NCBI GenBank assembly: GCA_028284905.1
Contig: JANQQU010000084.1
Location: forward strand, 186,001 to 250,000
DNA from: Calditrichia bacterium
Lineage (GTDB): Bacteria > Calditrichota > Calditrichia > RBG-13-44-9 > J075
Reading direction: 5' to 3'
DNA: 64,000 nucleotides
The position numbers were made by a program, and so were the translations under genes. Under the pieces are notes generated by a model, which worked only from the letters and a program-made list of their open reading frames with translations, was not told the origin of the DNA and did not search any database. Shown piece by piece: positions 1-64,000 of this stretch (position 1 is its first letter; each line of letters opens with the position of its first letter).

Positions 1-2
1 TT

Positions 3-1010
3 TTTGTAAGATCCAATGAATTAAAAGATTTGATATTTGATGCAAAATTACGAATCAATGAATGGAAGATACTTTTTGCGATTGACGGCGAGAAAGATTA
101 TCAGGCAATTGCGAACTTTTTAGAATTACCGGCATCCGATGTCAGCACTACTCTGGACAAGCTGAAGGATATGCAATTTGTTGCACCATTGGATATTGCA
201 GCTACTGCGCTTGAAGATACTGCTGCACCGGAAACTGTTGTTGCAGAGCCGGTGGTCGAAGAAGTTATTGAGATGCCAGAGCCGGAAGTGGAAGCTGCAC
301 CGGAAGTTGAAGAAGCAGTGGAAACAGAAGTCGCTGTCGAAGAAGCTGCAGCGCAGGAAACTGCAGAAGTTAGCGATGAGACGGACGATCTCGACGAGTT
401 GATCGGCAATCTGTTAGACGAAGAAGCGCAAAGCGCCGGAGAAACAAGCAGCGAAGACGTTCTTGAAGCACTGGATGGTGCGGAAAGTGAAGCGCCGGTT
501 GTTGAAGATGATTTTGATCTCGGCAGCATTTTCCAGGAAGATGAAAACGGTGCCGCACCGTCGTTCGACGATCTGGTTAGCGAAGCAACTGCGGAAGCAG
601 TGGAAGAAGTTGCACCGCCCGCAGACGAAGCAACCGCCGTTGATGTGGCAACAGCCCCGACGATTCTGGTTGTCGATGACAGTGTCGTGATTCGTAAAAT
701 GGTTGAAATTGCATTAGAAAATGAAAGCTACAACATTATTTCCGTTGCTACCGGTAAAGAAGCACTTTCTTACCTGGATGAAAACACACCGGACATTATT
801 ATTCTCGACATCATGCTTTCTGATGTAAACGGTTTGGACGTGTTGAAAGCCATTAAAGCAAGTAAGCAGATTCCAGTGGTGATGCTCTCCGCAAAAGACA
901 CCCCGCGGGAAACCAGCAAAGCGAAGCAGCTAGGGGCGGATGATTTCATTCCGAAGCCTTTTAAAGATGAAGAACTTGTCGGAAAAATCAAAGAATTGAT
1001 CAAGCAGTAA
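3..1010 (+). CDS. PatA/PixG-like response regulator (DUF4388-type N-terminus plus C-terminal REC), 5' end probably outside window
   Basis: The reading frame is open to the left window edge, so the gene is probably cut. A TTG at 30 is the first start-like codon, and numbering below uses it. Residues 1-55 look like the winged-helix tail found in PatA/DUF4388 proteins. Residues 56-205 are a very acidic, Glu/Ala/Val-rich linker. The C-terminus is a CheY-like receiver with acidic pair D216/D217, phospho-acceptor D260 and conserved K309 in the KPF motif. The product probably accepts phosphate from the hybrid CheA encoded downstream and passes the signal to a motility machine. It is first of four genes on one strand in a Pix/Pil-Chp-like order. 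Receiver call firm; output role inferred. Confidence 0.85.
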   Translation, partial: FVRSNELKDLIFDAKLRINEWKILFAIDGEKDYQAIANFLELPASDVSTTLDKLKDMQFVAPLDIAATALEDTAAPETVVAEPVVEEVIEMPEPEVEAAPEVEEAVETEVAVEEAAAQETAEVSDETDDLDELIGNLLDEEAQSAGETSSEDVLEALDGAESEAPVVEDDFDLGSIFQEDENGAAPSFDDLVSEATAEAVEEVAPPADEATAVDVATAPTILVVDDSVVIRKMVEIALENESYNIISVATGKEALSYLDENTPDIIILDIMLSDVNGLDVLKAIKASKQIPVVMLSAKDTPRETSKAKQLGADDFIPKPFKDEELVGKIKELIKQ

Positions 1011-1035
1011 GGGTGATTGCTGGTAGAAAGGCAAA

Positions 1036-1515
1036 ATGTCTATTCAAAACGGCCGAAGCGCACAGGAAATGGAACGCCTCTCGGTTTTCGAGTTGGCAGG
1101 GCAGTTATACGGTTTGGATATTATGAAATCTCGCGAGGTGATCTCGCTGCCACGATACACACCATTGCCAAATAGTGTAGAGATTTACAGTGGCGTTTTT
1201 AACCTCCGAGGCGAAATATTTCCATTGGTCGATGTTTCCCCAATCCTGGGACTTCCCTCAAAGCATATACAACCCGATGATATGGTTATTTTACTGGATG
1301 ATATCGCGGAATTTGCCATTGGCGTTCTTGTCGATAAAATCCATAGTGTTGTACCGTATTTCCCCGGTGAAATTAAAATGGCCCGGGGGCTGGTCTCAAA
1401 ACAAATGGAAAAATACCTACAGGGTGTGCTGAATTATAAAGGCAAAGAGAATTTGATCCATATTCTGGATCTCGATAGTGTGTTCAAGACAAAACAAATT
1501 TTAGCTCATTCTTAA
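1036..1515 (+). CDS. cheW: CheW-like coupling protein
   Basis: This 159-residue protein is a single CheW domain, the adaptor that docks chemoreceptors to the CheA kinase in the cytoplasm. The family signatures are visible: the start of the fold in FELAGQLYGLDI, the conserved GVFNLRGEIFPLVDV strand-turn-strand at about 54-68, and the VLVDKIHSVV segment near residue 100. The ATG at 1036 follows an AAAGG site at about 1027. It lies 25 bases after the response regulator and 16 bases before the receptor gene, so all are probably co-transcribed. It is the counterpart of PixI/PilI. The CheW identity is secure; its specific receptor partner is inferred from position. Confidence 0.92.
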   Translation: MSIQNGRSAQEMERLSVFELAGQLYGLDIMKSREVISLPRYTPLPNSVEIYSGVFNLRGEIFPLVDVSPILGLPSKHIQPDDMVILLDDIAEFAIGVLVDKIHSVVPYFPGEIKMARGLVSKQMEKYLQGVLNYKGKENLIHILDLDSVFKTKQILAHS

Positions 1516-1531
1516 TTAAGGTGACTTAATA

Positions 1532-3382
1532 ATGAAACGCAATTATATAGGACTTCAGTGGAAGTTCTTTTTCCGGCTCTTTACAATCTGTTTTCTGGTA
1601 TTGGGCATTGTTGCGTTTCAGTCGTACCGATCTGAAGTAAATGCAGTAAAAGAGCGTTTTGTCCAGCAATTGCTGGAAATTGGCAATGTTATATCGGAGT
1701 TACCACTGGGAGAGAACATCCGAAAAGTATTGTCAGTAAATTCGGATTTCAATGAAGAAGCCGATTTGCTGAAAGAGCAGATAGAGGGAATCTATAATGT
1801 TTTTGCCCCGGGCGATGGCCGCGAATTTGGGGTAAAGACTATTTGGGTCCTCATGCGAAACAACAATTGGCAGGTATTTTACAATACCGACGACCCACCG
1901 CCAAGCTATGGCACCAACGCAAATTTGAATCAAACCATGAAAGACGGTTTGTTACAGTTGTTAACCAACCCCGATCAACCGGTTTATATACCGGAGTTCG
2001 TGGAAGGGGACACATACGTCCATGCCGTGCTAACTCCCATTTTCGATAGCAATAAAGAAATACGGTCGGTGGCTCGCATCGATATTGCCGCAGCAGAACT
2101 GGATGCAGCGATGCCTTCTGCCTGGTTCTATTTCTTTATATACCTGATTGTCGCCGGTATTATCAGTGGCGTTTGCAGCATTATTCTTTCCAAAATGGTT
2201 ACCCGTCCCATCGACCATTATATCGATTTTGTAAATAAAGTTTCCGAAGGGAATTATCACCTTCGTCTGGAAATGCTCACCCAGGATGAGCTGGAAAAAA
2301 TTGGCCATGCATTAAATCTGATGCTGGAAAAACTGGAAGGCTTGATCGAAACGGAAGCCGACAGGGATCGTTTACAGAAGAATATCACCAGTCTGCTTAG
2401 TATTGTATCCGCAGCTGCTGATGGTGATTTTACCGTTAGCGCGGAAGTAACCGCAGACACGCTGGGCGCATTGGCCGATTCCTTTAATCTGATGGTCGCG
2501 GATTTATCTACCCTGATTCGTGATGTCAAGAGTTCAGCGGATCAAATCTCTCGCTCTACCCGGGAGATTCTCGTCAATTCCGAAGGCATGTCCCGTGGGG
2601 CAGACACGCAAGCCAAGGAAAATGAAATCACCTACGATGCCGCTAGGGAAATGGCCGATTTGCTCGAATATGCCAATGTGAGAACTTCCCAAGCCGCCGA
2701 ATCTGCCCGCCGGGCAGCGCAGGTGGCTATGGCCGGCACAGAAGTTGTCAAAAAATCCACCGAAGGTATGCACAGCATCAGCGATCGCGTTCAGGAAACC
2801 GCGCAACGGGTGCGGGCGCTGGGCGAAAGTTCTGTGCAAATCGGGGAAATCATTGAAGTTATTAGCGATATTGCCAAGCGAACAAACATTCTCGCCTTAA
2901 ATGCAACCATTGAAGCCGCACGTGCCGGGGAAGCTGGCAGAGGATTTGCAGTTGTTGCAGACGAAGTGCGGATGCTGGCAGAGCGCTCCAGCCAGGCAGC
3001 GAAAGATATTGCTGCGATTATTGCAACAATTCAGGCTGGTACCAAAGAGGCCGTTGTGGCCATGGAAAAGGGCACAGATGAAGTGGAACGTGGTACCCAT
3101 TATGTAGATGAAGCGGGGGCTGCGTTAAAAGAAATTATTGAAATGGTTCAAGATTCGTCACAATCTATCACAGAAATTTCAGGAGCTTTCCAACAGCAGG
3201 CGAAGTCCAGTTCCGATATTGCCGAGGCAATGAAGCGAACCGCGACAATCGCTAAGGAGACGGCCATTGGCGCCAAACAATCCCGAAAGCTGGCAGAGCA
3301 GATGGAAACGCTCTCCCGAATGTTGAACACGGCGGTTTCAAAATTCCGTCTGAGTAAGGTGACGACGAACCACAAAATGTAA
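1532..3382 (+). CDS. Methyl-accepting chemotaxis protein (PixJ/PilJ-like receptor)
   Basis: This 616-residue transmembrane receptor has a first membrane helix at about 12-30, a periplasmic domain of about 165 residues, and a second helix at about 197-220. A HAMP domain follows from about 221 to 275, then a second HAMP-like segment at about 284-335 (the motif ADGDF...LADSFNLMV). The coiled-coil signalling domain has the highly conserved tip at about 444-490 ([19 protein letters not shown]). The sensed ligand cannot be told from sequence. No CheR or CheB gene is seen in the window, so adaptation enzymes must lie elsewhere or be absent. It sits between CheW and CheA genes and should form a signalling array with them. 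Confidence 0.93.
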
Positions 3383-3414
3383 GTCTGAGAAATTAAACCA
3401 AGCAAGGTTGCTAT

Positions 3415-6400
3415 ATGAAGTCAACTACAGCCGTAAACTTCGAAACATTTTATTTCAACGAATTAATCAGCAATATCCATAAAAATGGGCAAAAATCTTA
3501 CACTCCGGAGTCCTGGGAATATCTGGAAAAGTTACTCCAATCCCTGGATTTTGATGCTGATGCCCAGGAAAGCATTGAGAAACTGGCTGGTTCCCAGCAA
3601 ACCAGTGATCTCGCAATTTTCTTTTCGGATATCCTTGATCAGTTGCACGCAGTATCTGCAGAAGATGCCCTGCAAAAGGTCGATACATATACAGAAGATT
3701 TTCTGGAGATTTTCCAGGTATTTTTACAGCAGGAAGAATGGAAATCAGCAATCGACGCCGAATTTTCTGCTGCTGAAACTGCAGCAGCCACTGCCTCCGC
3801 CGAACCGGCAGCAACATCTGTCGAGGCGGATGATACGGCTGTTTCTCTCGTTGAATATTGCCAGCATCTCGTTAATGAAAAAATTCAATCCGGCAAATCA
3901 GATCTCCCCGCAGAAATGCAGGATGTTTTTGTGAATAGCCTCAGTGATATCTATGAAAATCCCGCAATTGCCGAATTTATTCAGGATGAATTACCGGATC
4001 CCCGCGCAACAAGATTTGGTGAAATTTCCCAGGAAATTTCCGGTATTTCCAGCAGCGATGATGTTGAAGCGTTTATGATGAATTTTACCCCGATGCTTAG
4101 CCAGTGGGTGTTCCTATTTTCCGGAATGCTGGTCGAACATTACGACTCATTGACCGAAATTTACAATAAAGCAACATCGGAAGCGCCCGCTGAAACTGCG
4201 GATGAAACTGAAGACTTCACAGAAATTTTTGCGGACACTGCGGACGAAGCAGTAACGGAAGTCCAGGAATTTGCAGATAGTGGTGAAACGGAAGAAAGAC
4301 CTTTTGAAGAAATGTTTGATGAGGCGGAAGCGGCCTTATCTGACCTTGACACAGTTGAAGAAGAAGCTGCCGAAGAACTTGATGCTATCGTAGAAAGCGT
4401 CAACGAACGCCCGAATAAACCGGAACGGCCTGCTGCAATGAGTGATGATGAAAAGCAGCGCCGCCTTGATCTGCGTGAATATGTGATTAGCGAAGTTGAA
4501 TCCTACGGCGAAGAGGCTCTGGCATTAATCGACGTATTACGTAACGACCCTGCAAATAGCGGCAACGCTGCCCAGCTTGTGGAAAATCTGAAGGGAATGA
4601 AAGACCTCGGTAAAATTCACGGCTATCCTGGTATTGAGCAACCCGCGGATCGTATCCTCCAGTTATTCAATCACTTACAGGGGGAAGGGGAATCCTTTAG
4701 TGCGGAAGATAAAGAGATTGTAGAAAAGATGTTCGCGATGTTACCGGCCTATATCAATGCTGTTGTGGATGAGGCGGAAGACAGTGGACTGGAAAATATT
4801 CTCGATATGCTCACCATTCTGAAAGTGAAAGCTGTCGAAAGCGATATCGAATGTGGCTTCCAGGCCTCCGAAACTCGCCAGGTGGCTTTCCAGGATGTCG
4901 CCAGCCGCTACTTTCAGCAGTTGCAAGAGCGTTGGCAGGCAGGAAATGTTGAAGATGCGGCAATTGCACCGGCACTTGATAACCTGGCTTATTGGAGCAT
5001 GCTGCTAATGCCGGCCAGCGCGGTTGGCACTATTCAACTGCTGCCGCAGGTTTTTTCAACTGAAAAATATCAGGGATTTTCCCCGGATGAGAAGCAATGG
5101 GTTGGGAATATCCTGAAAGACTGGCAGGAAAATTTTACGACCGTTTCTGAAAACGACTGGCATACTTATTACGAGAATTTTACTGATCTGCTCTCCGGTG
5201 AAGGCCTTTCCGGCGATTTCATTAGTGTTCAGGAAGCAGCACCAGCATTTAAAGAGGTGGTTCTCAGACTGCTGTACGATGTGATCTCCGATGCTGCGAC
5301 TCGGGGAGAGAACTTCGCCAGTGACATTAAAGATAAATTGAGCGGTTTTTTCCGGCAGGCTCAAGATAATTGCCAATTAGTGCGCAATGCCGAACTGGAA
5401 ACATTTTTTGGTGACCTTGGTGAACAACTACGGGATTTTGATTCTGCCCAGGTGTTGGATCCGGAAGAATTTCAGGATCAGCTAAATGAATTTTTGTTAA
5501 TGCTTAAAATTAGCCTGGAAAGTTATCCGGCCCCAATGCCGATCGATGAGTTGATTACGATGTTCGATGATGTGTTGAATCAGGTTCGCGAAGAAACCGA
5601 TTCATTGCTTTCCGATGGCACAGATAAAGCGGTTGACAGCGGTTTTAATCGGCTGCTGGAACAAGAAGAGCAAGCACTTGCTGCTCAGAAAGCCGCCGAT
5701 GGTGATCTTTTTGACACAGCTGAAGAGGATACATCTTCCAGCGAGATTGACGAAGTCTTTAATCTTGAAGCCAGCGGTTATGTAGATGACATGCGGGAAA
5801 CCATTGAGAAGCTCGAAGGGAATCTGAACGATAAAGACCTTTGGCATGAGCTCAGTATTACCACGCATACCCTGAAAGGGTCTGCAAAGATGGTTGGCCG
5901 GAGCGACATCGCAGAACTGGCAGAACCAGTTGATGAGATGATCGAAAAGATCGGCGCTGATGAATTGATGGTTGAACTGGAAATCGTTACGGTGCTCAGT
6001 GCTTTTGTTGATGCCGTTGCCGAGCGCATTCAGCGGAAAAATGCGGACGCCGGTGATGTTCTGGAACAGCTGGAAGCTTATTCAAATAAATTTATGGTGG
6101 AAGCAGAGCCGGAAGATGTGGCAGAAGCTGACACCGAAGATATTGCTACCGCAACGGAAACTGAAGAAACAGCCGCCGATACTGGCGAAGATGTGCCTTC
6201 ACTGGAAGAGTTTGTACATCTGAAAGAGCAGGATCCGGAATTGCTGGAGATTTTCCAGAATGAGGTTGGTAGTAATTTTGATACGGTCGAAAAAAACCTG
6301 ACAAACCTTGAGAAGTTTACTTATGACAAGGAAGCGATCCAGCAGGTAGAACGCGCTGTGCATGAAATTCGCTCTGCATCGAAAATGCTCGGTGTCAGTG

Positions 6401-9222
6401 AAATTGCCGATATTGCTGACCGCATGGAAAAGGTTTGCGAAAAACTGATCTTGAAAGAGATCACCGATATTAAAGAGACGGTGCCGGTCATGCGCCGGGG
6501 AATGTATGTTATCCGGGAATTGACGACCAATCACTCTATTCGTCAGTCGATCTACGACGAAGTTATTGGGAATCTCGATCTGCTGCTGCGTGGGGAAAAC
6601 CTGCCAGACGCAGACGATGTTGAAAATGCCTGGGAAACCGAACCGGCCGAAGAAAGTTTTGCAGCCGTTTCCACAGACGATAGCAGCGAAGAGACGACGG
6701 TAATTCCGTTGTTGGATCAGATGCTCGAAGACGTGGACGAAGGTGAAGCTGCTGTTGTCGAAGAGGCACCCGCTGAAGCAAAATTTGAGCCGTTACCGGT
6801 GGCACCGCAAGTGCTGGAATTATATTTGCAGGAATCTCAGGAGCAAATGGATGATATCAATTACATCCTGCTCAAGCTGGAAAAAGATCCTGATAATGAA
6901 GAGTTCCAGCAACATCTGATGCGTTGTATGCATACTCTGAAAGGCTCTTCGGGAATGGTTTATGCCAGCCATATCGAAAAATTGGCGCATCGTTGCGAAG
7001 ACATCATGGAGCAGAATATTCATGATAAGAATTCTCTCGACGAAAACCTTTTTGATCTCCTCTTTGAAGTGATGGATGAAATCAGTGTTATCCTCGATTC
7101 CATCCGGGATACCAGCAAGGAAAAGGTCGTTAATTATGCGGATCTGCTGAAGAAGCTGACCGCCTATCAGGAAGGCGTGGCAATTCCGGTTGCGGAAGAA
7201 GCACCTGCGGAAGCGGTTGCCGAGGAAGCACCGGCCCCTCAACCGGTAGTGGAAGTATCACCGGAGGAATCGGCCGCAGCCGCTGCTGCTCGGAAAGATA
7301 CTTTCCTGCGCCTGAATATTAACAAGATGAATCACCTGCTCAATCTTGCGGCAGAACTGGTGATCAGTAATAATCAGTTCAAGAATCAGCTCGATCGCCT
7401 GAAAGGCCTGGTGCCGGTGATGAACAACAATCTGAAGGTCTATCGGGATACCGAAGATTTTCTCAATGCGATTGTTCGGGAAGGGAAGCAGATTCAGGGC
7501 GTTCTGGAGCAGTTGGTTGAAAACAAGCCGGGTGTTAAAGATTCCCTGAAGAAGCAGGTAGAAACTGTTCAACGGGCCTTGAAAAATGTTAAATCCATGC
7601 AGGATGAAGCAACAACACTCAGCCATTCACTGAAGGAAAACTCAAAGACCTACGATGAAAACCTGCAGAAGCTGAATAAGCTGAGTAATGAATTGCTCGA
7701 CGAAATTATGCAGGCGCGTCTGGTGCCGATTAATATGCTCTTCCAGCGTTTCCACCGGCCGATCCGCGATCTGGCCCGTCAGTTGGAAAAACAGATTCGC
7801 CTGAGCATCATCGGGGAAGAGACCGAGCTGGATCGTACCTTGATTGACGAGCTCTATGAACCATTGTTACATATCATTCGCAATGCGATTGATCATGGTC
7901 TGGAAACTGTCGAAGGTCGTAAGAGCAGCGGCAAGAATCCGGAAGGCACTTTGGAAATTAAAGCATCCCGGGATCGTAACCAGGTGATCATTGAAGTGAA
8001 AGATGACGGCCGTGGCATTGATCTGGAGCGGGTTAAAAACTCTGCAATCTCCAAGGGATTATTGACCGAGGAAGATGCGGAAACGATGAGCGAGCAGGAA
8101 TTGTTCGAATATCTCTTCTATCCGGGATTCTCTACTGCCAAGGAAACAACCATGGTCTCCGGCCGCGGCGTTGGTCTGGATGCAGTAAAAACCCAGATTG
8201 AAAAAGCCAAGGGCGATATCCGGATGTATACGGAAAAAGGGAAGGGAACTTCCTTCAGTATTCGGGTGCCGATTTCCTTGTCGGTGATCCAATCCATGTT
8301 GGTTGACGTAAACGGCCATGTCTACTCCGTGCCGCTTCTTCAGGTGGAAGAAACGCTGCACGTTAGCGGGCAGGACATTCTCAGCGAAAAAGGGAAGTTC
8401 TTTATTCGTTACCGGGAACGGAAAATTCCGGTCTTGCAGCTCAGTCAGTTACTGCGGATGCGCGGCATTCAGGAGAAAGATATCTCCAGCGCTGCCAGCT
8501 ATCCGGTAATTATGGTGCAGGACGAAGGTAGCCGGGTGGCACTCCTGGTGGATAAAATTATTCGCCGTGAAGAGATTCTCATTAAATCCCTCGGGCCGGG
8601 ACTGCGTCGCTTGAAATACATTTCCGGTGGATCGATTATGGCCGATGGCCAGGTTGTTCTGGTGATTGATGTGCCGCAAATTATCCAGGATCTCAGTAAA
8701 GGTGAGCCGATGGTTAAAGCAGAACCGGCTGCTTTTAAGGAAGAAGCGGATAGTGCAGAAGCAGTCATTACCGATGATTCCGACAAGTCTGTTGTAGAGC
8801 CCGCAGCGGCACCGCGTCCCCCGCGGAAGCGGAAGCGCATCGAAGGCCGTAAGCCGGTTGCGCTGGTAGTAGACGATTCCCTCAGTATTCGTAAATACCT
8901 GAGCAGCTTGTTAATGCAAAAGGGATATGCAACCGATACGGCAAGAAATGGCTACGAAGCGCTGGAATTACTTAACAAGCAGGACTTTGACATAATGGTC
9001 ACTGACCTGGAAATGCCAAAGCTTTCCGGCTATGAATTAATCGAAACACTGCGGTATGATCAGCGCTTTACCGGATTTCCGATTATCGTTTTAACCGGAC
9101 GGGCCGGCGATAATTTCCGTCAGCTGACAACCGAACTGGGTGCTGATGCCTACATCATCAAACCATTCAAAGACCGGGAATTATTCGATCAGATTGATAA
9201 GTTTATCGAATACAAAGCTTAA
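3415..9222 (+). CDS. cheA: Hybrid CheA histidine kinase with three Hpt domains and C-terminal receiver (ChpA/PixL-like)
   Basis: This 1935-residue kinase is about three times the usual CheA length. Residues 1-760 are mostly helical and acidic, with no motif I recognise. Three Hpt domains follow, with histidines at H818 (HTLKGSAKM), H983 (HEIRSASKM, a variant) and H1173 (HTLKGSSGM), separated by acidic linkers. Next come the dimerisation helices, an ATPase domain with N-box near 1486-1497 (RNAIDHG), G boxes near 1530 (DDGRGID) and 1583 (GRGVGLDAV), a CheW-like domain, and a receiver with D1820/D1821, phospho-acceptor D1864 and a KPF lysine. Long multi-Hpt CheA-receiver proteins are typical of ChpA and PixL, which control type IV pili. 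The gene ends 24 bases before a strong terminator. Confidence 0.94.
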   Translation: MKSTTAVNFETFYFNELISNIHKNGQKSYTPESWEYLEKLLQSLDFDADAQESIEKLAGSQQTSDLAIFFSDILDQLHAVSAEDALQKVDTYTEDFLEIFQVFLQQEEWKSAIDAEFSAAETAAATASAEPAATSVEADDTAVSLVEYCQHLVNEKIQSGKSDLPAEMQDVFVNSLSDIYENPAIAEFIQDELPDPRATRFGEISQEISGISSSDDVEAFMMNFTPMLSQWVFLFSGMLVEHYDSLTEIYNKATSEAPAETADETEDFTEIFADTADEAVTEVQEFADSGETEERPFEEMFDEAEAALSDLDTVEEEAAEELDAIVESVNERPNKPERPAAMSDDEKQRRLDLREYVISEVESYGEEALALIDVLRNDPANSGNAAQLVENLKGMKDLGKIHGYPGIEQPADRILQLFNHLQGEGESFSAEDKEIVEKMFAMLPAYINAVVDEAEDSGLENILDMLTILKVKAVESDIECGFQASETRQVAFQDVASRYFQQLQERWQAGNVEDAAIAPALDNLAYWSMLLMPASAVGTIQLLPQVFSTEKYQGFSPDEKQWVGNILKDWQENFTTVSENDWHTYYENFTDLLSGEGLSGDFISVQEAAPAFKEVVLRLLYDVISDAATRGENFASDIKDKLSGFFRQAQDNCQLVRNAELETFFGDLGEQLRDFDSAQVLDPEEFQDQLNEFLLMLKISLESYPAPMPIDELITMFDDVLNQVREETDSLLSDGTDKAVDSGFNRLLEQEEQALAAQKAADGDLFDTAEEDTSSSEIDEVFNLEASGYVDDMRETIEKLEGNLNDKDLWHELSITTHTLKGSAKMVGRSDIAELAEPVDEMIEKIGADELMVELEIVTVLSAFVDAVAERIQRKNADAGDVLEQLEAYSNKFMVEAEPEDVAEADTEDIATATETEETAADTGEDVPSLEEFVHLKEQDPELLEIFQNEVGSNFDTVEKNLTNLEKFTYDKEAIQQVERAVHEIRSASKMLGVSEIADIADRMEKVCEKLILKEITDIKETVPVMRRGMYVIRELTTNHSIRQSIYDEVIGNLDLLLRGENLPDADDVENAWETEPAEESFAAVSTDDSSEETTVIPLLDQMLEDVDEGEAAVVEEAPAEAKFEPLPVAPQVLELYLQESQEQMDDINYILLKLEKDPDNEEFQQHLMRCMHTLKGSSGMVYASHIEKLAHRCEDIMEQNIHDKNSLDENLFDLLFEVMDEISVILDSIRDTSKEKVVNYADLLKKLTAYQEGVAIPVAEEAPAEAVAEEAPAPQPVVEVSPEESAAAAAARKDTFLRLNINKMNHLLNLAAELVISNNQFKNQLDRLKGLVPVMNNNLKVYRDTEDFLNAIVREGKQIQGVLEQLVENKPGVKDSLKKQVETVQRALKNVKSMQDEATTLSHSLKENSKTYDENLQKLNKLSNELLDEIMQARLVPINMLFQRFHRPIRDLARQLEKQIRLSIIGEETELDRTLIDELYEPLLHIIRNAIDHGLETVEGRKSSGKNPEGTLEIKASRDRNQVIIEVKDDGRGIDLERVKNSAISKGLLTEEDAETMSEQELFEYLFYPGFSTAKETTMVSGRGVGLDAVKTQIEKAKGDIRMYTEKGKGTSFSIRVPISLSVIQSMLVDVNGHVYSVPLLQVEETLHVSGQDILSEKGKFFIRYRERKIPVLQLSQLLRMRGIQEKDISSAASYPVIMVQDEGSRVALLVDKIIRREEILIKSLGPGLRRLKYISGGSIMADGQVVLVIDVPQIIQDLSKGEPMVKAEPAAFKEEADSAEAVITDDSDKSVVEPAAAPRPPRKRKRIEGRKPVALVVDDSLSIRKYLSSLLMQKGYATDTARNGYEALELLNKQDFDIMVTDLEMPKLSGYELIETLRYDQRFTGFPIIVLTGRAGDNFRQLTTELGADAYIIKPFKDRELFDQIDKFIEYKA

Positions 9223-9245
9223 TAGCAATAGACACACTTTAATGT

Positions 9246-9281
9246 AAAAAGGGCGCATCCAATCTGGTTGCGCCCTTTTTT
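9246..9281. terminator. Bidirectional rho-independent terminator
   Basis: A GC-rich stem (AAAAAGGGCGCA pairing with TGCGCCCTTTTTT) with an 11-base loop lies between the 3' end of cheA and the 3' end of the convergent minus-strand operon. The A-tract on one side and the T-tract on the other let it act in both directions. Two further hairpins with nearly the same stem occur at 22611 and 22971. Confidence 0.9.
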
Positions 9282-9331
9282 ATTTCTAGCGGACGATGAT
9301 CGCCAACCGCTAGAGTATTTAATCTGTAAAT

Positions 9332-11365
9332 TTACTTCAGGTAATGAACGATTTGAGTAGCGAATGACTCACCCTGTTGAAAATGGAAAAAATAAGCACC
9401 GGAAGAAATTCTACTTTCCGGCTGCCAGCGCCAGGTGTTTTGCCCGGCGTTTGCGGGGAAAAGTTGGATGCTCGCTACCTGGCGTCCTAACAGATCAAAA
9501 ATGCTGACGCTCACCGGGCGGTGATGGGTGAGGTGCATCCGAAAATGAACTTCCCCGTTGAATGGATTCGGATAAGCAGAATACACCTGGAAGCGCTCAG
9601 GGATAGTCGTTGCCGGCTGAGGGGAGAGGGAGGTAATGAAAGGCTGGCGCTGCATCCAGGCAAAGGATTTTTCCGGGGCAATAACATGCCAGGTGTATTT
9701 ATCGATAGCAACGCATTGCCGGGGTTTACTGCCAAAAGCGACTATTGATGAATCGATATAACTGGCGTTGGCAGCGTCAACAAATATTGCCGGCGCCTCA
9801 CCGCTAATGTCGACCATGCTGTCGCGAACGACCAGGGTAGTACCCTCGTCCAGTAAAACACCCAATGATTTTGGTGATTTGAACGAGCCCCAGAAAAAAC
9901 CGCCGACCCGGTTTTCTTTATAATCATGGTCTTCAAATCCCTTTGTCATGACATTTACATTTTGCCACACAGTCGCGCCGCCAACCCATTTCAAGTTGCC
10001 GTAAAATAAGTTGCTGCTGCTGCTTTCCGTAGCACCGACAAATTGATTGCTTACCATCCGGGCATCGACGCCGATAGCCAACAGGGGAGCACCAGCAGCC
10101 ATTTTTCCGGCGAAATGCTGACTGAGATCATTTGCCCCGTTCAAAAGATCCCCGACAAACAGTTCATGATTGCCGGCCAGCACCAGCGCGTCGGCGGCAT
10201 CTACCCGGGCAACAACTGCGGGATCGTTGACATTGCCGATATATATCGATTGCACCCAGGCGGAATCTACTCCTTGTGCAAGAAACCAATCGCGATACAT
10301 CTGCGCACGATTGACTGCGTTGCCATTGATATCAGAGAGAATAGTTATTTTTTCAACCGCGGGATTTTCCTGTAAAAATTGTGAAAGGAGACCGCCGGGT
10401 GCAGATTGATAGCTAAAATCATCTCCCCCTTGCAGCCAAATATCGGTCGGGGGCAGTTGGTCATCCGGCGCAATAGTTGGTACTGCTGTTGCGCCGGAGG
10501 GCACGGATGTAACAGTGCGGCTGCTTAGATCAAAGCGGAATCCGGCGGTCAATTGGGAACCGTTCACATGGGTAAAATGAAGCGGCTGGCCGGCAGCGCA
10601 AATAACCTCACTCTCTGTTGACTGCCACAAGAAGGTGACTGCGCCGGATCCGGCAGGGGTGGCGGTTAAGTCCGGATTGACCAATAGTGCGGTGCGATCA
10701 TCAATTCCGATGGTGAGGATATCAGCGGCATGATCCTGGTTCCAGCGCGCCAGGATACCAAGCATTCGCCCAACGCGCCCGCGTTCGATGACGTGAGTAT
10801 CCACAAAAATATCAGGCAGAAAAGAGAAAAAATCATTTTTCAGGGTAACATGAAAATCATACGGATTCCGCAAAACTTCCTCCGGATATACCGTGCCGTT
10901 TTGCGCGGTGAAGACGATTTCGCTCAAAACCATGGCGCCGGCTGAAGTGCCTCCAAGAACCCCGCCTCCCTGATAAACCGCAGCTATGGCCTGGGCAGCC
11001 AGGGTGTTGCGCCATTGCGAATAATACTGGAATTGATTGCCACCTTTTAAGAATAGGACATTCGCATCCAGGATGGCATTATACACCGCGGAATCATTGG
11101 CCTGTGCTACAGAGGCAATTTTTAAATTGGAGGCTTGCGCGGCGCCAAGCGAGAGAAAATAGTCCGGCATCCAGTTGCTTTCATCCCGGTAAGAGAGCAC
11201 TAGCACTTTACCGGAATCGCCTTTTTCTACCATCCATCCGTAAGGTATATCGCTCCAGCTGTTATAGTTTTCCGATCCGCCTCCTACCAGGGCAAGGTAT
11301 CCCTGCGGAAAGATTGCCGAAGACATCATTACCGCGAGCAGTATTATCAAATTCGAAATTTTCAT
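9332..11365 (-). CDS. Secreted S51 (cyanophycinase-type) peptidase with degenerate second domain and C-terminal sorting domain
   Basis: This 677-residue protein starts with a signal peptide (about 1-20). Residues 22-230 form a peptidase S51 domain with the KGGNQ motif at 107-111 and the nucleophile elbow GGTSAGA, whose serine is S141. S51 enzymes include cyanophycinase and dipeptidase E, which cleave next to aspartyl residues. Residues about 306-450 repeat the same fold outline (VLAGNHELF, then APLLAIGVD) but lack the GTSAGA serine, so that half looks inactive. The last 85 residues carry a YPNPFN-type sorting domain, so the protein should be displayed on or released from the cell surface. ATG preceded by AAAGGGG. 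It is the last gene of the nine-gene operon. Confidence 0.85.
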   Translation of the reverse strand: MKISNLIILLAVMMSSAIFPQGYLALVGGGSENYNSWSDIPYGWMVEKGDSGKVLVLSYRDESNWMPDYFLSLGAAQASNLKIASVAQANDSAVYNAILDANVLFLKGGNQFQYYSQWRNTLAAQAIAAVYQGGGVLGGTSAGAMVLSEIVFTAQNGTVYPEEVLRNPYDFHVTLKNDFFSFLPDIFVDTHVIERGRVGRMLGILARWNQDHAADILTIGIDDRTALLVNPDLTATPAGSGAVTFLWQSTESEVICAAGQPLHFTHVNGSQLTAGFRFDLSSRTVTSVPSGATAVPTIAPDDQLPPTDIWLQGGDDFSYQSAPGGLLSQFLQENPAVEKITILSDINGNAVNRAQMYRDWFLAQGVDSAWVQSIYIGNVNDPAVVARVDAADALVLAGNHELFVGDLLNGANDLSQHFAGKMAAGAPLLAIGVDARMVSNQFVGATESSSSNLFYGNLKWVGGATVWQNVNVMTKGFEDHDYKENRVGGFFWGSFKSPKSLGVLLDEGTTLVVRDSMVDISGEAPAIFVDAANASYIDSSIVAFGSKPRQCVAIDKYTWHVIAPEKSFAWMQRQPFITSLSPQPATTIPERFQVYSAYPNPFNGEVHFRMHLTHHRPVSVSIFDLLGRQVASIQLFPANAGQNTWRWQPESRISSGAYFFHFQQGESFATQIVHYLK

Positions 11366-11411
11366 TTTTCCCCTTTAAAACTGTAAAAATATATTTCCCG
11401 GATTAGGCATC

Positions 11412-12425
11412 TTAAAGTCCAACCCGAAAGCTGAGAAAGTGAATATCGCCTAACAAGCCCAGGTTGATATAACTATAGTCAAAACTGGACGCCACGCTGC
11501 GCATATTCAAATTTAACCCCAGTCCCAGACTGAAGTTCTGTTCGTCATAACCAATTTTATAGCCGCCGCGCAACATCAAAAATTCCTTAAAGGCGTATTC
11601 CGTCCCAAAGCTAATTCGGGTATTGTTATCATTCGGATCATTGCTGGCTGTGGTTATGGTGAGCCGGTGCTCGTCCTGCTGATAGGGATCAAAGGCGATA
11701 CCCACACTGAAGTATTGCGGCAGGCTGTAATCTTCTGACAAACGCTGCGTCCGGGGATTATTCGGCTCATCAAGAAGCGTTTCGTTAGCGATCTTGTCAT
11801 CGATCAGATCACCGCTCATCTTTAATTTAGGGGAGAAATTAGCCATAATCATTCCGATGCGGAGATTGTAGTAATTGGTCTGGTAGATCGAAGCGATATC
11901 GAATGCGATGGTTGAGGCGTCCGCATCCCAAATAAATTCATGTACATACTTCGCGGTCACACCGAAGCTGAAATGATTGGTTAACGCCAGTCCGTAGCTG
12001 AGTCCGGCGGCATAACTGCCGGCGTTAAAAAACTCGCCGGTGCCATTAGGGGAAATTTCCGTGGTCACCTCCATCTCATCCATGGTAAAAGCGCTGATGC
12101 TTAGGCCGAAGGCTCCCCAGCGCCCGAGATTATGCGCCAGTCCCAGGTGAGATATCCGGGTATCGATAATCCAATCGCCGCTGGAAAGGAGGAGTTCGGT
12201 GCCTTCCGTGGCAGTAATCACTGCCGGATTCCAGTAGAGGCCGTCCACTCCTTCCGCCATCGCAACATAGGCGTTTCCCATTGCAGCACCAATCGGCTCA
12301 ACGGGAATCTGTAGGAAATTGGCGCCGGAATGTCCAACATTCTTAAATTCTTGTGCGTAGCTGTTTGACAAGTTTATAATGCTCATCATTAAAAATAAGC
12401 CGATGATGTTTACTATAGCGCGCAT
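11412..12425 (-). CDS. PorV/PorQ family outer-membrane protein
   Basis: This 337-residue protein has a signal peptide (about 1-25) and the family's start signature: FLQIPVEPIGAAMGNAYVAMAEGVDGLYWNPA (two short stretches joined here), where glycines and WNPA are characteristic. The rest is alternating amphipathic strands ending with ...FRVGL, as expected for a FadL-like barrel. PorV is the type IX secretion shuttle that receives sorting-domain cargo; many paralogues in FCB bacteria have unknown substrates. Lying between a secreted sorting-domain peptidase and another exported protein, it may handle those partners. ATG preceded by AAAGGAG. Family call strong; substrate inferred. Confidence 0.82.
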   Translation of the reverse strand: MRAIVNIIGLFLMMSIINLSNSYAQEFKNVGHSGANFLQIPVEPIGAAMGNAYVAMAEGVDGLYWNPAVITATEGTELLLSSGDWIIDTRISHLGLAHNLGRWGAFGLSISAFTMDEMEVTTEISPNGTGEFFNAGSYAAGLSYGLALTNHFSFGVTAKYVHEFIWDADASTIAFDIASIYQTNYYNLRIGMIMANFSPKLKMSGDLIDDKIANETLLDEPNNPRTQRLSEDYSLPQYFSVGIAFDPYQQDEHRLTITTASNDPNDNNTRISFGTEYAFKEFLMLRGGYKIGYDEQNFSLGLGLNLNMRSVASSFDYSYINLGLLGDIHFLSFRVGL

Positions 12426-12437
12426 CCGTAATCTCCT

Positions 12438-14321
12438 TTATCGAATAATAGCGAATTTTCCGACGGTTTCTCCGGCAGATGATTCGACGTGGTAAAAATA
12501 AACCCCGGTAGCGATAATTTGATTAAAATCGGAACGGATATCCCAGTATTCCGCCCCGCTGCCGTTGGTGTGCCGTATCGTTTTCACCAGGTCGCCGTCA
12601 ATGGTAAAAATCCGAATGGTGCATTCCCCGGGAAGATTAACAAATGAGATTTCCCGGATCGGTTCGCCGTCGGGGATATTACCCAGGCGCTCCCGTTCCC
12701 ATTGGGCGGAGATAATGTATGGATTCGGGACAACCCGGATTTTATTGGTACTGGTTTGTGACTCCGAACGGGGGCGCAGCTCAACCGCATTTAAATTTTC
12801 GCTGACTTTCGCGATGCCCGATTCGTCATTACTGCTGTCCAGAATGGTAACTGCGTAGGAATAATAGAAGCCATTGATGACGTCGTTATCGGTAAAAGTG
12901 TAAGCGTTTTCCTGATAAGGGTCGCTCTCAAAGAACATGCGGGGAATCGAATCTATTAAGGTCCACTGCAATCGCTGGGCGTCTTCGGTTTTATAGATGC
13001 GATAGTATTTTAAAGTGTTCGAACCGGTTTTCGGGTCAATGTATTCCAGGTCGAGCCGGTTATCCCAATGGAGAATATTTTTTCCATCACCTTCCCGGGC
13101 GCTGATAGCCGGCTGTGGCACTGCTTTGACCTGAAAATCATTGTTATACACTTCCCAGATGCGATCGACATTGGCGCTGATATCCTGGTAATTTTGACCA
13201 CAGACCATGGCGACGATAAAACGGAGGGTATCGTACGGCGCCATCGAATATGGCCCGCTGGAATTGAAAGTGACCAAAGTATCGCCGGATTCCCGGATCA
13301 GTGAAGGATCATCATAATGGAGGTTATCCCCGTGGAACAAATCCGGCCAGTTGGGATCGTCGCGGAGGCGAGGATCGCTGCTCATCAACTGAAATTGCTG
13401 AACGTCATCGGTAATGCTCCGCGGTTCGTTGAAGTTGTCGGTATAATGCCAATCGGTAATACCGAGTTGTTCGCCGTTTACCTGCGGTGTTTCCAGGAAG
13501 ACAATGCCGATGTAAAACGGTTCGGTTTCCCAATCCATGCTCCAATTGTCGGCATCATAAAAATAAGTGAATTGGCGATCCAACTCCAGGGCAACTTTAT
13601 CATCAACCCAGTCGGAGCCAAAACCTCCGGCATCGAAATCGGTATACAAACAAAAATAGAGACTGTCTTTCGCAGCCGTGGTATCGTTGACCAGCTCGAA
13701 TTTAAAAATGATATAGTCTTCGTCAAGGGCAGTATTCCAGGCATAGCCAGTTTGATGAACTTTGATGTTCAGGCGTTTGCCGGGATCTTCCTGGGCAAGA
13801 TAATTGGTATAATCACGAAAAACTGCGTAGGAATCCTGGTTGGAAAGTATCAGGTTCTTTCCGTCTCTATCCTGCACTGGCCAGTAGGGCTGATTGTTTT
13901 CGTCGAGAGGCCAGGTGGTACTGTCATTGCTGATGGCGGTCAGTCCGACGTTCGGGTTATGATAACCGCCGACCGGGTCCCACTCCTTAGTGCCGAAGGT
14001 CCGGGTTTGTACCACATTGCCCGGCACCCCAACGTAAAGGTTTGCTCGCCACATGGCTTCATGACCGGAACCGAGGGGCCACTCCGCAGTGGGGCTTAAT
14101 TCGCTCCATGAGGAATAAAACTGCCCCATATTCGATACGTATTGACCTAATTTATTTACGGCAATAACGTTAAAGGTGCGATCAGATAACTCCTGCGTCT
14201 TTCCCGAAGTGGACAGCGGTTCGAAACGCGGGAAGCGTTCGCGGGAGGTCTTATCCTGTGCGCTGATACTGCCAAAGAGAAAAAGGATCAGGATCATCGA
14301 GTATATTTTTTGCTGGTTCAT
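12438..14321 (-). CDS. Exported protein with fibronectin-like region and C-terminal sorting-like domain
   Basis: This 627-residue protein has a signal peptide (about 1-21, MILILFLFGSISAQ core). The central part is rich in Trp, Tyr and Asp and looks like beta-sandwich repeats. Around 400-500 there is a fibronectin-III-like stretch (LHWDNR...YYRIYKTED). The end has VVPNPYI followed by a FlgD-like beta-sandwich (IRIFTIDGDLVKTI, ATGVYFYHVES), a variant of the FCB sorting domain. I do not recognise an enzyme. Proteins of this type often sit beside a TonB receptor and a PorV-like protein, as here (18 and 12 bases away), and may be a surface binding partner of the receptor. Confidence 0.72.
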   Translation of the reverse strand: MNQQKIYSMILILFLFGSISAQDKTSRERFPRFEPLSTSGKTQELSDRTFNVIAVNKLGQYVSNMGQFYSSWSELSPTAEWPLGSGHEAMWRANLYVGVPGNVVQTRTFGTKEWDPVGGYHNPNVGLTAISNDSTTWPLDENNQPYWPVQDRDGKNLILSNQDSYAVFRDYTNYLAQEDPGKRLNIKVHQTGYAWNTALDEDYIIFKFELVNDTTAAKDSLYFCLYTDFDAGGFGSDWVDDKVALELDRQFTYFYDADNWSMDWETEPFYIGIVFLETPQVNGEQLGITDWHYTDNFNEPRSITDDVQQFQLMSSDPRLRDDPNWPDLFHGDNLHYDDPSLIRESGDTLVTFNSSGPYSMAPYDTLRFIVAMVCGQNYQDISANVDRIWEVYNNDFQVKAVPQPAISAREGDGKNILHWDNRLDLEYIDPKTGSNTLKYYRIYKTEDAQRLQWTLIDSIPRMFFESDPYQENAYTFTDNDVINGFYYSYAVTILDSSNDESGIAKVSENLNAVELRPRSESQTSTNKIRVVPNPYIISAQWERERLGNIPDGEPIREISFVNLPGECTIRIFTIDGDLVKTIRHTNGSGAEYWDIRSDFNQIIATGVYFYHVESSAGETVGKFAIIR

Positions 14322-14339
14322 CTGCCTTAAAGCCTCCTC

Positions 14340-16859
14340 TTACATTTCTAAAGTAAGCCCCAGAAAAACCGTACGCGGGGCGAAAAAATTGGTTGGATTC
14401 ACAATATATTCCTCGGATTGCGGATCGCCGGAATCGTCCGGGAGCCCGGTGACGCTGTAAACACTGCGTACGTTTTCCCGGTTAAGTAAATTATAAATTT
14501 CGAACAAAAGCCCCATACGAGCCGGACCAACGGCAAAGCGTTTTTCCGCTTTCAAATCGACATTATAAGTGGCCGGCAAACGAGCATTGTTCAAGTCCGG
14601 TTCATATCTTTTCCGGGTAGGATTAAAAGTGAAGGGCAAGCCGCTGCCATACTGAAATAGCAGGGTGAGATAAGCATTGTTCAAGATGGGAGAAAACACG
14701 CCAAATGAACCTTGCGACCGCGGGGTATTCAAGGAAATATAAGCATTTACCATATGTGTTTGATCGAAACTGAGGGGATAGAATTGCAGAGACTGCCGAC
14801 CTTTTACATCGAAAGCGCCGGTAAAGCGTTCCTGCTGGGAAGAACTGCTGCCTTCGGCAATCTGGTAAGTGTAATTCCCCCCGAGGGTCATGCGTTTGTA
14901 GCGCCAGCGGGGGCTGACCTCAAATCCTTTAGCACTGGCGAAATCTTCGTTGGTATAGTAGGCATACTGGTTTAGCACACCGGCCTCCTTAAACACCCAG
15001 GCAACACCGATCTGGTTGCGGATTTTTTTGCTAAACACGGTACTTTGCAGCGACAGATTTCCCGCGATCTGGGCATTGACACCAAACTCCTGGCTTTGGG
15101 TTTGGCGGGGTTCGAGGTCCGGATTGCCGATCAGCGGTTTGTTGACATCCAAATTGCGGGTAAGATCCTCATAAAGTACCTCGAAGGTGGGGCGCTGCAG
15201 GAAGTGGCCATAAGCAAAATGAAAGACCATGTTTTCCGTCAAGGGGTAGGCAATACCCAGGCGCGGACTGAGTTGAGACTTGATTGACGCCTCCGTGAGC
15301 GAATTGGCCCGGTTGTTTGGATCGGCAATATAGTCGATTTTCGGATCGTAGAAGTCCCAGCGCAACCCGGCATTTAAAATGATGTTTTCGAACTCTATCT
15401 TGTCCTGAATGTAAGCCGCGCCCTCGTAAGGTTTCAGGTTGAAATCGTTGATATACTGGTTCTGCGGAAGCCGGGTCGGCCCGAATATCCAGAAGTAATC
15501 GACATCATGTTGCTGCAGTTCAATCCCGGCTTTAAAAAGGTGATGGCGGTTATACTGATAAATCGCATCGATTTTCCCGGTGAGGGTTTTCGTGTTCTGA
15601 TCGATGAACTCTTCGTTGCCCGCACTCAGTCGGAATTCACCATTGTAGCGGCGGGAAGCGCCGGAGGTATATTCACTGTAGTCGAGGTCGGCATAGTTCT
15701 TCAAAAAGTCGTATTGATAATATGAGAGCCGGAATTCATAAAACAGCTTTTGGGAAAGCGTATGGGAAAAATTCATTGCTAACAGTTGGCTCTCCCGAAA
15801 GCGGGTAAAGGCGCTATCCGGAATATATTTGTAGGAATGCACGTAACTTTGCCATTCACGATCATTGTAGTTATAGGAAAAAGAGAGTTTGCCGGTGGAG
15901 AAAGGTTTAAAGTATATTTTTCCAAATACCGATGTTAGATTGTTGTAGCCGAAAGCTTCTCCGGAAAACTCACCGGTGGGGATGCCTTCCGGGCTTAATC
16001 GTCCGGATTGGTAGTAGTTGTCATTGTTATCCAATTTACCGGAAAGCAGTATCCCTACTTTTGAACCGGGATATAAAGGCCCATTGAGGTATCCTTCCAC
16101 CAGCCGCCCATTCAGGTTGTTACTGGCTTCTTCGATACCTAAATTGGAGCTGCGGTAGCGAATGTCACCGGTTAAGCGGTCAAAGTTTTCTTTCGTAACA
16201 ATATTAATCACCCCGGACTGGGCATTCCCATATTCGGCGTTAAAGGTGCCGGTAATCAGTTCCAACTGCTGAATCGCCTTGGTATTGACATCAGTGGGGC
16301 TGCCGCCAAAAAGCGGATCTTCGACCCGGTTACCATCAATCAGGTAAGCCAGCTCCCCACTGCGTCCGCCGCGAACGTGCAAAGCCCCGGTATTCACTAC
16401 CCCGGCCTGCAAGGAGAGCACTTCGTTGACGCTGGTTACCGGTAGTTGTTCAATTGTTTCCGTGTTCACATTGACATTGGTGAAAGTTACATCCCGTTCA
16501 ATTTCCCGGCGCGTTGCTTCTACCACAATGCTTTCACCAAGATTGAGCACATCCTCTTCAATCACAAAGTTTAATTCCGTGGTATGATCCACCCGTACAA
16601 AAACATCGGTTATGGTAACATCTTTATAGCCGATATATTGGGCAGTCAGACGTTGTTTACCCGGGGGAACATTGATAATAAAGAAATAGCCGTCTGCGTC
16701 GGTGGCCGCGCCAAGGTTTAACCCTTCAACATAAACGTTTACGCCAACCATAGATTCCCCGCCGGTATTTTTGACGATGCCGGCAATCTTCCCGGTCGTG
16801 CCTGCAAAAACCAGCACAGAGAGGAACAAATTAAAGAGCAGGGGTTTGAACAGATTCAT
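14340..16859 (-). CDS. TonB-dependent outer-membrane receptor with carboxypeptidase-regulatory-like N-terminus
   Basis: This protein of 839 residues imports a ligand across the outer membrane using TonB energy. After the signal peptide comes a CarboxypepD_reg-like domain (about 25-110, GVNVYVEGLNLGAATDADG), then a plug domain (about 120-225) with the LQAGVV, VRGGRSGELAYLIDG and NAQSGVINIVTK motifs, then a barrel of about 600 residues with many aromatic strands. The ATG at 16859 has GGAG six bases upstream; the TTG at 16871 overlaps that site and is unlikely. This SusC-like layout is used in FCB bacteria for oligosaccharides or peptides. Peptidase and carrier genes in the same operon favour a peptide-like ligand, by inference. 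Confidence 0.88.
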   Translation of the reverse strand: MNLFKPLLFNLFLSVLVFAGTTGKIAGIVKNTGGESMVGVNVYVEGLNLGAATDADGYFFIINVPPGKQRLTAQYIGYKDVTITDVFVRVDHTTELNFVIEEDVLNLGESIVVEATRREIERDVTFTNVNVNTETIEQLPVTSVNEVLSLQAGVVNTGALHVRGGRSGELAYLIDGNRVEDPLFGGSPTDVNTKAIQQLELITGTFNAEYGNAQSGVINIVTKENFDRLTGDIRYRSSNLGIEEASNNLNGRLVEGYLNGPLYPGSKVGILLSGKLDNNDNYYQSGRLSPEGIPTGEFSGEAFGYNNLTSVFGKIYFKPFSTGKLSFSYNYNDREWQSYVHSYKYIPDSAFTRFRESQLLAMNFSHTLSQKLFYEFRLSYYQYDFLKNYADLDYSEYTSGASRRYNGEFRLSAGNEEFIDQNTKTLTGKIDAIYQYNRHHLFKAGIELQQHDVDYFWIFGPTRLPQNQYINDFNLKPYEGAAYIQDKIEFENIILNAGLRWDFYDPKIDYIADPNNRANSLTEASIKSQLSPRLGIAYPLTENMVFHFAYGHFLQRPTFEVLYEDLTRNLDVNKPLIGNPDLEPRQTQSQEFGVNAQIAGNLSLQSTVFSKKIRNQIGVAWVFKEAGVLNQYAYYTNEDFASAKGFEVSPRWRYKRMTLGGNYTYQIAEGSSSSQQERFTGAFDVKGRQSLQFYPLSFDQTHMVNAYISLNTPRSQGSFGVFSPILNNAYLTLLFQYGSGLPFTFNPTRKRYEPDLNNARLPATYNVDLKAEKRFAVGPARMGLLFEIYNLLNRENVRSVYSVTGLPDDSGDPQSEEYIVNPTNFFAPRTVFLGLTLEM

Positions 16860-16938
16860 AGTGTTCTCCAAAATTTCATAAACGGACTTCGGGAATACTG
16901 CAAACCGGGGCCGCTAGAGCGGCGCCCGGTCAAAAAAA

Positions 16939-18051
16939 TTATTTGGTGAGCAGCATTTTTCTTACCTGACTGGCAGTACCATTGGCATCCGATACGCGGA
17001 CACGATAGAGATAGAGACCGCTCTCCACGGCGCGGCCATTATTATCCCGGCCATTCCAGGTGATCATATGTTCGCCGGCAGCGCGTTTTTCATCCAACAA
17101 TGTTCTTACCGGTTGCCCGAGAACATTAAAAATTTCGATTCGGACATCCGCAGCTGCCGGGAGAGCAAAGGGAATTGTCGTGCTGGGGTTAAAGGGATTC
17201 GGGTAGTTTGCACCGAGGGAAAAACCGTCCGGGATATTTTCGCTTTCCGGGGAGATACTGACAAACGATTGGTCGTAAACGTTCTGGGCCTCAGTCATAT
17301 GTGTTTGCAAATCTCCAAGGCTGCTTCCAAAAGCCAATGCTGCGTAAAGCTTAACACTACCATTCGCAGGTATGGTGAAGTCACCGGCATTCAGGAAACA
17401 GGCGCTACCGTCCGAGCCGGGTGAGAACGGAAAAGTGGAATTGGCGGGTTCGGTTATCTGCGTCCAGAGGGCAGTATCCGGGAAAACATTGCCCTGGGAA
17501 TAATCGGAATATTGGGCGGCACGAAAAGAATAGGGTGCCTGCGACAATAATTTTGTTCCGACATAGCTACTGGTTTTAAAAATGTAGCCCATCTCATTGG
17601 TCGCGTCATAATCCACAAACTCATCGCCGTACGCCTGATCGATCTGTGGAATTACTTCCATGCTAAAATAGCCGTCCTGATCCGCGCCGGTATAATCCGA
17701 AATCTCAAAACTGACAATCAGGAAATTCTTATTCTCCCACCAATACACTTCGTGTTCAACAAATGCTATTGTATCGGCACCATTAAAGTAGCAGATCGTA
17801 AAAACCATTTCCGAGTCCGCCACTGCCGGCGTTCTCGGCGCCGGGGGAATATATGGCAGCGTGATGCCGACATCTTTATACATGTAGACATTATCCTGGT
17901 TGTCGGCAAAATCAAAGCTAAAGCGGTCGAGATGACGGGTGCCGCCATCGTCAATTAAACGAATTCTTCCCCATTGATTGAGGGAAAAGTCAACCTGTGC
18001 CAACATCAGGGTTGGCAGCAGTAATAGCATTGTAGTGACAAAACGCTTCAT
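16939..18051 (-). CDS. Secreted protein with type A sorting domain, unknown function
   Basis: This 370-residue protein has a signal peptide (about 1-18, MLLLLPTLMLAQ). Residues 20-270 form a beta-rich domain with no motif I can name; it contains repeated Asp/Gly/Tyr turns and phrases such as DQDGYFSMEV. From about 281 it has LGANYPNPFNPSTTIPFALP, then the sandwich domain with FNVLGQPVRTLL and VESGLYLYRVRV, the classic sorting domain of FCB bacteria. RBS GAGG precedes the ATG. It stands 67 bases upstream of the TonB receptor and 81 bases after the YfcC-type carrier gene, so it links the cytoplasmic and outer-membrane halves of the operon. Possibly a surface substrate-binding protein. Confidence 0.8.
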   Translation of the reverse strand: MKRFVTTMLLLLPTLMLAQVDFSLNQWGRIRLIDDGGTRHLDRFSFDFADNQDNVYMYKDVGITLPYIPPAPRTPAVADSEMVFTICYFNGADTIAFVEHEVYWWENKNFLIVSFEISDYTGADQDGYFSMEVIPQIDQAYGDEFVDYDATNEMGYIFKTSSYVGTKLLSQAPYSFRAAQYSDYSQGNVFPDTALWTQITEPANSTFPFSPGSDGSACFLNAGDFTIPANGSVKLYAALAFGSSLGDLQTHMTEAQNVYDQSFVSISPESENIPDGFSLGANYPNPFNPSTTIPFALPAAADVRIEIFNVLGQPVRTLLDEKRAAGEHMITWNGRDNNGRAVESGLYLYRVRVSDANGTASQVRKMLLTK

Positions 18052-18132
18052 AATAACCTCTACTTATTTTGGTTTAAAAAATGGTGAATTAGTATCCCCG
18101 AAGATTTTTCCTTCAGTTGAGTAGTGTCTTTA

Positions 18133-19530
18133 CTACCAGTTCATAAAATAGGGCGGTATCAACAACAAGAATCCGGTAATCATCAAGATAATCTGCAGCG
18201 GCAGCACCCATCTGGCCCATTTTTCCCATGAGATATCTGCGAGAGAAAGCACTCCCATTAGTACTGCGGAGGTGGGAATTATCATGTTGCTGAACCCATC
18301 GCCAAATTGAAAAGCGAGCACTGCCGTCTGCCGGGAAATACCTACCAGATCGGCCAGTGGGGCCATGATCGGCATTGTTAAAGCTGCCTGTCCGCTACCG
18401 GAAGGAACCAGAAAATTAATCGCGGTTTGTATCACAAACATCGCCTGGCTGGAAACAACCGGACCAAAATCGCTGATCGCTCCGGATGTGCTGTGGAGGA
18501 TGGTATCGATAATTTGACCATCCCGGGCAACAATCAGAATACCGCGGGCAAAGGCGATAATCAGAGCAGTGCCAACCAGGTCTTTAGCGCCATCAATAAA
18601 TGCTGTGGACGTTTCTTTCACACTTAGCCGGCCAACTATCGCGACCGCAATGCCGGTAAGCAGAAATACCGCGGTGATTTCTTCGATGTACCATTGGTAG
18701 CGCAACACCCCGAAAACCAGTAGCACCAATCCGGCGCCAAAAGTCAGTAAAACCAGTTTCTGATGACGGCTGAGCCCGCTAAAATCCCCGCTGTGGTAGC
18801 TTTGAGGAACTTCTCGTCGCTGCTGATCCGCTTTGTAAGTGGGGCTTTTTTGCGGTGATTTTTTGATTTTGCCGATATAAATCAGCACAAAAAAGATCGT
18901 AATAGCAGTGATAATGATCCAGGTTATAAACCGATAACCGATTCCCGAAAATAAGGGGAGGCCGGCAATGCCTTGCGCGACGCCAATGGTAAAAGGGTTT
19001 AAGAGCGCTGCCGCAAAACCGGCGTGTGCAGCAAGGTAGGACATCGCAATACCGGTAATCGTATCATATCCCAGGGCCAAAGAGAGGGGAATAAAGATCA
19101 GTACGAATGGAATTACCTGTTCGCTCATGCCAAAAGTGGCGCCGGCCAGGGAGAAAAGGATCATGATCATTGGGATCAGGTATTTTTGCAGAAAGCGGGA
19201 GGATTTATGGGATTTTACAATGGCGGCAATAGCGGCATCGACTGCCCGGGTCTGCTGAAAAATAGAAAATGCGCCACCAACAATCAAAACGAAACCGATG
19301 ATCAGCGCGGCATCAGTAAAACCGCGTATCGGGGCCATCAGCACCTCTGCAATGCCCTGGGGATTGCTCTCAAGGTATTCAAAAGATGAAGCCAGCACAA
19401 CTTCCCGGCCGTCAACAATTGCCGTCTGGTACTGTCCCCCGGGAATCAGCCAGGTTAGTATTGCTACCAGCACAATCACCAGGGAAATGATCAAATATGT
19501 ATCGGGTGCTTTCAATCTAGATAGTTTCAT
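18133..19530 (-). CDS. YfcC/DcuC-type inner-membrane carrier
   Basis: This 465-residue membrane protein has about 12 hydrophobic helices and the family features of YfcC (C4-dicarboxylate anaerobic carrier-like): TWLIPGGQY after the first helix, the FSLAGATFGMSEQ re-entrant-like segment, and the NFLVPSGSGQAALTMPIMAPLADL motif near residue 380. YfcC relatives are annotated as dicarboxylate or basic amino acid carriers, but few have been tested. It begins 13 bases after the RpiR gene. In this operon it is the likely route for breakdown products, such as short aspartyl peptides or amino acids, through the inner membrane. Family secure; substrate inferred. Confidence 0.86.
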   Translation of the reverse strand: MKLSRLKAPDTYLIISLVIVLVAILTWLIPGGQYQTAIVDGREVVLASSFEYLESNPQGIAEVLMAPIRGFTDAALIIGFVLIVGGAFSIFQQTRAVDAAIAAIVKSHKSSRFLQKYLIPMIMILFSLAGATFGMSEQVIPFVLIFIPLSLALGYDTITGIAMSYLAAHAGFAAALLNPFTIGVAQGIAGLPLFSGIGYRFITWIIITAITIFFVLIYIGKIKKSPQKSPTYKADQQRREVPQSYHSGDFSGLSRHQKLVLLTFGAGLVLLVFGVLRYQWYIEEITAVFLLTGIAVAIVGRLSVKETSTAFIDGAKDLVGTALIIAFARGILIVARDGQIIDTILHSTSGAISDFGPVVSSQAMFVIQTAINFLVPSGSGQAALTMPIMAPLADLVGISRQTAVLAFQFGDGFSNMIIPTSAVLMGVLSLADISWEKWARWVLPLQIILMITGFLLLIPPYFMNW

Positions 19531-19543
19531 ATCAAGTAAATTT

Positions 19544-20392
19544 TTATGGTTTAATCGTACGATAATTTTCGGTGATACGATTCAGGCTTTTCAGCATTCT
19601 TTCCGCGCGTTCCCGTTCCTGCAAGGCCGACTCGGTAGAAATTGCGTTGATTAAAACCGAAATCGCTGCAAAAGAGTTGGTGTAGAGCATATTTTCGCTT
19701 TTTACAATCAGGTTGACGTCTGCGTAAAAAGTAACCGGAGATGCCTCGCGATTGGTGACAGCAATTACCGGAATATTTTCTTCACTGGCGTATTTGGCCA
19801 GATCGATTGTATCGCGGGAGTAGGGAGGGAAGGAAAAAACGATTAAAATATTATCTTTTTTAAAAAAAAGCGCCTGCTCCAGAAAGAGCGAAGAGCCATT
19901 TCGGAATGGCAGCGCGTTGATACCAATTTGATTCAACTGGTAGGCGAGAATTTCCGATAGCAGATAAGAGATGCCTAAGCCCGCACTGTAAACACAACTG
20001 GCATTATTGATCAGTTTGACTGCCTGATCAAAAGTGCCCCGGTCGATTAAGTTTAAGGTTTCATTGATATTCTTGATATCGATGTTTGCAACAGAGGTGA
20101 GCGTATCATCTTCGAGGTTTTCCAACTGGGGAAAAATCCGGCTGCCTTCCAGGCGGGATTGCAGTTCCTCGGCAATCTTGACACGCATCTCGCTGAATCC
20201 GCTAAAACCGACCCGTTGGGCAAAGCGCACCACAGATGCAACGCTGGCGTCAGTTTCCCGGGATATGTTCTGAACATTGAGAAAAGGGATTCTGTCAAAA
20301 TTTTCAATAAAGAAATCCGCCAGTTTACGCTGATTCTTTGGCAGCGTTTCATAAGTATTCTGGATTTTTATCTTAGTATTTATATCCTGCAT
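19544..20392 (-). CDS. RpiR/MurR family transcriptional regulator
   Basis: This 282-residue repressor-type protein has an N-terminal helix-turn-helix domain (about 1-77, with NISRETDASVASVVRFAQRVGF as two adjoining segments) and a C-terminal SIS domain (about 125-250: VYSAGLGIS, FSFPPYSRDT, IPVIAVTN). SIS domains bind phosphosugars or related small ligands. Its gene lies third in the operon, 13 bases from each neighbour, so it probably controls its own operon. A candidate operator is the perfect palindrome at 22441-22456. What it senses is unknown; a breakdown product of the imported substrate is likely. Confidence 0.88.
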   Translation of the reverse strand: MQDINTKIKIQNTYETLPKNQRKLADFFIENFDRIPFLNVQNISRETDASVASVVRFAQRVGFSGFSEMRVKIAEELQSRLEGSRIFPQLENLEDDTLTSVANIDIKNINETLNLIDRGTFDQAVKLINNASCVYSAGLGISYLLSEILAYQLNQIGINALPFRNGSSLFLEQALFFKKDNILIVFSFPPYSRDTIDLAKYASEENIPVIAVTNREASPVTFYADVNLIVKSENMLYTNSFAAISVLINAISTESALQERERAERMLKSLNRITENYRTIKP

Positions 20393-20405
20393 ATTTCTAT
20401 CCCTG

Positions 20406-21299
20406 TTAATTAAGCAGTTTTAGATGGCGTAAATTGAAGCGCTGTCCGGCTTGTAGCAGGTGCATCCGGATGTCAAATGCAGAAAGATTGCCGTTGCTAT
20501 CCTCGGTAATATGCCGGGCGCTGCTGGCATCAAATATCATTACTGTGTTTTCTCCAATCACTTCCAGGATTTGTCCTGGTTGGATGATCACGGCCGTGGA
20601 TTCATCGATGCCAATGCCGCTGAGAGCGGGGTGTTCAAGCACCAGACTGATCAGGCGGTTATGCCGTTTACGGCGGATAAAGTGCTGGTCGATAATGGCA
20701 TTTCTCAGGAATCCGAAACCCGCTGAGGTTTCGATATTTCCGGCACGAATTGTCCGGAAAGCGGGAGGAGATGATTGTGCCTCGGGATTTTGGCCGCTGG
20801 CTAGCTTTTCGTTGCCGGTAATCATTATTTCACTCATCACTGCTGCACCGGCGCTGGTACCGGCAATGGTGCCGCCTGCTTGATAAATAGTCTTGATCCG
20901 TTCCAGAAAACGGGTACCGGCAAGCGCCGCCGTCAGACGGTTTTGATCGCCCCCGGAAAAGAAGATACCGCTTATGCCGTCCAACTTGGCTAGCGTTGAA
21001 TCATGGTCAAGTGTTTCCCGGCTGCCCAGAATAAAATCTACCATGCCGGCGCCTTGTTTTTCCAGCTGATACTTCTGAAAAAGAGCGACATCCAGGGGAA
21101 TACTGCTCGCCAGGGGAATAATTAAAATTTTGCTTTCGGCACCCCCGGCGAGATCAACAACCTTCTTCATCACAACAGCCGGCCGCTTCCCGCCGCCAAT
21201 AATAACTAAATGCCCTTTTTCCTGGGCAAACATACCGGAGGAAAAAAGCAATATTCCCCAAAATATCGCTTTGTTGAATAAGCAGGCTACAATATTCAA
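20406..21299 (-). CDS. Exported cyanophycinase-type S51 peptidase
   Basis: This 297-residue serine peptidase has a signal peptide (about 1-26) and the complete S51 motif set: LVIIGGG at about 31-37, FFSGGDQNRL at about 113-122, and GGTIAGTSAGAAVMSE with nucleophile S149. A later GIDESTAVII matches the segment near the active site. The length fits cyanophycinase rather than the shorter dipeptidase E. The start is TTG at 21299, with GAGGAG nine bases upstream. The enzyme should act in the periplasm or outer membrane on aspartyl-containing peptides, complementing the secreted S51 protein at the far end of the operon. True cyanophycin activity is not shown by sequence alone. Confidence 0.87.
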   Translation of the reverse strand: MNIVACLFNKAIFWGILLFSSGMFAQEKGHLVIIGGGKRPAVVMKKVVDLAGGAESKILIIPLASSIPLDVALFQKYQLEKQGAGMVDFILGSRETLDHDSTLAKLDGISGIFFSGGDQNRLTAALAGTRFLERIKTIYQAGGTIAGTSAGAAVMSEIMITGNEKLASGQNPEAQSSPPAFRTIRAGNIETSAGFGFLRNAIIDQHFIRRKRHNRLISLVLEHPALSGIGIDESTAVIIQPGQILEVIGENTVMIFDASSARHITEDSNGNLSAFDIRMHLLQAGQRFNLRHLKLLN

Positions 21300-21336
21300 A
21301 TTGATAACTCCTCAAAGTTGCTGGCTATTTTATCAA

Positions 21337-22440
21337 TTAATTATTTGTTCTTTGAATTAGCGCCAGGGCGATTTCTGCTGCTTTTAGAAGATCTTTTTTC
21401 AGGATAAACTCATCGTTTGCATGGGGATTCTGAGCACCGATACCAATATTGACGGTTGGTATTCCTTTCGCATTAAGGGCGTTCGCATCACTGCCACCCG
21501 GAGATATTTGCGGTGTCGGGATAAGCCCGGATTGACGAATCGCCGAGCTAATCTTTTGATATACCGGCATGTTTTCAGTCAGGCAATACGGCTTAAATTC
21601 CCACTCTGCGCTAAAATTTAAAGTCGCACCGGCGCTTGCAGCCGCAGCGCTGAAATGCGCCTGTATTTCAGATATGACAGATTCTACCCTTCCCGGATCC
21701 AATGATCGAACTTCCCCCTGCAGATGGGCCTTTTCCGGGACAACATTAACCGCCATGCCACCTTCCAGCAAACCAATATTCGCAGTGGTGATTTCATCGA
21801 TACGCCCAAGCCGAAGGCGGTTGATGGCATCGGCAGCTACCGCAATTGCACTGATTCCTTTTTCCGGAGCGATGCCGGAATGTGCTGCTTTCCCTAAAAA
21901 CGCTGCGGAAAATTTTTGGGCGCCGAAGGATTGACAAACAAAATTCCCCGGCCGAAAGGAAGAATCGAAAACAAATCCCATCTGTATATCATCATTTAAA
22001 GCGAGATAGCGGGACCCGGATAGATTGGTTTCTTCGCAGACAGTAAATGCGACTGTAAAATCCGCAATAGGCAACTGCTGCTGGTATGCATATTCAATCG
22101 CATATAGAATGGCGCTGATGCCGGCCCGGTTGTCTGCACCGAGTATCGTTCTGCCGTCAGAACAAATTTTTTCCTCATCAACGATTGGGTTCAAATCTGC
22201 GGTCGATCGGGCGGTATCCATATGGGAAAGGAGCACAACATTTCCACCACTCCCCAGTTTACCAATCAGGTTACCGCTGTTTCCTCCGCTAATTTCCTGG
22301 GCATTATCTTCTTCAAGCGAAATATTCAGGCGGCTGAGAAATGCTTTAATATAATCCTTGACAGCCTCCTCATTTCCGGAAAGCCCTTCAATGGTAGCGG
22401 TTTGCAAAAAAATGTCGATAAGTCGGGATGGAATGCTCAT
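21337..22440 (-). CDS. M20-family metallopeptidase (PepT-like tripeptidase)
   Basis: This 367-residue cytoplasmic peptidase has the M20 zinc-binding plan: LLSHMDTA (first His and catalytic Asp), LGADNRAG (bridging Asp), CEETNLSGS (catalytic Glu-Glu), FDSS, and a late NPHANDE with the final His. A dimerisation domain lies between about 180 and 290 (AAHSGIAPEKG). No signal peptide is present. It matches PepT2/tripeptide aminopeptidase-like proteins and should split small peptides after import. It is the first gene of the operon. There is no Shine-Dalgarno before its ATG; a palindrome ends one base upstream instead. Confidence 0.88.
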   Translation of the reverse strand: MSIPSRLIDIFLQTATIEGLSGNEEAVKDYIKAFLSRLNISLEEDNAQEISGGNSGNLIGKLGSGGNVVLLSHMDTARSTADLNPIVDEEKICSDGRTILGADNRAGISAILYAIEYAYQQQLPIADFTVAFTVCEETNLSGSRYLALNDDIQMGFVFDSSFRPGNFVCQSFGAQKFSAAFLGKAAHSGIAPEKGISAIAVAADAINRLRLGRIDEITTANIGLLEGGMAVNVVPEKAHLQGEVRSLDPGRVESVISEIQAHFSAAAASAGATLNFSAEWEFKPYCLTENMPVYQKISSAIRQSGLIPTPQISPGGSDANALNAKGIPTVNIGIGAQNPHANDEFILKKDLLKAAEIALALIQRTNN

Positions 22441-22456
22441 TGAAATAAAAATTTCA
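22441..22456. promoter_or_regulatory. Candidate RpiR operator palindrome
   Basis: TGAAATAAAAATTTCA is a perfect 16-bp palindrome (TGAAAT, 4-base centre, ATTTCA) that touches the ATG of the first operon gene. RpiR-family sites are commonly palindromes with TGAAA/TTTCA-like ends. Bound protein here would block the start of the message. Role inferred from position and symmetry. Confidence 0.55.
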
Positions 22457-22484
22457 TTTTTTGTTTTATTGAAAAATTTATTAC

Positions 22485-22513
22485 AACTTATAAAATAAAT
22501 AAATTTTTGTCAA
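22485..22513 (-). promoter_or_regulatory. Candidate sigma-70-type promoter of the peptidase/TonB operon
   Basis: On the minus strand a TTGACA (22513-22508) is followed after 17 bases by TAAGTT (22490-22485), or after 15 bases by TATAAG. Surroundings are very AT-rich. The start site would fall near 22478, putting the palindrome at 22441-22456 downstream, between start site and ATG. Confidence 0.5.
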
Positions 22514-22610
22514 TAGAAGATTGAATAAAAATTGTGGACGAAGCAGTAGAAGAGATTTTATACTGAGGGAAATCATCCGAACAAGCGCCGGTTTTTTGTG
22601 GGGCTAAATA

Positions 22611-22645
22611 AAAAAGGGCACAACAAGTTGGTTGCGCCCTTTTTG
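22611..22645. terminator. Bidirectional terminator-like hairpin
   Basis: AAAAAGGGC pairs with GCCCTTTTT, and inside it CAAC pairs with GTTG. Both flanks carry A/T tracts, so it can work in either direction. No gene end lies directly next to it, which is unusual. The right arm (GGTTGCGCCCTTTTT) is the same as that of the hairpin at 9246. Confidence 0.8.
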
Positions 22646-22708
22646 TTTATATCACAAACTGTCTTGTCCTTTTAAACATTCCCATCTTTTATATTGAACA
22701 TAAAATGG

Positions 22709-22950
22709 TAGAAATATGTTGCCCCTACAGGACTCTCAATTATAAACCGATTCACTGGCTATAAACATTCCGCCCCTACGGGGCTCTTTGTTTTCAACAG
22801 ATTCTACTGGTTATAGATATCTCGCCCTACAGGGCGTTCAATAAGCTTTAAGTAAAATTTTAAACAAAACAAGTCCCATAGGGACGACATATTTGTAGCT
22901 AAAAAGCAGCCAAAAATCTTTGAGCCCCATAGGGGCGACATATTTATCAG
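22709..22950. repeat. Array of five REP-like palindromic elements
   Basis: Five short palindromes centre on GCCCCTA(C/T)GGGGC-like cores: 22709-22737, 22761-22788 and 22811-22840 in one orientation, then 22872-22898 and 22922-22950 in the opposite orientation (GGGGCGACATATTT...). Copies 2 and 3 also share an upstream stretch (GATTC-CTGG-TATA). The five are diverged rather than identical and lie between two terminator hairpins. This resembles the REP-like intergenic repeats common in Bacteroidetes-group genomes. No coding frame is credible here. The rest of 22457-23027 holds only AT-rich sequence and the hairpins listed. Confidence 0.8.
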
Positions 22951-22970
22951 TTTGTAAACCTGTCTAATAC

Positions 22971-23006
22971 AAAAAAGGGCGCTTCCATCAGTTTGCGCCC
23001 TTTTTT
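22971..23006. terminator. Rho-independent terminator (bidirectional)
   Basis: A perfect 12-bp stem, AAAAAAGGGCGC against GCGCCCTTTTTT, with a 12-base loop. It lies 22 bases past the stop codon of the minus-strand gene at 23028-23537 and is its likely terminator. Very similar to the hairpins at 9246 and 22611. Confidence 0.9.
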
Positions 23007-23027
23007 GAATGTTTGTTCTGATGAATC

Positions 23028-23537
23028 TCAGGATGCGATCGGCCACGTTGATAGATCGGTAAGTTTCTCAAGAAAAATGCCATATGCTTCCAGAGAGGAA
23101 AAATACTTCAAATATTCCCGCACATCGTTACGGATTTCATCAAAAGAAGCTTCGTTGAGGCATTGGGTATTGATATGATTGACGCATTCGAAAACCTTCG
23201 CCTGAAAAACGGTTTCTTTTTCCGGATGGTAATTCCCTTGAAAGTCCAAAGGGTAAAAGGTATCAAAAGCCGCAAAGATAATCTGGAAAAAGATTCGTTC
23301 CTCATTTGCCGGAAGGCAGCACTCCTGAAAAATAAAATCCAGCATTATTTTTCGCCGGCACTCAAATCGTTTTAAGGTCTCTTTTACTTCGCTGGAGAGT
23401 TTCTCCATAGTGACAGGATTTATACCACGCCGAACCAGCGCTTTTCGCTGCATTGACAGTTTTAGCATTTCAAAAATCGCATTCAGCGCATCGTCCAGCG
23501 AGGTATTCAAACAAGTTTTTTTGCTAGACAAAAACAT
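23028..23537 (-). CDS. Hypothetical helical protein
   Basis: This 169-residue protein matches no family I can recognise. It appears soluble, mostly alpha-helical and has six cysteines (residues near 9, 79, 91, 92, 139 and 147), two of them adjacent in QECCLP. It has no signal peptide. The ATG at 23537 is preceded by AAAGGGA, and a strong terminator follows the stop codon. These signals, rather than any domain, support it as a real gene. It is transcribed alone between the repeat array and the TPR protein gene. Confidence 0.6.
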   Translation of the reverse strand: MFLSSKKTCLNTSLDDALNAIFEMLKLSMQRKALVRRGINPVTMEKLSSEVKETLKRFECRRKIMLDFIFQECCLPANEERIFFQIIFAAFDTFYPLDFQGNYHPEKETVFQAKVFECVNHINTQCLNEASFDEIRNDVREYLKYFSSLEAYGIFLEKLTDLSTWPIAS

Positions 23538-23635
23538 TTTTTCCCTTTCTCATAAATCTTATAAACGAATTTTTATTTGAATCCTCACTTTATAAGAGAC
23601 CGGAGAAAAAGAAAAAAACTCAGCTAAAACGCGGC

Positions 23636-24904
23636 TTAACGATCCCGCTCGATCTTTTCGATCTTCTTGGCGGCATCCTTAGCCTTTTTATGCGCGGGAT
23701 AATTTCTCAGAACAAGCTCATAATATTCGACTGCCCGGACATTATCCCCTAAATCTTTTTCGGCTATTTCACCGGCTTCGACCAATAAGTCCGGTGCATT
23801 TTCGTAATTGGGAAAGAGTTCTGCTACCCTGGCCAACGTCTCCATTGCCGGTTGTGGCTGACGCATCTTTTTCCGATAGATTTCCGCAATCTCTTCCAGA
23901 GCCTCCGGTCCGCGGGGAGATTGGGGATATTTTTCCAGGAGCATACTCAGCGCATCAATTGCCGCCTGGTAGGTCTTCATCTTATCTTTATTCAATTTAC
24001 CAATTCGCCATAATGCCTCTGCGGCCTGGGGATGATCCGGATAAGTTTGAACAAAGGTGCCGTATTGGTCGCTGGCTTGCAAGTATCCTTTCTGTTTTTT
24101 TTCACGGATTTCCGCCAGCATAAACATTGCCTCGCCGCCCTGCGCGCTGTCTGCATAAGTGGAAACAATCCGGCTAAAGGTATCAGCCGCACGGCCGGCG
24201 TCATTCATGTGCTCATATTGCAGTTTGCCCTGTTGGAGTAACACCTGGGCCAGTAAGGGATGATCCGGGTAAACCGTTTTGAAGCGATGATAGGTGGCAT
24301 CCGCAAATTCATGATCACCATCTTCACTATACAAGCGGGCAATGTTTAATAACACCTTGGGGATGCGCATATCTTCCGGGAAATAGCTTATAAATGCATT
24401 GTGTTCGCCGATCTGCGTTGTAAGCAGGTCTTTTACTGCTAACTCATTTAAAACCTCCAGATAACGAAAATACTGGTCCTCCGGCTGACTGGCCGGAAAG
24501 CCGTTCTCCATGGTCTGGCCCAGCCAGTCTCTTTTCGTGAAAAATTGCTTCTCCGCATTAAATATCCGCTGAAGTGCAGATACGCTTTCGGTGAAATAGT
24601 TGTTTGCCGGATACATGCATACTACTTTTAAATAAGCAGCCACAGCCTGGGATTCTTTCCCTTTTTCTTCATGAATCTTGGCAATAAGCAACTGGGCGCG
24701 CTGCGCATTGGGATGCCCCGGAAACGTAACGATGAAGTGGTCAAGTTCCCGGATGAGGTAGTCGCGAAGCTTTTTGTCCTGCCTTTCCCAAAGCGTTTCG
24801 TAAAACTGGTATCCGCGCCCGGGATCATATTGGCTGAAAAGCATGCCGGAATCAATCAGAAGAAAGAGAACAACAAGAGGTAATAGTTTCATAATAGATT
24901 TCAT
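23636..24904 (-). CDS. Exported tetratricopeptide-repeat protein (YbgF/BamD-like repeats)
   Basis: I take the ATG at 24904 as the start (422 residues), because it opens a clear signal peptide (MKSIMKLLPLVVLFLLIDSG) and has GGGAAG upstream; an upstream in-frame start would add 11 charged residues. The mature part is about eight TPR-like repeats with the pattern A...Y..(V)..YP..P.A..AL, as in YbgF and BamD: YHRFKTVYPDHPLLAQVL, YGTFVQTYPDHPQAAEAL, LSMLLEKYPQSPRGPEAL. Such proteins act as periplasmic scaffolds, often for outer-membrane assembly or cell-wall work. No lipobox cysteine is evident. Partner unknown. Confidence 0.8.
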   Translation of the reverse strand: MKSIMKLLPLVVLFLLIDSGMLFSQYDPGRGYQFYETLWERQDKKLRDYLIRELDHFIVTFPGHPNAQRAQLLIAKIHEEKGKESQAVAAYLKVVCMYPANNYFTESVSALQRIFNAEKQFFTKRDWLGQTMENGFPASQPEDQYFRYLEVLNELAVKDLLTTQIGEHNAFISYFPEDMRIPKVLLNIARLYSEDGDHEFADATYHRFKTVYPDHPLLAQVLLQQGKLQYEHMNDAGRAADTFSRIVSTYADSAQGGEAMFMLAEIREKKQKGYLQASDQYGTFVQTYPDHPQAAEALWRIGKLNKDKMKTYQAAIDALSMLLEKYPQSPRGPEALEEIAEIYRKKMRQPQPAMETLARVAELFPNYENAPDLLVEAGEIAEKDLGDNVRAVEYYELVLRNYPAHKKAKDAAKKIEKIERDR

Positions 24905-25083
24905 TTTATCTTCCCGGTTTTTAGTGGACCGATACAACTTTAAGGATGTTATATTTTATAGTGATTGAACTTAACCTGCAAGTAAAAGTTCAGCCAGGAA
25001 AATTGCCGTTCACTAAGCTGCCTTTGCCTGCTCTCAGGAAAATCTTTAATAGGGAAAGCGATTCGCAGTGATTATCTTGGGCG

Positions 25084-25818
25084 ATGGCCATGCTGGAGAC
25101 TATACAGTCATTTTATAACGGGTTTTATCTGGAGAAACCGCTGGGGAATAATGCGTTTTCCTATGACCAGAGAATGACATGTAAACTTTATGTGCCGCCA
25201 TTGTATTCTGGTAGCCCGGCCAATCTTGAAACCGGAACAGAAGTTGTTTTCAGCGAATTCGATGAAGGCAATGAATTTAACAAATCGGGACTGCAGGCTT
25301 TTATCTATTATCGACTGGCCGACAAACACGTCTTCATTTTCGATAATCATAACCATGCTTTCTTTTTCTGGATTGCTGCCTGGCAACATGGGGTATTTCC
25401 GCCCGGGCTGCCTTTATTGCATGTCGATCAACATACGGATATGCGGGAACCGGAAAGCTGGTTTGATGAAAAACGCCTGGAAAAGGAAGGATTGGCGTAT
25501 GCCTTTCGCTATACCAATGAAACGCTTAACGTGGGAAACTTTATTCAACCGGCGCTGAAACTTGGATTGTTTTCCCGGGTAGATATCGTCGACAGCACCG
25601 TCAGTTTTGCGAAGACCTATCAGGCGCCCTACGCGCTCGATATTGATGTTGATATATTTTCGGATGATATGGCTTACATTCCGGCAGCGGAAAAATTAGT
25701 AAAAATAAGAGGCTATATTTCTGCAGCGAAGATGATTACAATCGCTACCAGTCCTTATTTTATTGACCAGGAACGGGCGATTGAGAAGATACACGAAATG
25801 CTCCAGCCGGAACAATGA
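25084..25818 (+). CDS. UPF0489 family protein
   Basis: This 244-residue cytoplasmic protein has the UPF0489 pattern: a DNHNHA motif near 84-89 (VFIFDNHNHAFFFW), LLHVDQHTDM near 111-120, and ALDIDVDIFSD near 181-191. The Asp/His clusters look like a metal site, and the fold has been compared with arginase-like enzymes, but no reaction is established. The ATG at 25084 is poorly supported by a ribosome site; ATG 25090 two codons later is an alternative. It stands alone after a 179-base gap from the divergent TPR gene and precedes the DUF2059-like gene. Confidence 0.78.
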   Translation: MAMLETIQSFYNGFYLEKPLGNNAFSYDQRMTCKLYVPPLYSGSPANLETGTEVVFSEFDEGNEFNKSGLQAFIYYRLADKHVFIFDNHNHAFFFWIAAWQHGVFPPGLPLLHVDQHTDMREPESWFDEKRLEKEGLAYAFRYTNETLNVGNFIQPALKLGLFSRVDIVDSTVSFAKTYQAPYALDIDVDIFSDDMAYIPAAEKLVKIRGYISAAKMITIATSPYFIDQERAIEKIHEMLQPEQ

Positions 25819-25902
25819 GACGAAACGATGGTTATGATATGATGCCGTGAACTTTCGGCAATAAGGGTATATTTGAAGAATTGTGCTAAATTGGAGAATG
25901 AT

Positions 25903-26706
25903 ATGTTGCTGCGACGGATGATGTTGCCGGTATTATTATTGTTACAGATGATTGTCTTTGCTCAGGACAAAACGGTGCTATCGGCGGAAATTCTGGAAAA
26001 GAGCGAATTCCCTGATGTGCTGCAGGAATTAACCGGGATGGTTCAGCAGGTAGTAAATGACCGCCGGGAAGAAATGGGCACATCGGCAGTGCTGGTAGAA
26101 AATACCTTTTTGCGTGCCGCTGATCCGGATATTCTGTTCAAGGTTGCCCGGGATCATATGGCCCAAAAATTTGATGATTTACTGGCAGTAGAAGTTCTCA
26201 ATTTTTTGAAATCACCATTGTATCAACGAATTAAAACTTTCGAGGAAAGGCTCGATCAACTGGCGGATCAGAGTGCGCTGATTTCTTACGGAGAGCAATT
26301 GCAGAAGCGGCCGCCGGATCCGGCACTGCTATCCCTCGTCCAGCGCCTTGATGAAGCAACACGCAGCAGTGAAAACGTTGTAAATTTAATGCCAACAGTT
26401 ACTTATAAGATTTTTGAAGCCTGGAATCTCACCCGCCCTTTGGCGGAACGCATACCGGAAGTGAAACTGAAAGAAGAGAAAACCGGGGCAATTACCGCGA
26501 TGACGCCGGTGATGAAAAATACCATCACCCTGATGATGCTCTATGCTTATGAGGAAACCCCGCTGGATGAATTGGAAACGTATTGTGCTTTTTACGAATC
26601 TGCTGCCGGGAAATGGCTGGTGAATACTTCCGTAGATGCATTGGATGCCTGCCTTGCAGAAGTGACTCGCCGCAGTAATGCCAAATTAACAGAAAACCCT
26701 CAATAA
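25903..26706 (+). CDS. Exported DUF2059-like protein
   Basis: Starting at the ATG at 25903 (GGAG about nine bases upstream) gives 267 residues with a signal peptide of about 20 (MLLRRMMLPVLLLLQMIVFAQ in outline). The body is helical. The pattern ETYCAFYESAAGKWLVNTSVDAL near the end is the DUF2059 hallmark (a helix followed by FY.S..GK). A similar half-motif earlier (EVLNFLKSPLYQRI) suggests two copies of the unit. DUF2059 proteins are exported and of unknown function. An earlier TTG at 25873 would place ten charged residues before the signal peptide and is less likely. Confidence 0.68.
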   Translation: MLLRRMMLPVLLLLQMIVFAQDKTVLSAEILEKSEFPDVLQELTGMVQQVVNDRREEMGTSAVLVENTFLRAADPDILFKVARDHMAQKFDDLLAVEVLNFLKSPLYQRIKTFEERLDQLADQSALISYGEQLQKRPPDPALLSLVQRLDEATRSSENVVNLMPTVTYKIFEAWNLTRPLAERIPEVKLKEEKTGAITAMTPVMKNTITLMMLYAYEETPLDELETYCAFYESAAGKWLVNTSVDALDACLAEVTRRSNAKLTENPQ

Positions 26707-26779
26707 CTTGCAAAAACCTCAAATTGAATATTGGACTTCGGAGCCTGGGGATTCTTCATGAATTTCCGGGTTAACTAAA

Positions 26780-27730
26780 GTGATGCTAGAAAACCTGATT
26801 TTTACCCTCAATGCTATCGCACCGATATTTCTGATCGTTTTCCTGGGCATCATTTTAAAACGAATAGATATTATTGATGATCGATTTATCGATGTATCCT
26901 CCCGGCTGGTTTTCACATTTACCTTACCGGCAATGATCTTTCTGAAAGTTTCCGAAACCCCGCTACATGAAGTGCTGGACCTGGAAACAGTTGTCTATAT
27001 CTATGCCAGCTTTGGCTTCATTTTCCTGATTTTGCAATTTGCAGCCAATCGCTTCATCGAGCTTGATGATGATAAAGGCGTGTTCGTACAAGGCAGTTTC
27101 CGGGGTAATTTTGCAATTTTGGGACTGGCAATTATTGCCGAATTGTTTGGAGACGATGGACTGGCACGGGCCGCCATATTGATGGTTTTTATTGTGCCGT
27201 TGAATAATATACTCTCTGTTATCACTCTCTCTATTCCTCTCCAGGAAAAACGAGGGCTGGATTTATTGCGGGTTACCGGCAGTATTCTAAAAAATCCGCT
27301 GGTACTGGCAATATTCGCCGGTATTCCGTTTGCTTATTTCCAATGGCATATCCCGATAATATTTCAGAAAGCCGGAGGGCAGTTGGCGGCGATCAGTTTG
27401 CCACTGGCGCTTATTGGTATTGGCGGGGCACTGCGCTTTGGCCGGCTGCGCGAAAATCCGCAGTTGGCATTGTGGGCCACAAGTATAAAGCTACTGATAA
27501 TCCCGGTTTTGCTAACCGGCGGGGCAATTGCCCTGGCGCTGGACCGGGAAATGATCGGCATCCTTTTCGTCCTGTTTGCCGCGCCAACCGCTGTCGTCAG
27601 TTTTATTATGGCAAATGCGATGGGGCGCAACGAGCGTCTCGCAGCCAATATTGTGTTATTAACAACAATCCTTTCCGCTATTACGCTCAGTTGCGGTATA
27701 TTGCTTTTAAAGTGGTGGGAACTACTGTAG
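26780..27730 (+). CDS. AEC (auxin efflux carrier) family transporter
   Basis: This 316-residue membrane protein has about ten hydrophobic helices in two groups of five. It carries AEC/PIN-like signatures: an N-terminal NLIFTLNAIAPIFLIVFLG, the helix-breaking FTFTLPAMIFL near 43-53, GSFRGNFAILGLAI near 96-109, and LPLALIGIGGAL in the second half. Family members export or exchange small carboxylates and amino-acid-derived compounds. The listed start is GTG; the ATG three bases later (26783) is equally possible. It ends 20 bases before the convergent hydrolase gene. Substrate unknown. Confidence 0.85.
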   Translation: MMLENLIFTLNAIAPIFLIVFLGIILKRIDIIDDRFIDVSSRLVFTFTLPAMIFLKVSETPLHEVLDLETVVYIYASFGFIFLILQFAANRFIELDDDKGVFVQGSFRGNFAILGLAIIAELFGDDGLARAAILMVFIVPLNNILSVITLSIPLQEKRGLDLLRVTGSILKNPLVLAIFAGIPFAYFQWHIPIIFQKAGGQLAAISLPLALIGIGGALRFGRLRENPQLALWATSIKLLIIPVLLTGGAIALALDREMIGILFVLFAAPTAVVSFIMANAMGRNERLAANIVLLTTILSAITLSCGILLLKWWELL

Positions 27731-27750
27731 TTTTGCCAGTTCAGAGAACT

Positions 27751-28617
27751 TTATGCGATGCGAGCATCCATCCATTCCAGAATATCCTGCATAACCGATT
27801 CCTTTTCCGGCTCATTGAGAATCTCATGATAAAACCCATTGTAAAGCTTCAGGGATTTATCTGCGGATGACGCTCGTTGATGAAGCTGCTCGCTGCCCTC
27901 CGGATCGGTAATTTGATCCGCAGTGCCATGCATAATCAACACCGGCACATCGATCGCTTCCATTTTTTCCTGAATATGATGAGTGGCGGCAAGAATTTCC
28001 GCCCCGGTTCGGGAGATAACACCACCGCGGTAAATTTGCGGATCATTATCATATCTCTTAACAACTGCCGGATCCCGGGAAATCAGACTACTGTCTAATT
28101 TTATCGTTGGGAGAGTCGGGAGAACCTTGCCCAGGAAACCAGCGACTTTTTGCAGTAGGGGAGAGGTATCCTCATTTACTTTCAGCGCTGCAGCACTAAG
28201 AATTAGTCCCGTAATTGCTGGCTGGCGGGTTATTGTGTAAAGCGTAGCAATTGCCCCGCCCATACTATGCCCCAGCAGAAATAACGGACGATCCGCTAAT
28301 GCCTGGGGCATTCGTTGGAGAAAATCCTTTACATCCTGCAAGTAAGTTTCAAACGCGTCGATATAAGCTGTTTTTCCCTGGGACAGACCATGCCCGCTGA
28401 GATCGAATGTACCAACGGCATACCCCTGACGGGCGAAAAATTCACCGACATGTTGATAGCGGCTGCTATGCTCGGCATAACCATGAATAATAACCAGTTG
28501 CGCTTTTGCTTCCTGCGCCGGGCGCCACCATTGCTCAAATAGTGTCAGTCCCTGCTGGTTCGTAAATTTGTTGGTGTGGTGGTGGAGTTGCTGCTGCGGT
28601 GTGACCTTCGGATTCAT
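27751..28617 (-). CDS. Alpha/beta hydrolase (monoacylglycerol lipase-like)
   Basis: I choose the ATG at 28617 because AAGGAGATG lies just before it; a longer frame upstream has no ribosome site. The 288-residue product has the serine-aminopeptidase/lysophospholipase layout: oxyanion motif IIHGYAEHSSRY, FDLSGHGLSQG, nucleophile elbow LLGHSMGG with S118, then the acid in MHGTADQITDP and the final His in FYHEILNE. The HGxAEHxxRY phrase is typical of monoacylglycerol lipases. It probably cleaves a lipid or other ester in the cytoplasm. Convergent with the AEC transporter. Confidence 0.87.
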   Translation of the reverse strand: MNPKVTPQQQLHHHTNKFTNQQGLTLFEQWWRPAQEAKAQLVIIHGYAEHSSRYQHVGEFFARQGYAVGTFDLSGHGLSQGKTAYIDAFETYLQDVKDFLQRMPQALADRPLFLLGHSMGGAIATLYTITRQPAITGLILSAAALKVNEDTSPLLQKVAGFLGKVLPTLPTIKLDSSLISRDPAVVKRYDNDPQIYRGGVISRTGAEILAATHHIQEKMEAIDVPVLIMHGTADQITDPEGSEQLHQRASSADKSLKLYNGFYHEILNEPEKESVMQDILEWMDARIA

Positions 28618-28759
28618 TGCATCTCCTTGCAGTTCTACGGCCGTATCGCATTGTGCATCCCGCACGAAACGCGTCATACAGTAGGCATGTGTGTTAAGCC
28701 TCTCACTCGGCAAGAAGATAGAAAATTAATCGATATTTTGCAAAAAGAAATTGGTGGGG

Positions 28760-28841
28760 AAGTTCAAGGTTGAGAGTTCAAAGTTCAGAGTTGATGTTTT
28801 GTATTACCAACCCTGAACGCTGAACCTTGAACTTTGAACTT
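28760..28841. repeat. Inverted array of AGTTCAAAG-type words
   Basis: The left arm (28760-28791) has AAGTTCAAGGTTGAG followed by AGTTCAAAGTTCAGAG; the right arm (28811-28841) has CTGAACGCTGAACCTTG and AACTTTGAACTT, the reverse complement in part. The two arms can form an imperfect hairpin with a loop of about 19 bases. It lies between two minus-strand genes, just past the stop of the beta-propeller gene. Confidence 0.8.
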
Positions 28842-28846
28842 GTTTC

Positions 28847-30343
28847 TTATTTCAGTAGGATCATACGACGGGTCTGTGAAAGTGCGCCGGATTGGATCTT
28901 ATAGAAATAGATACCGCTGCCAACTTTATGTCCGGCATTGTCGGTGCCATCCCATTGCTCGCTGTAGCTGCCAGCGGGGCGATTTTCATTCACCAGGCTT
29001 TTCACCAATCTACCGCTAATATCATAAACGTCTAATTCAATAAATCCGAAGTCCGAAATCCGAAATCCGATATTCGTGTTCGGATTAAATGGGTTCGGAT
29101 AATTTTGTTCCAGACGGAAACCTTCCGGTGTCCGGGACAAATCATCTTCAATACCGACAACCGTCGCGTTCTTGAAAATATAAGCAGAACCGGAATCTTC
29201 CTCGTCGTCGTTATCATCCTTATATGTGCCGGCAAAAAGGTATCCGTTATTCAATTTAACCGAACGGCCAAAGCGATCGTCCATCTGGGCATCGCTGGCG
29301 ATAACCTTGTTTGCAAGCACCCAATCGTTTCCATTAAAATGATAGAGATATACCGCACCGCTATTCTCCAGGCCGGCATCGTGGCGATATGAACCAACTG
29401 CGGCGTAGGCACCTTCCAGCGATACGGTAATACCATATTCATCGTCGGCCGCGCCATCACCTGGAACCAGGTGTTTGACTTCTGTCCAGTCATTATTATT
29501 GCGCTTGAAGATGTATGCAGAACCGGAGTTCTCGCCGTTTTCATCGCTTTCATATGCACCGGCGATTAGATATTCACCTTTAATAGCGATGGACTCTCCG
29601 AACAGGTCGTTGACGCCGGCTGAGGAAGGTAATAATTTGTCTATCTGTTGCCAGCTGCTGCCGTTTCGCTGAAAGACATATGCACTGGCATTGCCCGGTG
29701 CGCCGGCAGCTATTAAGTTCCCGTCAATTGAAACCGCACCTCCGAAAAAATGGCCGGTGGAGCGATCATCAGCAATCAGTCTTTCCTGAAATTCCCAGTT
29801 GTCGCCATTCAAATAATAAACATAGGCAGCGCCGGTTTCATCATCATCTCCCCAGGCACCGACAACCGCATAATTGCCCTCAATATCTACCGAGGTGCCG
29901 AATTCATCATCTTTTTCCGGTGACTCCGTCTGAAATAATTTTTGATGCTGCACCCAGGTACTGCCGTTGAATTTATAGAAATAGACCGAGCCGGCATCGG
30001 GGCGGCTGATTTCATCACCCTTTGCGCCAATAATTGCGAAGTTGCCGGATATACCAACCGACCAGCCAAAGCGCATGTAGGAATCGCTATCATCCGGAAC
30101 AAGCTTCAATTCCTGAGAGAGCACACCATTTTCATGTTTATAAATGTAGGCAGAGCCGGAGTAGCTGCCGTGAGGGCGGTCGCGATGAGCGCCAATGATG
30201 ACGTAATCGTCCGTCATATCGACTGAAATGCCAAATTCATCATGACCGGTTGCGTCACTGGCGATTTGTTTAAATTCATTTTGGGAAAAAAGTAGGCTGG
30301 AAAAAATAATCAGGTAAAAAATTGCTGATATCCCTTTAGACAT
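28847..30343 (-). CDS. Secreted FG-GAP-like beta-propeller protein with sorting domain
   Basis: The ATG at 30343 has AAAGGAG upstream and opens a signal peptide, giving 498 residues; a longer frame lacks both. The mature part has seven repeats of about 50 residues with the pattern DEFG.SV...(Y/N)..(V/I)GA...D...(S/G)AY(I/V)(Y/F), which should fold as a seven-bladed propeller of the FG-GAP type. After the last blade come YPNPFNPNTNIGFRISDFGF and the sorting domain (YDISGRLVKSL, VGSGIYFYKIQ). No catalytic motif is seen; surface binding or adhesion is plausible. A CGGATTT-word repeat encodes part of the sorting region. Confidence 0.85.
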   Translation of the reverse strand: MSKGISAIFYLIIFSSLLFSQNEFKQIASDATGHDEFGISVDMTDDYVIIGAHRDRPHGSYSGSAYIYKHENGVLSQELKLVPDDSDSYMRFGWSVGISGNFAIIGAKGDEISRPDAGSVYFYKFNGSTWVQHQKLFQTESPEKDDEFGTSVDIEGNYAVVGAWGDDDETGAAYVYYLNGDNWEFQERLIADDRSTGHFFGGAVSIDGNLIAAGAPGNASAYVFQRNGSSWQQIDKLLPSSAGVNDLFGESIAIKGEYLIAGAYESDENGENSGSAYIFKRNNNDWTEVKHLVPGDGAADDEYGITVSLEGAYAAVGSYRHDAGLENSGAVYLYHFNGNDWVLANKVIASDAQMDDRFGRSVKLNNGYLFAGTYKDDNDDEEDSGSAYIFKNATVVGIEDDLSRTPEGFRLEQNYPNPFNPNTNIGFRISDFGFIELDVYDISGRLVKSLVNENRPAGSYSEQWDGTDNAGHKVGSGIYFYKIQSGALSQTRRMILLK

Positions 30344-31023
30344 TCGATTAGCTCCTTTGATTTGTATCGATTTTGCACAGAAAACTTTCCAGAAATCGCC
30401 CTTAAACGCTGTAAACACCATAACGTAAAGGGTTCTTCATTTATGGCGATTTAGAAAGCAAAGTGTGCGCCAAAAATTGATCAGGCTGCTAATCTTTTGG
30501 CGATGCATCAAAAATTTGAGAGCGCCGGGAAAATTCCCGTCAGCAATCGTTCTTATAAAATTCCAGACAGTTATTCGACATTGTTAACGAGTATGAAAAA
30601 ATGTTGAAAACCGACAGATGAAAAATGAGCTAGTTAAGTGTTTATAAAATATACTTTTAAGGTCGCTTGCAGTTGTGTGTTAAAATGAGGCTGAATTCGG
30701 CATAGCATTTGTCTCTAATATATTGAATGGAATAGTGTGAAAGCTGATTGTTCCATTGTCGATCAAAAGTATGTGAAAGTTTGGAATTTCGTGTTTGATT
30801 ATTGTCAATTGTTTGTCATTTGTTGCTTGTTATTTGGCATTTTCTGTATCTGTTCGGTAATAAATTCCGAATGACAAATTATAAATCTCAAATAATTCAC
30901 AAAATCCAATTTCCAATTCTCGAAACGGAGGATTCTTAGCAGCTGCAAAATCTTTCGCACATGATTGATTGTCGGTATGATCTTCCCGGTAATATTGAAA
31001 CCAATAACCGAAAGGAATAGATT
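30344..31023. other. Long intergenic stretch without a credible gene
   Basis: These 680 bases separate two divergent genes. I find no frame with a start, ribosome site and plausible protein. A 14-bp palindrome CGGGAAAATTCCCG lies at 30526-30539. Around 30799-30900 a degenerate run of TTTGTCATTTG-like words is followed by the inverse word AATGACAAA (30870-30878). Promoters for both flanking genes must lie here, but no clear hexamer pair stands out. Confidence 0.6.
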
Positions 31024-31854
31024 ATGCGAAGAATGGATATGTTTTCAGGTGCTTTAGGATGGATTTTATGCTTTGTTTGCCTTGGCAGTAGTTTAAACGG
31101 TCAGTCGATTTGGATGGGAAATTTACCGAATAAGTCCATTTCAATCGAATTTAAGAAGCCTTTTTTTGCAGAGTCCGATGTGTTTGGATTTACGACGTCT
31201 AGCTGGTTTGTATCCGGAAAATATTCCCTCCCGCAAAATTTTGTAGCTTCAGTAGAATTCCCTTTTTCTTACCTCATTTACGATGATAGGATTCCCAGAA
31301 ATGGAGAGTTTATAAGCGGTAATCCTTATATCGGTGTAACATATTTGGGGCCCGGAAAAAATATTTCTGCGGATATTGGACTGCGCCTGCCTTTATCTCC
31401 GGATATTTTCAGCGATCATGCAGATGCAGCTGCAGTCGGTTTGGTTACGGAATTCGTAGAGCGGCCGGAAGCATTTATGCCAGATATTACACCCATAAAT
31501 ATACGGCTTAATTATGCTAATTGGGGGGATAATAAGTTCTTTTATCGCCTGCAGGCAGGGCCATCCCTTTGGTTAGCCGAGGATGGTGCGGACAACGACT
31601 GGTTGATGCATTACAGCACGCAAGTTGGTTACCGCCTGGAACAAGCTGGACTTTTTATCGGCTTTAATGGTTTGTGGCTTATGAATAGTGAAGATGGTTC
31701 AGCTGAGAAAAACTGGCATCAGTTAGCTGCTTCCACATACTTTGTTTTTGGGAAAATGCAACCGCTGGTTTCCGTGAAGATGCCGCTGGACGAAAGTTTG
31801 AGTGATCTTGTGGAGATGAGTGTTTCTGTCGGGTTTAATTTTCTGCTGAATTGA
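31024..31854 (+). CDS. Predicted outer-membrane beta-barrel protein, copy 1
   Basis: This 276-residue protein has a signal peptide of about 26 residues and then alternating short amphipathic strands ending in an aromatic-hydrophobic tail (VGFNFLLN), as in small barrels. I do not know the family. It is a clear paralogue of the gene at 32031-32843: both have KPFF after the first strand, a PFSY/PFAY motif near 80, GLRLPLSPD / GMRVPISPD in the middle, RLNY near 155-165, and MPLDESLSDLVE / KPLDDSLSSIVD near the end. RBS AAAGGA. A terminator follows, so the two copies have separate transcripts. Confidence 0.7.
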   Translation: MRRMDMFSGALGWILCFVCLGSSLNGQSIWMGNLPNKSISIEFKKPFFAESDVFGFTTSSWFVSGKYSLPQNFVASVEFPFSYLIYDDRIPRNGEFISGNPYIGVTYLGPGKNISADIGLRLPLSPDIFSDHADAAAVGLVTEFVERPEAFMPDITPINIRLNYANWGDNKFFYRLQAGPSLWLAEDGADNDWLMHYSTQVGYRLEQAGLFIGFNGLWLMNSEDGSAEKNWHQLAASTYFVFGKMQPLVSVKMPLDESLSDLVEMSVSVGFNFLLN

Positions 31855-31882
31855 ATTTATGAAGCAAGCTTATTTGTATTCG

Positions 31883-31914
31883 GCCACGCCTTTTAACAGG
31901 GCGTGGCTTTTTTT
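31883..31914 (+). terminator. Rho-independent terminator
   Basis: GCCACGCC and GGCGTGGC form a perfect 8-bp stem around a nine-base loop, followed by seven T residues. It lies 29 bases after the stop codon of the first barrel gene. Confidence 0.92.
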
Positions 31915-32030
31915 ATCCTTGCAAATCCTTTGCTTGATTCCGCTTAAAAAGATTGCTACCATTTCGTATAATTGGCAACCGGGATTGGTATGCCCACTTA
32001 AAAGTTGTTTACCTTAAGAGAGGAGACTAA

Positions 32031-32843
32031 ATGAACGGTGCGATACGTTTACTGTTTGTTCTTATATTGATTTCAAGCCACTTGCTGTTTGCCCAGGGAA
32101 ACTGGTTACGGACATCCACAGAGAATGCGATTGCAGTAGAGGTGCATAAGCCGTTTTTCGGCGCAAATGATAATACCGCGTTTTTAACCTCAACCCAATT
32201 CCTTTCCCTTAAACTTTCCTTAAATAATAACGTCGCATTGATTGGCGAATTGCCATTTGCTTATGTTGAGCTCGATTCGGATTTTTTTCCCAGTGAGAGC
32301 ACTACCGGGAATGTTTATGCCGGCGTTTTGATCAATCCCGGAAAAGAAGGCTTTTCTGCAGAGGTCGGGATGCGAGTACCGATCTCTCCGGATGATGATG
32401 AAGAAAATGGCACAGCCGCTTCAATCGGTATCTTTAGTGAATATGTCCCCAATCTGGAAGCATTTGTAGCGGATGCTACGCCAATAAGGCTGCGGCTGAA
32501 TTACCTGGCCCGCGGCAAAGAAGGTATTGTGCTGCGGGCAAATGGAGGGCCAACGGTTTGGCTCGCCAATGGCAATAGAGATGAAACCGAATGGTTTTTG
32601 CAGTATGGTAGCCGTGTGGGGTATCAGGGGAAAAACAACGCCTTTTGGATTGGCCTGGATGGCCGCCTGTGGATGACTTCCGGAGAGCAGGGGGAAAGTC
32701 ATTGGTCCGAGTTTGGCCTGGGAGGTAATGCGGGAATGGGAAGCACCCGGATATTTTTTGAATTACGCAAGCCGCTGGATGATAGCCTCAGTAGCATCGT
32801 CGATTGGGTGGCAGAACTGGGATTAGCGATTGAATTACGATAA
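32031..32843 (+). CDS. Predicted outer-membrane beta-barrel protein, copy 2
   Basis: This 270-residue protein is the tandem paralogue of the gene at 31024-31854. It has a signal peptide (about 1-22, LLFVLILISSHLLFAQ core), strand-rich sequence and a hydrophobic C-terminus. Conserved positions shared with copy 1 run along the whole length, while identity is low, so the duplication is old. A good GAGAGGAG ribosome site precedes the ATG. It lies 63 bases before the TPR histidine kinase gene and may be co-transcribed with it. Function unknown; a surface sensor or porin are guesses. Confidence 0.7.
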   Translation: MNGAIRLLFVLILISSHLLFAQGNWLRTSTENAIAVEVHKPFFGANDNTAFLTSTQFLSLKLSLNNNVALIGELPFAYVELDSDFFPSESTTGNVYAGVLINPGKEGFSAEVGMRVPISPDDDEENGTAASIGIFSEYVPNLEAFVADATPIRLRLNYLARGKEGIVLRANGGPTVWLANGNRDETEWFLQYGSRVGYQGKNNAFWIGLDGRLWMTSGEQGESHWSEFGLGGNAGMGSTRIFFELRKPLDDSLSSIVDWVAELGLAIELR

Positions 32844-32906
32844 CAGATTTGTTTCTAATACGGTCTTAATAACGTAGCCGGGCTACGGGTAACAACTGGA
32901 AAACGC

Positions 32907-34823
32907 ATGAACGAAACACTCGGTCAATTGGAAGACAAACTGGACGCATTGAATCGTCAGGGAGACGCTTCGAAAGAAAAAGCGAATTTACTGATCCGCA
33001 TTATTGAACTTTTACGCGTCGATGATCCCCGGAAAAGCCTCACCTATTGCCGGGAAGTCTTAAACCTGTCCCAGCAGCTGGAGTATCAGAAAGGGGAGGC
33101 GTATGCCCTCGCCTATATGGGATTTGCCTATTACATGCTTTCCAAGCATAAAATTGCCCTGCCACCGTTATTAAAAGCACGATCAATACTGAAGATAATG
33201 AACGATTCGCAAGGTCTGGCGCGAACGCTGACCGCCATGGCAGGTGTTTACCGTAGTCTGGGGAATTTTGAAGAAGCGTTCAAAAATGCCCTGGAAGGTC
33301 TGAAGATTTTACAAGAGATCGGAGACCGGGAAAATGAGGCATGGTGTCTTGATGGCTTGGGAGGCGGCTATCATGATTTTGGTGATTATGAAACCTCGAT
33401 TGATTATCATTTTCAAAGTTTGGAAATCTTTCAGGAACTTGGTGAGAAGGTTGGTGAGGCGCGTGCACTTAATGGGATCGGCACTGTTTATCATAGTACC
33501 GGCAATTTCTCCATGGCGCGGGAGTATCATGAAAAAAGCTTAGACTTATTTCGTGAATCGAAAAACCGGATTGGCGAAGCACGAGCGTTAAATGATCTCG
33601 GTTTGAGTGCCCAGGCAGCTGATAATCTTGAAGAAGCATTGAAATATCATCAGGAAAGTTTGCAGATACGTAAAGAAATCGGCAATCGACAGGCGGAAAG
33701 CACCAGTTTGATAAACCTGGGGAATCTCTATATTGAAATGGAAGACGGCAAGAATGCCATTTCCTACTTACATAAAGCCTTGAAAATTGCCCGGGAAATC
33801 AAGGTTAAACCACGCATTTATCAAGCCCATCTGGGACTCTCAAAAGCCTACGAAGTTGAGGGAAATCTGAAAGAAGCATTGTCCCACTATCATACCTATC
33901 AACTGTCAAAAGAAGCGGTTTTTAATGAAGAATCTACCGCCAAGCTGCGCAATTTACAATTGAGTTATGGGGTAGAAAAAGCAGAGCGTGAAGCAGAAAT
34001 TATCCGGGTAAAAAACGCGGAGCTAGAGGAAAAAAACGAGCAACTGGAAAGTTTGCTGAATGAATTAAAAGAAACCCAGACAAAGTTGATTCAATCGGAG
34101 AAGATGGTCGCGTTGGGCCAGTTGGTAGCCGGCATTGCCCACGAAATGAATACCCCGGTTGGCACAATTCGCAGTTCCAGCGACGTTACCGCCCGCGCAC
34201 TCGAAAAACTGGTGGAGCGAATCGAAGCTGCCGATTCGCTGGAAGAATTACGCCAGGATAAGGGCCTCCAGAAATACCTGGATAATTTACAGAAGAACAA
34301 TCTGGTTACCCAGACTGCCAGTGGCCGCATTTCAAAGATTGTTAACAGCTTGCGCAGTTTTGCCCATCTGGATGAAGCATCTTTTCAGATCGTTGATATA
34401 CATCATGGCATCGAAAGCACCCTTACACTGCTGACGCACAAGCTGGATGATCGCATTCGGGTGGTGAAGGAATACCAGGATGTCCCGAAAATCTCCTGCT
34501 TTCCCGGAGAGCTCAATCAGGTTTTCATGCATTTATTGACGAATGCCATTCAGGCAATAGATGGTGAAGGAACGATTACCATTCAAACCGCTGCCAATAA
34601 TGGCAGAATTTCCATCCGTTTTAAAGATACCGGAAGAGGCATACCGGATGAACAGCTGAAAGCGTTATTTAATCCTGCTTTTACCCGCACCGGCACCCGG
34701 ATTAAAACCAGCCTGGGCCTTTTCACCAGTTTCAACATCCTCCAAAAACATGGCGGAGAAATTACTGTAGAAAGTAATCCGGGCGATGGTAGCGAGTTTA
34801 CGGTGTTCATTCCGGTCGAATAA
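32907..34823 (+). CDS. Cytoplasmic TPR-repeat histidine kinase
   Basis: This 638-residue kinase has no membrane helix. Residues about 20-340 are TPR repeats of the Rapsyn/LGN style, e.g. GEARALNGIGTVYHSTGNF and EALKYHQESLQIRKEIGNR. A coiled coil spans about 350-400, and the phospho-acceptor region has IAHEMNTPVGTIRSS with H412. The ATPase domain has LLTNAIQAIDGEG (N box), DTGRGIP (G1) and SLGLFTSFNILQKHGG (G2). No receiver domain or response regulator gene lies next to it, so it is an orphan kinase in this window. TPRs probably take a protein or peptide signal. It follows two barrel genes, a possible but unproven link. Confidence 0.9.
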   Translation: MNETLGQLEDKLDALNRQGDASKEKANLLIRIIELLRVDDPRKSLTYCREVLNLSQQLEYQKGEAYALAYMGFAYYMLSKHKIALPPLLKARSILKIMNDSQGLARTLTAMAGVYRSLGNFEEAFKNALEGLKILQEIGDRENEAWCLDGLGGGYHDFGDYETSIDYHFQSLEIFQELGEKVGEARALNGIGTVYHSTGNFSMAREYHEKSLDLFRESKNRIGEARALNDLGLSAQAADNLEEALKYHQESLQIRKEIGNRQAESTSLINLGNLYIEMEDGKNAISYLHKALKIAREIKVKPRIYQAHLGLSKAYEVEGNLKEALSHYHTYQLSKEAVFNEESTAKLRNLQLSYGVEKAEREAEIIRVKNAELEEKNEQLESLLNELKETQTKLIQSEKMVALGQLVAGIAHEMNTPVGTIRSSSDVTARALEKLVERIEAADSLEELRQDKGLQKYLDNLQKNNLVTQTASGRISKIVNSLRSFAHLDEASFQIVDIHHGIESTLTLLTHKLDDRIRVVKEYQDVPKISCFPGELNQVFMHLLTNAIQAIDGEGTITIQTAANNGRISIRFKDTGRGIPDEQLKALFNPAFTRTGTRIKTSLGLFTSFNILQKHGGEITVESNPGDGSEFTVFIPVE

Positions 34824-34836
34824 TTCCCTTCAAAAG

Positions 34837-35295
34837 TTACAGATATACCGCCATTCCGGCAAACAATATTAACCCGGACAGTTCTCCTCGAAAATCATTG
34901 TAGTAGCGGACTTCCGTTCTGGTACCGAATGCTTCGCTAAGCTTAACTTTTACACCTCCACCGACATTACCCCAAAAAATGCCGTGTTCACAAACGCCCC
35001 CTCCAAACGAAAAAAAGGTTGCCGGCTGATCTTTGGTCACCAGGTTTGAAATGGTAAAGTTCGCCATTATCCCGCTTTCATCATCGAGGCCGAAAAACGG
35101 CATTAGCTCGAAACCGTATCCTTTGGGACTGTGGGAACCAATGGCAAAAGTATAAGTGCCAAAAGAGTTGTCTGTGCCAAGAGATATTTCAGTCTGGGCC
35201 AGAGATCGATCTGTCTGAGCAAAAATGCCGTTAGCATAAATTGTAGATAAAAAAATCAGAACAAAAAGAATCCGGTTAAAATTTTCACGTTTCAT
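34837..35295 (-). CDS. Hypothetical exported small barrel-like protein
   Basis: This 152-residue protein has a signal peptide of about 26 residues (RILFVLIFLSTIYANGIFA core) and then Gly- and aromatic-rich strands (FELMPFFGLDD, FFSFGGGVCEHGIFWGNVGGGVKV). It ends with ILFAGMAVYL, a hydrophobic end typical of outer-membrane barrels, though only about six to eight strands would fit. I recognise no family. A GAGGGGTGG-like site precedes the ATG. It converges with the TPR kinase gene with a 13-base gap and no terminator between. Confidence 0.55.
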   Translation of the reverse strand: MKRENFNRILFVLIFLSTIYANGIFAQTDRSLAQTEISLGTDNSFGTYTFAIGSHSPKGYGFELMPFFGLDDESGIMANFTISNLVTKDQPATFFSFGGGVCEHGIFWGNVGGGVKVKLSEAFGTRTEVRYYNDFRGELSGLILFAGMAVYL

Positions 35296-35412
35296 TACGC
35301 CACCCCTCTGGTTAGTCGATAAGGGGGATTTTGCAATTGGAATGCCAACATATAAGACAACAATCGTCGAATATGTTTTCTGCTTTAAAATATTGATTAT
35401 TTTGAATTAAAG

Positions 35413-35446
35413 GTTTTCTTCCGAATTTTGCTAATCGGAAGAAAAC
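35413..35446. terminator. Hairpin, possible terminator of the SRPBCC gene
   Basis: GTTTTCTTCCGA and TCGGAAGAAAAC form a perfect 12-bp stem with a ten-base loop. On the minus strand it lies about 60 bases after the stop of the gene at 35506 and is followed by an AT-rich but not T-only run. A weaker outer pairing exists between GTCGAATAT near 35367 and ATATTCGAC near 35464. Confidence 0.55.
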
Positions 35447-35505
35447 GGTATTATTGACGATCAATATTCGACAATCTTTGTACAATCCGGGACACTACCC
35501 GGTAA

Positions 35506-36075
35506 TTACTTACTGCCTACCGAAGGATTTTTCCAGTCCACCGGTCCCTGCAGAAAACGTTGCTGTAGTCGCGGCAGAACAACATCTCCCCAGGCCTTAA
35601 TGAAATAGGCATGTGCCTTATCCCAATCCGGGCCATCTCCCCAACCGGTTTGCAGGAAAATCAGCCGACTGGTTTCTTCATCAAGCGCTTCGAATTTCAG
35701 GGTGACCAGGGTGCGTTGTGGCCGAATTTTTGGCAGGTCCGGAGTTTGATTCCAGGTAAAGGAAAACATTTTGCCGGGTTCAATTGCCATAATTCGCATA
35801 CCTTCGGCACCCCGTTGCCCGGCCGGCGCATCCGGGAAGAAAAAGATCTCATACATACCATCAATGCGAAAGTCAATATTACAGTCTGGCGCAAAGAACG
35901 TTTTTACGCCTGCTTCCGTTGTCCAGGCTTCCCAGACGTCATTCACACTCGCTTTGAGGTCAATTTCAAAATAGATTTTTCGAATATTTTCTTTTGCATT
36001 CATTGCATAACCTCCGGATAAAAGTATGACGAACAGAATTATCCATTTTGCATTCACTGATTTACGGAAGATCAT
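35506..36075 (-). CDS. Exported SRPBCC (AHSA1-like) domain protein
   Basis: This 189-residue protein has an N-terminal hydrophobic signal (about 9-24, WIILFVILLSGGYAM) and then an AHSA1-type SRPBCC domain (about 32-175): FEIDLKASVNDVWEAWTTEAGVKTFFAP in two adjoining parts, and the closing helix AHAYFIKAWGDVVLPRL. SRPBCC folds make a deep hydrophobic pocket for lipophilic ligands. AHSA1-like proteins are mostly cytoplasmic, so export is unusual. AAGGAGATA precedes the ATG at 36075. If a later start at the second Met (36003) were used the protein would be cytoplasmic, but no ribosome site supports that. Confidence 0.8.
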   Translation of the reverse strand: MIFRKSVNAKWIILFVILLSGGYAMNAKENIRKIYFEIDLKASVNDVWEAWTTEAGVKTFFAPDCNIDFRIDGMYEIFFFPDAPAGQRGAEGMRIMAIEPGKMFSFTWNQTPDLPKIRPQRTLVTLKFEALDEETSRLIFLQTGWGDGPDWDKAHAYFIKAWGDVVLPRLQQRFLQGPVDWKNPSVGSK

Positions 36076-36141
36076 TGGTATCTCCTTTTCTTTTATTGAT
36101 GATTTGATATAGTTTTATTAAACTTTTTCCGAGCATCCTTT

Positions 36142-36190
36142 AAATTCGGAAATCGGAATGTGGAATGTGGAATGCGGAATTCCGAATTTT
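36142..36190. repeat. Array of GGAATGT/TTCGGAA words with inverted ends
   Basis: Words such as GGAATGTGGAATGTGGAATG are bounded by AAATTCGGA (36142-36150) and TCCGAATTT (36181-36189), which are exact reverse complements. It lies 45 bases before the start codon at 36235, so it may affect expression of that gene or of the divergent SRPBCC gene. Confidence 0.75.
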
Positions 36191-36234
36191 TACTTGGCGA
36201 CTTAAGAATGATTATTACTGTGAAGGAATAGAAA

Positions 36235-37224
36235 ATGAAAAAAATACGTTGGGGTGTGTTGAGTACTGCGAGAATCGGTCGAATGAAAGTAATTCCGGCC
36301 ATGCAAAACGGTAAGTTTAGCGAAATTTCGGCAATTGCCTCCCGCGGGGAAGAAAGGTCCCGGGCAGCTGCCAAGGAATTGGGAATCCCAAAAGCTTATG
36401 GTAGTTATGAGGCATTGTTGGCCGATCCGGATATTGATGCCATTTATATTCCCGTCCCGAACCATTTGCATATAGAATGGACGCTAAAGTGCCTGGCAGC
36501 GGGCAAACATGTGCTTTGCGAAAAGCCAATAGGTCTCAATGCCGATGCTGCTGAAAAGTTGTTAACTGCGACGCAGGAATATCCGGACCTGAAAGTTATG
36601 GAAGCATTTATGTATCGCTTCCATCCCCAATGGCAGAAAGCCCGGTCGCTGGTCGAGGAAGGCGCCATCGGCAAATTGCGAACGATACATAGCATTTTCT
36701 CTTATTTTAATAATGATCCGGGGAATGTTCGTAATCAGGCGGATATCGGTGGAGGCGCTTTGCTGGATATCGGTTGTTACGGAATTTCACTGGCGCGCTT
36801 TATCTTTGGGAAGGAGCCATTGCGAGTTTCCGGCGCTATCGATTTTGATCCTGATCTGAAGGTGGATCGCCTCGCTTCCGCCGTTTTAGCTTTCGAAGAT
36901 GGCACCAGCACATTTACCTGCGCGACTCAGCTGTTTCGCCAGCAACATGTCGGTATTATCGGAGAAAATGGGCGCATAGAAATCCCGATTCCATTTAACG
37001 CTCCACCCGATGCACCGACCAAAATTTTGCATCATTATGATAATCAGTGCCATGAATACACCTTCGATATTTGCGATCAGTATACAATTCAGGGAGACAG
37101 GTTTTCACAAGCAATTTTAGAGAACACAGAGGTGCCGACTCCGCTCTCCGATGCTGTTGCGAATATGAAGGTCATTGATGCGGTTTTTGAGAGTGCAAAA
37201 CATGGACGGTGGATTACTCTCTAA
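36235..37224 (+). CDS. Gfo/Idh/MocA-family NAD(P)-dependent oxidoreductase
   Basis: This 329-residue enzyme has an N-terminal Rossmann fold (WGVLSTARIGRMKVIPAM, a GxxxxAxIG variant), the PNHLH motif at about 75-79, and the EKPIGLN motif with the catalytic lysine at K97. The second domain contains GGGALLDIGCYGISLARFIFG, where a tyrosine stands at the place often held by histidine, as in the branch with dihydrodiol dehydrogenase and glucose-fructose oxidoreductase relatives. It probably oxidises or reduces a sugar or cyclic polyol. The neighbours do not indicate the substrate. RBS GAAGGAA. Confidence 0.88.
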   Translation: MKKIRWGVLSTARIGRMKVIPAMQNGKFSEISAIASRGEERSRAAAKELGIPKAYGSYEALLADPDIDAIYIPVPNHLHIEWTLKCLAAGKHVLCEKPIGLNADAAEKLLTATQEYPDLKVMEAFMYRFHPQWQKARSLVEEGAIGKLRTIHSIFSYFNNDPGNVRNQADIGGGALLDIGCYGISLARFIFGKEPLRVSGAIDFDPDLKVDRLASAVLAFEDGTSTFTCATQLFRQQHVGIIGENGRIEIPIPFNAPPDAPTKILHHYDNQCHEYTFDICDQYTIQGDRFSQAILENTEVPTPLSDAVANMKVIDAVFESAKHGRWITL

Positions 37225-37267
37225 GTAACAATATGCAGTAATTGTTTTCTCTGCCTGGTACTACTGA

Positions 37268-38062
37268 TTAAGCGTTGGTGAAAAAATTCGCCAAAATCGT
37301 TGCGGTCTCTTCCGGCATTTCCCCGGGAAACCAATGGCCGCAGTTGGGAAAGCGGTAGACTTTTTCTGCATGGAATCGTTCCGCATACTTGACAGAGATA
37401 TACGGATCATCCTCTCCCCATAACACAATTGTCGGGACTTTTGCTGTCAGTTTCGGCAGCTCCTGCTCCCAGGGTAAAAAGTTTGCCGGCGTTGTTGCAC
37501 GGTATAGCTGAAGAACCATCTCCTTCATTGCCGGGGTGACGTGCCGGTAAGCCTGGCGCAACTGACTATCGCTTAAACGGCGGGAACCGCGACGCACCTC
37601 CCATCGGAATACAGGATAATTCATTAGTGCAGCACTGATTTCCCCCAATAGCGGCGTGCGCCAGATTCTTCCCCAGAAATGCCAGCGATAATCGCTAAAA
37701 AAAGGACAGCTACCAATCGCCAGTTTCTGCACTTTCTCCGGATGGCGAATGGCCCAGGCCAGGGCAAATATACCACCGAAATCGTGTCCAACCAGATATA
37801 TCGGTAATTCCAGGGAAAGTTCTTTCACCAGATTGTCGACAAAACTCGCCATGCTTTCGAGAGAACAATCGAAATTAGCTGGCACTGCAGAGCGGCCGAA
37901 TCCCGGTAAGTCCGGTGCTATACATTCATAGTCTCCGGACATTTGCGCCATCACCGGCTGCCATAAATCTCCGGAATCCGGATTGCCATGCAGGAACAGT
38001 ATTATTTGCCCACTGCCATTCTTTTGAACATAAATCGGTGCATTGTCTACAAAAATTTGCAT
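37268..38062 (-). CDS. Alpha/beta hydrolase with Asp nucleophile (haloalkane dehalogenase/epoxide hydrolase-like)
   Basis: This 264-residue cytoplasmic protein has the oxyanion motif LHGNPDSGDLW at about 24-34, DLPGFGRS at about 51-58, and the nucleophile elbow VGHDFGG with D94. An aspartate there, not serine, is the mark of haloalkane dehalogenases, epoxide hydrolases and fluoroacetate dehalogenases. The acid lies in LWGEDDPYI and the His in NCGHWFPGE (the GHW phrase is common in dehalogenase-type enzymes). Trp and Tyr residues of the cap domain lie at about 130-180. The exact substrate cannot be read. It is divergent from the hydroxyproline dehydratase gene with a 127-base gap. Confidence 0.85.
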   Translation of the reverse strand: MQIFVDNAPIYVQKNGSGQIILFLHGNPDSGDLWQPVMAQMSGDYECIAPDLPGFGRSAVPANFDCSLESMASFVDNLVKELSLELPIYLVGHDFGGIFALAWAIRHPEKVQKLAIGSCPFFSDYRWHFWGRIWRTPLLGEISAALMNYPVFRWEVRRGSRRLSDSQLRQAYRHVTPAMKEMVLQLYRATTPANFLPWEQELPKLTAKVPTIVLWGEDDPYISVKYAERFHAEKVYRFPNCGHWFPGEMPEETATILANFFTNA

Positions 38063-38189
38063 TTGTTCTCTCCCGGAATAAGATCAGATAAGAATAGGGG
38101 AGTGCGCTTTTTTTTGCAAGCGGAATCAATTAGAAATTGAAAAAAACAATCCGGTACGCTAGATTGGCGGCAAACATGAAAGGAGTGAA

Positions 38190-39248
38190 ATGGCGGCAGA
38201 TATTCTGAAGGCATGGCGGGAAAAAGGCGGCTGGCTGGCACCCGAGGATTGGCAGCAAGTAACTGTTATTGATGCACATACAGGTGGAGAACCACTGCGA
38301 ATTTACGTCGATGGTTATCCGGATCTTCCCGGCGATACGATTTTGGCCCGGCGGCGATATGCCCGGGAAAACCTCGATCTGCTGCGCACCGCTTTGATGT
38401 GGGAACCACGCGGCCATGCAGATATGTACGGCTGTATTATCACACCGGCGGTAACGCCGACAGCAGATTTCGGGGTGCTCTTTCTGCACAATGAAGGATA
38501 CAGCACCATGTGCGGTCATGGCATCATTGCTGTTACAAAAGTCGCGCTGGAAACCGGTATGATGCCGATGCAGGCACCGGTTACTCGTATCGGCATCGAC
38601 ACACCGGCGGGACTGGTAACCGCTTATGCACGGATAGAGAATAATGCTGTGAGCAGTGTCTACTTCCATAATGTGCCTTCCTATGTCGCCGAACTGGATG
38701 CAACCGTCGATGTGCCCGGTCTGGGTGAGATTCGCTATGACCTGGCTTTTGGCGGCGCTTTTTATGCCTATGTGCAGGCCGTGGATGCCGGTGTGCGCTG
38801 TCATCCCGAAGACTTCCGCGCATTGATAGAAAAAGGGATGGCGATTAAGCGGGCAGTAATGGCTAGTCGAAAAATTAAACATCCTTTTGAAGAAGATTTG
38901 AATTTTCTTTATGGCACAATTTTTATTGGACCGCCGGAAGGAAAAGGGGCTGATAGCCGCAATGTCTGTATCTTTGCGGAAGGAGAAGTCGATCGCAGTC
39001 CAACCGGCACTGGCGTTAGCGGGCGCGTCGCCATCCACCATGCCCGGGGAGAGATTGCCACCGGGGAAAAGATGGTCATTGAAAGCATTCTCGGCACCAG
39101 CTTCAGTGCCAGTGTTGTAGAGGAAACCACCTTTGGCAGCTACAATGCAATTATTCCGGAGGTGGAAGGAACTGCATATATCACAGGGATTAATCAGTTC
39201 GTTATCGATCCGGATGATCCACTGCGGGAAGGATTTATACTCCGTTGA
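38190..39248 (+). CDS. Trans-3-hydroxy-L-proline dehydratase (proline racemase family)
   Basis: This 352-residue enzyme belongs to the proline racemase fold. The first catalytic cysteine is present in STMCGHG (C108), but the second catalytic position, usually Cys in racemases and 4-hydroxyproline epimerases (DRSPCGTG), is Thr here (DRSPTGTG, T272). That Cys/Thr pair is the known mark of trans-3-hydroxy-L-proline dehydratase, which makes delta1-pyrroline-2-carboxylate. AGGAG lies five bases before the ATG. The usual partner, a pyrroline-2-carboxylate reductase, is not adjacent. A perfect inverted repeat follows the stop codon. Confidence 0.88.
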   Translation: MAADILKAWREKGGWLAPEDWQQVTVIDAHTGGEPLRIYVDGYPDLPGDTILARRRYARENLDLLRTALMWEPRGHADMYGCIITPAVTPTADFGVLFLHNEGYSTMCGHGIIAVTKVALETGMMPMQAPVTRIGIDTPAGLVTAYARIENNAVSSVYFHNVPSYVAELDATVDVPGLGEIRYDLAFGGAFYAYVQAVDAGVRCHPEDFRALIEKGMAIKRAVMASRKIKHPFEEDLNFLYGTIFIGPPEGKGADSRNVCIFAEGEVDRSPTGTGVSGRVAIHHARGEIATGEKMVIESILGTSFSASVVEETTFGSYNAIIPEVEGTAYITGINQFVIDPDDPLREGFILR

Positions 39249-39256
39249 AAAATGGG

Positions 39257-39312
39257 CAAATGGGCAAATGGGCAAAAAGATAAAATTATCGTTTTGCCCA
39301 TTTGCCCATTTG
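39257..39312. repeat. Perfect 21-bp inverted repeat of GGGCAAAT words
   Basis: The left arm (39257-39277) and right arm (39292-39312) are exact reverse complements, each made of two GGGCAAA-type words. The 14-base middle can itself pair (GATAA with TTATC), making almost the whole 56 bases one long hairpin. It lies nine bases after the dehydratase stop codon and may end that transcript, although there is no plain T-tract. Confidence 0.85.
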
Positions 39313-39417
39313 CAGATTTAATCATTTGCTACATTTGCACCTTGCAATTTCTTCCCGCTGCCACTAAATTTGACCGCGAGAAATAACCTTCAATTCCAAA
39401 ACACAAGGAGCGTTGTT

Positions 39418-42400
39418 TTGTCCTACGTTCACCTGCACAATCACACCGAATTTAGTCTGCTGGATGGCGCCAACAGCGTCAAAAAACTGGTCAATAAGGC
39501 TGTCGAATACCAGATGCCGGCGCTGGCGATTACTGACCACGGTAATATGTTCGGTGCGCTGGAATTTTACAAGGCCTGTAAAGGTGCGGGTATTAAGCCA
39601 ATTATTGGTATGGAAGCCTACATGGCGCCGGGGGATCGCCGGGACAGAAAAACGGCTGGTGTTAATGGACGGACTTCTTACCACCTGGTTTTGCTCGCTA
39701 AAAATAATATTGGCTACCAGAATTTGATGAAGCTTTCCAGCACTGCCTACATCGATGGTTTCTATTACAAACCGCGAATAGACTGGGAAGCGCTGAAAAC
39801 ACATCATGAAGGCATCATCGTTTTATCCGCCTGTATGAGCGGGGAGGTGTTTTCCCATCTGGATGTTGGGGACAAAAAGGGGGCAATCTCCGTTGTAGAA
39901 CGCTATGTAGAAGTTTTTGGCGATGATTATTATCTGGAAATTCAGGATCATGGTCTGCCCCAGGAACGCGGTTATGATAACGTCTACAACCTCGGCAAGG
40001 AGATGGGCGTGCCGGTCGTGGCGACAAACGATTGCCACTATTTGGAAAAAGGACATCACGACTCCCACGATGTTTTAATCTGTATCAACTCCGGTAAGTG
40101 CGTCAGCGATCCCAAGCGGATGCGCTATGGTACTACCGAGCTCTACCTGAAAAATGTCGATGAAATGTTCAAGGTCTTTCCGGATAAAACAGAGGCAATG
40201 GAACGGACTTTGGAGATCGCTGAAAAAATTGATATGGATATCGAGATGGGGGTCCATAAACTACCGCGATTTCCTTTACCGGAAGAAGACAAGGATCTTA
40301 GCCTGGAAGACTATCTGGCGAAAATATCGCTGGAAGGCGCCAAGGCAAAATATCCGGAATTTAATGATAAATTACAGGAACGCCTCGATTACGAAATTTC
40401 CGTCATCCGGAAAACCGGATTTGCCGGATACTTCCTGATCGTGCAGGACTTTATTAACCATGCCCGGGAAAAGGGAATTCCGGTAGGATTGGGCCGGGGG
40501 TCCGCAGCGGGAAGTTTGGTCGCTTATGCCCTGGGGATTACCAATGTCGATCCAATTCGCTACGATCTACTCTTCGAGCGTTTCCTCAATCCGGAACGTG
40601 TGACCATGCCGGACGTCGACATCGACTTCTGCTTCGAACGCCGGGAAGAGGTGATCGATTATGTGCGCCAGAAATACGGGGAAGAAAAAGTCGCGCAGAT
40701 TATCACTTTCGGAACGATGGCTTCCAAGGGGGTGATCAAAGATGTGGCCCGTGCACTGGAAATCGATTATTCCGAATCGGATCGCATCTCGAAGTTAATT
40801 CCGGTCCATCAAGGCAAACCGATGAAGCTGGAGCAAGCCTTTTCCACGATACCGGAACTGGTGGAAATTGCCCAGAGCGGCAACGAACGTTACCAGGAAT
40901 TGATTCGTCACGCAAAAGTACTCGAAGGATTATCCCGCCATGCATCCGTGCATGCCGCCGGGATTATTATCGCCCCGGATGATATCACCAATTTTGTCCC
41001 GCTCTATCAAACCGAAGATTCTAATAAAAACAAGATTGTTACCACCCAGTTCACCATGGGCGGTTGCGAGGAAATTGGTCTGCTGAAGATGGACTTCCTC
41101 GGGCTGCGCACACTGACCGTTGTTGATAAGTGTGTGCAGATGGTGAAAAAACGCGGCATCGAGATCGACATAGACAATATTCCTCTCGATGATGCCCCGA
41201 CATATGAGATCTTCTGCGATGGCAATACTGTCGGAATTTTTCAGTTTGAAAGTAAGGGGATGCAGGAATACCTGCGGAAACTGCAGCCGAACCGCATCGA
41301 AGACCTTATCGCGATGAACGCCCTCTACCGGCCGGGGCCGATGGAGAATATCGATACTTACATTGACCGTAAATTTGGCCGGCAACCGATTGAATACCTT
41401 GATCCCATGCTGGAGCCGATTCTGAAAGAAACCAATGGCATTATCATTTACCAGGAGCAGGTGATGCGGATTGCGGCGGACCTCGGTAAATTCAGCCTTG
41501 GTAAAGCGGATATCCTTCGCCGGGCGATGGGGAAGAAGAAAAAAGAAATTATGATGAAAATGGAAGTGGAATTTATCGATGGTGCCGCAGAAAACGGTAT
41601 CGATAAAAAAACTTCCAAGGCCATCTACGATTTAATCTTTAAGTTCGCCAGCTACGGTTTTAACAAGTCCCACTCGGCGGCATACTCGATTCTCGCCTAT
41701 CAAACTGCTTACCTCAAGCGCCATTATCCGGCGGAATTCATGGCAGCCTCGCTGACTTCGGAAATTAACGATCCGAAACGAATTATCATTCTCATCGATG
41801 AATGTAAAAAGATGGGGCTGGAAGTTGTGCCGCCGAATGTTAACTATTCCGGGCCGCAGTTTGAAGTGCCGGAAGAGGGAAAAATCAGTTTCGGACTAAC
41901 CGCGATCAAAGGAGTCGGGAAAGGCGCCATCGAGAATCTGATCACTGTGAGAAATGAAGTCGGCACTTTTGATGATCTTTATAAGTTCTTGCAGGAACTG
42001 GATTTACGAACCGTAAACAAAAAAGTGCTGGAAGCATTGGTGCAGGCCGGCGCGCTGGATTCTCTCAATGGCAATCGCGCTCAGAAGATGGCGGCAATTG
42101 AATCCGCGGTGTCATTTGCCCAGAAGTTTCAGGAGCAGGAAAAGAATAAATCACAGACCAACCTCTTTGATTTGATGAGCAACGGAAACGGGGCTGACGA
42201 TGGCAGCATGAACGACTCTCTACTGCAATATCCGCCCTTACCGGCGCTCGATGAATGGTCCATGCAGGAACGATTGAATCGCGAAAAAGAGTTGCTGGGG
42301 TTTTACATCAGCGGTCATCCAATCGACAAATATGCCGATGAAGTGCGTCTCTTTTCCAATCTGGACTGGGACAATCCCGAGAGCTACAAAACCGGGAAAA

Positions 42401-42897
42401 TTGTTAAAACTGCCGCGATGATCAGCATCCTGAAGCGCCACATGGATCGGAAAGGCCGCTTTATGGCTTTCGTAACTTTCGAAGACAAATTTAATAATTT
42501 CGAAGGCATCGTTTTTGCCAGTACCTACGAAAAATACGAGCAATACCTGAAGCAGGGCGATATCGTCTTTGTCAGCGGCAAGGTCGATGATCAGGGCGAT
42601 AGTACATTCAAAATGCTTTGTTCGGAGATTATTCCCATGAGCGAATCACGGAACCGCATGGCCGATTCGGTGAAATTAAGCGTCGATACCACAAATATAT
42701 CGATTGAAGAAATCGACCGCCTCTACCAACTTGTCCGCTCCAATCCTGGCAGCGTGCCCCTGATGTTTGATGTTAAAACCAGCGGCAGCGGGATGGGGTT
42801 GCTTTTAAAATCGCGCCGCTTTAAGGTGCTCCTTACCGATGATTTTCTCGACAAAGCCGAAAGCATTCTCGGCAAGGGTGGCATTCAGGTCAGTTAA
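39418..42897 (+). CDS. dnaE: DNA polymerase III alpha subunit
   Basis: This is the replicative polymerase, about 1159 residues. The start is TTG at 39418: AAGGAG at 39405-39410 is seven bases upstream and translation gives MSYVHLHNHTEFSLLDG, the normal N-terminus; the frame reaches further upstream to 39370 but without family match. The PHP domain begins HLHNHTEFS. The palm has LGRGSAAGS and MPDVDIDF with D399/D401/D403, and the third catalytic Asp is D559 in KMDFLGLRT, in line with the E. coli residues. Fingers motifs YRPGPM and FNKSHSAAYS follow, then the OB domain (about 1000-1080). The layout is the DnaE1 class. Confidence 0.97.
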   Translation: MSYVHLHNHTEFSLLDGANSVKKLVNKAVEYQMPALAITDHGNMFGALEFYKACKGAGIKPIIGMEAYMAPGDRRDRKTAGVNGRTSYHLVLLAKNNIGYQNLMKLSSTAYIDGFYYKPRIDWEALKTHHEGIIVLSACMSGEVFSHLDVGDKKGAISVVERYVEVFGDDYYLEIQDHGLPQERGYDNVYNLGKEMGVPVVATNDCHYLEKGHHDSHDVLICINSGKCVSDPKRMRYGTTELYLKNVDEMFKVFPDKTEAMERTLEIAEKIDMDIEMGVHKLPRFPLPEEDKDLSLEDYLAKISLEGAKAKYPEFNDKLQERLDYEISVIRKTGFAGYFLIVQDFINHAREKGIPVGLGRGSAAGSLVAYALGITNVDPIRYDLLFERFLNPERVTMPDVDIDFCFERREEVIDYVRQKYGEEKVAQIITFGTMASKGVIKDVARALEIDYSESDRISKLIPVHQGKPMKLEQAFSTIPELVEIAQSGNERYQELIRHAKVLEGLSRHASVHAAGIIIAPDDITNFVPLYQTEDSNKNKIVTTQFTMGGCEEIGLLKMDFLGLRTLTVVDKCVQMVKKRGIEIDIDNIPLDDAPTYEIFCDGNTVGIFQFESKGMQEYLRKLQPNRIEDLIAMNALYRPGPMENIDTYIDRKFGRQPIEYLDPMLEPILKETNGIIIYQEQVMRIAADLGKFSLGKADILRRAMGKKKKEIMMKMEVEFIDGAAENGIDKKTSKAIYDLIFKFASYGFNKSHSAAYSILAYQTAYLKRHYPAEFMAASLTSEINDPKRIIILIDECKKMGLEVVPPNVNYSGPQFEVPEEGKISFGLTAIKGVGKGAIENLITVRNEVGTFDDLYKFLQELDLRTVNKKVLEALVQAGALDSLNGNRAQKMAAIESAVSFAQKFQEQEKNKSQTNLFDLMSNGNGADDGSMNDSLLQYPPLPALDEWSMQERLNREKELLGFYISGHPIDKYADEVRLFSNLDWDNPESYKTGKIVKTAAMISILKRHMDRKGRFMAFVTFEDKFNNFEGIVFASTYEKYEQYLKQGDIVFVSGKVDDQGDSTFKMLCSEIIPMSESRNRMADSVKLSVDTTNISIEEIDRLYQLVRSNPGSVPLMFDVKTSGSGMGLLLKSRRFKVLLTDDFLDKAESILGKGGIQVS

Positions 42898-42954
42898 CCG
42901 AAAATAAACAATAATTAAACAGCCAGCCCCGGACTTCTGTTCGGGAGAGAAAAT

Positions 42955-43419
42955 ATGAGAGCAGTCATCCAACGGGTCAGTGAAGGTAGCGTTAGCATCG
43001 AAGGGAAAATTATTGGGGAAATTAACCAGGGTTTGGTTATATTGCTGGGCGTTACCCATGATGATACCCGTGAAGATGCGGATTATCTGAGTGAAAAAAT
43101 CGCTAATTTGCGTATCTTTAATGATGATGCCGGAAAAATGAATCGCAGCCTTTTAGATGTCAATGGCGCTGTGCTGGCGATTTCGCAGTTTACGTTATAT
43201 GGAAATACCCGAAAGGGACGGCGCCCCAGTTTTATAGAAGCAGCCCCGCCGGACATTGCCGACCCGTTATATGAATACTTCATGGCAAATCTCCGGGAAA
43301 AAGGCGTTGTTGTCGAAAAGGGGCAATTCGGGGCGATGATGCAAGTGAAAATATTTAATGACGGGCCGGTCACCATTCTGCTGGATAGCCAGGAACGCCA
43401 CCAACCGCGCCGATCTTAG
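42955..43419 (+). CDS. dtd: D-aminoacyl-tRNA deacylase
   Basis: This 154-residue enzyme frees tRNAs wrongly charged with D-amino acids or glycine. It has the family motifs MRAVIQRV at the start, [17 protein letters not shown] at about 79-95 (the active-site SQFTL), and a late [17 protein letters not shown] containing the GPVT motif. The length is normal. It lies 57 bases after dnaE and ten bases before the PASTA gene, probably in one operon. A small hairpin (CCCGGAC-TTCT-GTTCGGG) precedes its ribosome site GGGAGAG. Confidence 0.96.
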
Positions 43420-43428
43420 GAGATACGA

Positions 43429-44253
43429 ATGTCGATCTTGGAAAAAATCAGAGTATGGATCAAGCAGGGACGGGATAAATATGTTACCTTCAACTGGTGG
43501 CAGAAAACACTCACCTGGCTGGGAGGTTTTCTGCTGGCATTCCTGATGATGGATTACATCGTTATGCCGCTTTACACTCGCCTCGGGCAGGAATATGAAT
43601 TACCGGATGTTACCGAAAAACCACTCGCAGTAGCCTTTGAAACCCTGGAAGACCAGGGGTTTATTCCGATTGTCCAGGATTCCGCCTTCGATGCGCACTA
43701 CGCCAAAGGAATGATTCTGCGGCAGAATCCATCACCCTATTCCACGGTAAAAAAGGGGCGGCGCGTATATTTAGTGATGAGCAGCGGGGAAAAGCCCATC
43801 TACATGCCCGATCTCGTAAAAGAAAGTATTACCAATGCGGAACTTCGGTTGCGTGAGTTAGGATTAGTGCTCAACCAAATTTATCCTGAATACAGTGAAA
43901 AATTGCCTTATGTCGACGTAGTGCTCCGCCAATCGGTAAACCCCGGAGAATTGGTGGAGTACGGCAAGAAAATTAATCTGACAGTTAGTATGGGCGCACC
44001 TCCCAATTCTCAACAAATACCCCGCCTGGTCGGTAAAAGTCTCGATCGCGCGCTGAAAGAGCTGGAGGTTGTCGGGGTTCGCCGGGACAGTATTCAGATT
44101 ATTCAACGGTATCGGACGGACTTGTTGCCCCGAACCATTATTTCCCAATCGGTTCAGGAAGGCACATTGGTGATCGAAAGCGGAAAGGTCGAGCTGGAGG
44201 TCAGCACAGATCAATTCCCCGATCAGGAATCCCGGGGAGGAGGCGGACGTTAG
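43429..44253 (+). CDS. Membrane-anchored protein with three PASTA domains
   Basis: This 274-residue protein has one membrane helix at about 28-48, preceded by a short basic cytoplasmic tail, and then three PASTA domains at about 55-117, 120-188 and 190-262 (each with a V.G....A...L...G pattern, e.g. PRLVGKSLDRALKELEVVG). PASTA domains bind muropeptides or beta-lactam-like groups in kinases and penicillin-binding proteins. No kinase or transpeptidase domain is present, so it is a stand-alone PASTA protein. RBS AGGAG. It overlaps rpe by one base (TAGTG). Confidence 0.88.
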   Translation: MSILEKIRVWIKQGRDKYVTFNWWQKTLTWLGGFLLAFLMMDYIVMPLYTRLGQEYELPDVTEKPLAVAFETLEDQGFIPIVQDSAFDAHYAKGMILRQNPSPYSTVKKGRRVYLVMSSGEKPIYMPDLVKESITNAELRLRELGLVLNQIYPEYSEKLPYVDVVLRQSVNPGELVEYGKKINLTVSMGAPPNSQQIPRLVGKSLDRALKELEVVGVRRDSIQIIQRYRTDLLPRTIISQSVQEGTLVIESGKVELEVSTDQFPDQESRGGGGR

Positions 44254-44945
44254 TGACGGACTATAAAATTCTGCCATCTATTTTAGCTGCGGACCATGGC
44301 CGCTTTATTGAAGATGTGAAAACAGTTGACCTTCCCACAGTCGATACGCTTCATATCGATGTTATGGACGGTCATTTTGTCCCCAATATTACTTTTGGAC
44401 CTGCCGTCGTTGCCTCGCTGAAGAAACACACCAATTTTAAACTGGACGTTCACTTGATGATTGATAATGTCGATGCCCGCATCCCGGACTTTGCTAAAGC
44501 CGGTGCAGACATTATTACGATTCATCAGGAAGCAACACGCCATCTCCATCGCAGTCTTAATTTGATTCGCAGCCATTCCGTGAAATGTGGTGTTGCATTG
44601 AACCCTGCGACGCCGCTGGAGACCATACGTTGGGTACTGGAGGAGGTAGACCTGGTGTTGATTATGAGCGTCAATCCTGGGTTTGGCGGACAGTCTTTCA
44701 TCGCAAATGCTGTGGAAAAAATCCGGGAATTAGCGGAGATCCGATCCGAGAAAAATTACAACTTCGTGATCGAAGTTGATGGCGGGGTCAGTAAAAAAAC
44801 GGCGCCGTTAGTGCAGGCCGCCGGGGCAAATTTTTTGGTCGCCGGTAGTGCTGTGTTTGGCGCGTCAGATCGCCGGCAGGCAATCGAAGATATTCATCAA
44901 GCAATTGAAACTGCTGCGCGAAAGCGGCGGTCCCTACCTGTATAG
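44253..44945 (+). CDS. rpe: Ribulose-phosphate 3-epimerase
   Basis: This 230-residue TIM-barrel enzyme interconverts ribulose 5-phosphate and xylulose 5-phosphate in the pentose phosphate pathway. All motifs are present: PSILAADHGRF, HIDVMDGHFVPNITFGP (His and Asp metal ligands), HLMI, NPGFGGQ, and EVDGGV. The start is a GTG that overlaps the stop of the PASTA gene by one base, with GGGGAGGAGG just upstream, showing translational coupling. The length is slightly above the family norm because of a short Arg-rich tail. Confidence 0.96.
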   Translation: MTDYKILPSILAADHGRFIEDVKTVDLPTVDTLHIDVMDGHFVPNITFGPAVVASLKKHTNFKLDVHLMIDNVDARIPDFAKAGADIITIHQEATRHLHRSLNLIRSHSVKCGVALNPATPLETIRWVLEEVDLVLIMSVNPGFGGQSFIANAVEKIRELAEIRSEKNYNFVIEVDGGVSKKTAPLVQAAGANFLVAGSAVFGASDRRQAIEDIHQAIETAARKRRSLPV

Positions 44946-44973
44946 TTGCTCCGTAATTTTCTAACCTTATAAA
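44946..44973 (+). promoter_or_regulatory. Possible promoter for the DUF2911 gene
   Basis: TTGCTC (44946-44951) and TATAAA (44968-44973) are 16 bases apart, in an AT-rich 70-base gap after rpe and before the gene at 45016. A second TATAAT lies at 44977-44982. Only the hexamer match supports this. Confidence 0.35.
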
Positions 44974-45015
44974 ATTATAATGCAAAAATAAACAAAAACT
45001 TAAGAGGAATATATC

Positions 45016-46050
45016 ATGCGCAGAATGTGGCAGAAATCTCGATGGATAGTAATGTTGATAGCGTTGGCGGGAGCAGTGAATTTGGTAGCTTGTGGTGGGC
45101 AGAGTGCGCGGGTAAGTCCCATGGCCAGTGTTTCTCAAACAATTGGTGAAAATACGGAAGTTCGCATCGTTTACAGCCGGCCGGCAGTGAAGGGACGGCA
45201 AATTTGGGGTGATCTGGTTGCTTACGATAAAGTGTGGCGAACCGGCGCAAACGAAGCAACAACGATTGAATTCTCCGAAGATGTAACTGTGCAGGGGGCA
45301 GCGCTGGCAGCAGGAAAATATGCCCTGTTTACAATTCCCGGCGAAGGGGAATGGACGTTTATCTTTAATACGGAAGCGGATCAGTGGGGCGCGTATGATT
45401 ATGACAATAGCAAGGACGCCTTAACAGTAAAAGCGACGCCGCAAAAAGGTGGATCGACGGAATGGATGCAATTCAATTTTGAGGATCCGATTGGTACAAG
45501 CACTCGGGCTGTGTTCGCCTGGAAAGATGTGCAGGTTGCCCTGGAAATTGCCGCCGCCGATACCAGTGGTGATATTCGCAAAAGCCTGAAGGGTGCAATG
45601 ATGCAACGTTTGGGCGATAGCACCGACGTTCAGGTTGTCTACAGCCGTCCCGGAGTAAAAGGGCGAACTGTTTGGGGCGAGCTGGTCCCGATGGATAAAG
45701 TATGGCGAACCGGCGCGAATGAAAATACTGTTTTTAGCACAAGTGGCGATATTTCCGTAAACGGTCAACCGTTGGCCGCTGGAAATTATGGATTACATAC
45801 TATTCCCGGCGCTAGTGAGTGGACAGTTATTTTCAGCAAAAAGGCAGACCTGTGGGGCAGTGGCGGCTACGACCCGGTAAATGATGCCCTGCGGATTAAA
45901 GTTGCCCCGCAAGCAACAGCTGGCCCGGTTGAATGGATGACATTCGCAGCAGCAGAGCTAACGCCGGGGGGCAATGGTGCCGTTCAGGAAATGGTGCTGA
46001 CAATGTCCTGGGATAACCTGCAATTGCCAATTCGTATTTCTACGAAATAA
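45016..46050 (+). CDS. Lipoprotein with two DUF2911 domains
   Basis: This 344-residue protein has an N-terminal hydrophobic segment ending in a lipobox (LVAC, Cys26), so it should be a lipoprotein. Two DUF2911 copies follow, about residues 35-175 and 190-340. Each has VYSRP.VKGR, a WG.LV..DKVWRTGANE motif, and an A.GNY.L.TIPG.(S/G)EWT.IF motif, followed by a final strand. DUF2911 proteins are common in Bacteroidetes-group bacteria and have no known activity. Most carry one copy, so the in-frame duplication is unusual. The ATG has GAGGAA upstream. Confidence 0.87.
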   Translation: MRRMWQKSRWIVMLIALAGAVNLVACGGQSARVSPMASVSQTIGENTEVRIVYSRPAVKGRQIWGDLVAYDKVWRTGANEATTIEFSEDVTVQGAALAAGKYALFTIPGEGEWTFIFNTEADQWGAYDYDNSKDALTVKATPQKGGSTEWMQFNFEDPIGTSTRAVFAWKDVQVALEIAAADTSGDIRKSLKGAMMQRLGDSTDVQVVYSRPGVKGRTVWGELVPMDKVWRTGANENTVFSTSGDISVNGQPLAAGNYGLHTIPGASEWTVIFSKKADLWGSGGYDPVNDALRIKVAPQATAGPVEWMTFAAAELTPGGNGAVQEMVLTMSWDNLQLPIRISTK

Positions 46051-46159
46051 TCTTTGTTGACGCCGGATACGTCAGGGCTTAGATTATGATGTATATTTGG
46101 CATTGTTCGATAAATTCTCAGCAGTTTGATGTGCATACAGCTTAGGAACAGGGTGGCGA

Positions 46160-48931
46160 ATGCCTTTTCAGCGTGAACTCAAAAAAGTAAATGAAATTCT
46201 TTCCCAATGGAAGGGGAATGAAAGCCTTTGGCTCCACATTATTGGCGAAGATGGTAGCGCCCGGGAAGCGCTGCTTCGCTTAATATCCCAGAAACACCTT
46301 TCCGGGTATCGTTTCCTTTTTGAGTATGATTTCGCAGCCTTTCCTTATAAATCCGGGATGCATGCCCGGCAGTTGCTCCATTTTATCCTCGAAAGCCATC
46401 GTGAAGAATTTCAGGATTTTTTATCCACCTTTCCCGGGCGCCTGGAGTATTTAACCTTGCGAGCTTTACAGGGCGAAACCGGGCAGGAAGGCAGCTTTGC
46501 CAGCGAAGATAGCTGGGAATACAATTTGCTGCGCCAGTTTATGCGGTTTCTCGGCAGAAAGGGGCCGCTGGTAATACTGCTGGAAAATGCGTTTTCTGTT
46601 TCCAGCGACCAGATGGCATTATTATTCAAAGTTTTGAAGTTTAGCCAGGATCTGCCCCTGATATTGCTGACCACAGGAGAGCGGGATGCAGATAATGCCT
46701 TCGGCAGCGCCAGCGAATATCATCTCTCCATTGGGAAACGCTCCGTCCGGGAAACAGAAAAACTGATTCGCCAACATTTGCAAACCAGCGAAATTAATAC
46801 TCGCCTGATTACTAATCAGTTGTATATCAAATCCGAAGGAAATATTCGGAAAATCGGGTTTATGGCCGAAGCCTTTTACCGGCCCTTGTTAAATGAGGAC
46901 GGCGATTTACTGGCGACTCTTGATATTCACCGGAATCGCGTTAGCGGTGCGTTAAACGATATATTTAATGGACTGGCCGAGCAGTTACCGGATGGATTAA
47001 TGGATATCTTTTCCTTGTTAAGCCGCCTGGAAGACCCATTGCCGAAACCCTTGTTTTTAAGCATCTTAAAGGCATACGATTACGGGAAGCGGGATTATAA
47101 ACAATGGCGTAACCAGGGATGGATCTCCGAGAAAAAATGTTTACAGGATGAATATGTACTGCTGGATTGGGCGCCCTGGCGGAATTTCCTCCGCAATCAT
47201 ACTTCCATCGAACGCAGTCGAGTGGTGCTGGCAGTACTGAAAAAGAAAATCGGGCGATTCGATCTGCAATTACCGCTGGAATTATCCTGCCACTTTTTTG
47301 ATATTGGGGATTTTTCCGCTGCCCTTGAGTTAGCATACCTGGAAGCAAAATCATTCGAGCGATTTGGAGAGAACCAGCGTGCACTGGAGCGCTATGCTTT
47401 TCTGAAACGAAATCTACCCCGTTTCCCGGATTCAGATATTTCTTATCCGGCAGTGCTGAAAGGATTAGGACTGCTCCAAAAACAGATGGGATTATATGAG
47501 AATGCGTTTGAATCTTTTCGGGAAATTCGCGAGTCTCTGAACCGGGAAGACCGGGAAGAGTGGGTGATGATTAGTCTGGAAATGGCTGATACTTTATTCC
47601 AGATGGATGCCCTTTCCGAAGCGTTATATCACATCAAGGAGATTAAAATCAAGGATGCGATTTCGTTTTCCGCCTATGCCTTTTCTAACATTTTGATGGG
47701 AGAATTGGAGCAGAATTTTGGCCATCCGGAGTATGCCTTACGCTACTACGAAAAGGCCTTGTCGATTCTACCGAAGGTGACTGATGAAGCATTAATCTCC
47801 CGCCTTTTTGGCATTTTGAAGAAAATATACAGCGGCAGTGGCGATCGTGCCAAATATACTCAGTCGCTGGAGCAGATCAACCGCAATCTCGCGACAGATG
47901 TTCGCTTGAAGCCGATCGTGCAATTAGAGTTGATTAAACAACATATTTCCGGCAATAACTATAAAGCAGCGCTGAACCATGCAATTGCAGTCTATCGCAA
48001 ATCACGGGCAGTAATAACCCCGCGAATGGCAGCGCGGATTCGTCTGTATCTGGCGGAAATATATGGCTATTACGGAAAGTGGTATCTTTCCCGCAGCCAT
48101 TTGCGACGCTTGTTGAATAGCGGCGTTTTGATTTCCAATTTACGCATCCGTGTTCGGGTAATGACCGACCTCGGTATTGTGGAAAAGGAATTGGGACATT
48201 ATGGTGCGGCACAGAATTTGTTTGAAACGGCTCTGGAGATTGCCCGCGAGCATCACTTAACCGAACAGCGCTATCTTTGCAAAATTCATCTTGGTCACAT
48301 TTTTTTACTGGTGCACAGCTTCATGCGCGCCCGGGAGCATTTAGTCTCGGCACTGCAATGGGCGCAGAATAACCAGGATGAGGAGATGGTTATTCTCTCC
48401 ACCCTGCTACTTTCTACCTATGAGTTACAGCAGGAAAAGCCAGCCGCCGCGCTGAAATACCTGGAACAGGCGAAAGGATTGGTTAATCTGCTGAATAACC
48501 CAATCGATCATCTCAACTATCAGTTCTATCGCACGATGTATGAATTGCAAGGTGGGAATGTCGAGAAAGCGTTGGCAATCGCCGGGCAATTGGAAGCGCA
48601 GGCGGCAGGTATTACCAAATTTGAAAATCTGGCATTTTGGCTCTCCGGCAAAGTGCATTTGGCATCCGGTAACTTGGATATGGCCGCAGAAAAGCTACAA
48701 ACTGCCATGAAGCGCAGCAGAACTTATCGCTTACCATATCTGGCGTTTCAGGTATTGCGGGATATGACAGACCTGGCTGAAAAGCAGCAGGATGTGCAAA
48801 AATATCAATACTACAGCGATTTAACCCATGGCGCTTTTCAGGAGTTGCTGATCGGCATTGATGACGAGATTATGCAGCGTCAGATGGAAGAATCCCGCGA
48901 GTTTGAAGCGTATATTCGTATTGGTGGCTAG
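46160..48931 (+). CDS. Large TPR protein with degenerate ATPase-like N-terminus
   Basis: This 923-residue cytoplasmic protein begins with a region shaped like the NTPase head of STAND/MalT-type regulators, but the Walker A loop is lost: IIGEDGSAREALLRLI at about 27-42 has no GK(S/T). The Walker B-like strand reads LVILLENA at about 135-142, also atypical. A winged-helix-like zone spans about 250-360. From about 380 to 900 there are many TPR repeats (GLLQKQMGLYENAFESF, LGIVEKELGHYGAAQNLFETAL and others). No DNA-binding domain closes the protein. It is convergent with the LytR gene, 37 bases apart. Likely a scaffold or signalling hub; function unknown. Confidence 0.72.
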   Translation: MPFQRELKKVNEILSQWKGNESLWLHIIGEDGSAREALLRLISQKHLSGYRFLFEYDFAAFPYKSGMHARQLLHFILESHREEFQDFLSTFPGRLEYLTLRALQGETGQEGSFASEDSWEYNLLRQFMRFLGRKGPLVILLENAFSVSSDQMALLFKVLKFSQDLPLILLTTGERDADNAFGSASEYHLSIGKRSVRETEKLIRQHLQTSEINTRLITNQLYIKSEGNIRKIGFMAEAFYRPLLNEDGDLLATLDIHRNRVSGALNDIFNGLAEQLPDGLMDIFSLLSRLEDPLPKPLFLSILKAYDYGKRDYKQWRNQGWISEKKCLQDEYVLLDWAPWRNFLRNHTSIERSRVVLAVLKKKIGRFDLQLPLELSCHFFDIGDFSAALELAYLEAKSFERFGENQRALERYAFLKRNLPRFPDSDISYPAVLKGLGLLQKQMGLYENAFESFREIRESLNREDREEWVMISLEMADTLFQMDALSEALYHIKEIKIKDAISFSAYAFSNILMGELEQNFGHPEYALRYYEKALSILPKVTDEALISRLFGILKKIYSGSGDRAKYTQSLEQINRNLATDVRLKPIVQLELIKQHISGNNYKAALNHAIAVYRKSRAVITPRMAARIRLYLAEIYGYYGKWYLSRSHLRRLLNSGVLISNLRIRVRVMTDLGIVEKELGHYGAAQNLFETALEIAREHHLTEQRYLCKIHLGHIFLLVHSFMRAREHLVSALQWAQNNQDEEMVILSTLLLSTYELQQEKPAAALKYLEQAKGLVNLLNNPIDHLNYQFYRTMYELQGGNVEKALAIAGQLEAQAAGITKFENLAFWLSGKVHLASGNLDMAAEKLQTAMKRSRTYRLPYLAFQVLRDMTDLAEKQQDVQKYQYYSDLTHGAFQELLIGIDDEIMQRQMEESREFEAYIRIGG

Positions 48932-48968
48932 ATATCAGCATTCAAGCGACAATTTCAGCCTTCCCCAA

Positions 48969-49727
48969 TCACTCTCCTTTATTGAACAAACGATCCCGGT
49001 AGCGACGGCTTAATGGTAACTCTTTCCCATTCTTAAGCACAATGATGTAATCTCCATGCGACCAGGGCTGTATTTCCCGGATACCGTCTATTGCTACAAT
49101 ATATGAGCGATGGATGCGGGCGAACATTTGTTTATCGAGGCGCGCCTCCAGGTTGCTCATAGTATCGCGAATAAGGTAATTCTCCCCGGATGTATGCAGG
49201 CAAACGTACTTCTCCTCTGCGGAAATATAGGTGAGATCATCTGGTTTGATAAAGAAATAACGATTGTTTTTGCTGACCATAATTCTTTCCAGCGGAGATC
49301 GTTTTTCTCCGATTTCCTGAAGTAAGGTGTTCAAAAGATCGCCCTGATCCGCCTTCTCCATTCGCTGAAGGGCACGTTCGAAAGATTTGTCAAAACGTTC
49401 CTGATCGTAGGGCTTTAGCAAATAATCAATTGCCTGTACTTCAAAAGCAGCCAAAGCATATTCGTCGTAAGCGGTGACGAAAACAACCGGCGGCATTTCC
49501 TCCACGCCAATTTGTTCGATAACCTCGAAGCCGGTCATGCCGGGCATTTGAATGTCCAGGAAGACTAAATCCGGTTGATAATCATGAATTGCCTGCACGG
49601 CTTCAATCCCATTCTTCGCTTCTCGTAACTCAGCCTTTGGCATGGTTTCCCGAATAAATGCTCCTAATTTTTTTCGGGCCGGTTGCTCATCATCAACCAG
49701 GAGGATGTTTAATTGGGGTGTTTTCAT
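48969..49727 (-). CDS. LytTR-family response regulator
   Basis: This 252-residue regulator has a receiver domain with acidic pair D12/D13 and phospho-acceptor D58 (LVFLDIQMPGMTG), and a C-terminal LytTR DNA-binding domain from about 145 (NRYFFIKPDDLTYISAEEKYVCLHT in outline; RIHRSYIVAIDGI; LSRRYRD). LytTR proteins often control cell-surface and extracellular functions. The ATG overlaps the stop of the sensor gene by four bases (ATGA), so both are translated together and form a two-component pair. Confidence 0.94.
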   Translation of the reverse strand: MKTPQLNILLVDDEQPARKKLGAFIRETMPKAELREAKNGIEAVQAIHDYQPDLVFLDIQMPGMTGFEVIEQIGVEEMPPVVFVTAYDEYALAAFEVQAIDYLLKPYDQERFDKSFERALQRMEKADQGDLLNTLLQEIGEKRSPLERIMVSKNNRYFFIKPDDLTYISAEEKYVCLHTSGENYLIRDTMSNLEARLDKQMFARIHRSYIVAIDGIREIQPWSHGDYIIVLKNGKELPLSRRYRDRLFNKGE

Positions 49728-50830
49728 GCGTTTTCCAGAGTATTGAAGGGGATGGTAATTTCTACAATAAAACCTCCACCGTTACGATTCTTAAAACTAA
49801 ACTGATGATTTTTGTCGTAAATCGTTTCCAGGCGCTGGGCAGTATTCGCCAACCCGACACCATCCCGTAAGAGATCTTCGGGAGGCCCGGTAAACCCCGG
49901 ACCATTATCTAAAATTTGGATATTCAACAGCTCATCTGTTTTGCTCGCGGATATTTTAATTTGTGCAACGTCGAGATTCTCCATGCCATATTTGATGGAG
50001 TTCTCCAACAAGGGTTGCAGAAAGAATCCGGGAACCGTGGCAGGAAGACAATCTTCGGAAATTTCCAGGTCTATTTTCAAGCGATCCTCAAAGCGCGCTT
50101 TCATGATCTCCAGATAGAAATTTAACAGGCGTATTTCTTCCTTTAACGGATGAACATTTCTATTATCACGATGCAGTGTTAAGCGGAGCAGGTCGCTTAA
50201 ATTTGCGATCATCCGATCGGCCGCTTTAATGTTATCATACATGGTTGCGGAAATCATGTTCAGGGTATTAAAGAGGAAATGCGGGTTTAATTGCATGCGC
50301 AAGGCTTGTAATCGTGCCTGGGTTAATTCTTCCTGAAGCGTCACTGCCTGTAATTTCGCTTGCTGACTTTCCTGCCAGGTATTGAACATGACCACAGTGC
50401 CATAAATTAACCAGTAGACTATAAACTGCTTTTGATATTCCATCAGGTAGCGGTAGGAAAGAATGCCATAGTACTTATCATAATCGCCGAATCCGGCCAG
50501 GTAGTATATCAATTTTCGACTGATGTAGATTAGCGTGGTATGAGAAAATCCATATACCACTGAAGCGCCAATGTGGAGCAAGATTAACGGAACAAGGTAT
50601 TTTAAAGTGATTGGGTATTTCCGGAAGAACCAGACAAGCGGAACAATCAACGGCAATGTGGTAAAAGTGCCGGTAAATTCATTAATGAATTGATAGGTTA
50701 AATTGAAATTGTTTTCATTCGCAAGCTCATTAGTAATGATAATGCCGATATTCAGGAGAGCGATTAATGTCGCGAAGAAAAATAGTATCGGCCAATTAAG
50801 CTTAATCTGTTTATCGGTTATCTTTTCCAA
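49724..50830 (-). CDS. LytS-type sensor histidine kinase
   Basis: This 368-residue membrane kinase has four hydrophobic helices in the first 150 residues, a short coiled coil, and a His_kinase domain with QLNPHFLFNTLN (H184), the mark of the LytS/YehU class. The ATPase part has PLLENSIKYGMENL and LDNGPGFTGPP. The start is TTG at 50830 with a weak CGGGA site upstream; no in-frame ATG lies upstream before a stop codon. An 18-bp perfect inverted repeat lies 18 bases upstream of this start. It should phosphorylate the LytTR regulator encoded next. Confidence 0.92.
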   Translation of the reverse strand: MEKITDKQIKLNWPILFFFATLIALLNIGIIITNELANENNFNLTYQFINEFTGTFTTLPLIVPLVWFFRKYPITLKYLVPLILLHIGASVVYGFSHTTLIYISRKLIYYLAGFGDYDKYYGILSYRYLMEYQKQFIVYWLIYGTVVMFNTWQESQQAKLQAVTLQEELTQARLQALRMQLNPHFLFNTLNMISATMYDNIKAADRMIANLSDLLRLTLHRDNRNVHPLKEEIRLLNFYLEIMKARFEDRLKIDLEISEDCLPATVPGFFLQPLLENSIKYGMENLDVAQIKISASKTDELLNIQILDNGPGFTGPPEDLLRDGVGLANTAQRLETIYDKNHQFSFKNRNGGGFIVEITIPFNTLENA

Positions 50831-50848
50831 ATGACTGTCCCGTTAATG

Positions 50849-50888
50849 AATCATTTATCCGCTATAATACTATAGCGGATAAATGATT
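50849..50888. repeat. Perfect 18-bp inverted repeat upstream of the LytS/LytR operon
   Basis: Arms 50849-50866 and 50871-50888 (AATCATTTATCCGCTATA and its reverse complement) surround a four-base loop ATAC. It lies in the 66-base gap between the end of the GT39-type gene and the TTG start of the sensor gene. There is no T-tract after either arm, so it is less like a terminator and more like an operator or mRNA hairpin. Confidence 0.85.
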
Positions 50889-50896
50889 GACACAAA

Positions 50897-52447
50897 TTAA
50901 TAATATCTGCCCCTGATCTTTTTTACTTTTTCCTGATAGTATCCGGCAAAACTCCCTTTTGGCTGGCGACAGATATAAACTTTCGCCCCTTTCTCCCGGG
51001 CATAGGGATTGGTGAGTGTGCCGGCCAATTCGATATCGTCGAAATAGGAAGAGATGTCCTGCCCGAGGTGATGATTGATATAGATAAACACCTCAGCATG
51101 AAAATTCTCCGGCGCCCATAGTAAAAAGTTGTCGCTAAAGGAGACCGGTTCCGGCAGACCAATATCCCGCCCATGATACAGCAGGGCGCCGGCCAGTCCG
51201 TAGTTTTCAGCATAAATCTGGCAATTTCTCTTTTCTTTCTCATCCAGACTATTGTATGCATCAATGACGATATCGCTGAAACCTTCCCAGCCGATCATAT
51301 CTGCATAATCCTGGGGAAGTGGATGGAGCTGGCCGTCTTCCCAGCGCAAAGCGCCTTCCATCCCATAGCCTTTGCTGGCGGCCGCATAATTAAGCATCTG
51401 GTCCATCGGCAGTAGCGGCAAACCGTATGGTATGACGGGGAGTGCGGTAAAAAACATCAATCCCAGTAATGCTGGCTTGAAGAAACGGTAACGCTCCCGA
51501 AAAAAATGCGCTATTGCCACGCCACCGGCAGCAAAAAGCATTGTGTAAGCGCCAAGCGTATAGTAAGCTTTCCCTCTTAAAAGGATCATGAGGAGTAACA
51601 ATACCAGGTAAGCCAAACCCAGCGCTTGATATTTGCGGGCAACGGGTTGGTACTGCAGTAGAAAGAATAATCCACTAATCCAAAGTATCATGGCATGGAT
51701 ATTCATTAGCAATTGCGAAGTAAAAAAATCACCAATATTTACATTTACCAGCTGCGTACGCTGAAGTTCGGCCATATGGGTCAACACCGGCCAGTTATGG
51801 GAATGTTGCCAGGATAAATTAGGCAGAATGATAATAAACCCTAAAATCGCCCCGATGATTAATTGTCTGGAAAATAGTAGTCGGCGATGCGGCGTGAGAA
51901 GCAGGCCAATAACCAATGCCAGGGCAAAAAAAGCGATAGAATACTTATTGAGAAAAGCAATGCCCCATAAGGCACCCAGGTGAATCCAGTAGCGTGGAGA
52001 TTGGGAATTAATCAAACGTAACACGAAATAACTGCTTAGTAGCCAGAAAAATTGGTTCAATGATACCGGCTGAAAAAGTGTATTGGAACGGAGAAATGCC
52101 GGGGATAGAATGAAGGCAAATCCTGCCAGTAAAATTGCCCAGCGCCGGCCGCCCATCTCCAGCACAATCATGCTAATGATGACTACTGATGCAGTCCCGA
52201 CGAGCGCCGGTAGTAAACGAACGGCGAATGTAGAATCCCCGAAAACGCTAAGAATGATTTTGCCCAGGAATGCGAGTAGGGGAGGGACTGACATATATCC
52301 CCAATCGAGATGTTCAACCTGGGAAAGATATAAAAATGCATCACGATGAAGTTCATAATTCGTGTTGGTGAAAAAATGAATCATAAGCTTCAATACGGCC
52401 AGGGCGATAATCAGCTGCCATTCCGGGCGGATGTTTAATTTTTTCAT
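50897..52447 (-). CDS. GT39/ArnT-like membrane glycosyltransferase
   Basis: This 516-residue protein has about 11-12 membrane helices. The first large loop has HRDAFLYLSQVEHLDWGYMSVPPLLAFLGK (given here in outline), the DExxY/PP-type loop of the PMT_2 family, whose members move a sugar from a polyprenyl phosphate donor to lipid or protein in the outer leaflet. The C-terminal 150 residues form a soluble domain facing the periplasm. The acceptor is unknown. The gene has GAGG upstream of the ATG and is read toward the LytS/LytR genes. Confidence 0.87.
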   Translation of the reverse strand: MKKLNIRPEWQLIIALAVLKLMIHFFTNTNYELHRDAFLYLSQVEHLDWGYMSVPPLLAFLGKIILSVFGDSTFAVRLLPALVGTASVVIISMIVLEMGGRRWAILLAGFAFILSPAFLRSNTLFQPVSLNQFFWLLSSYFVLRLINSQSPRYWIHLGALWGIAFLNKYSIAFFALALVIGLLLTPHRRLLFSRQLIIGAILGFIIILPNLSWQHSHNWPVLTHMAELQRTQLVNVNIGDFFTSQLLMNIHAMILWISGLFFLLQYQPVARKYQALGLAYLVLLLLMILLRGKAYYTLGAYTMLFAAGGVAIAHFFRERYRFFKPALLGLMFFTALPVIPYGLPLLPMDQMLNYAAASKGYGMEGALRWEDGQLHPLPQDYADMIGWEGFSDIVIDAYNSLDEKEKRNCQIYAENYGLAGALLYHGRDIGLPEPVSFSDNFLLWAPENFHAEVFIYINHHLGQDISSYFDDIELAGTLTNPYAREKGAKVYICRQPKGSFAGYYQEKVKKIRGRYY

Positions 52448-52670
52448 GAAAGGTCCTCTGCTTTGTCAGTTTATAACTTGACAGAATGATGCACAAGAAC
52501 GATTTGTTTTTCCAGCGATTTGGCGTAAGCGGGATTATGGTGGTGTGAGTGGGATGATTTGATTCTTTTTAGCGATTAACTGATGTGAAGGAAGTAAATT
52601 TTTATTACCCGCTCCCTCTGGTAATTCTCAAAAATTATCGGTACCTTCTTTCTTTACCGGAGGAGACAGG

Positions 52671-53447
52671 ATGAAAGACAACACAGGGAATGCGGCAAAT
52701 CGGATTTGCTTTTGTGGTAGCGGGAAACAATATCAGGACTGCTGTTATTTACCATTTCAGCCGCAGAATGAGAGTCGGCTGGAACAGCTTCATCTCTTCG
52801 AGGAAAATTTTGATGAGATGGTTAATGAAGTGATGGTGCGGGTAGAGCAGCAGATAGCCATCGGCGAACCGCCGGAAACCGGGCAGACATTGCAGCGGCT
52901 AATGGATAATGAAACGATGCCGCGGGAAAATGCCCTGATGTTGATAACGACTGCGATGTCTATGGTAATGCTGCAATCGCTCTCCGAAGGTGAAGAATTC
53001 GATGAAAAGCTGTATTTAACCTACCTGGCAAATCTGCCGGAATTACCAATTCCCGATTGGCTAAAAGACGATTCGCTGGAAGTCCCCTACCAGTCTGCCA
53101 TCGTAGTATCCCCACGCAAGCCATTTATTGATTGGGTGAAAAGAAATTGCCGCCGCAAGCCTGAACCATCCGAAAAACAAATTCAGGAAAGCTGTGCCGT
53201 TTATATGGTCGATGAAATAAATGATCTATATGACATCGACACCTGCCTGGCCGAGATTTGTGAAGAGATCTTCTATAAAGAATTTTCCAGCTGGAATCCC
53301 AATGAAAACACCTGGCCGAAAGATCGCGATGTGAAGAGTCTGCGGAATTGGTTTGATATCCGTTGCCAGCGATCGGTGGTTGATTTGACGATTCCGGATG
53401 AAGATATTTTTTCCGAAGATGAAGAAGATGGCGATTATCTTTATTAG
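52671..53447 (+). CDS. SEC-C motif protein
   Basis: This 258-residue protein starts with a SEC-C zinc motif at about 14-27 (CFCGSGKQYQDCC), the same CxCxSGxxxxxCC site found at the SecA C-terminus, which binds zinc and can contact SecB or ribosomes. The remainder is acidic (many Glu/Asp; the end reads DEDIFSEDEEDGDY) and helical, with no other domain I can name. RBS GGAGGAG. Stand-alone SEC-C proteins are widespread; most have no known job. Confidence 0.82.
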   Translation: MKDNTGNAANRICFCGSGKQYQDCCYLPFQPQNESRLEQLHLFEENFDEMVNEVMVRVEQQIAIGEPPETGQTLQRLMDNETMPRENALMLITTAMSMVMLQSLSEGEEFDEKLYLTYLANLPELPIPDWLKDDSLEVPYQSAIVVSPRKPFIDWVKRNCRRKPEPSEKQIQESCAVYMVDEINDLYDIDTCLAEICEEIFYKEFSSWNPNENTWPKDRDVKSLRNWFDIRCQRSVVDLTIPDEDIFSEDEEDGDYLY

Positions 53448-53627
53448 GAATATCCGGGTTAAAAAATTGAATATTATTTGCGCTCATTCCGGTTTTGCTT
53501 ACTGCCTGTAAATTTTTCCCAAACAGAATATCCCCCGCTTGATTTCAGTTCATTATTTTCGTATGATAGTGAGCCTTTTAGTAAAGAATATGACATTATT
53601 GATTAGATCAGAAAGCGGTGGAGAACG

Positions 53628-54248
53628 ATGAGTAAGAATTACCTGGTGGGTATTGCCGGAAATATCGGGGTTGGTAAAACAACCGTAACCCAAAAGATTG
53701 CTGACCGGTTGGGCTGGAAACCTTATTTTGAAAGCGTTATCGACAATCCCTATCTAAATGATTTTTATAATGATATGGATCGTTGGAGTTTTAATCTGCA
53801 GATTTATTTTCTCGCGCATCGTTTTCGTTCCCAGAAAGAAATGATCGAGGCTGGCCTCAACGCCATCCAGGATCGCACCATCTATGAAGATGTGGAAATT
53901 TTTGCCAAATCGCTTTACGAGCAAGGTAGCTTAAATGAGCGGGATTACGCCTGCTATCGCGATCTCTTCCACAATATGGTGCCTTACCTGCCAAAGCCGG
54001 ATGTGATTATCTACCTGAAAGCATCTATCGATACATTGCGCCACCGGATTGGCCTGCGCGGCCGGGAATACGAGCAAAGTATCGAGCGTGAATATCTCGA
54101 ATATCTTAACGGTGCATATGATCGTTGGATTGAGCGCGCGAAGAAAGACTTTCACGTTTTGGAAATCGATGCCAACAAGGTAGACTATGTGAATGGAGAT
54201 AATGATCTGGATGAACTCATTGAACGACTTCAGTCCGCTCTCCGCTAA
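53628..54248 (+). CDS. Deoxynucleoside kinase (deoxyadenosine/deoxyguanosine type)
   Basis: This 206-residue enzyme phosphorylates deoxynucleosides for nucleotide salvage. It has the P-loop GNIGVGKTT at about 11-19, the QDRTIYEDVEIFA segment near 83-95 (the DRS/ERS motif with catalytic acid and Arg), and the LID motif RIGLRGREYEQSI near 140-152. Glu at PYFESVIDNPYL matches the substrate-site Glu. GGTGGAG precedes the ATG. The next gene's frame starts inside its last 56 bases. Confidence 0.92.
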   Translation: MSKNYLVGIAGNIGVGKTTVTQKIADRLGWKPYFESVIDNPYLNDFYNDMDRWSFNLQIYFLAHRFRSQKEMIEAGLNAIQDRTIYEDVEIFAKSLYEQGSLNERDYACYRDLFHNMVPYLPKPDVIIYLKASIDTLRHRIGLRGREYEQSIEREYLEYLNGAYDRWIERAKKDFHVLEIDANKVDYVNGDNDLDELIERLQSALR

Positions 54249-55560
54249 ACAACACATTTTATTCATTAACTACTATTTCCCCCCGATGGGTGGTGGTGGT
54301 GTTCAACGGATAACAAAGTTCCTGAAATACCTGGATTATAATCGTTTCGATGTTTCTGTACTAACTGTTCGCCCCAGCTTCTTCTATACTGAAGATACTT
54401 CCCTGACTGCCGAAATTCCTGAAACTGTTAAGATTCTCAGAAGCGAATCCCTCGACCCCTTCCGGTTGATGTATCTTTTCCGGAAACTCTTTCGCCGCCC
54501 TTCTTCAAATAGAGAAAACGATCTTCGCTATGAAAGTAGTGGACGTGCCCGAAAATTGGCAATGTCTATATTTGTTCCGGATTCACGAGTGATGTGGTTG
54601 CCATTTGCAATATGGAAGTTATGGCGTTGGCAGCGATATAATAAAGTGCATTGCCTGGTTGCCAGTATGCCTCCGTTTACTGCCGGCTTAATTGGCATTT
54701 TAGCCCGTCGTCTACTAAAAATTCCGGCGATTCTGGATTTTCGGGATGCCTGGACAGATAATCCCTATCTGCCGCCGATAAGCAAAGTGCATGGCTTTTT
54801 TAATCAGAAGCTGGAGCGATATTGTCTGCGACATGGGGATGGATTTATTTTTGTTAACCCCGCCTTGCAAAAATATTATCAGGAAAAATACCCGCAGCTT
54901 GCTAATCGGCAGGTTCACATGATACGAAATGGCTATGATAAAGCTGATTTTCCCCGGGGAATATCTGCGAAAAAGAGTGGAGAACCCTTCGAACTGGGAA
55001 TAATGGGGACTATTTACTCCCAGGGCAATCGTCCCCTTTCTTTAATTACGGCTATCAGCGAATTACTGAAGACGCATTCTGGATTGAAAGAACGATTCCG
55101 TTTGACATTCCTGGGAAAATGGGCGCCGGAATTTGCAGAATGGGTGGCGCAGCAGGGGATTGAAGGCATCGTTAAATTTTTGCCTTATTTACCCCATCGG
55201 GATGCATTAAAGCGTGCAGCGGAATTTGATGCGTTGGCACTGTCAATTGAAAGTGAACTGCCAGGTAGTGTTGCCGTAACGCCGGGAAGAATTTATGAAT
55301 ACCTGGGATTACGAAAACCGATTCTCGCCATGTGTCACCCCGAAAGTGATTTGGCTTTCCTGGTCAAAACTGCGAATGCCGGTGAGGTTGTTGCTTATCA
55401 AGATACCGCTAGTATTAAAAAAGTATTGAATGGATGGATAAAGAATCGGGCAAATATTACGGGGCAATATCAATTCACCGGCATTGACGAGTATGAACGC
55501 TCTCATCAAGCCGGCGAGTTAATGAATTTCCTTGGAAAGTTTTATAAGAAGCAAGGATAA
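54193..55560 (+). CDS. Glycosyltransferase, GT4-like
   Basis: This protein of up to 455 residues has the GT-B layout of family 4 glycosyltransferases: INYYFPPMGGGGVQRITKFLKYL near the start, a donor-binding C-terminal half with GIMGTIYSQGNRPL and a late GRIYEYLGLRKPILAM, the E-x7-E-like region. It probably adds a sugar to a surface glycan or lipid. The start is uncertain: ATG at 54193, ATG at 54211 or TTG at 54220 are in frame, and all lie inside the kinase gene, so the two overlap by roughly 30-56 bases. It converges with the CarH-like gene with a two-base gap. Confidence 0.85.
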   Translation: MEIMIWMNSLNDFSPLSAKQHILFINYYFPPMGGGGVQRITKFLKYLDYNRFDVSVLTVRPSFFYTEDTSLTAEIPETVKILRSESLDPFRLMYLFRKLFRRPSSNRENDLRYESSGRARKLAMSIFVPDSRVMWLPFAIWKLWRWQRYNKVHCLVASMPPFTAGLIGILARRLLKIPAILDFRDAWTDNPYLPPISKVHGFFNQKLERYCLRHGDGFIFVNPALQKYYQEKYPQLANRQVHMIRNGYDKADFPRGISAKKSGEPFELGIMGTIYSQGNRPLSLITAISELLKTHSGLKERFRLTFLGKWAPEFAEWVAQQGIEGIVKFLPYLPHRDALKRAAEFDALALSIESELPGSVAVTPGRIYEYLGLRKPILAMCHPESDLAFLVKTANAGEVVAYQDTASIKKVLNGWIKNRANITGQYQFTGIDEYERSHQAGELMNFLGKFYKKQG

Positions 55561-55562
55561 AT

Positions 55563-56432
55563 CTAGTAGTTATGAACATCCTGGAAAGTGAACAGCTGTT
55601 TTACCACTGCGGGATGATTCACTTCTACCAAGCCAAATCCCTGACCACCAATGTAGACATCAACGTTATAGGATTTGCAAATATCGCAAATTTCCTTAAA
55701 TTCTTGCTGAAAAGTTTCAACATCTTCCACCACAGTGCTAGAAATATACAATCGTTTTAGTTTATGCTTTTTAAAAACTTTATCGATGTCATCCAGTAAT
55801 GTTTTTTGGCCGCTGTAGAAGATCTGAAATCCCCGGGCTTCTAATATATGATCTACCATCTTAAGCGCAATATCATGTAGTTCGTTAGAAAGGTTCAGGC
55901 AGATAATATTACCGATTTTTTTCCTTGGCACCCGAATGATACCCTGCAAACGAATGATGCTGTCCCGGATAGTCTGAGAAGCGAAATGTTCTTCGGCAAT
56001 CGACATCTGTCCCTGGTTCCAGTAGCTGCCAACGTCATACATTATCGGTGTAATTAGTTCATCATAGATTCGATGAAGCGGGTACTGGCCCAGATACAAA
56101 CCATTTAGCACTTGCTGAACCCGGTTGCGCTCGCAGGCAACAGCATTTTTTAGAACGTAATTGCGTAAATAGTCAAAATCACCGCGGATAATGTAATGAC
56201 TGATTTTAAGGTCTGTAGTATCTTCGAGCGGAAAAAGGTTTACCTTGGAAGCTTTCTTTTTATTTTTCTCGAGGAAGTGGGAAAGGTGCTCCATCATAAA
56301 TTTGCGGTGCCCGCCGGCAGTCTTTATACACTCAAGTTTACCTTCATCTGTCCACCGCTTAATGCTGGAGACATTCACACCAAGAATTTTGGCAGCTTCC
56401 TGGCTATTAAAATACTGAAGAGTCTCTTTCAT
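55563..56432 (-). CDS. CarH/LitR-like MerR regulator with B12-binding photoreceptor domain
   Basis: This 289-residue repressor has a MerR-type helix-turn-helix (NSQEAAKILGVNVSSIKRW, TAGGHRKF) at 9-44. The four-helix part has the W-x9-EH motif that caps the upper face of the cobalamin: W138, E148, H149. The Rossmann part has NELHDIALKM with H186 as the probable lower axial ligand; the usual following Gly is Ala here. In CarH, adenosylcobalamin keeps a tetramer on DNA in the dark and light breaks it. Retention of all key residues suggests the same here. It is divergent from the carotenoid operon. AAGGAG precedes the ATG. Confidence 0.9.
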   Translation of the reverse strand: MKETLQYFNSQEAAKILGVNVSSIKRWTDEGKLECIKTAGGHRKFMMEHLSHFLEKNKKKASKVNLFPLEDTTDLKISHYIIRGDFDYLRNYVLKNAVACERNRVQQVLNGLYLGQYPLHRIYDELITPIMYDVGSYWNQGQMSIAEEHFASQTIRDSIIRLQGIIRVPRKKIGNIICLNLSNELHDIALKMVDHILEARGFQIFYSGQKTLLDDIDKVFKKHKLKRLYISSTVVEDVETFQQEFKEICDICKSYNVDVYIGGQGFGLVEVNHPAVVKQLFTFQDVHNY

Positions 56433-56466
56433 TTTATCTCCTTGGAAACAAAAAATTCACTAACAA

Positions 56467-56490
56467 AGATACGTTTTGATTTACGTATCT
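56467..56490. promoter_or_regulatory. Palindrome at the start site of the CarH-like gene
   Basis: AGATACGT and ACGTATCT, eight bases apart, form a perfect inverted repeat. It lies directly downstream of the minus-strand -10 hexamer, covering the expected transcription start, a position suited to repression of the regulator gene. Confidence 0.65.
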
Positions 56491-56495
56491 GCAGC

Positions 56496-56524
56496 AATAT
56501 AACGCCTAAAACGTGCAATGTCAA
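56496..56524 (-). promoter_or_regulatory. Promoter of the CarH-like regulator gene
   Basis: On the minus strand TTGACA (56524-56519) is followed after exactly 17 bases by TATATT (56501-56496), a near-consensus sigma-70 promoter. It faces away from a second promoter with the same two hexamers at 56555-56583. Confidence 0.8.
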
Positions 56525-56530
56525 CATAAA

Positions 56531-56602
56531 TGAGCGATATGAGCGATTTATTTCTTGACAAATATTTTTTGAGCGATTATATTAAAAACGCTCAAAACGC
56601 TC
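56531..56602. promoter_or_regulatory. Five GAGCG-containing operator half-sites
   Basis: ATGAGCGAT occurs twice in tandem (56530-56547) between the two -35 hexamers, once more as TTGAGCGAT (56569-56577) inside the forward spacer, and twice inverted at the forward start site (ACGCTC at 56588-56593 and 56597-56602). Tandem copies repeat every nine bases. This is the likely binding region of the MerR/CarH-like regulator. Confidence 0.7.
56555..56583 (+). promoter_or_regulatory. Promoter of the carotenoid operon
   Basis: TTGACA (56555-56560), 17-base spacer, TATATT (56578-56583): a near-perfect sigma-70 promoter. The spacer includes one GAGCGAT site, so a bound repressor would block polymerase. 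The start site near 56590 lies upstream of the cyclase ATG at 56626. Confidence 0.85.
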
Positions 56603-56625
56603 TTTTTTGGAGAATAGAAAAATTT

Positions 56626-57300
56626 ATGAATGCCGAATATCTCATTTTTAACATTGTTGTCGCCGCAGGGCCAATCGCCTGTAGCTTTGAAAAGCGTGTC
56701 TACTTCTTTAAGCGCTGGCACCAGGCTGTTGCAGCAGTGTTAATCGTCGCTGTCCCATTTATAATCTGGGATGCTTTGGTGACCGGCAGTCATTGGTGGT
56801 TTAATGAGCGTTTTATATCAGGTGTTTACATTGCCGGCCTTCCCCTGGGAGAGTGGCTTTTCTTTCTAACGGTGCCATTCGCATGCCTTTTCGTTTGGGA
56901 AGTATTGAATTTGGAAACAGAGCGATTAGATAGAGAAATTACTTTGAATGCATTTATATGGGTAGCTGTCGCTTCACTTGTTGGCACTGTCTGCCTGGCT
57001 CTCGGAAAACATTATACCATGCTGGTTGCTTATGCCTTGGCCTTGATACCGATTGTGGATAAGATTTTGAAAACCGGTATACTGAAAAGATCTCTTACCT
57101 ATATTTTTCTGCTAATCTCCACAGGTCTAATGCTGATTTTTAACGGATATCTAACTGCCCGCCCGGTGGTGTTATACAATGCTGACTATCAACTGGACTG
57201 GCGAGTCTTTACTATTCCTGTGGAAGACTTTGGCTATGGATATGCCTTATTGCTACTGACGCTGATGTTATACGAATACCTGAAGCGGAGGGCAATATGA
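56626..57300 (+). CDS. Lycopene cyclase (CrtYcd/CarR-type membrane cyclase, two fused domains)
   Basis: This 224-residue membrane protein has about seven helices and two copies of the lycopene cyclase domain. Domain one has FIIWDALVTGSHWWFNE and LPLGEWLFFLTVPFA; domain two has RPVVLYNADY and VFTIPVEDFGYGYALLLL. It should cyclise one or both ends of lycopene. The first copy of the PxEE/PxED motif reads PLGE, a Gly where Glu is usual; the second, PVED, is intact. I start at ATG 56626 because the promoter's -10 lies inside the longer frame. GGAG lies 13 bases upstream. It overlaps the next gene by four bases. Confidence 0.87.
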   Translation: MNAEYLIFNIVVAAGPIACSFEKRVYFFKRWHQAVAAVLIVAVPFIIWDALVTGSHWWFNERFISGVYIAGLPLGEWLFFLTVPFACLFVWEVLNLETERLDREITLNAFIWVAVASLVGTVCLALGKHYTMLVAYALALIPIVDKILKTGILKRSLTYIFLLISTGLMLIFNGYLTARPVVLYNADYQLDWRVFTIPVEDFGYGYALLLLTLMLYEYLKRRAI

Positions 57301-58820
57301 GTCGTAAATATGTACCGGTCATCGGTGCAGGACTAGGCGGCTTAAGCGCTGCGATCCACTTGAAAGCCCGCGGATATGAGACAGAGATTTTCGAAAGAAA
57401 CGCGCTTACCGGTGGCAAAATGAGCGAGTGGCAGGTAGACGGTTATCGTTTTGATACCGGCCCGTCACTATTAACGATGCCGGAAGTAATCGATGAACTG
57501 TTCGCTGCAGCCGGAAAAGACCGACGCGATTATCTGGAGTTCGCCCCGGTTGCTCCCGTCTGCCGCTATTTCTGGCCGGATGGCGGTATGCTGGATGCCA
57601 GTACCGATATGGAAGAAATGATTGCTGCAATAGCAAAAATTTCTCCCCGGGACGCAGCTAACTATCCGGCTTTTATGAGTTATTGCCAACGTATTCACGA
57701 CCTCACAGCAGAAATATTTTTACATACGCCGATTCATGAATGGCGGAAAGTAATGAAGAAGAAATTTCTACCTTCCCTGTTTAATCTACATCGGATTGAC
57801 CCTTTGCGCAATATGCATAACGGCGTCCGGCGTTTTTTCTCCGATCCGAGAATCGTGCAACTGTTTGATCGGTTTGCCACATATAATGGTTCCAGCCCCT
57901 ATTTAGCACCAGCGACCCTGAACATTATTCCTTATGTCGAACATGGGCTGGGAGGATATTATATTCGGGGTGGAATGTATCGCCTGGCAGAAGCCTTAAC
58001 CCGCCTGGCAGAAGAAATGGGGATAAGGATTCACACCAATACAGAAGTTACCCAGATAATCGTTCGTGACAACCACGTGAAGGGGCTGGTCGTTAATGAT
58101 GAGTTCATTAACAGTTCTCAGATTGTCTGTAATGGTGATGTGGTTACTTCTTTTGACAAATTGATTACCGGATACCCACGGAAAAAAGCCCGGTTAAATC
58201 GCCTGGAACCCTCGCTTTCCGGTATGGTTTTTATGTGGGGGGTAGAAAGGGAATCTTCACAGCTCGCCCATCACAATATTTTCTTTTCAAGTGATTATAA
58301 AAAAGAATTTCAGCAAATTTTTGAAGAGCGCCGGGCACCGGATGATCCTACGGTATATGTCGCAATAACTGCCCGAACAGACGCGACTCATGCACCAGCC
58401 GGCTGCGAAAATTGGTTTGTGCTCCTGAATATGCCCTATTTACAACCGGGGCAGGACTGGCCCGCTATGGTCAAGAAAATGCGGGAAGCGGTAATCAGCA
58501 AATTGCTAAAGTCCGGCATTGATCTTCGTGGGAAGATATCTTTGGAAAAGGTATTGACCCCAGAAGATTTTTATCAGCTTTATGGTAGTAATCGTGGCAG
58601 CATTTACGGTATATCTTCGAACGGGAAAAGCAATGCCTTTTTGCGTCCGGCCAATCGCAGCCGTGAAATCGAAGGCGTTTATTTTGCCGGGGGATCTACA
58701 CATCCCGGTGGCGGTATTCCCCTGGTGTTGTTATCAGGAAAAATGACCGCAGCGCTTTTAGATGAGCGGGAGAGGAATACCACTGAACAAACAAAAACTT
58801 ATGAAAGACAAATAATATAA
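57297..58820 (+). CDS. CrtI-family carotenoid desaturase, CrtD-like
   Basis: This 507-residue FAD enzyme has the dinucleotide fold VIGAGLGGLSAAIHLKARG at the N-terminus and the C-terminal FAD motif FAGGSTHPGGGIPLVLLSG. The middle reads TYNGSSPYLAPATLNIIPYVEH and GGMYRLAEAL, closer to CrtD-like 1'-hydroxycarotenoid 3',4'-desaturases than to phytoene desaturases, whose matching segment (GGSPFR.PS.YLMIPYLE) is in the next gene. It would act on the open end after CruF hydration. The ATG overlaps the cyclase stop by four bases and GGAGG lies upstream. Family certain, sub-role likely. Confidence 0.86.
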   Translation: MSRKYVPVIGAGLGGLSAAIHLKARGYETEIFERNALTGGKMSEWQVDGYRFDTGPSLLTMPEVIDELFAAAGKDRRDYLEFAPVAPVCRYFWPDGGMLDASTDMEEMIAAIAKISPRDAANYPAFMSYCQRIHDLTAEIFLHTPIHEWRKVMKKKFLPSLFNLHRIDPLRNMHNGVRRFFSDPRIVQLFDRFATYNGSSPYLAPATLNIIPYVEHGLGGYYIRGGMYRLAEALTRLAEEMGIRIHTNTEVTQIIVRDNHVKGLVVNDEFINSSQIVCNGDVVTSFDKLITGYPRKKARLNRLEPSLSGMVFMWGVERESSQLAHHNIFFSSDYKKEFQQIFEERRAPDDPTVYVAITARTDATHAPAGCENWFVLLNMPYLQPGQDWPAMVKKMREAVISKLLKSGIDLRGKISLEKVLTPEDFYQLYGSNRGSIYGISSNGKSNAFLRPANRSREIEGVYFAGGSTHPGGGIPLVLLSGKMTAALLDERERNTTEQTKTYERQII

Positions 58821-58843
58821 ATTCAAAAGTAGAGGACCTAATT

Positions 58844-60358
58844 ATGAAAAAGGCAATCGTCATTGGGGCAGGCTTTGGCGGCCTGGCAGCAGCAATTCGT
58901 TTACAGGCACAAGGACTGCAGGTAACATTAATCGAAAAAAATGAAAAACTTGGTGGCCACGCATATCAGATCAAAAAAGATGGTTACACCTTTGATATGG
59001 GACCATCCCTGGTAACAGCCCCGGATATCATTCAGGATGTATTTCAATCCGCAGGCAAGAACATGGAAGATTATCTGGATTTAATCTATCTCGATCCTTT
59101 CTATCGCATATTTTACCATGATGGCACTCATCTCGACTACACCGGCGATAGTGACGAAATGAAAGCACAAATGGCCAAGTTTGACAAAAAGGACGCGGCC
59201 AATTACGACCGTTTTATGGATTATATCGAAAAGATTTACAACGCCGTTATCTTAGATGGTTTAGGCGCCCGTCCCTTTGGATTCGGCACATTATTCGAAT
59301 TTTTGCCCCGGGCAATTCGACTCAAGGCGCTGCAGCCAGCCTATTCAGTTGTAAAGAAATTTTTCCGGGATCCCAAGAATCGTTTCGCCTTTTCCTTTCA
59401 CCCATTGTTTATCGGGGGCAGCCCGTTCCGCTCTCCTTCAGTGTATTTAATGATTCCTTATCTGGAAAAGCATGGTGGTGTTTGGTTTACCAAGGGCGGT
59501 ATGTATAGCGTCGTAGAAGCTTTCGAGAAAGTTTTTCGTGAGATTGGCGGCACCGTTTTAACAAATTGTGAAGCCTCGGAAATTGCCGTTGAAGACCGGC
59601 GCGTCACTGGCGTTATTGCCAATGGTGAATATCATAAAGCAGATGTTGTGGTCTCAAACGGGCATTTTGCACACACTTACATGGAATTAATTAAACCGGA
59701 GCATCGCCGGAAGTGGACCGACCGTCGGGTGAAAAAACTTGCTTACGGGATGAGCACATTCCTGATTTATCTCGGCGTTAAAAAGCAGTATCCCCGCTTG
59801 CTGCATCACACGTTGATTTTATCCGAACGCTATAAAACTTTAGTGAAAGACATATTCGACCGGAAAATTCTGGCGGATGATTTCTCGATGTATCTCCACG
59901 TGCCAACCCGCACCGATGCGGACATGGCCCCTCCGGGATGTGAGAGCATGTATATCCTCGTGCCGGTGCCGAATCTTGATGCTGATATTGATTGGGACGA
60001 GATGGCCCAACCTTATGCAGACAAGATCATTGACTTTCTCGAAAAAGATTTTGGAATGGAAGATCTACGGGAAAATATCGAAGTGCTGGAATTGTTTACC
60101 CCGGAAGATTTCAAACATCAACGAAACAATTATATTGGTAGCGCCTGGGGGGTCGAACCGAAGATGACCCAAACAGCCAGCTTCCGCCCCGGTAATCGCA
60201 GTGAAGATATTCAGGGACTGTATCTGGTTGGCGCCAGCACCCATCCCGGTGCCGGTGTACCCGGCGTGTTGTTAACAGCACAAGCTACCGAAAAAGCTAT
60301 AATGGAAGATTTGGGAGAGATTGTTAAATCACCTGAAAGCGAACTTATATCTGTATAA
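58844..60358 (+). CDS. crtI: Phytoene desaturase
   Basis: This 504-residue enzyme converts phytoene stepwise to lycopene with FAD. The N-terminal fold is VIGAGFGGLAAAIRLQAQG; DMGPSLVTAPD follows near 50; the family-specific LFIGGSPFRSPSVYLMIPYLE lies near 190-210 with GGVWFTKGGMYSVVEAF after it; and the C-terminal FAD motif is LVGASTHPGAGVPGVLLTAQ (near 465-484). It is the canonical CrtI of the pair of desaturases in this operon. AGAGGA lies upstream of the ATG. Followed after 13 bases by phytoene synthase. Confidence 0.92.
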   Translation: MKKAIVIGAGFGGLAAAIRLQAQGLQVTLIEKNEKLGGHAYQIKKDGYTFDMGPSLVTAPDIIQDVFQSAGKNMEDYLDLIYLDPFYRIFYHDGTHLDYTGDSDEMKAQMAKFDKKDAANYDRFMDYIEKIYNAVILDGLGARPFGFGTLFEFLPRAIRLKALQPAYSVVKKFFRDPKNRFAFSFHPLFIGGSPFRSPSVYLMIPYLEKHGGVWFTKGGMYSVVEAFEKVFREIGGTVLTNCEASEIAVEDRRVTGVIANGEYHKADVVVSNGHFAHTYMELIKPEHRRKWTDRRVKKLAYGMSTFLIYLGVKKQYPRLLHHTLILSERYKTLVKDIFDRKILADDFSMYLHVPTRTDADMAPPGCESMYILVPVPNLDADIDWDEMAQPYADKIIDFLEKDFGMEDLRENIEVLELFTPEDFKHQRNNYIGSAWGVEPKMTQTASFRPGNRSEDIQGLYLVGASTHPGAGVPGVLLTAQATEKAIMEDLGEIVKSPESELISV

Positions 60359-60371
60359 AAAGGAGTTTCAC

Positions 60372-61298
60372 TTGAACTTATTGAAAAATCAGTCCGATCG
60401 TATTGCTTTTGAGCATGCCCGTTGTTTAACAGCGCACTTCTCGAAAAGTTTTTATGTATCTGCCCGCCTGCTGCCAAAAGATAGACGTTGGGCGACTTAT
60501 GCACTATATGGCTTTTGCCGATATGCGGATAATCTTGTTGATAATCCCCGTAATCGCAGCAAGGAAGAATTGCTTGCGGAAATCAAGCATATCAGCGAGG
60601 AAATACGCATTGCTTATCGTACCGGCGAGTCCGAACATCCGGTAATCCACCCGTTTATTCTCGTGGCAAAAAAATATGACATCCCGATGGAGTATCCCCT
60701 GGATCTCCTGAAAGGTGTGGAGATGGACCTTACGTTGAAGCGTTATGAGACCTTCGAAGATCTTTACGTTTTCTGTTACCGGGTGGCCGGTGTTGTTGGA
60801 TTGATGATGACGCATTTATTAGGCTTTAAATCCGATTTAGCATTCCAACATGCGGAAGAGTTGGGAATCGCTATGCAGATGACGAATATTCTCCGTGATG
60901 TTCAGGAAGATAAAGAGATGGGACGCATCTACCTGCCTCTGGAAGATCTGCGGGAATATGGATTAACCGAGGCTGATATCATCCATGAAAAGATGTCGCC
61001 GCAGATGCGAAAAATGATGAAATTCCAGGTTCAGCGTGCCCATAAATATTATGACCTGGCGAATTTCGGTATTCCAATGCTGGAACGTAAATCGCAATTT
61101 GCGATCTATGCCGCCAGTAAAATTTATCGTGGCATCCTCATGAAGATTGAGGCACGGAATTATAATCCGTTTATGGGTCGAGTATTCGTCACCCAAAAGA
61201 AAAAGCTGAGCATCCTGCTGCAGGAGATTTTCCGGACGCGTATTTTTCCGATGCCGGAAAGAAATTTTTTCAACTCTTACGAAATCGTCAATGATTAA
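60372..61298 (+). CDS. crtB: Phytoene synthase
   Basis: This enzyme of about 308 residues joins two geranylgeranyl diphosphates into phytoene, the first committed carotenoid step. The start is TTG at 60372, six bases after AGGAG; the longer frame from 60321 runs into the crtI gene and lacks a ribosome site. The two Asp-rich magnesium sites are present: YADNLVDNPR and NILRDVQEDKEMGRIYLP. SKSFYVSARLLP at the N-terminus is typical. The C-terminus overlaps the acyltransferase start by eight bases. Confidence 0.95.
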   Translation: MNLLKNQSDRIAFEHARCLTAHFSKSFYVSARLLPKDRRWATYALYGFCRYADNLVDNPRNRSKEELLAEIKHISEEIRIAYRTGESEHPVIHPFILVAKKYDIPMEYPLDLLKGVEMDLTLKRYETFEDLYVFCYRVAGVVGLMMTHLLGFKSDLAFQHAEELGIAMQMTNILRDVQEDKEMGRIYLPLEDLREYGLTEADIIHEKMSPQMRKMMKFQVQRAHKYYDLANFGIPMLERKSQFAIYAASKIYRGILMKIEARNYNPFMGRVFVTQKKKLSILLQEIFRTRIFPMPERNFFNSYEIVND

Positions 61299-62010
61299 AG
61301 CCCGGCATGCAAAATGGGCAGAAGCCCTGTTCGATGTATACGTGATGCGCCTGATGAAACGACAATTCCATCGTTTTCATCTGTTTGGCGAAATTCCCCG
61401 GATAGAAAGCACACTGCCGCTTTTGCTGGTGCCAAATCATGCTTCCTGGTGGGATGGTTTTTTCGTGCACCTGCTCAACCGGCAGCTGTTTCAACGCCGG
61501 CCATACATTATGATGCTTGAAAGTGAATTAAGAAAGTATCATTTCTTCTCCCGGGTCGGCGCATTCAGTATTGATCCGGGGAACGCCAAGAAAACACTGG
61601 CATCGTTGCAGTATGCAGTATCAGTAATGAAAAATGAGCAAAATAAACCGCCGCTAATATGTCTTTTCCCCCAGGGGGAACTGGCGCCATGGGGAAAACG
61701 TCCCCTGGATTTTAAAAGCGGGATAGAATGGCTCATTCGGAAATACGATGGTAAAGTAAACGTGTTACCGGTAGGAATCCGATCTGAATATCGTGGCAAA
61801 CAACATGCGGAAGTCTTTTTCATGTTTGGCAAAAATCAGATCCTGGATAAGCTGAATTTTCCCGGTATGCCTGCGTTGGCGTCTCAGTTGGAATTTTTGC
61901 TGGAGGATATTCAACTGCGAATTCAGTACCGGGAAGACGGCATCGACCTGCTGAATGCGGATTTGAGCGCATTTGCAGAAACTAAGTTGAATGAATCGAT
62001 AATTACGTAA
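61291..62010 (+). CDS. PlsC-type acyltransferase, probably carotenoid glycoside acyltransferase
   Basis: This 239-residue protein has the acyltransferase motifs of the PlsC family: NHASWWDG with H50 and D55 (the HX4D site), and FPQGELAPWG at about 125-134. It lies inside the carotenoid operon, overlapping crtB by eight bases and followed after 18 bases by a glycosyltransferase. In staphyloxanthin synthesis (CrtO) and in green sulfur bacteria (CruD), an acyltransferase esterifies a sugar already bound to the carotenoid. The same role is inferred here; a plain lysophospholipid acyltransferase is the alternative. Confidence 0.83.
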   Translation: MIKARHAKWAEALFDVYVMRLMKRQFHRFHLFGEIPRIESTLPLLLVPNHASWWDGFFVHLLNRQLFQRRPYIMMLESELRKYHFFSRVGAFSIDPGNAKKTLASLQYAVSVMKNEQNKPPLICLFPQGELAPWGKRPLDFKSGIEWLIRKYDGKVNVLPVGIRSEYRGKQHAEVFFMFGKNQILDKLNFPGMPALASQLEFLLEDIQLRIQYREDGIDLLNADLSAFAETKLNESIIT

Positions 62011-62028
62011 CGATTAAAAGTATCTGAA

Positions 62029-63159
62029 ATGACCTTGCTTATTAGTATTTCAGCAGCGCTTTCGATTTTGCTGCTGGGAATCATCATATTTAATGCCCTG
62101 ACGATACCACGCTTTCGGGAAGAAACGGATTCGCAGGAATTACCACTCGTTTCGCTGCTCGTGCCTGCCCGCAACGAGGAAGACAATATTGCCCGATGTC
62201 TGAAGAGCTTGCTCAGTCAAGATTATCCTCGCCTGGAAATTATCATCTTAGACGACCAGTCTACCGATAACACTGCCAGTATTGTAGATAGGATGATTGC
62301 CGGCGGTGATAATATTCGTTTGCTCCGTGGGCAGCCACTCCCTGCCGGCTGGCTGGGAAAAAACTGGGCCTGCCATCAATTAAGCGAAGCGGCAAGTGGA
62401 GAAACGCTCATCTTTACTGACGCGGATACCAGCCACGCCCGGGACGCAGTCCGAAAGACCATCGCAACCATGCAGACCTACTCGGCTGGATTGCTGAGTA
62501 TCTTTCCCCAGCAAATCACCAAAACACTCGCCGAAAAATTGGTCGTACCTGTCGTAAACCTGCTTCTTTACAGTACCTTACCGTTACGGTTTGCTTACTG
62601 GTTTTCATCGCCAACGCTGGCAGCGGCGAATGGGCAGTGGATGGCATTTACCCGCACAGCTTACCAGAAGGCCGGTGGACATGCTGCTGTGCGAAACAAA
62701 ATTGTTGAAGATGTTGAAATGAGCCGACGCATCAAACGAGCGGGAGAGCGCTTGCTGGTTATGCCCGGCAATAATCTGGTATTCTGCCGTATGTATAACG
62801 ACTGGAGGGGCGTTTGGGAAGGTTTTTCAAAAAATCTGTTTGGCCTCACGGGAAATACTTATAGCACCTTCTTTATATTTATGCTTGTGCTGTTTTTGGC
62901 CTGCGTGTTTCCTTACTTCGCTTTGCTCTACGTTGGTGGAGATCCATTATTGCTCGTTGCTTTAATTGCGAATTTCCTCCTCAGGTTGGTATTGGCCTTA
63001 CGCTTTAAACTACCACTGATCAGCGGCATTCTTTTACACCCAATCGGAGTAATTTTTACCCAGTTGATAGCTATTAATTCAATGATAAAATCCCGCACAG
63101 GTAACCTTACCTGGCGGAACAGAACTATTGCGCTTCATGGAAAGGCGGAAACAGGATGA
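62029..63159 (+). CDS. Family 2 glycosyltransferase, probably carotenoid glycosyltransferase
   Basis: This 376-residue membrane-bound enzyme has an N-terminal helix (about 2-24), a GT2 domain with VPARNEEDNIARCL, ILDDQSTDNT, FTDADTSH and VEDVEMSRRIK, and three to four C-terminal helices. PLPAGWLGKNWACHQL is shared with CrtQ/HpnB-type glycosyltransferases, including the staphyloxanthin enzyme. Its place between an acyltransferase and a CruF-type hydratase suggests it puts a sugar on the 1'-hydroxyl of the carotenoid. The stop overlaps the next ATG by four bases. Confidence 0.86.
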   Translation: MTLLISISAALSILLLGIIIFNALTIPRFREETDSQELPLVSLLVPARNEEDNIARCLKSLLSQDYPRLEIIILDDQSTDNTASIVDRMIAGGDNIRLLRGQPLPAGWLGKNWACHQLSEAASGETLIFTDADTSHARDAVRKTIATMQTYSAGLLSIFPQQITKTLAEKLVVPVVNLLLYSTLPLRFAYWFSSPTLAAANGQWMAFTRTAYQKAGGHAAVRNKIVEDVEMSRRIKRAGERLLVMPGNNLVFCRMYNDWRGVWEGFSKNLFGLTGNTYSTFFIFMLVLFLACVFPYFALLYVGGDPLLLVALIANFLLRLVLALRFKLPLISGILLHPIGVIFTQLIAINSMIKSRTGNLTWRNRTIALHGKAETG

Positions 63160-63872
63160 ACTCGGAGCGATTAAAAATCTTGATCTTATATATTTTTCTG
63201 GCAGCCGGTGGATTATGGCATTTTTTAGGTGTTTTGCAAGAAGTAATGCTTTGGGGCGCTTCTCCCCTGATGATCGGCCTGTCAATTTTTTTGTTACGGG
63301 AAGCAACACAGCAGCAGTTAGCAGTGCAATCGGCGTTTCCCGGTAATGAACATGAAACCCACTTTGTTACTGTCAGTGCAGATGAACGGCAACCCTTGAT
63401 GCTTTGGGGATTGATCGTCCTGAGCAGCACATTTGCGATTGAAGTATTGGGCGTGAAAACCGGGGCGATATTTGGCGCCTATGCCTACGGAGAAAATTTA
63501 CATCCATTATTGTTTGACGTGCCGCTTGCCATTGGCTTTGCCTGGCTGACAATGCTTTTGTGCAGCATTGCCCTGATGCAAAGAATAATTCCAAACTATG
63601 AACAATATCCAACAATACTACTCTCAATGCTCGTCGGCGTTTTGATGGTGATATTCGATTTTGTCATGGAACCGGCGGCAGTTAAGTTGGGATATTGGCA
63701 CTGGTTTGGCGATAGCATTCCCTGGCAAAATTATTTCGCCTGGTTCCTGATCAGCGTTGCCTTAGCTGAACTTGGATTTCGGATGGGGCTTTTCCGCCGG
63801 AAATTTGCATCGATAATTTATCATGCTTTTTTTGCACAGATTGTTTATTTTTCATTTGTGATTATCAAATAA
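63156..63872 (+). CDS. cruF: CruF-type carotenoid 1',2'-hydratase
   Basis: This 238-residue membrane protein has about seven helices and matches the CruF/bisanhydrobacterioruberin hydratase family (DUF422): AIEVLGVKTGAIFGAYAYGENLHPLLFDVPLAIGFAWL (given in outline, near 91-130) and DFVMEPAAVKLGYWHW near 167-182. CruF adds water to the open psi end of gamma-carotene and makes the 1'-hydroxyl used by glycosyltransferases. It is translationally coupled to the glycosyltransferase gene (ATGA overlap), which fits consecutive steps. Confidence 0.9.
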   Translation: MNSERLKILILYIFLAAGGLWHFLGVLQEVMLWGASPLMIGLSIFLLREATQQQLAVQSAFPGNEHETHFVTVSADERQPLMLWGLIVLSSTFAIEVLGVKTGAIFGAYAYGENLHPLLFDVPLAIGFAWLTMLLCSIALMQRIIPNYEQYPTILLSMLVGVLMVIFDFVMEPAAVKLGYWHWFGDSIPWQNYFAWFLISVALAELGFRMGLFRRKFASIIYHAFFAQIVYFSFVIIK

Positions 63873-63886
63873 AAAGAGATTTATCT

Positions 63887-64000
63887 ATGAAATACTTAAA
63901 AGATCGCATTATTGGATTAAGCCTGGCATTTCTGATCATTGGTAGCTGGGGGATAAGTATCACTCTCCTTTTTAACACACCGGTTGCGGAAATACCATTA
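63887..64000 (+). CDS. Partial membrane protein gene at window end, carotenoid operon
   Basis: An ATG at 63887, 14 bases after the cruF stop, opens a frame that runs off the window. Only 38 residues are visible: a basic N-terminal tail, a hydrophobic helix (IIGLSLAFLIIGSWGISITLL core) and NTPVAEIPL. The short gap shows it belongs to the carotenoid operon. A carotenoid hydroxylase, ketolase or fatty acid desaturase-like membrane enzyme would fit the pathway, but the visible part cannot decide. Confidence 0.6.
   Translation, partial: MKYLKDRIIGLSLAFLIIGSWGISITLLFNTPVAEIPL

Follow-up and report, generated by a model that had tools for sequence, protein, structure and literature searches.

In the known pathway, cyanophycinase yields beta-Asp-Arg, on which an isoaspartyl dipeptidase then acts (PMC10206079). 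Cyanophycin-scavenging clusters with amino acid transporters are known in genomes lacking cphA1, and the name "cyanophycin utilization locus" is credited to Ben Hania et al. (2017) (PMC10206079). In addition, isoaspartyl dipeptidase activity has been called undiscovered in Firmicutes and Bacteroidota (PMC10206079).

Here we analyzed a stretch of 64,000 nucleotides from a Calditrichia bacterium (hereafter the window). The initial annotation had proposed that a nine-gene block in it may form a complete uptake path for cyanophycin or other isoaspartyl polymers, and knew of no named counterpart. The absence of a named system is incorrect: cyanophycin utilization loci had already been described (PMC10206079, citing Ben Hania et al. 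2017), and the central idea is already known. Our results favor, by a modest balance of probability, an operon that is inducible and scavenges an external isoaspartyl polymer or its peptides, with cyanophycin as the best single candidate.

Gene content and conservation of the block

The block was recovered as described, with nine ORFs between positions 9332 and 22440 of the window, all on the minus strand and separated, in order of coordinate, by gaps of 46, 12, 18, 67, 81, 13, 13 and 37 bases. No terminator-like hairpin was found on the coding strand in any of the eight intergenic gaps. Counted from the promoter, the genes encode an M20/PepT-like peptidase, a small S51 peptidase, an RpiR-family regulator, a YfcC/DcuC-family carrier, a secreted protein (T9a), a TonB-dependent receptor, a surface protein (T9b), a PorV-like protein and a large S51 protein (S51L). 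The domains claimed for these products (two S51, PorV-like, TonB receptor, carrier, RpiR and M20) were confirmed by profile matches.

The proposed check of co-occurrence in relatives was borne out: the gene set persists across several phyla, and its contiguous recurrence shows that the grouping is more than chance proximity. In a Caldithrix sp. of the same class (Calditrichota; L017, identical to L057), all nine genes were contiguous, with an M14 carboxypeptidase inserted before S51L. As a candidate CphZ beta-Asp-Arg hydrolase, this M14 enzyme was not supported: its only PDB relatives were other carboxypeptidases. In a genome of the same family (G006, locus L019), eight genes were contiguous up to the contig end and the ninth, S51L, was on a separate contig, 2.4 kb from a gene for a beta-aspartyl-peptidase (IaaA, Asparaginase_2 family). 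Two other genomes (G008 and G012) retained the S51-RpiR-YfcC-M20 core; in both (L021 and L022), a Na+/H+ antiporter gene (NhaC-like, Pfam-checked in L021) lay divergent to it. The whole or partial block was also present on about a dozen contigs of Ignavibacteriota, KSB1 and Bacteroidota. Of 80 named loci that surround S51 relatives, 12 combined RpiR, TonB and S51, and 10 combined TonB-T9b with S51. These loci came chiefly from Ignavibacteriota, KSB1, Calditrichota and Bacteroidota, and both counts are lower bounds because contigs were short. Gene order differed among relatives and the gene set was kept. In G025 (L018), an M14 carboxypeptidase gene adjoining S51L (10944-11933) was interrupted by stops, and YfcC, TonB, T9b and PorV were absent from its surroundings, which marks it as a decayed locus.

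The S51 enzymes, the dipeptidase and the carrier

Both S51 products of the block matched the Pfam S51 profile (46.7 and 66.4 bits, cut-off 23.9), in agreement with the initial annotation, and no further S51 gene was found in the 8.55 Mb genome. The small S51 (20406..21299), which has a signal sequence and is predicted to be periplasmic, exceeded the cut-off of the TIGR02069 cyanophycinase equivalog (183.6 against 126.6 bits); S51L (9332..11365) fell below it (105.7 bits). In CphB (3en0), we take Ser132 and His174 to be catalytic and Gln101 and Arg178/Arg180/Arg183 to line the pocket, and both proteins, when aligned to it, keep these residues (S149, H206, Q119 and R210/R212/R215 in the small S51; S141, H191, Q111 and R195/R197/R200 in S51L). 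In the PDB, the small S51 matched best to 7uqv, titled "pseudo-CphB", which is reportedly inactive (Sharon et al. 2022) although the same residues are kept, so that residue conservation is no proof of activity.

In S51L, an N-terminal S51 domain is followed by a second, degenerate one and then by a tail of T9SS type A. Against the second domain (about residues 305-590), the small-S51 profile gave an alignment of 245 columns with a probability of 96% and E 4e-9. This domain has no nucleophile segment and is thus predicted to be a dead partner domain. Direct comparison of the two halves of S51L detected no internal repeat (E 0.15), and the second half was shortened in some relatives. The AlphaFold model (pLDDT 63) was confident mainly in the N-domain, and its PDB matches by Foldseek were cyanophycinases.

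A tree was built from 89 S51 domains (SH-aLRT support only, with long branches flagged by the program and four odd or long-branch rows omitted, one of them CphA-linked). In it, the CphA-linked cyanophycinases, 3en0 and 7uqv formed one group. The small S51 belonged to a separate clade of 67 members (98% SH-aLRT), none with a CphA partner, and S51L to a third group, a single family (99% SH-aLRT) shared with Bacteroidota SusCD loci, including L092 and L098 with IadA and L102 and L110 with IaaA. The small S51 did not group with the CphA-linked cyanophycinases in this tree, which counts against cyanophycin itself as the substrate.

The M20 peptidase (21337..22440) has no signal peptide and is proposed to be a cytosolic (iso)aspartyl dipeptidase. 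Over its full length it scored 272.1 bits against the PepT-like model TIGR01883, just under the cut-off of 274.25; its PDB relatives were 3rza and 3gb0 (peptidase T), and more distant ones included the poly(aspartic acid) hydrolase 7ljh. Neither IadA nor IaaA was found within the operon, where M20 is present instead, and the three PF01112 matches of the genome (one partial) all lay outside it. In related loci, the dipeptidase slot was occupied by M20 in 15, IaaA in 11 and IadA in 6. M20 was found only with YfcC (15/15) and never with CphA (0/13), and it stood beside IaaA or IadA only once, which is only weakly suggestive of mutual exclusion (p 0.09). Loci with IadA or IaaA in place of M20 retained the small S51, and some also had the S51L family or YfcC. 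The adjacent carrier (18133..19530), predicted to lie in the inner membrane, met the DcuC family profile (PF03606, 358.7 bits) and fell below the YfcC equivalog (NF008611, 407 bits, cut-off 500). Because of the exchange of IaaA, IadA and M20 in one slot, the linkage of M20 with YfcC and the 7ljh relative, an isoaspartyl substrate with M20 as the dipeptidase appears to be the best reading, although the activity assigned to M20 is a guess.

The same enzymes could also serve general peptide scavenging, in which the S51 proteins would cut alpha-aspartyl or other peptides in a PepE-like manner and M20 would be a plain tripeptidase, with no isoaspartyl polymer involved. The nearest relation of M20 is indeed peptidase T, the alpha-aspartyl dipeptidase PepE is itself an S51 member (PMC9239234), Caldithrix ferments peptides (PMC5317091), and a Zn carboxypeptidase adjoins S51L in G026, as does a disrupted one in G025. 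However, the small S51 scored only 27.5 bits against the PepE model, compared with 183.6 against cyanophycinase, and IadA or IaaA adjoin the same S51 families in related loci, so we consider this explanation unlikely. A defensive role against isoaspartyl-nucleotide (microcin C-like) antibiotics, with the S51 proteins acting like MccG, would fit the cleavage of such nucleotides by S51 MccG enzymes (PMC9239234); given that MccG is intracellular, whereas both S51 proteins here are exported and encoded among uptake genes, it is very improbable.

In three loci (L052, L055 and L056), a close homologue of the small S51 (52-53%) was found alone, outside uptake loci; in L052 it sits between sufS-like and truA-like genes (neighbours identified by eye), which suggests a housekeeping role in some Ignavibacteria. 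Their presence in such unrelated settings weighs against cyanophycin as the substrate. Such homologues would agree with an operon that recycles isoaspartyl peptides from damaged proteins of dead biomass rather than a storage polymer, and isoaspartyl residues do form spontaneously in proteins (PMC10206079). We regard this origin of the substrate as quite improbable, because it leaves the two S51 proteins in two compartments, the surface display and the dedicated receptor unexplained.

The outer-membrane cassette and the promoter region

The TonB-dependent receptor (14340..16871) has a CarboxypepD_reg N-domain and matched PF00593 (102 bits), PF13715 and PF07715; its start is likely an ATG three codons inside the annotated TTG. 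It scored 72 bits against the SusC model (cut-off 368), and SusD (PF14322) had no match anywhere in the genome, so that no SusC/SusD pair was found. The PorV/PorQ-family outer-membrane barrel (11412..12425) matched NF033709 (188.8 bits, cut-off 90) and missed the T9SS PorV equivalog (69 against 250 bits). The two members read as "hypothetical", T9a (16939..18051) and T9b (12438..14321), carry or resemble T9SS cargo tails. With the type A tail model TIGR04183 (cut-off 23), S51L scored 32.4 bits, T9a 30.0 and T9b 18.3, the last below the cut-off, as was its weak CHU_C match. The T9SS core genes SprA and PorU (810 bits) are present in the genome. In three related clusters (L051, L054 and L063), two tandem T9a-like genes were observed rather than one.

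The genome contains 24 PorV-family genes over the cut-off. For 18 of them, a T9b-like or T9b-tail match lay on the same strand no more than 8 kb away; 11 had a TonB receptor as well, giving 11 TonB-T9b-PorV triads. Among the triad loci of this genome (L142 and L144-L152), several lay beside glycoside-hydrolase or transporter genes: GH38 and an ABC transporter in L144, a peptide ABC transporter in L148, GH30 and a BCCT carrier in L151, and GH20, GH92 and a sodium symporter in L152. The T9b model was of low confidence (pLDDT 56) and showed a beta-sandwich resembling the N-domain of GH94/GH116 enzymes, together with Fn3 and the T9SS-like tail. We propose that T9b may be a ligand-binding, SusD-like partner of the receptor. 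A broader reading, in which TonB-T9b-PorV would be a general SusCD-equivalent cassette of Calditrichota, Ignavibacteriota and their kin, with a T9SS-exported beta-sandwich replacing SusD, and would here serve isoaspartyl-polymer uptake with M20 as an unrecognised isoaspartyl dipeptidase, is tentative and, taken as a whole, somewhat doubtful.

Upstream of the first gene, a promoter-like TTGACA ... TATAAG element (22487..22513, minus strand) is accompanied by two palindromes on the same strand that are proposed RpiR operators. Operator 1, TGAAATTTTTATTTCA (22441..22456), abuts the first ATG, and operator 2, TGTAATAAATTTTTCA (22470..22485), lies just downstream of the -10 element, with the same position and spacing in four relatives (G006, G026, L051 and L054). 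In the window and in all four, a TTGACA-like element preceded TGWAAT-N4-ATTWCA, or a close variant of it, by 22-23 nt. The regulator itself (19544..20392) matched both HTH_6 and SIS. The best upstream palindrome scored 11-12 of 12 in 14 of the 18 clusters that carry RpiR, compared with none of the 27 without it (Fisher p 2e-8, an optimistic value because the clusters share descent and are AT-rich). In per-region shuffles, a score of 12 was seldom reached (0-5 of 200). The strict pattern TGWAATNNNNATTWCA had six sites in the genome, one of them operator 1. A wider RpiR regulon was also considered and rejected: the other five sites were within or beside unrelated genes, and thus the regulation looks local.

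Further upstream, positions 22723-22945 hold short repeats of two families, which have palindromic, GCCCCTACGGGGC-like cores and a start-to-start spacing of 51 nt. They are flanked by two similar hairpin-plus-T-run, terminator-like elements (22610-22644 and 22971-23005), 361 bases apart.

Proposed function and comparison with known systems

As to the complete uptake path of the initial annotation, the layered uptake-and-digestion locus is well supported by gene linkage, the RpiR-linked operator, the T9SS core and the interchange of dipeptidases, and cyanophycin itself is a plausible candidate substrate. No CphA1 over the cut-off was detected in nine genomes, including this one, which implies an external polymer source and looks like scavenging. 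From these features we infer the substrate, the direction of transport, repression and its ligand, and all enzyme activities as follows. S51L, displayed by the T9SS, would begin polymer breakdown at the cell surface, and fragments would enter the periplasm through the TonB receptor, aided by its outer partners T9b and the PorV-like barrel. There the small S51 would trim them to beta-aspartyl dipeptides, which YfcC would move over the inner membrane and M20 would split into amino acids in the cytosol. RpiR, bound to the paired TGWAAT-N4-ATTWCA sites, would keep the promoter repressed, and binding of a product to its SIS domain would end this repression.

At the level of single enzymes, the operon S51 proteins share the S51 fold, the catalytic Ser/His and the pocket Gln/Arg with CphB and pseudo-CphB, and differ from them in being exported and in falling outside their CphA-linked group. 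At the level of the locus, the operon resembles a Sus-paradigm PUL in combining a surface enzyme, a TonB receptor, a periplasmic enzyme, an inner-membrane carrier and a regulator in one unit, but it has peptidases rather than glycosidases, in a genome without a SusD match. The cyanophycin utilization locus of strain L21-Spi-D4 (Ben Hania et al. 2017, as cited in PMC10206079) is also reportedly of PUL-like design. Like the operon, that locus has several cyanophycinase-type genes, a dipeptidase and a transporter, with no cphA1 over the cut-off. In the operon, M20 takes the place of IadA, and TonB-T9b-PorV that of a receptor of the polysaccharide-locus type; RpiR with palindromic operators and a T9SS-displayed two-domain S51 are further differences. 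Thus, of the features of a cyanophycin utilization locus, the operon has cyanophycinase genes and a transporter without cphA1, and has no iadA or iaaA. The Bacteroidota SusCD loci (L092, L098, L102 and L110) share the S51L family and the small S51, and L092 and L098 also YfcC, whereas they have a SusC/SusD receptor, IadA or IaaA in place of M20, and no RpiR or T9b match.

The version with M20, RpiR operators, YfcC, a T9SS-displayed two-domain S51 and TonB-T9b-PorV was not described in the open-access literature searched. Compared with the known systems, M20 in the dipeptidase slot, the degenerate second domain of S51L, RpiR control and the TonB-T9b-PorV cassette therefore look new. The operon would extend cyanophycin-type scavenging to Calditrichota and Ignavibacteriota, offer M20 as a concrete candidate for a missing isoaspartyl dipeptidase, and draw attention to a recurrent receptor cassette without SusD, by which these little-cultured phyla could take up polymers.
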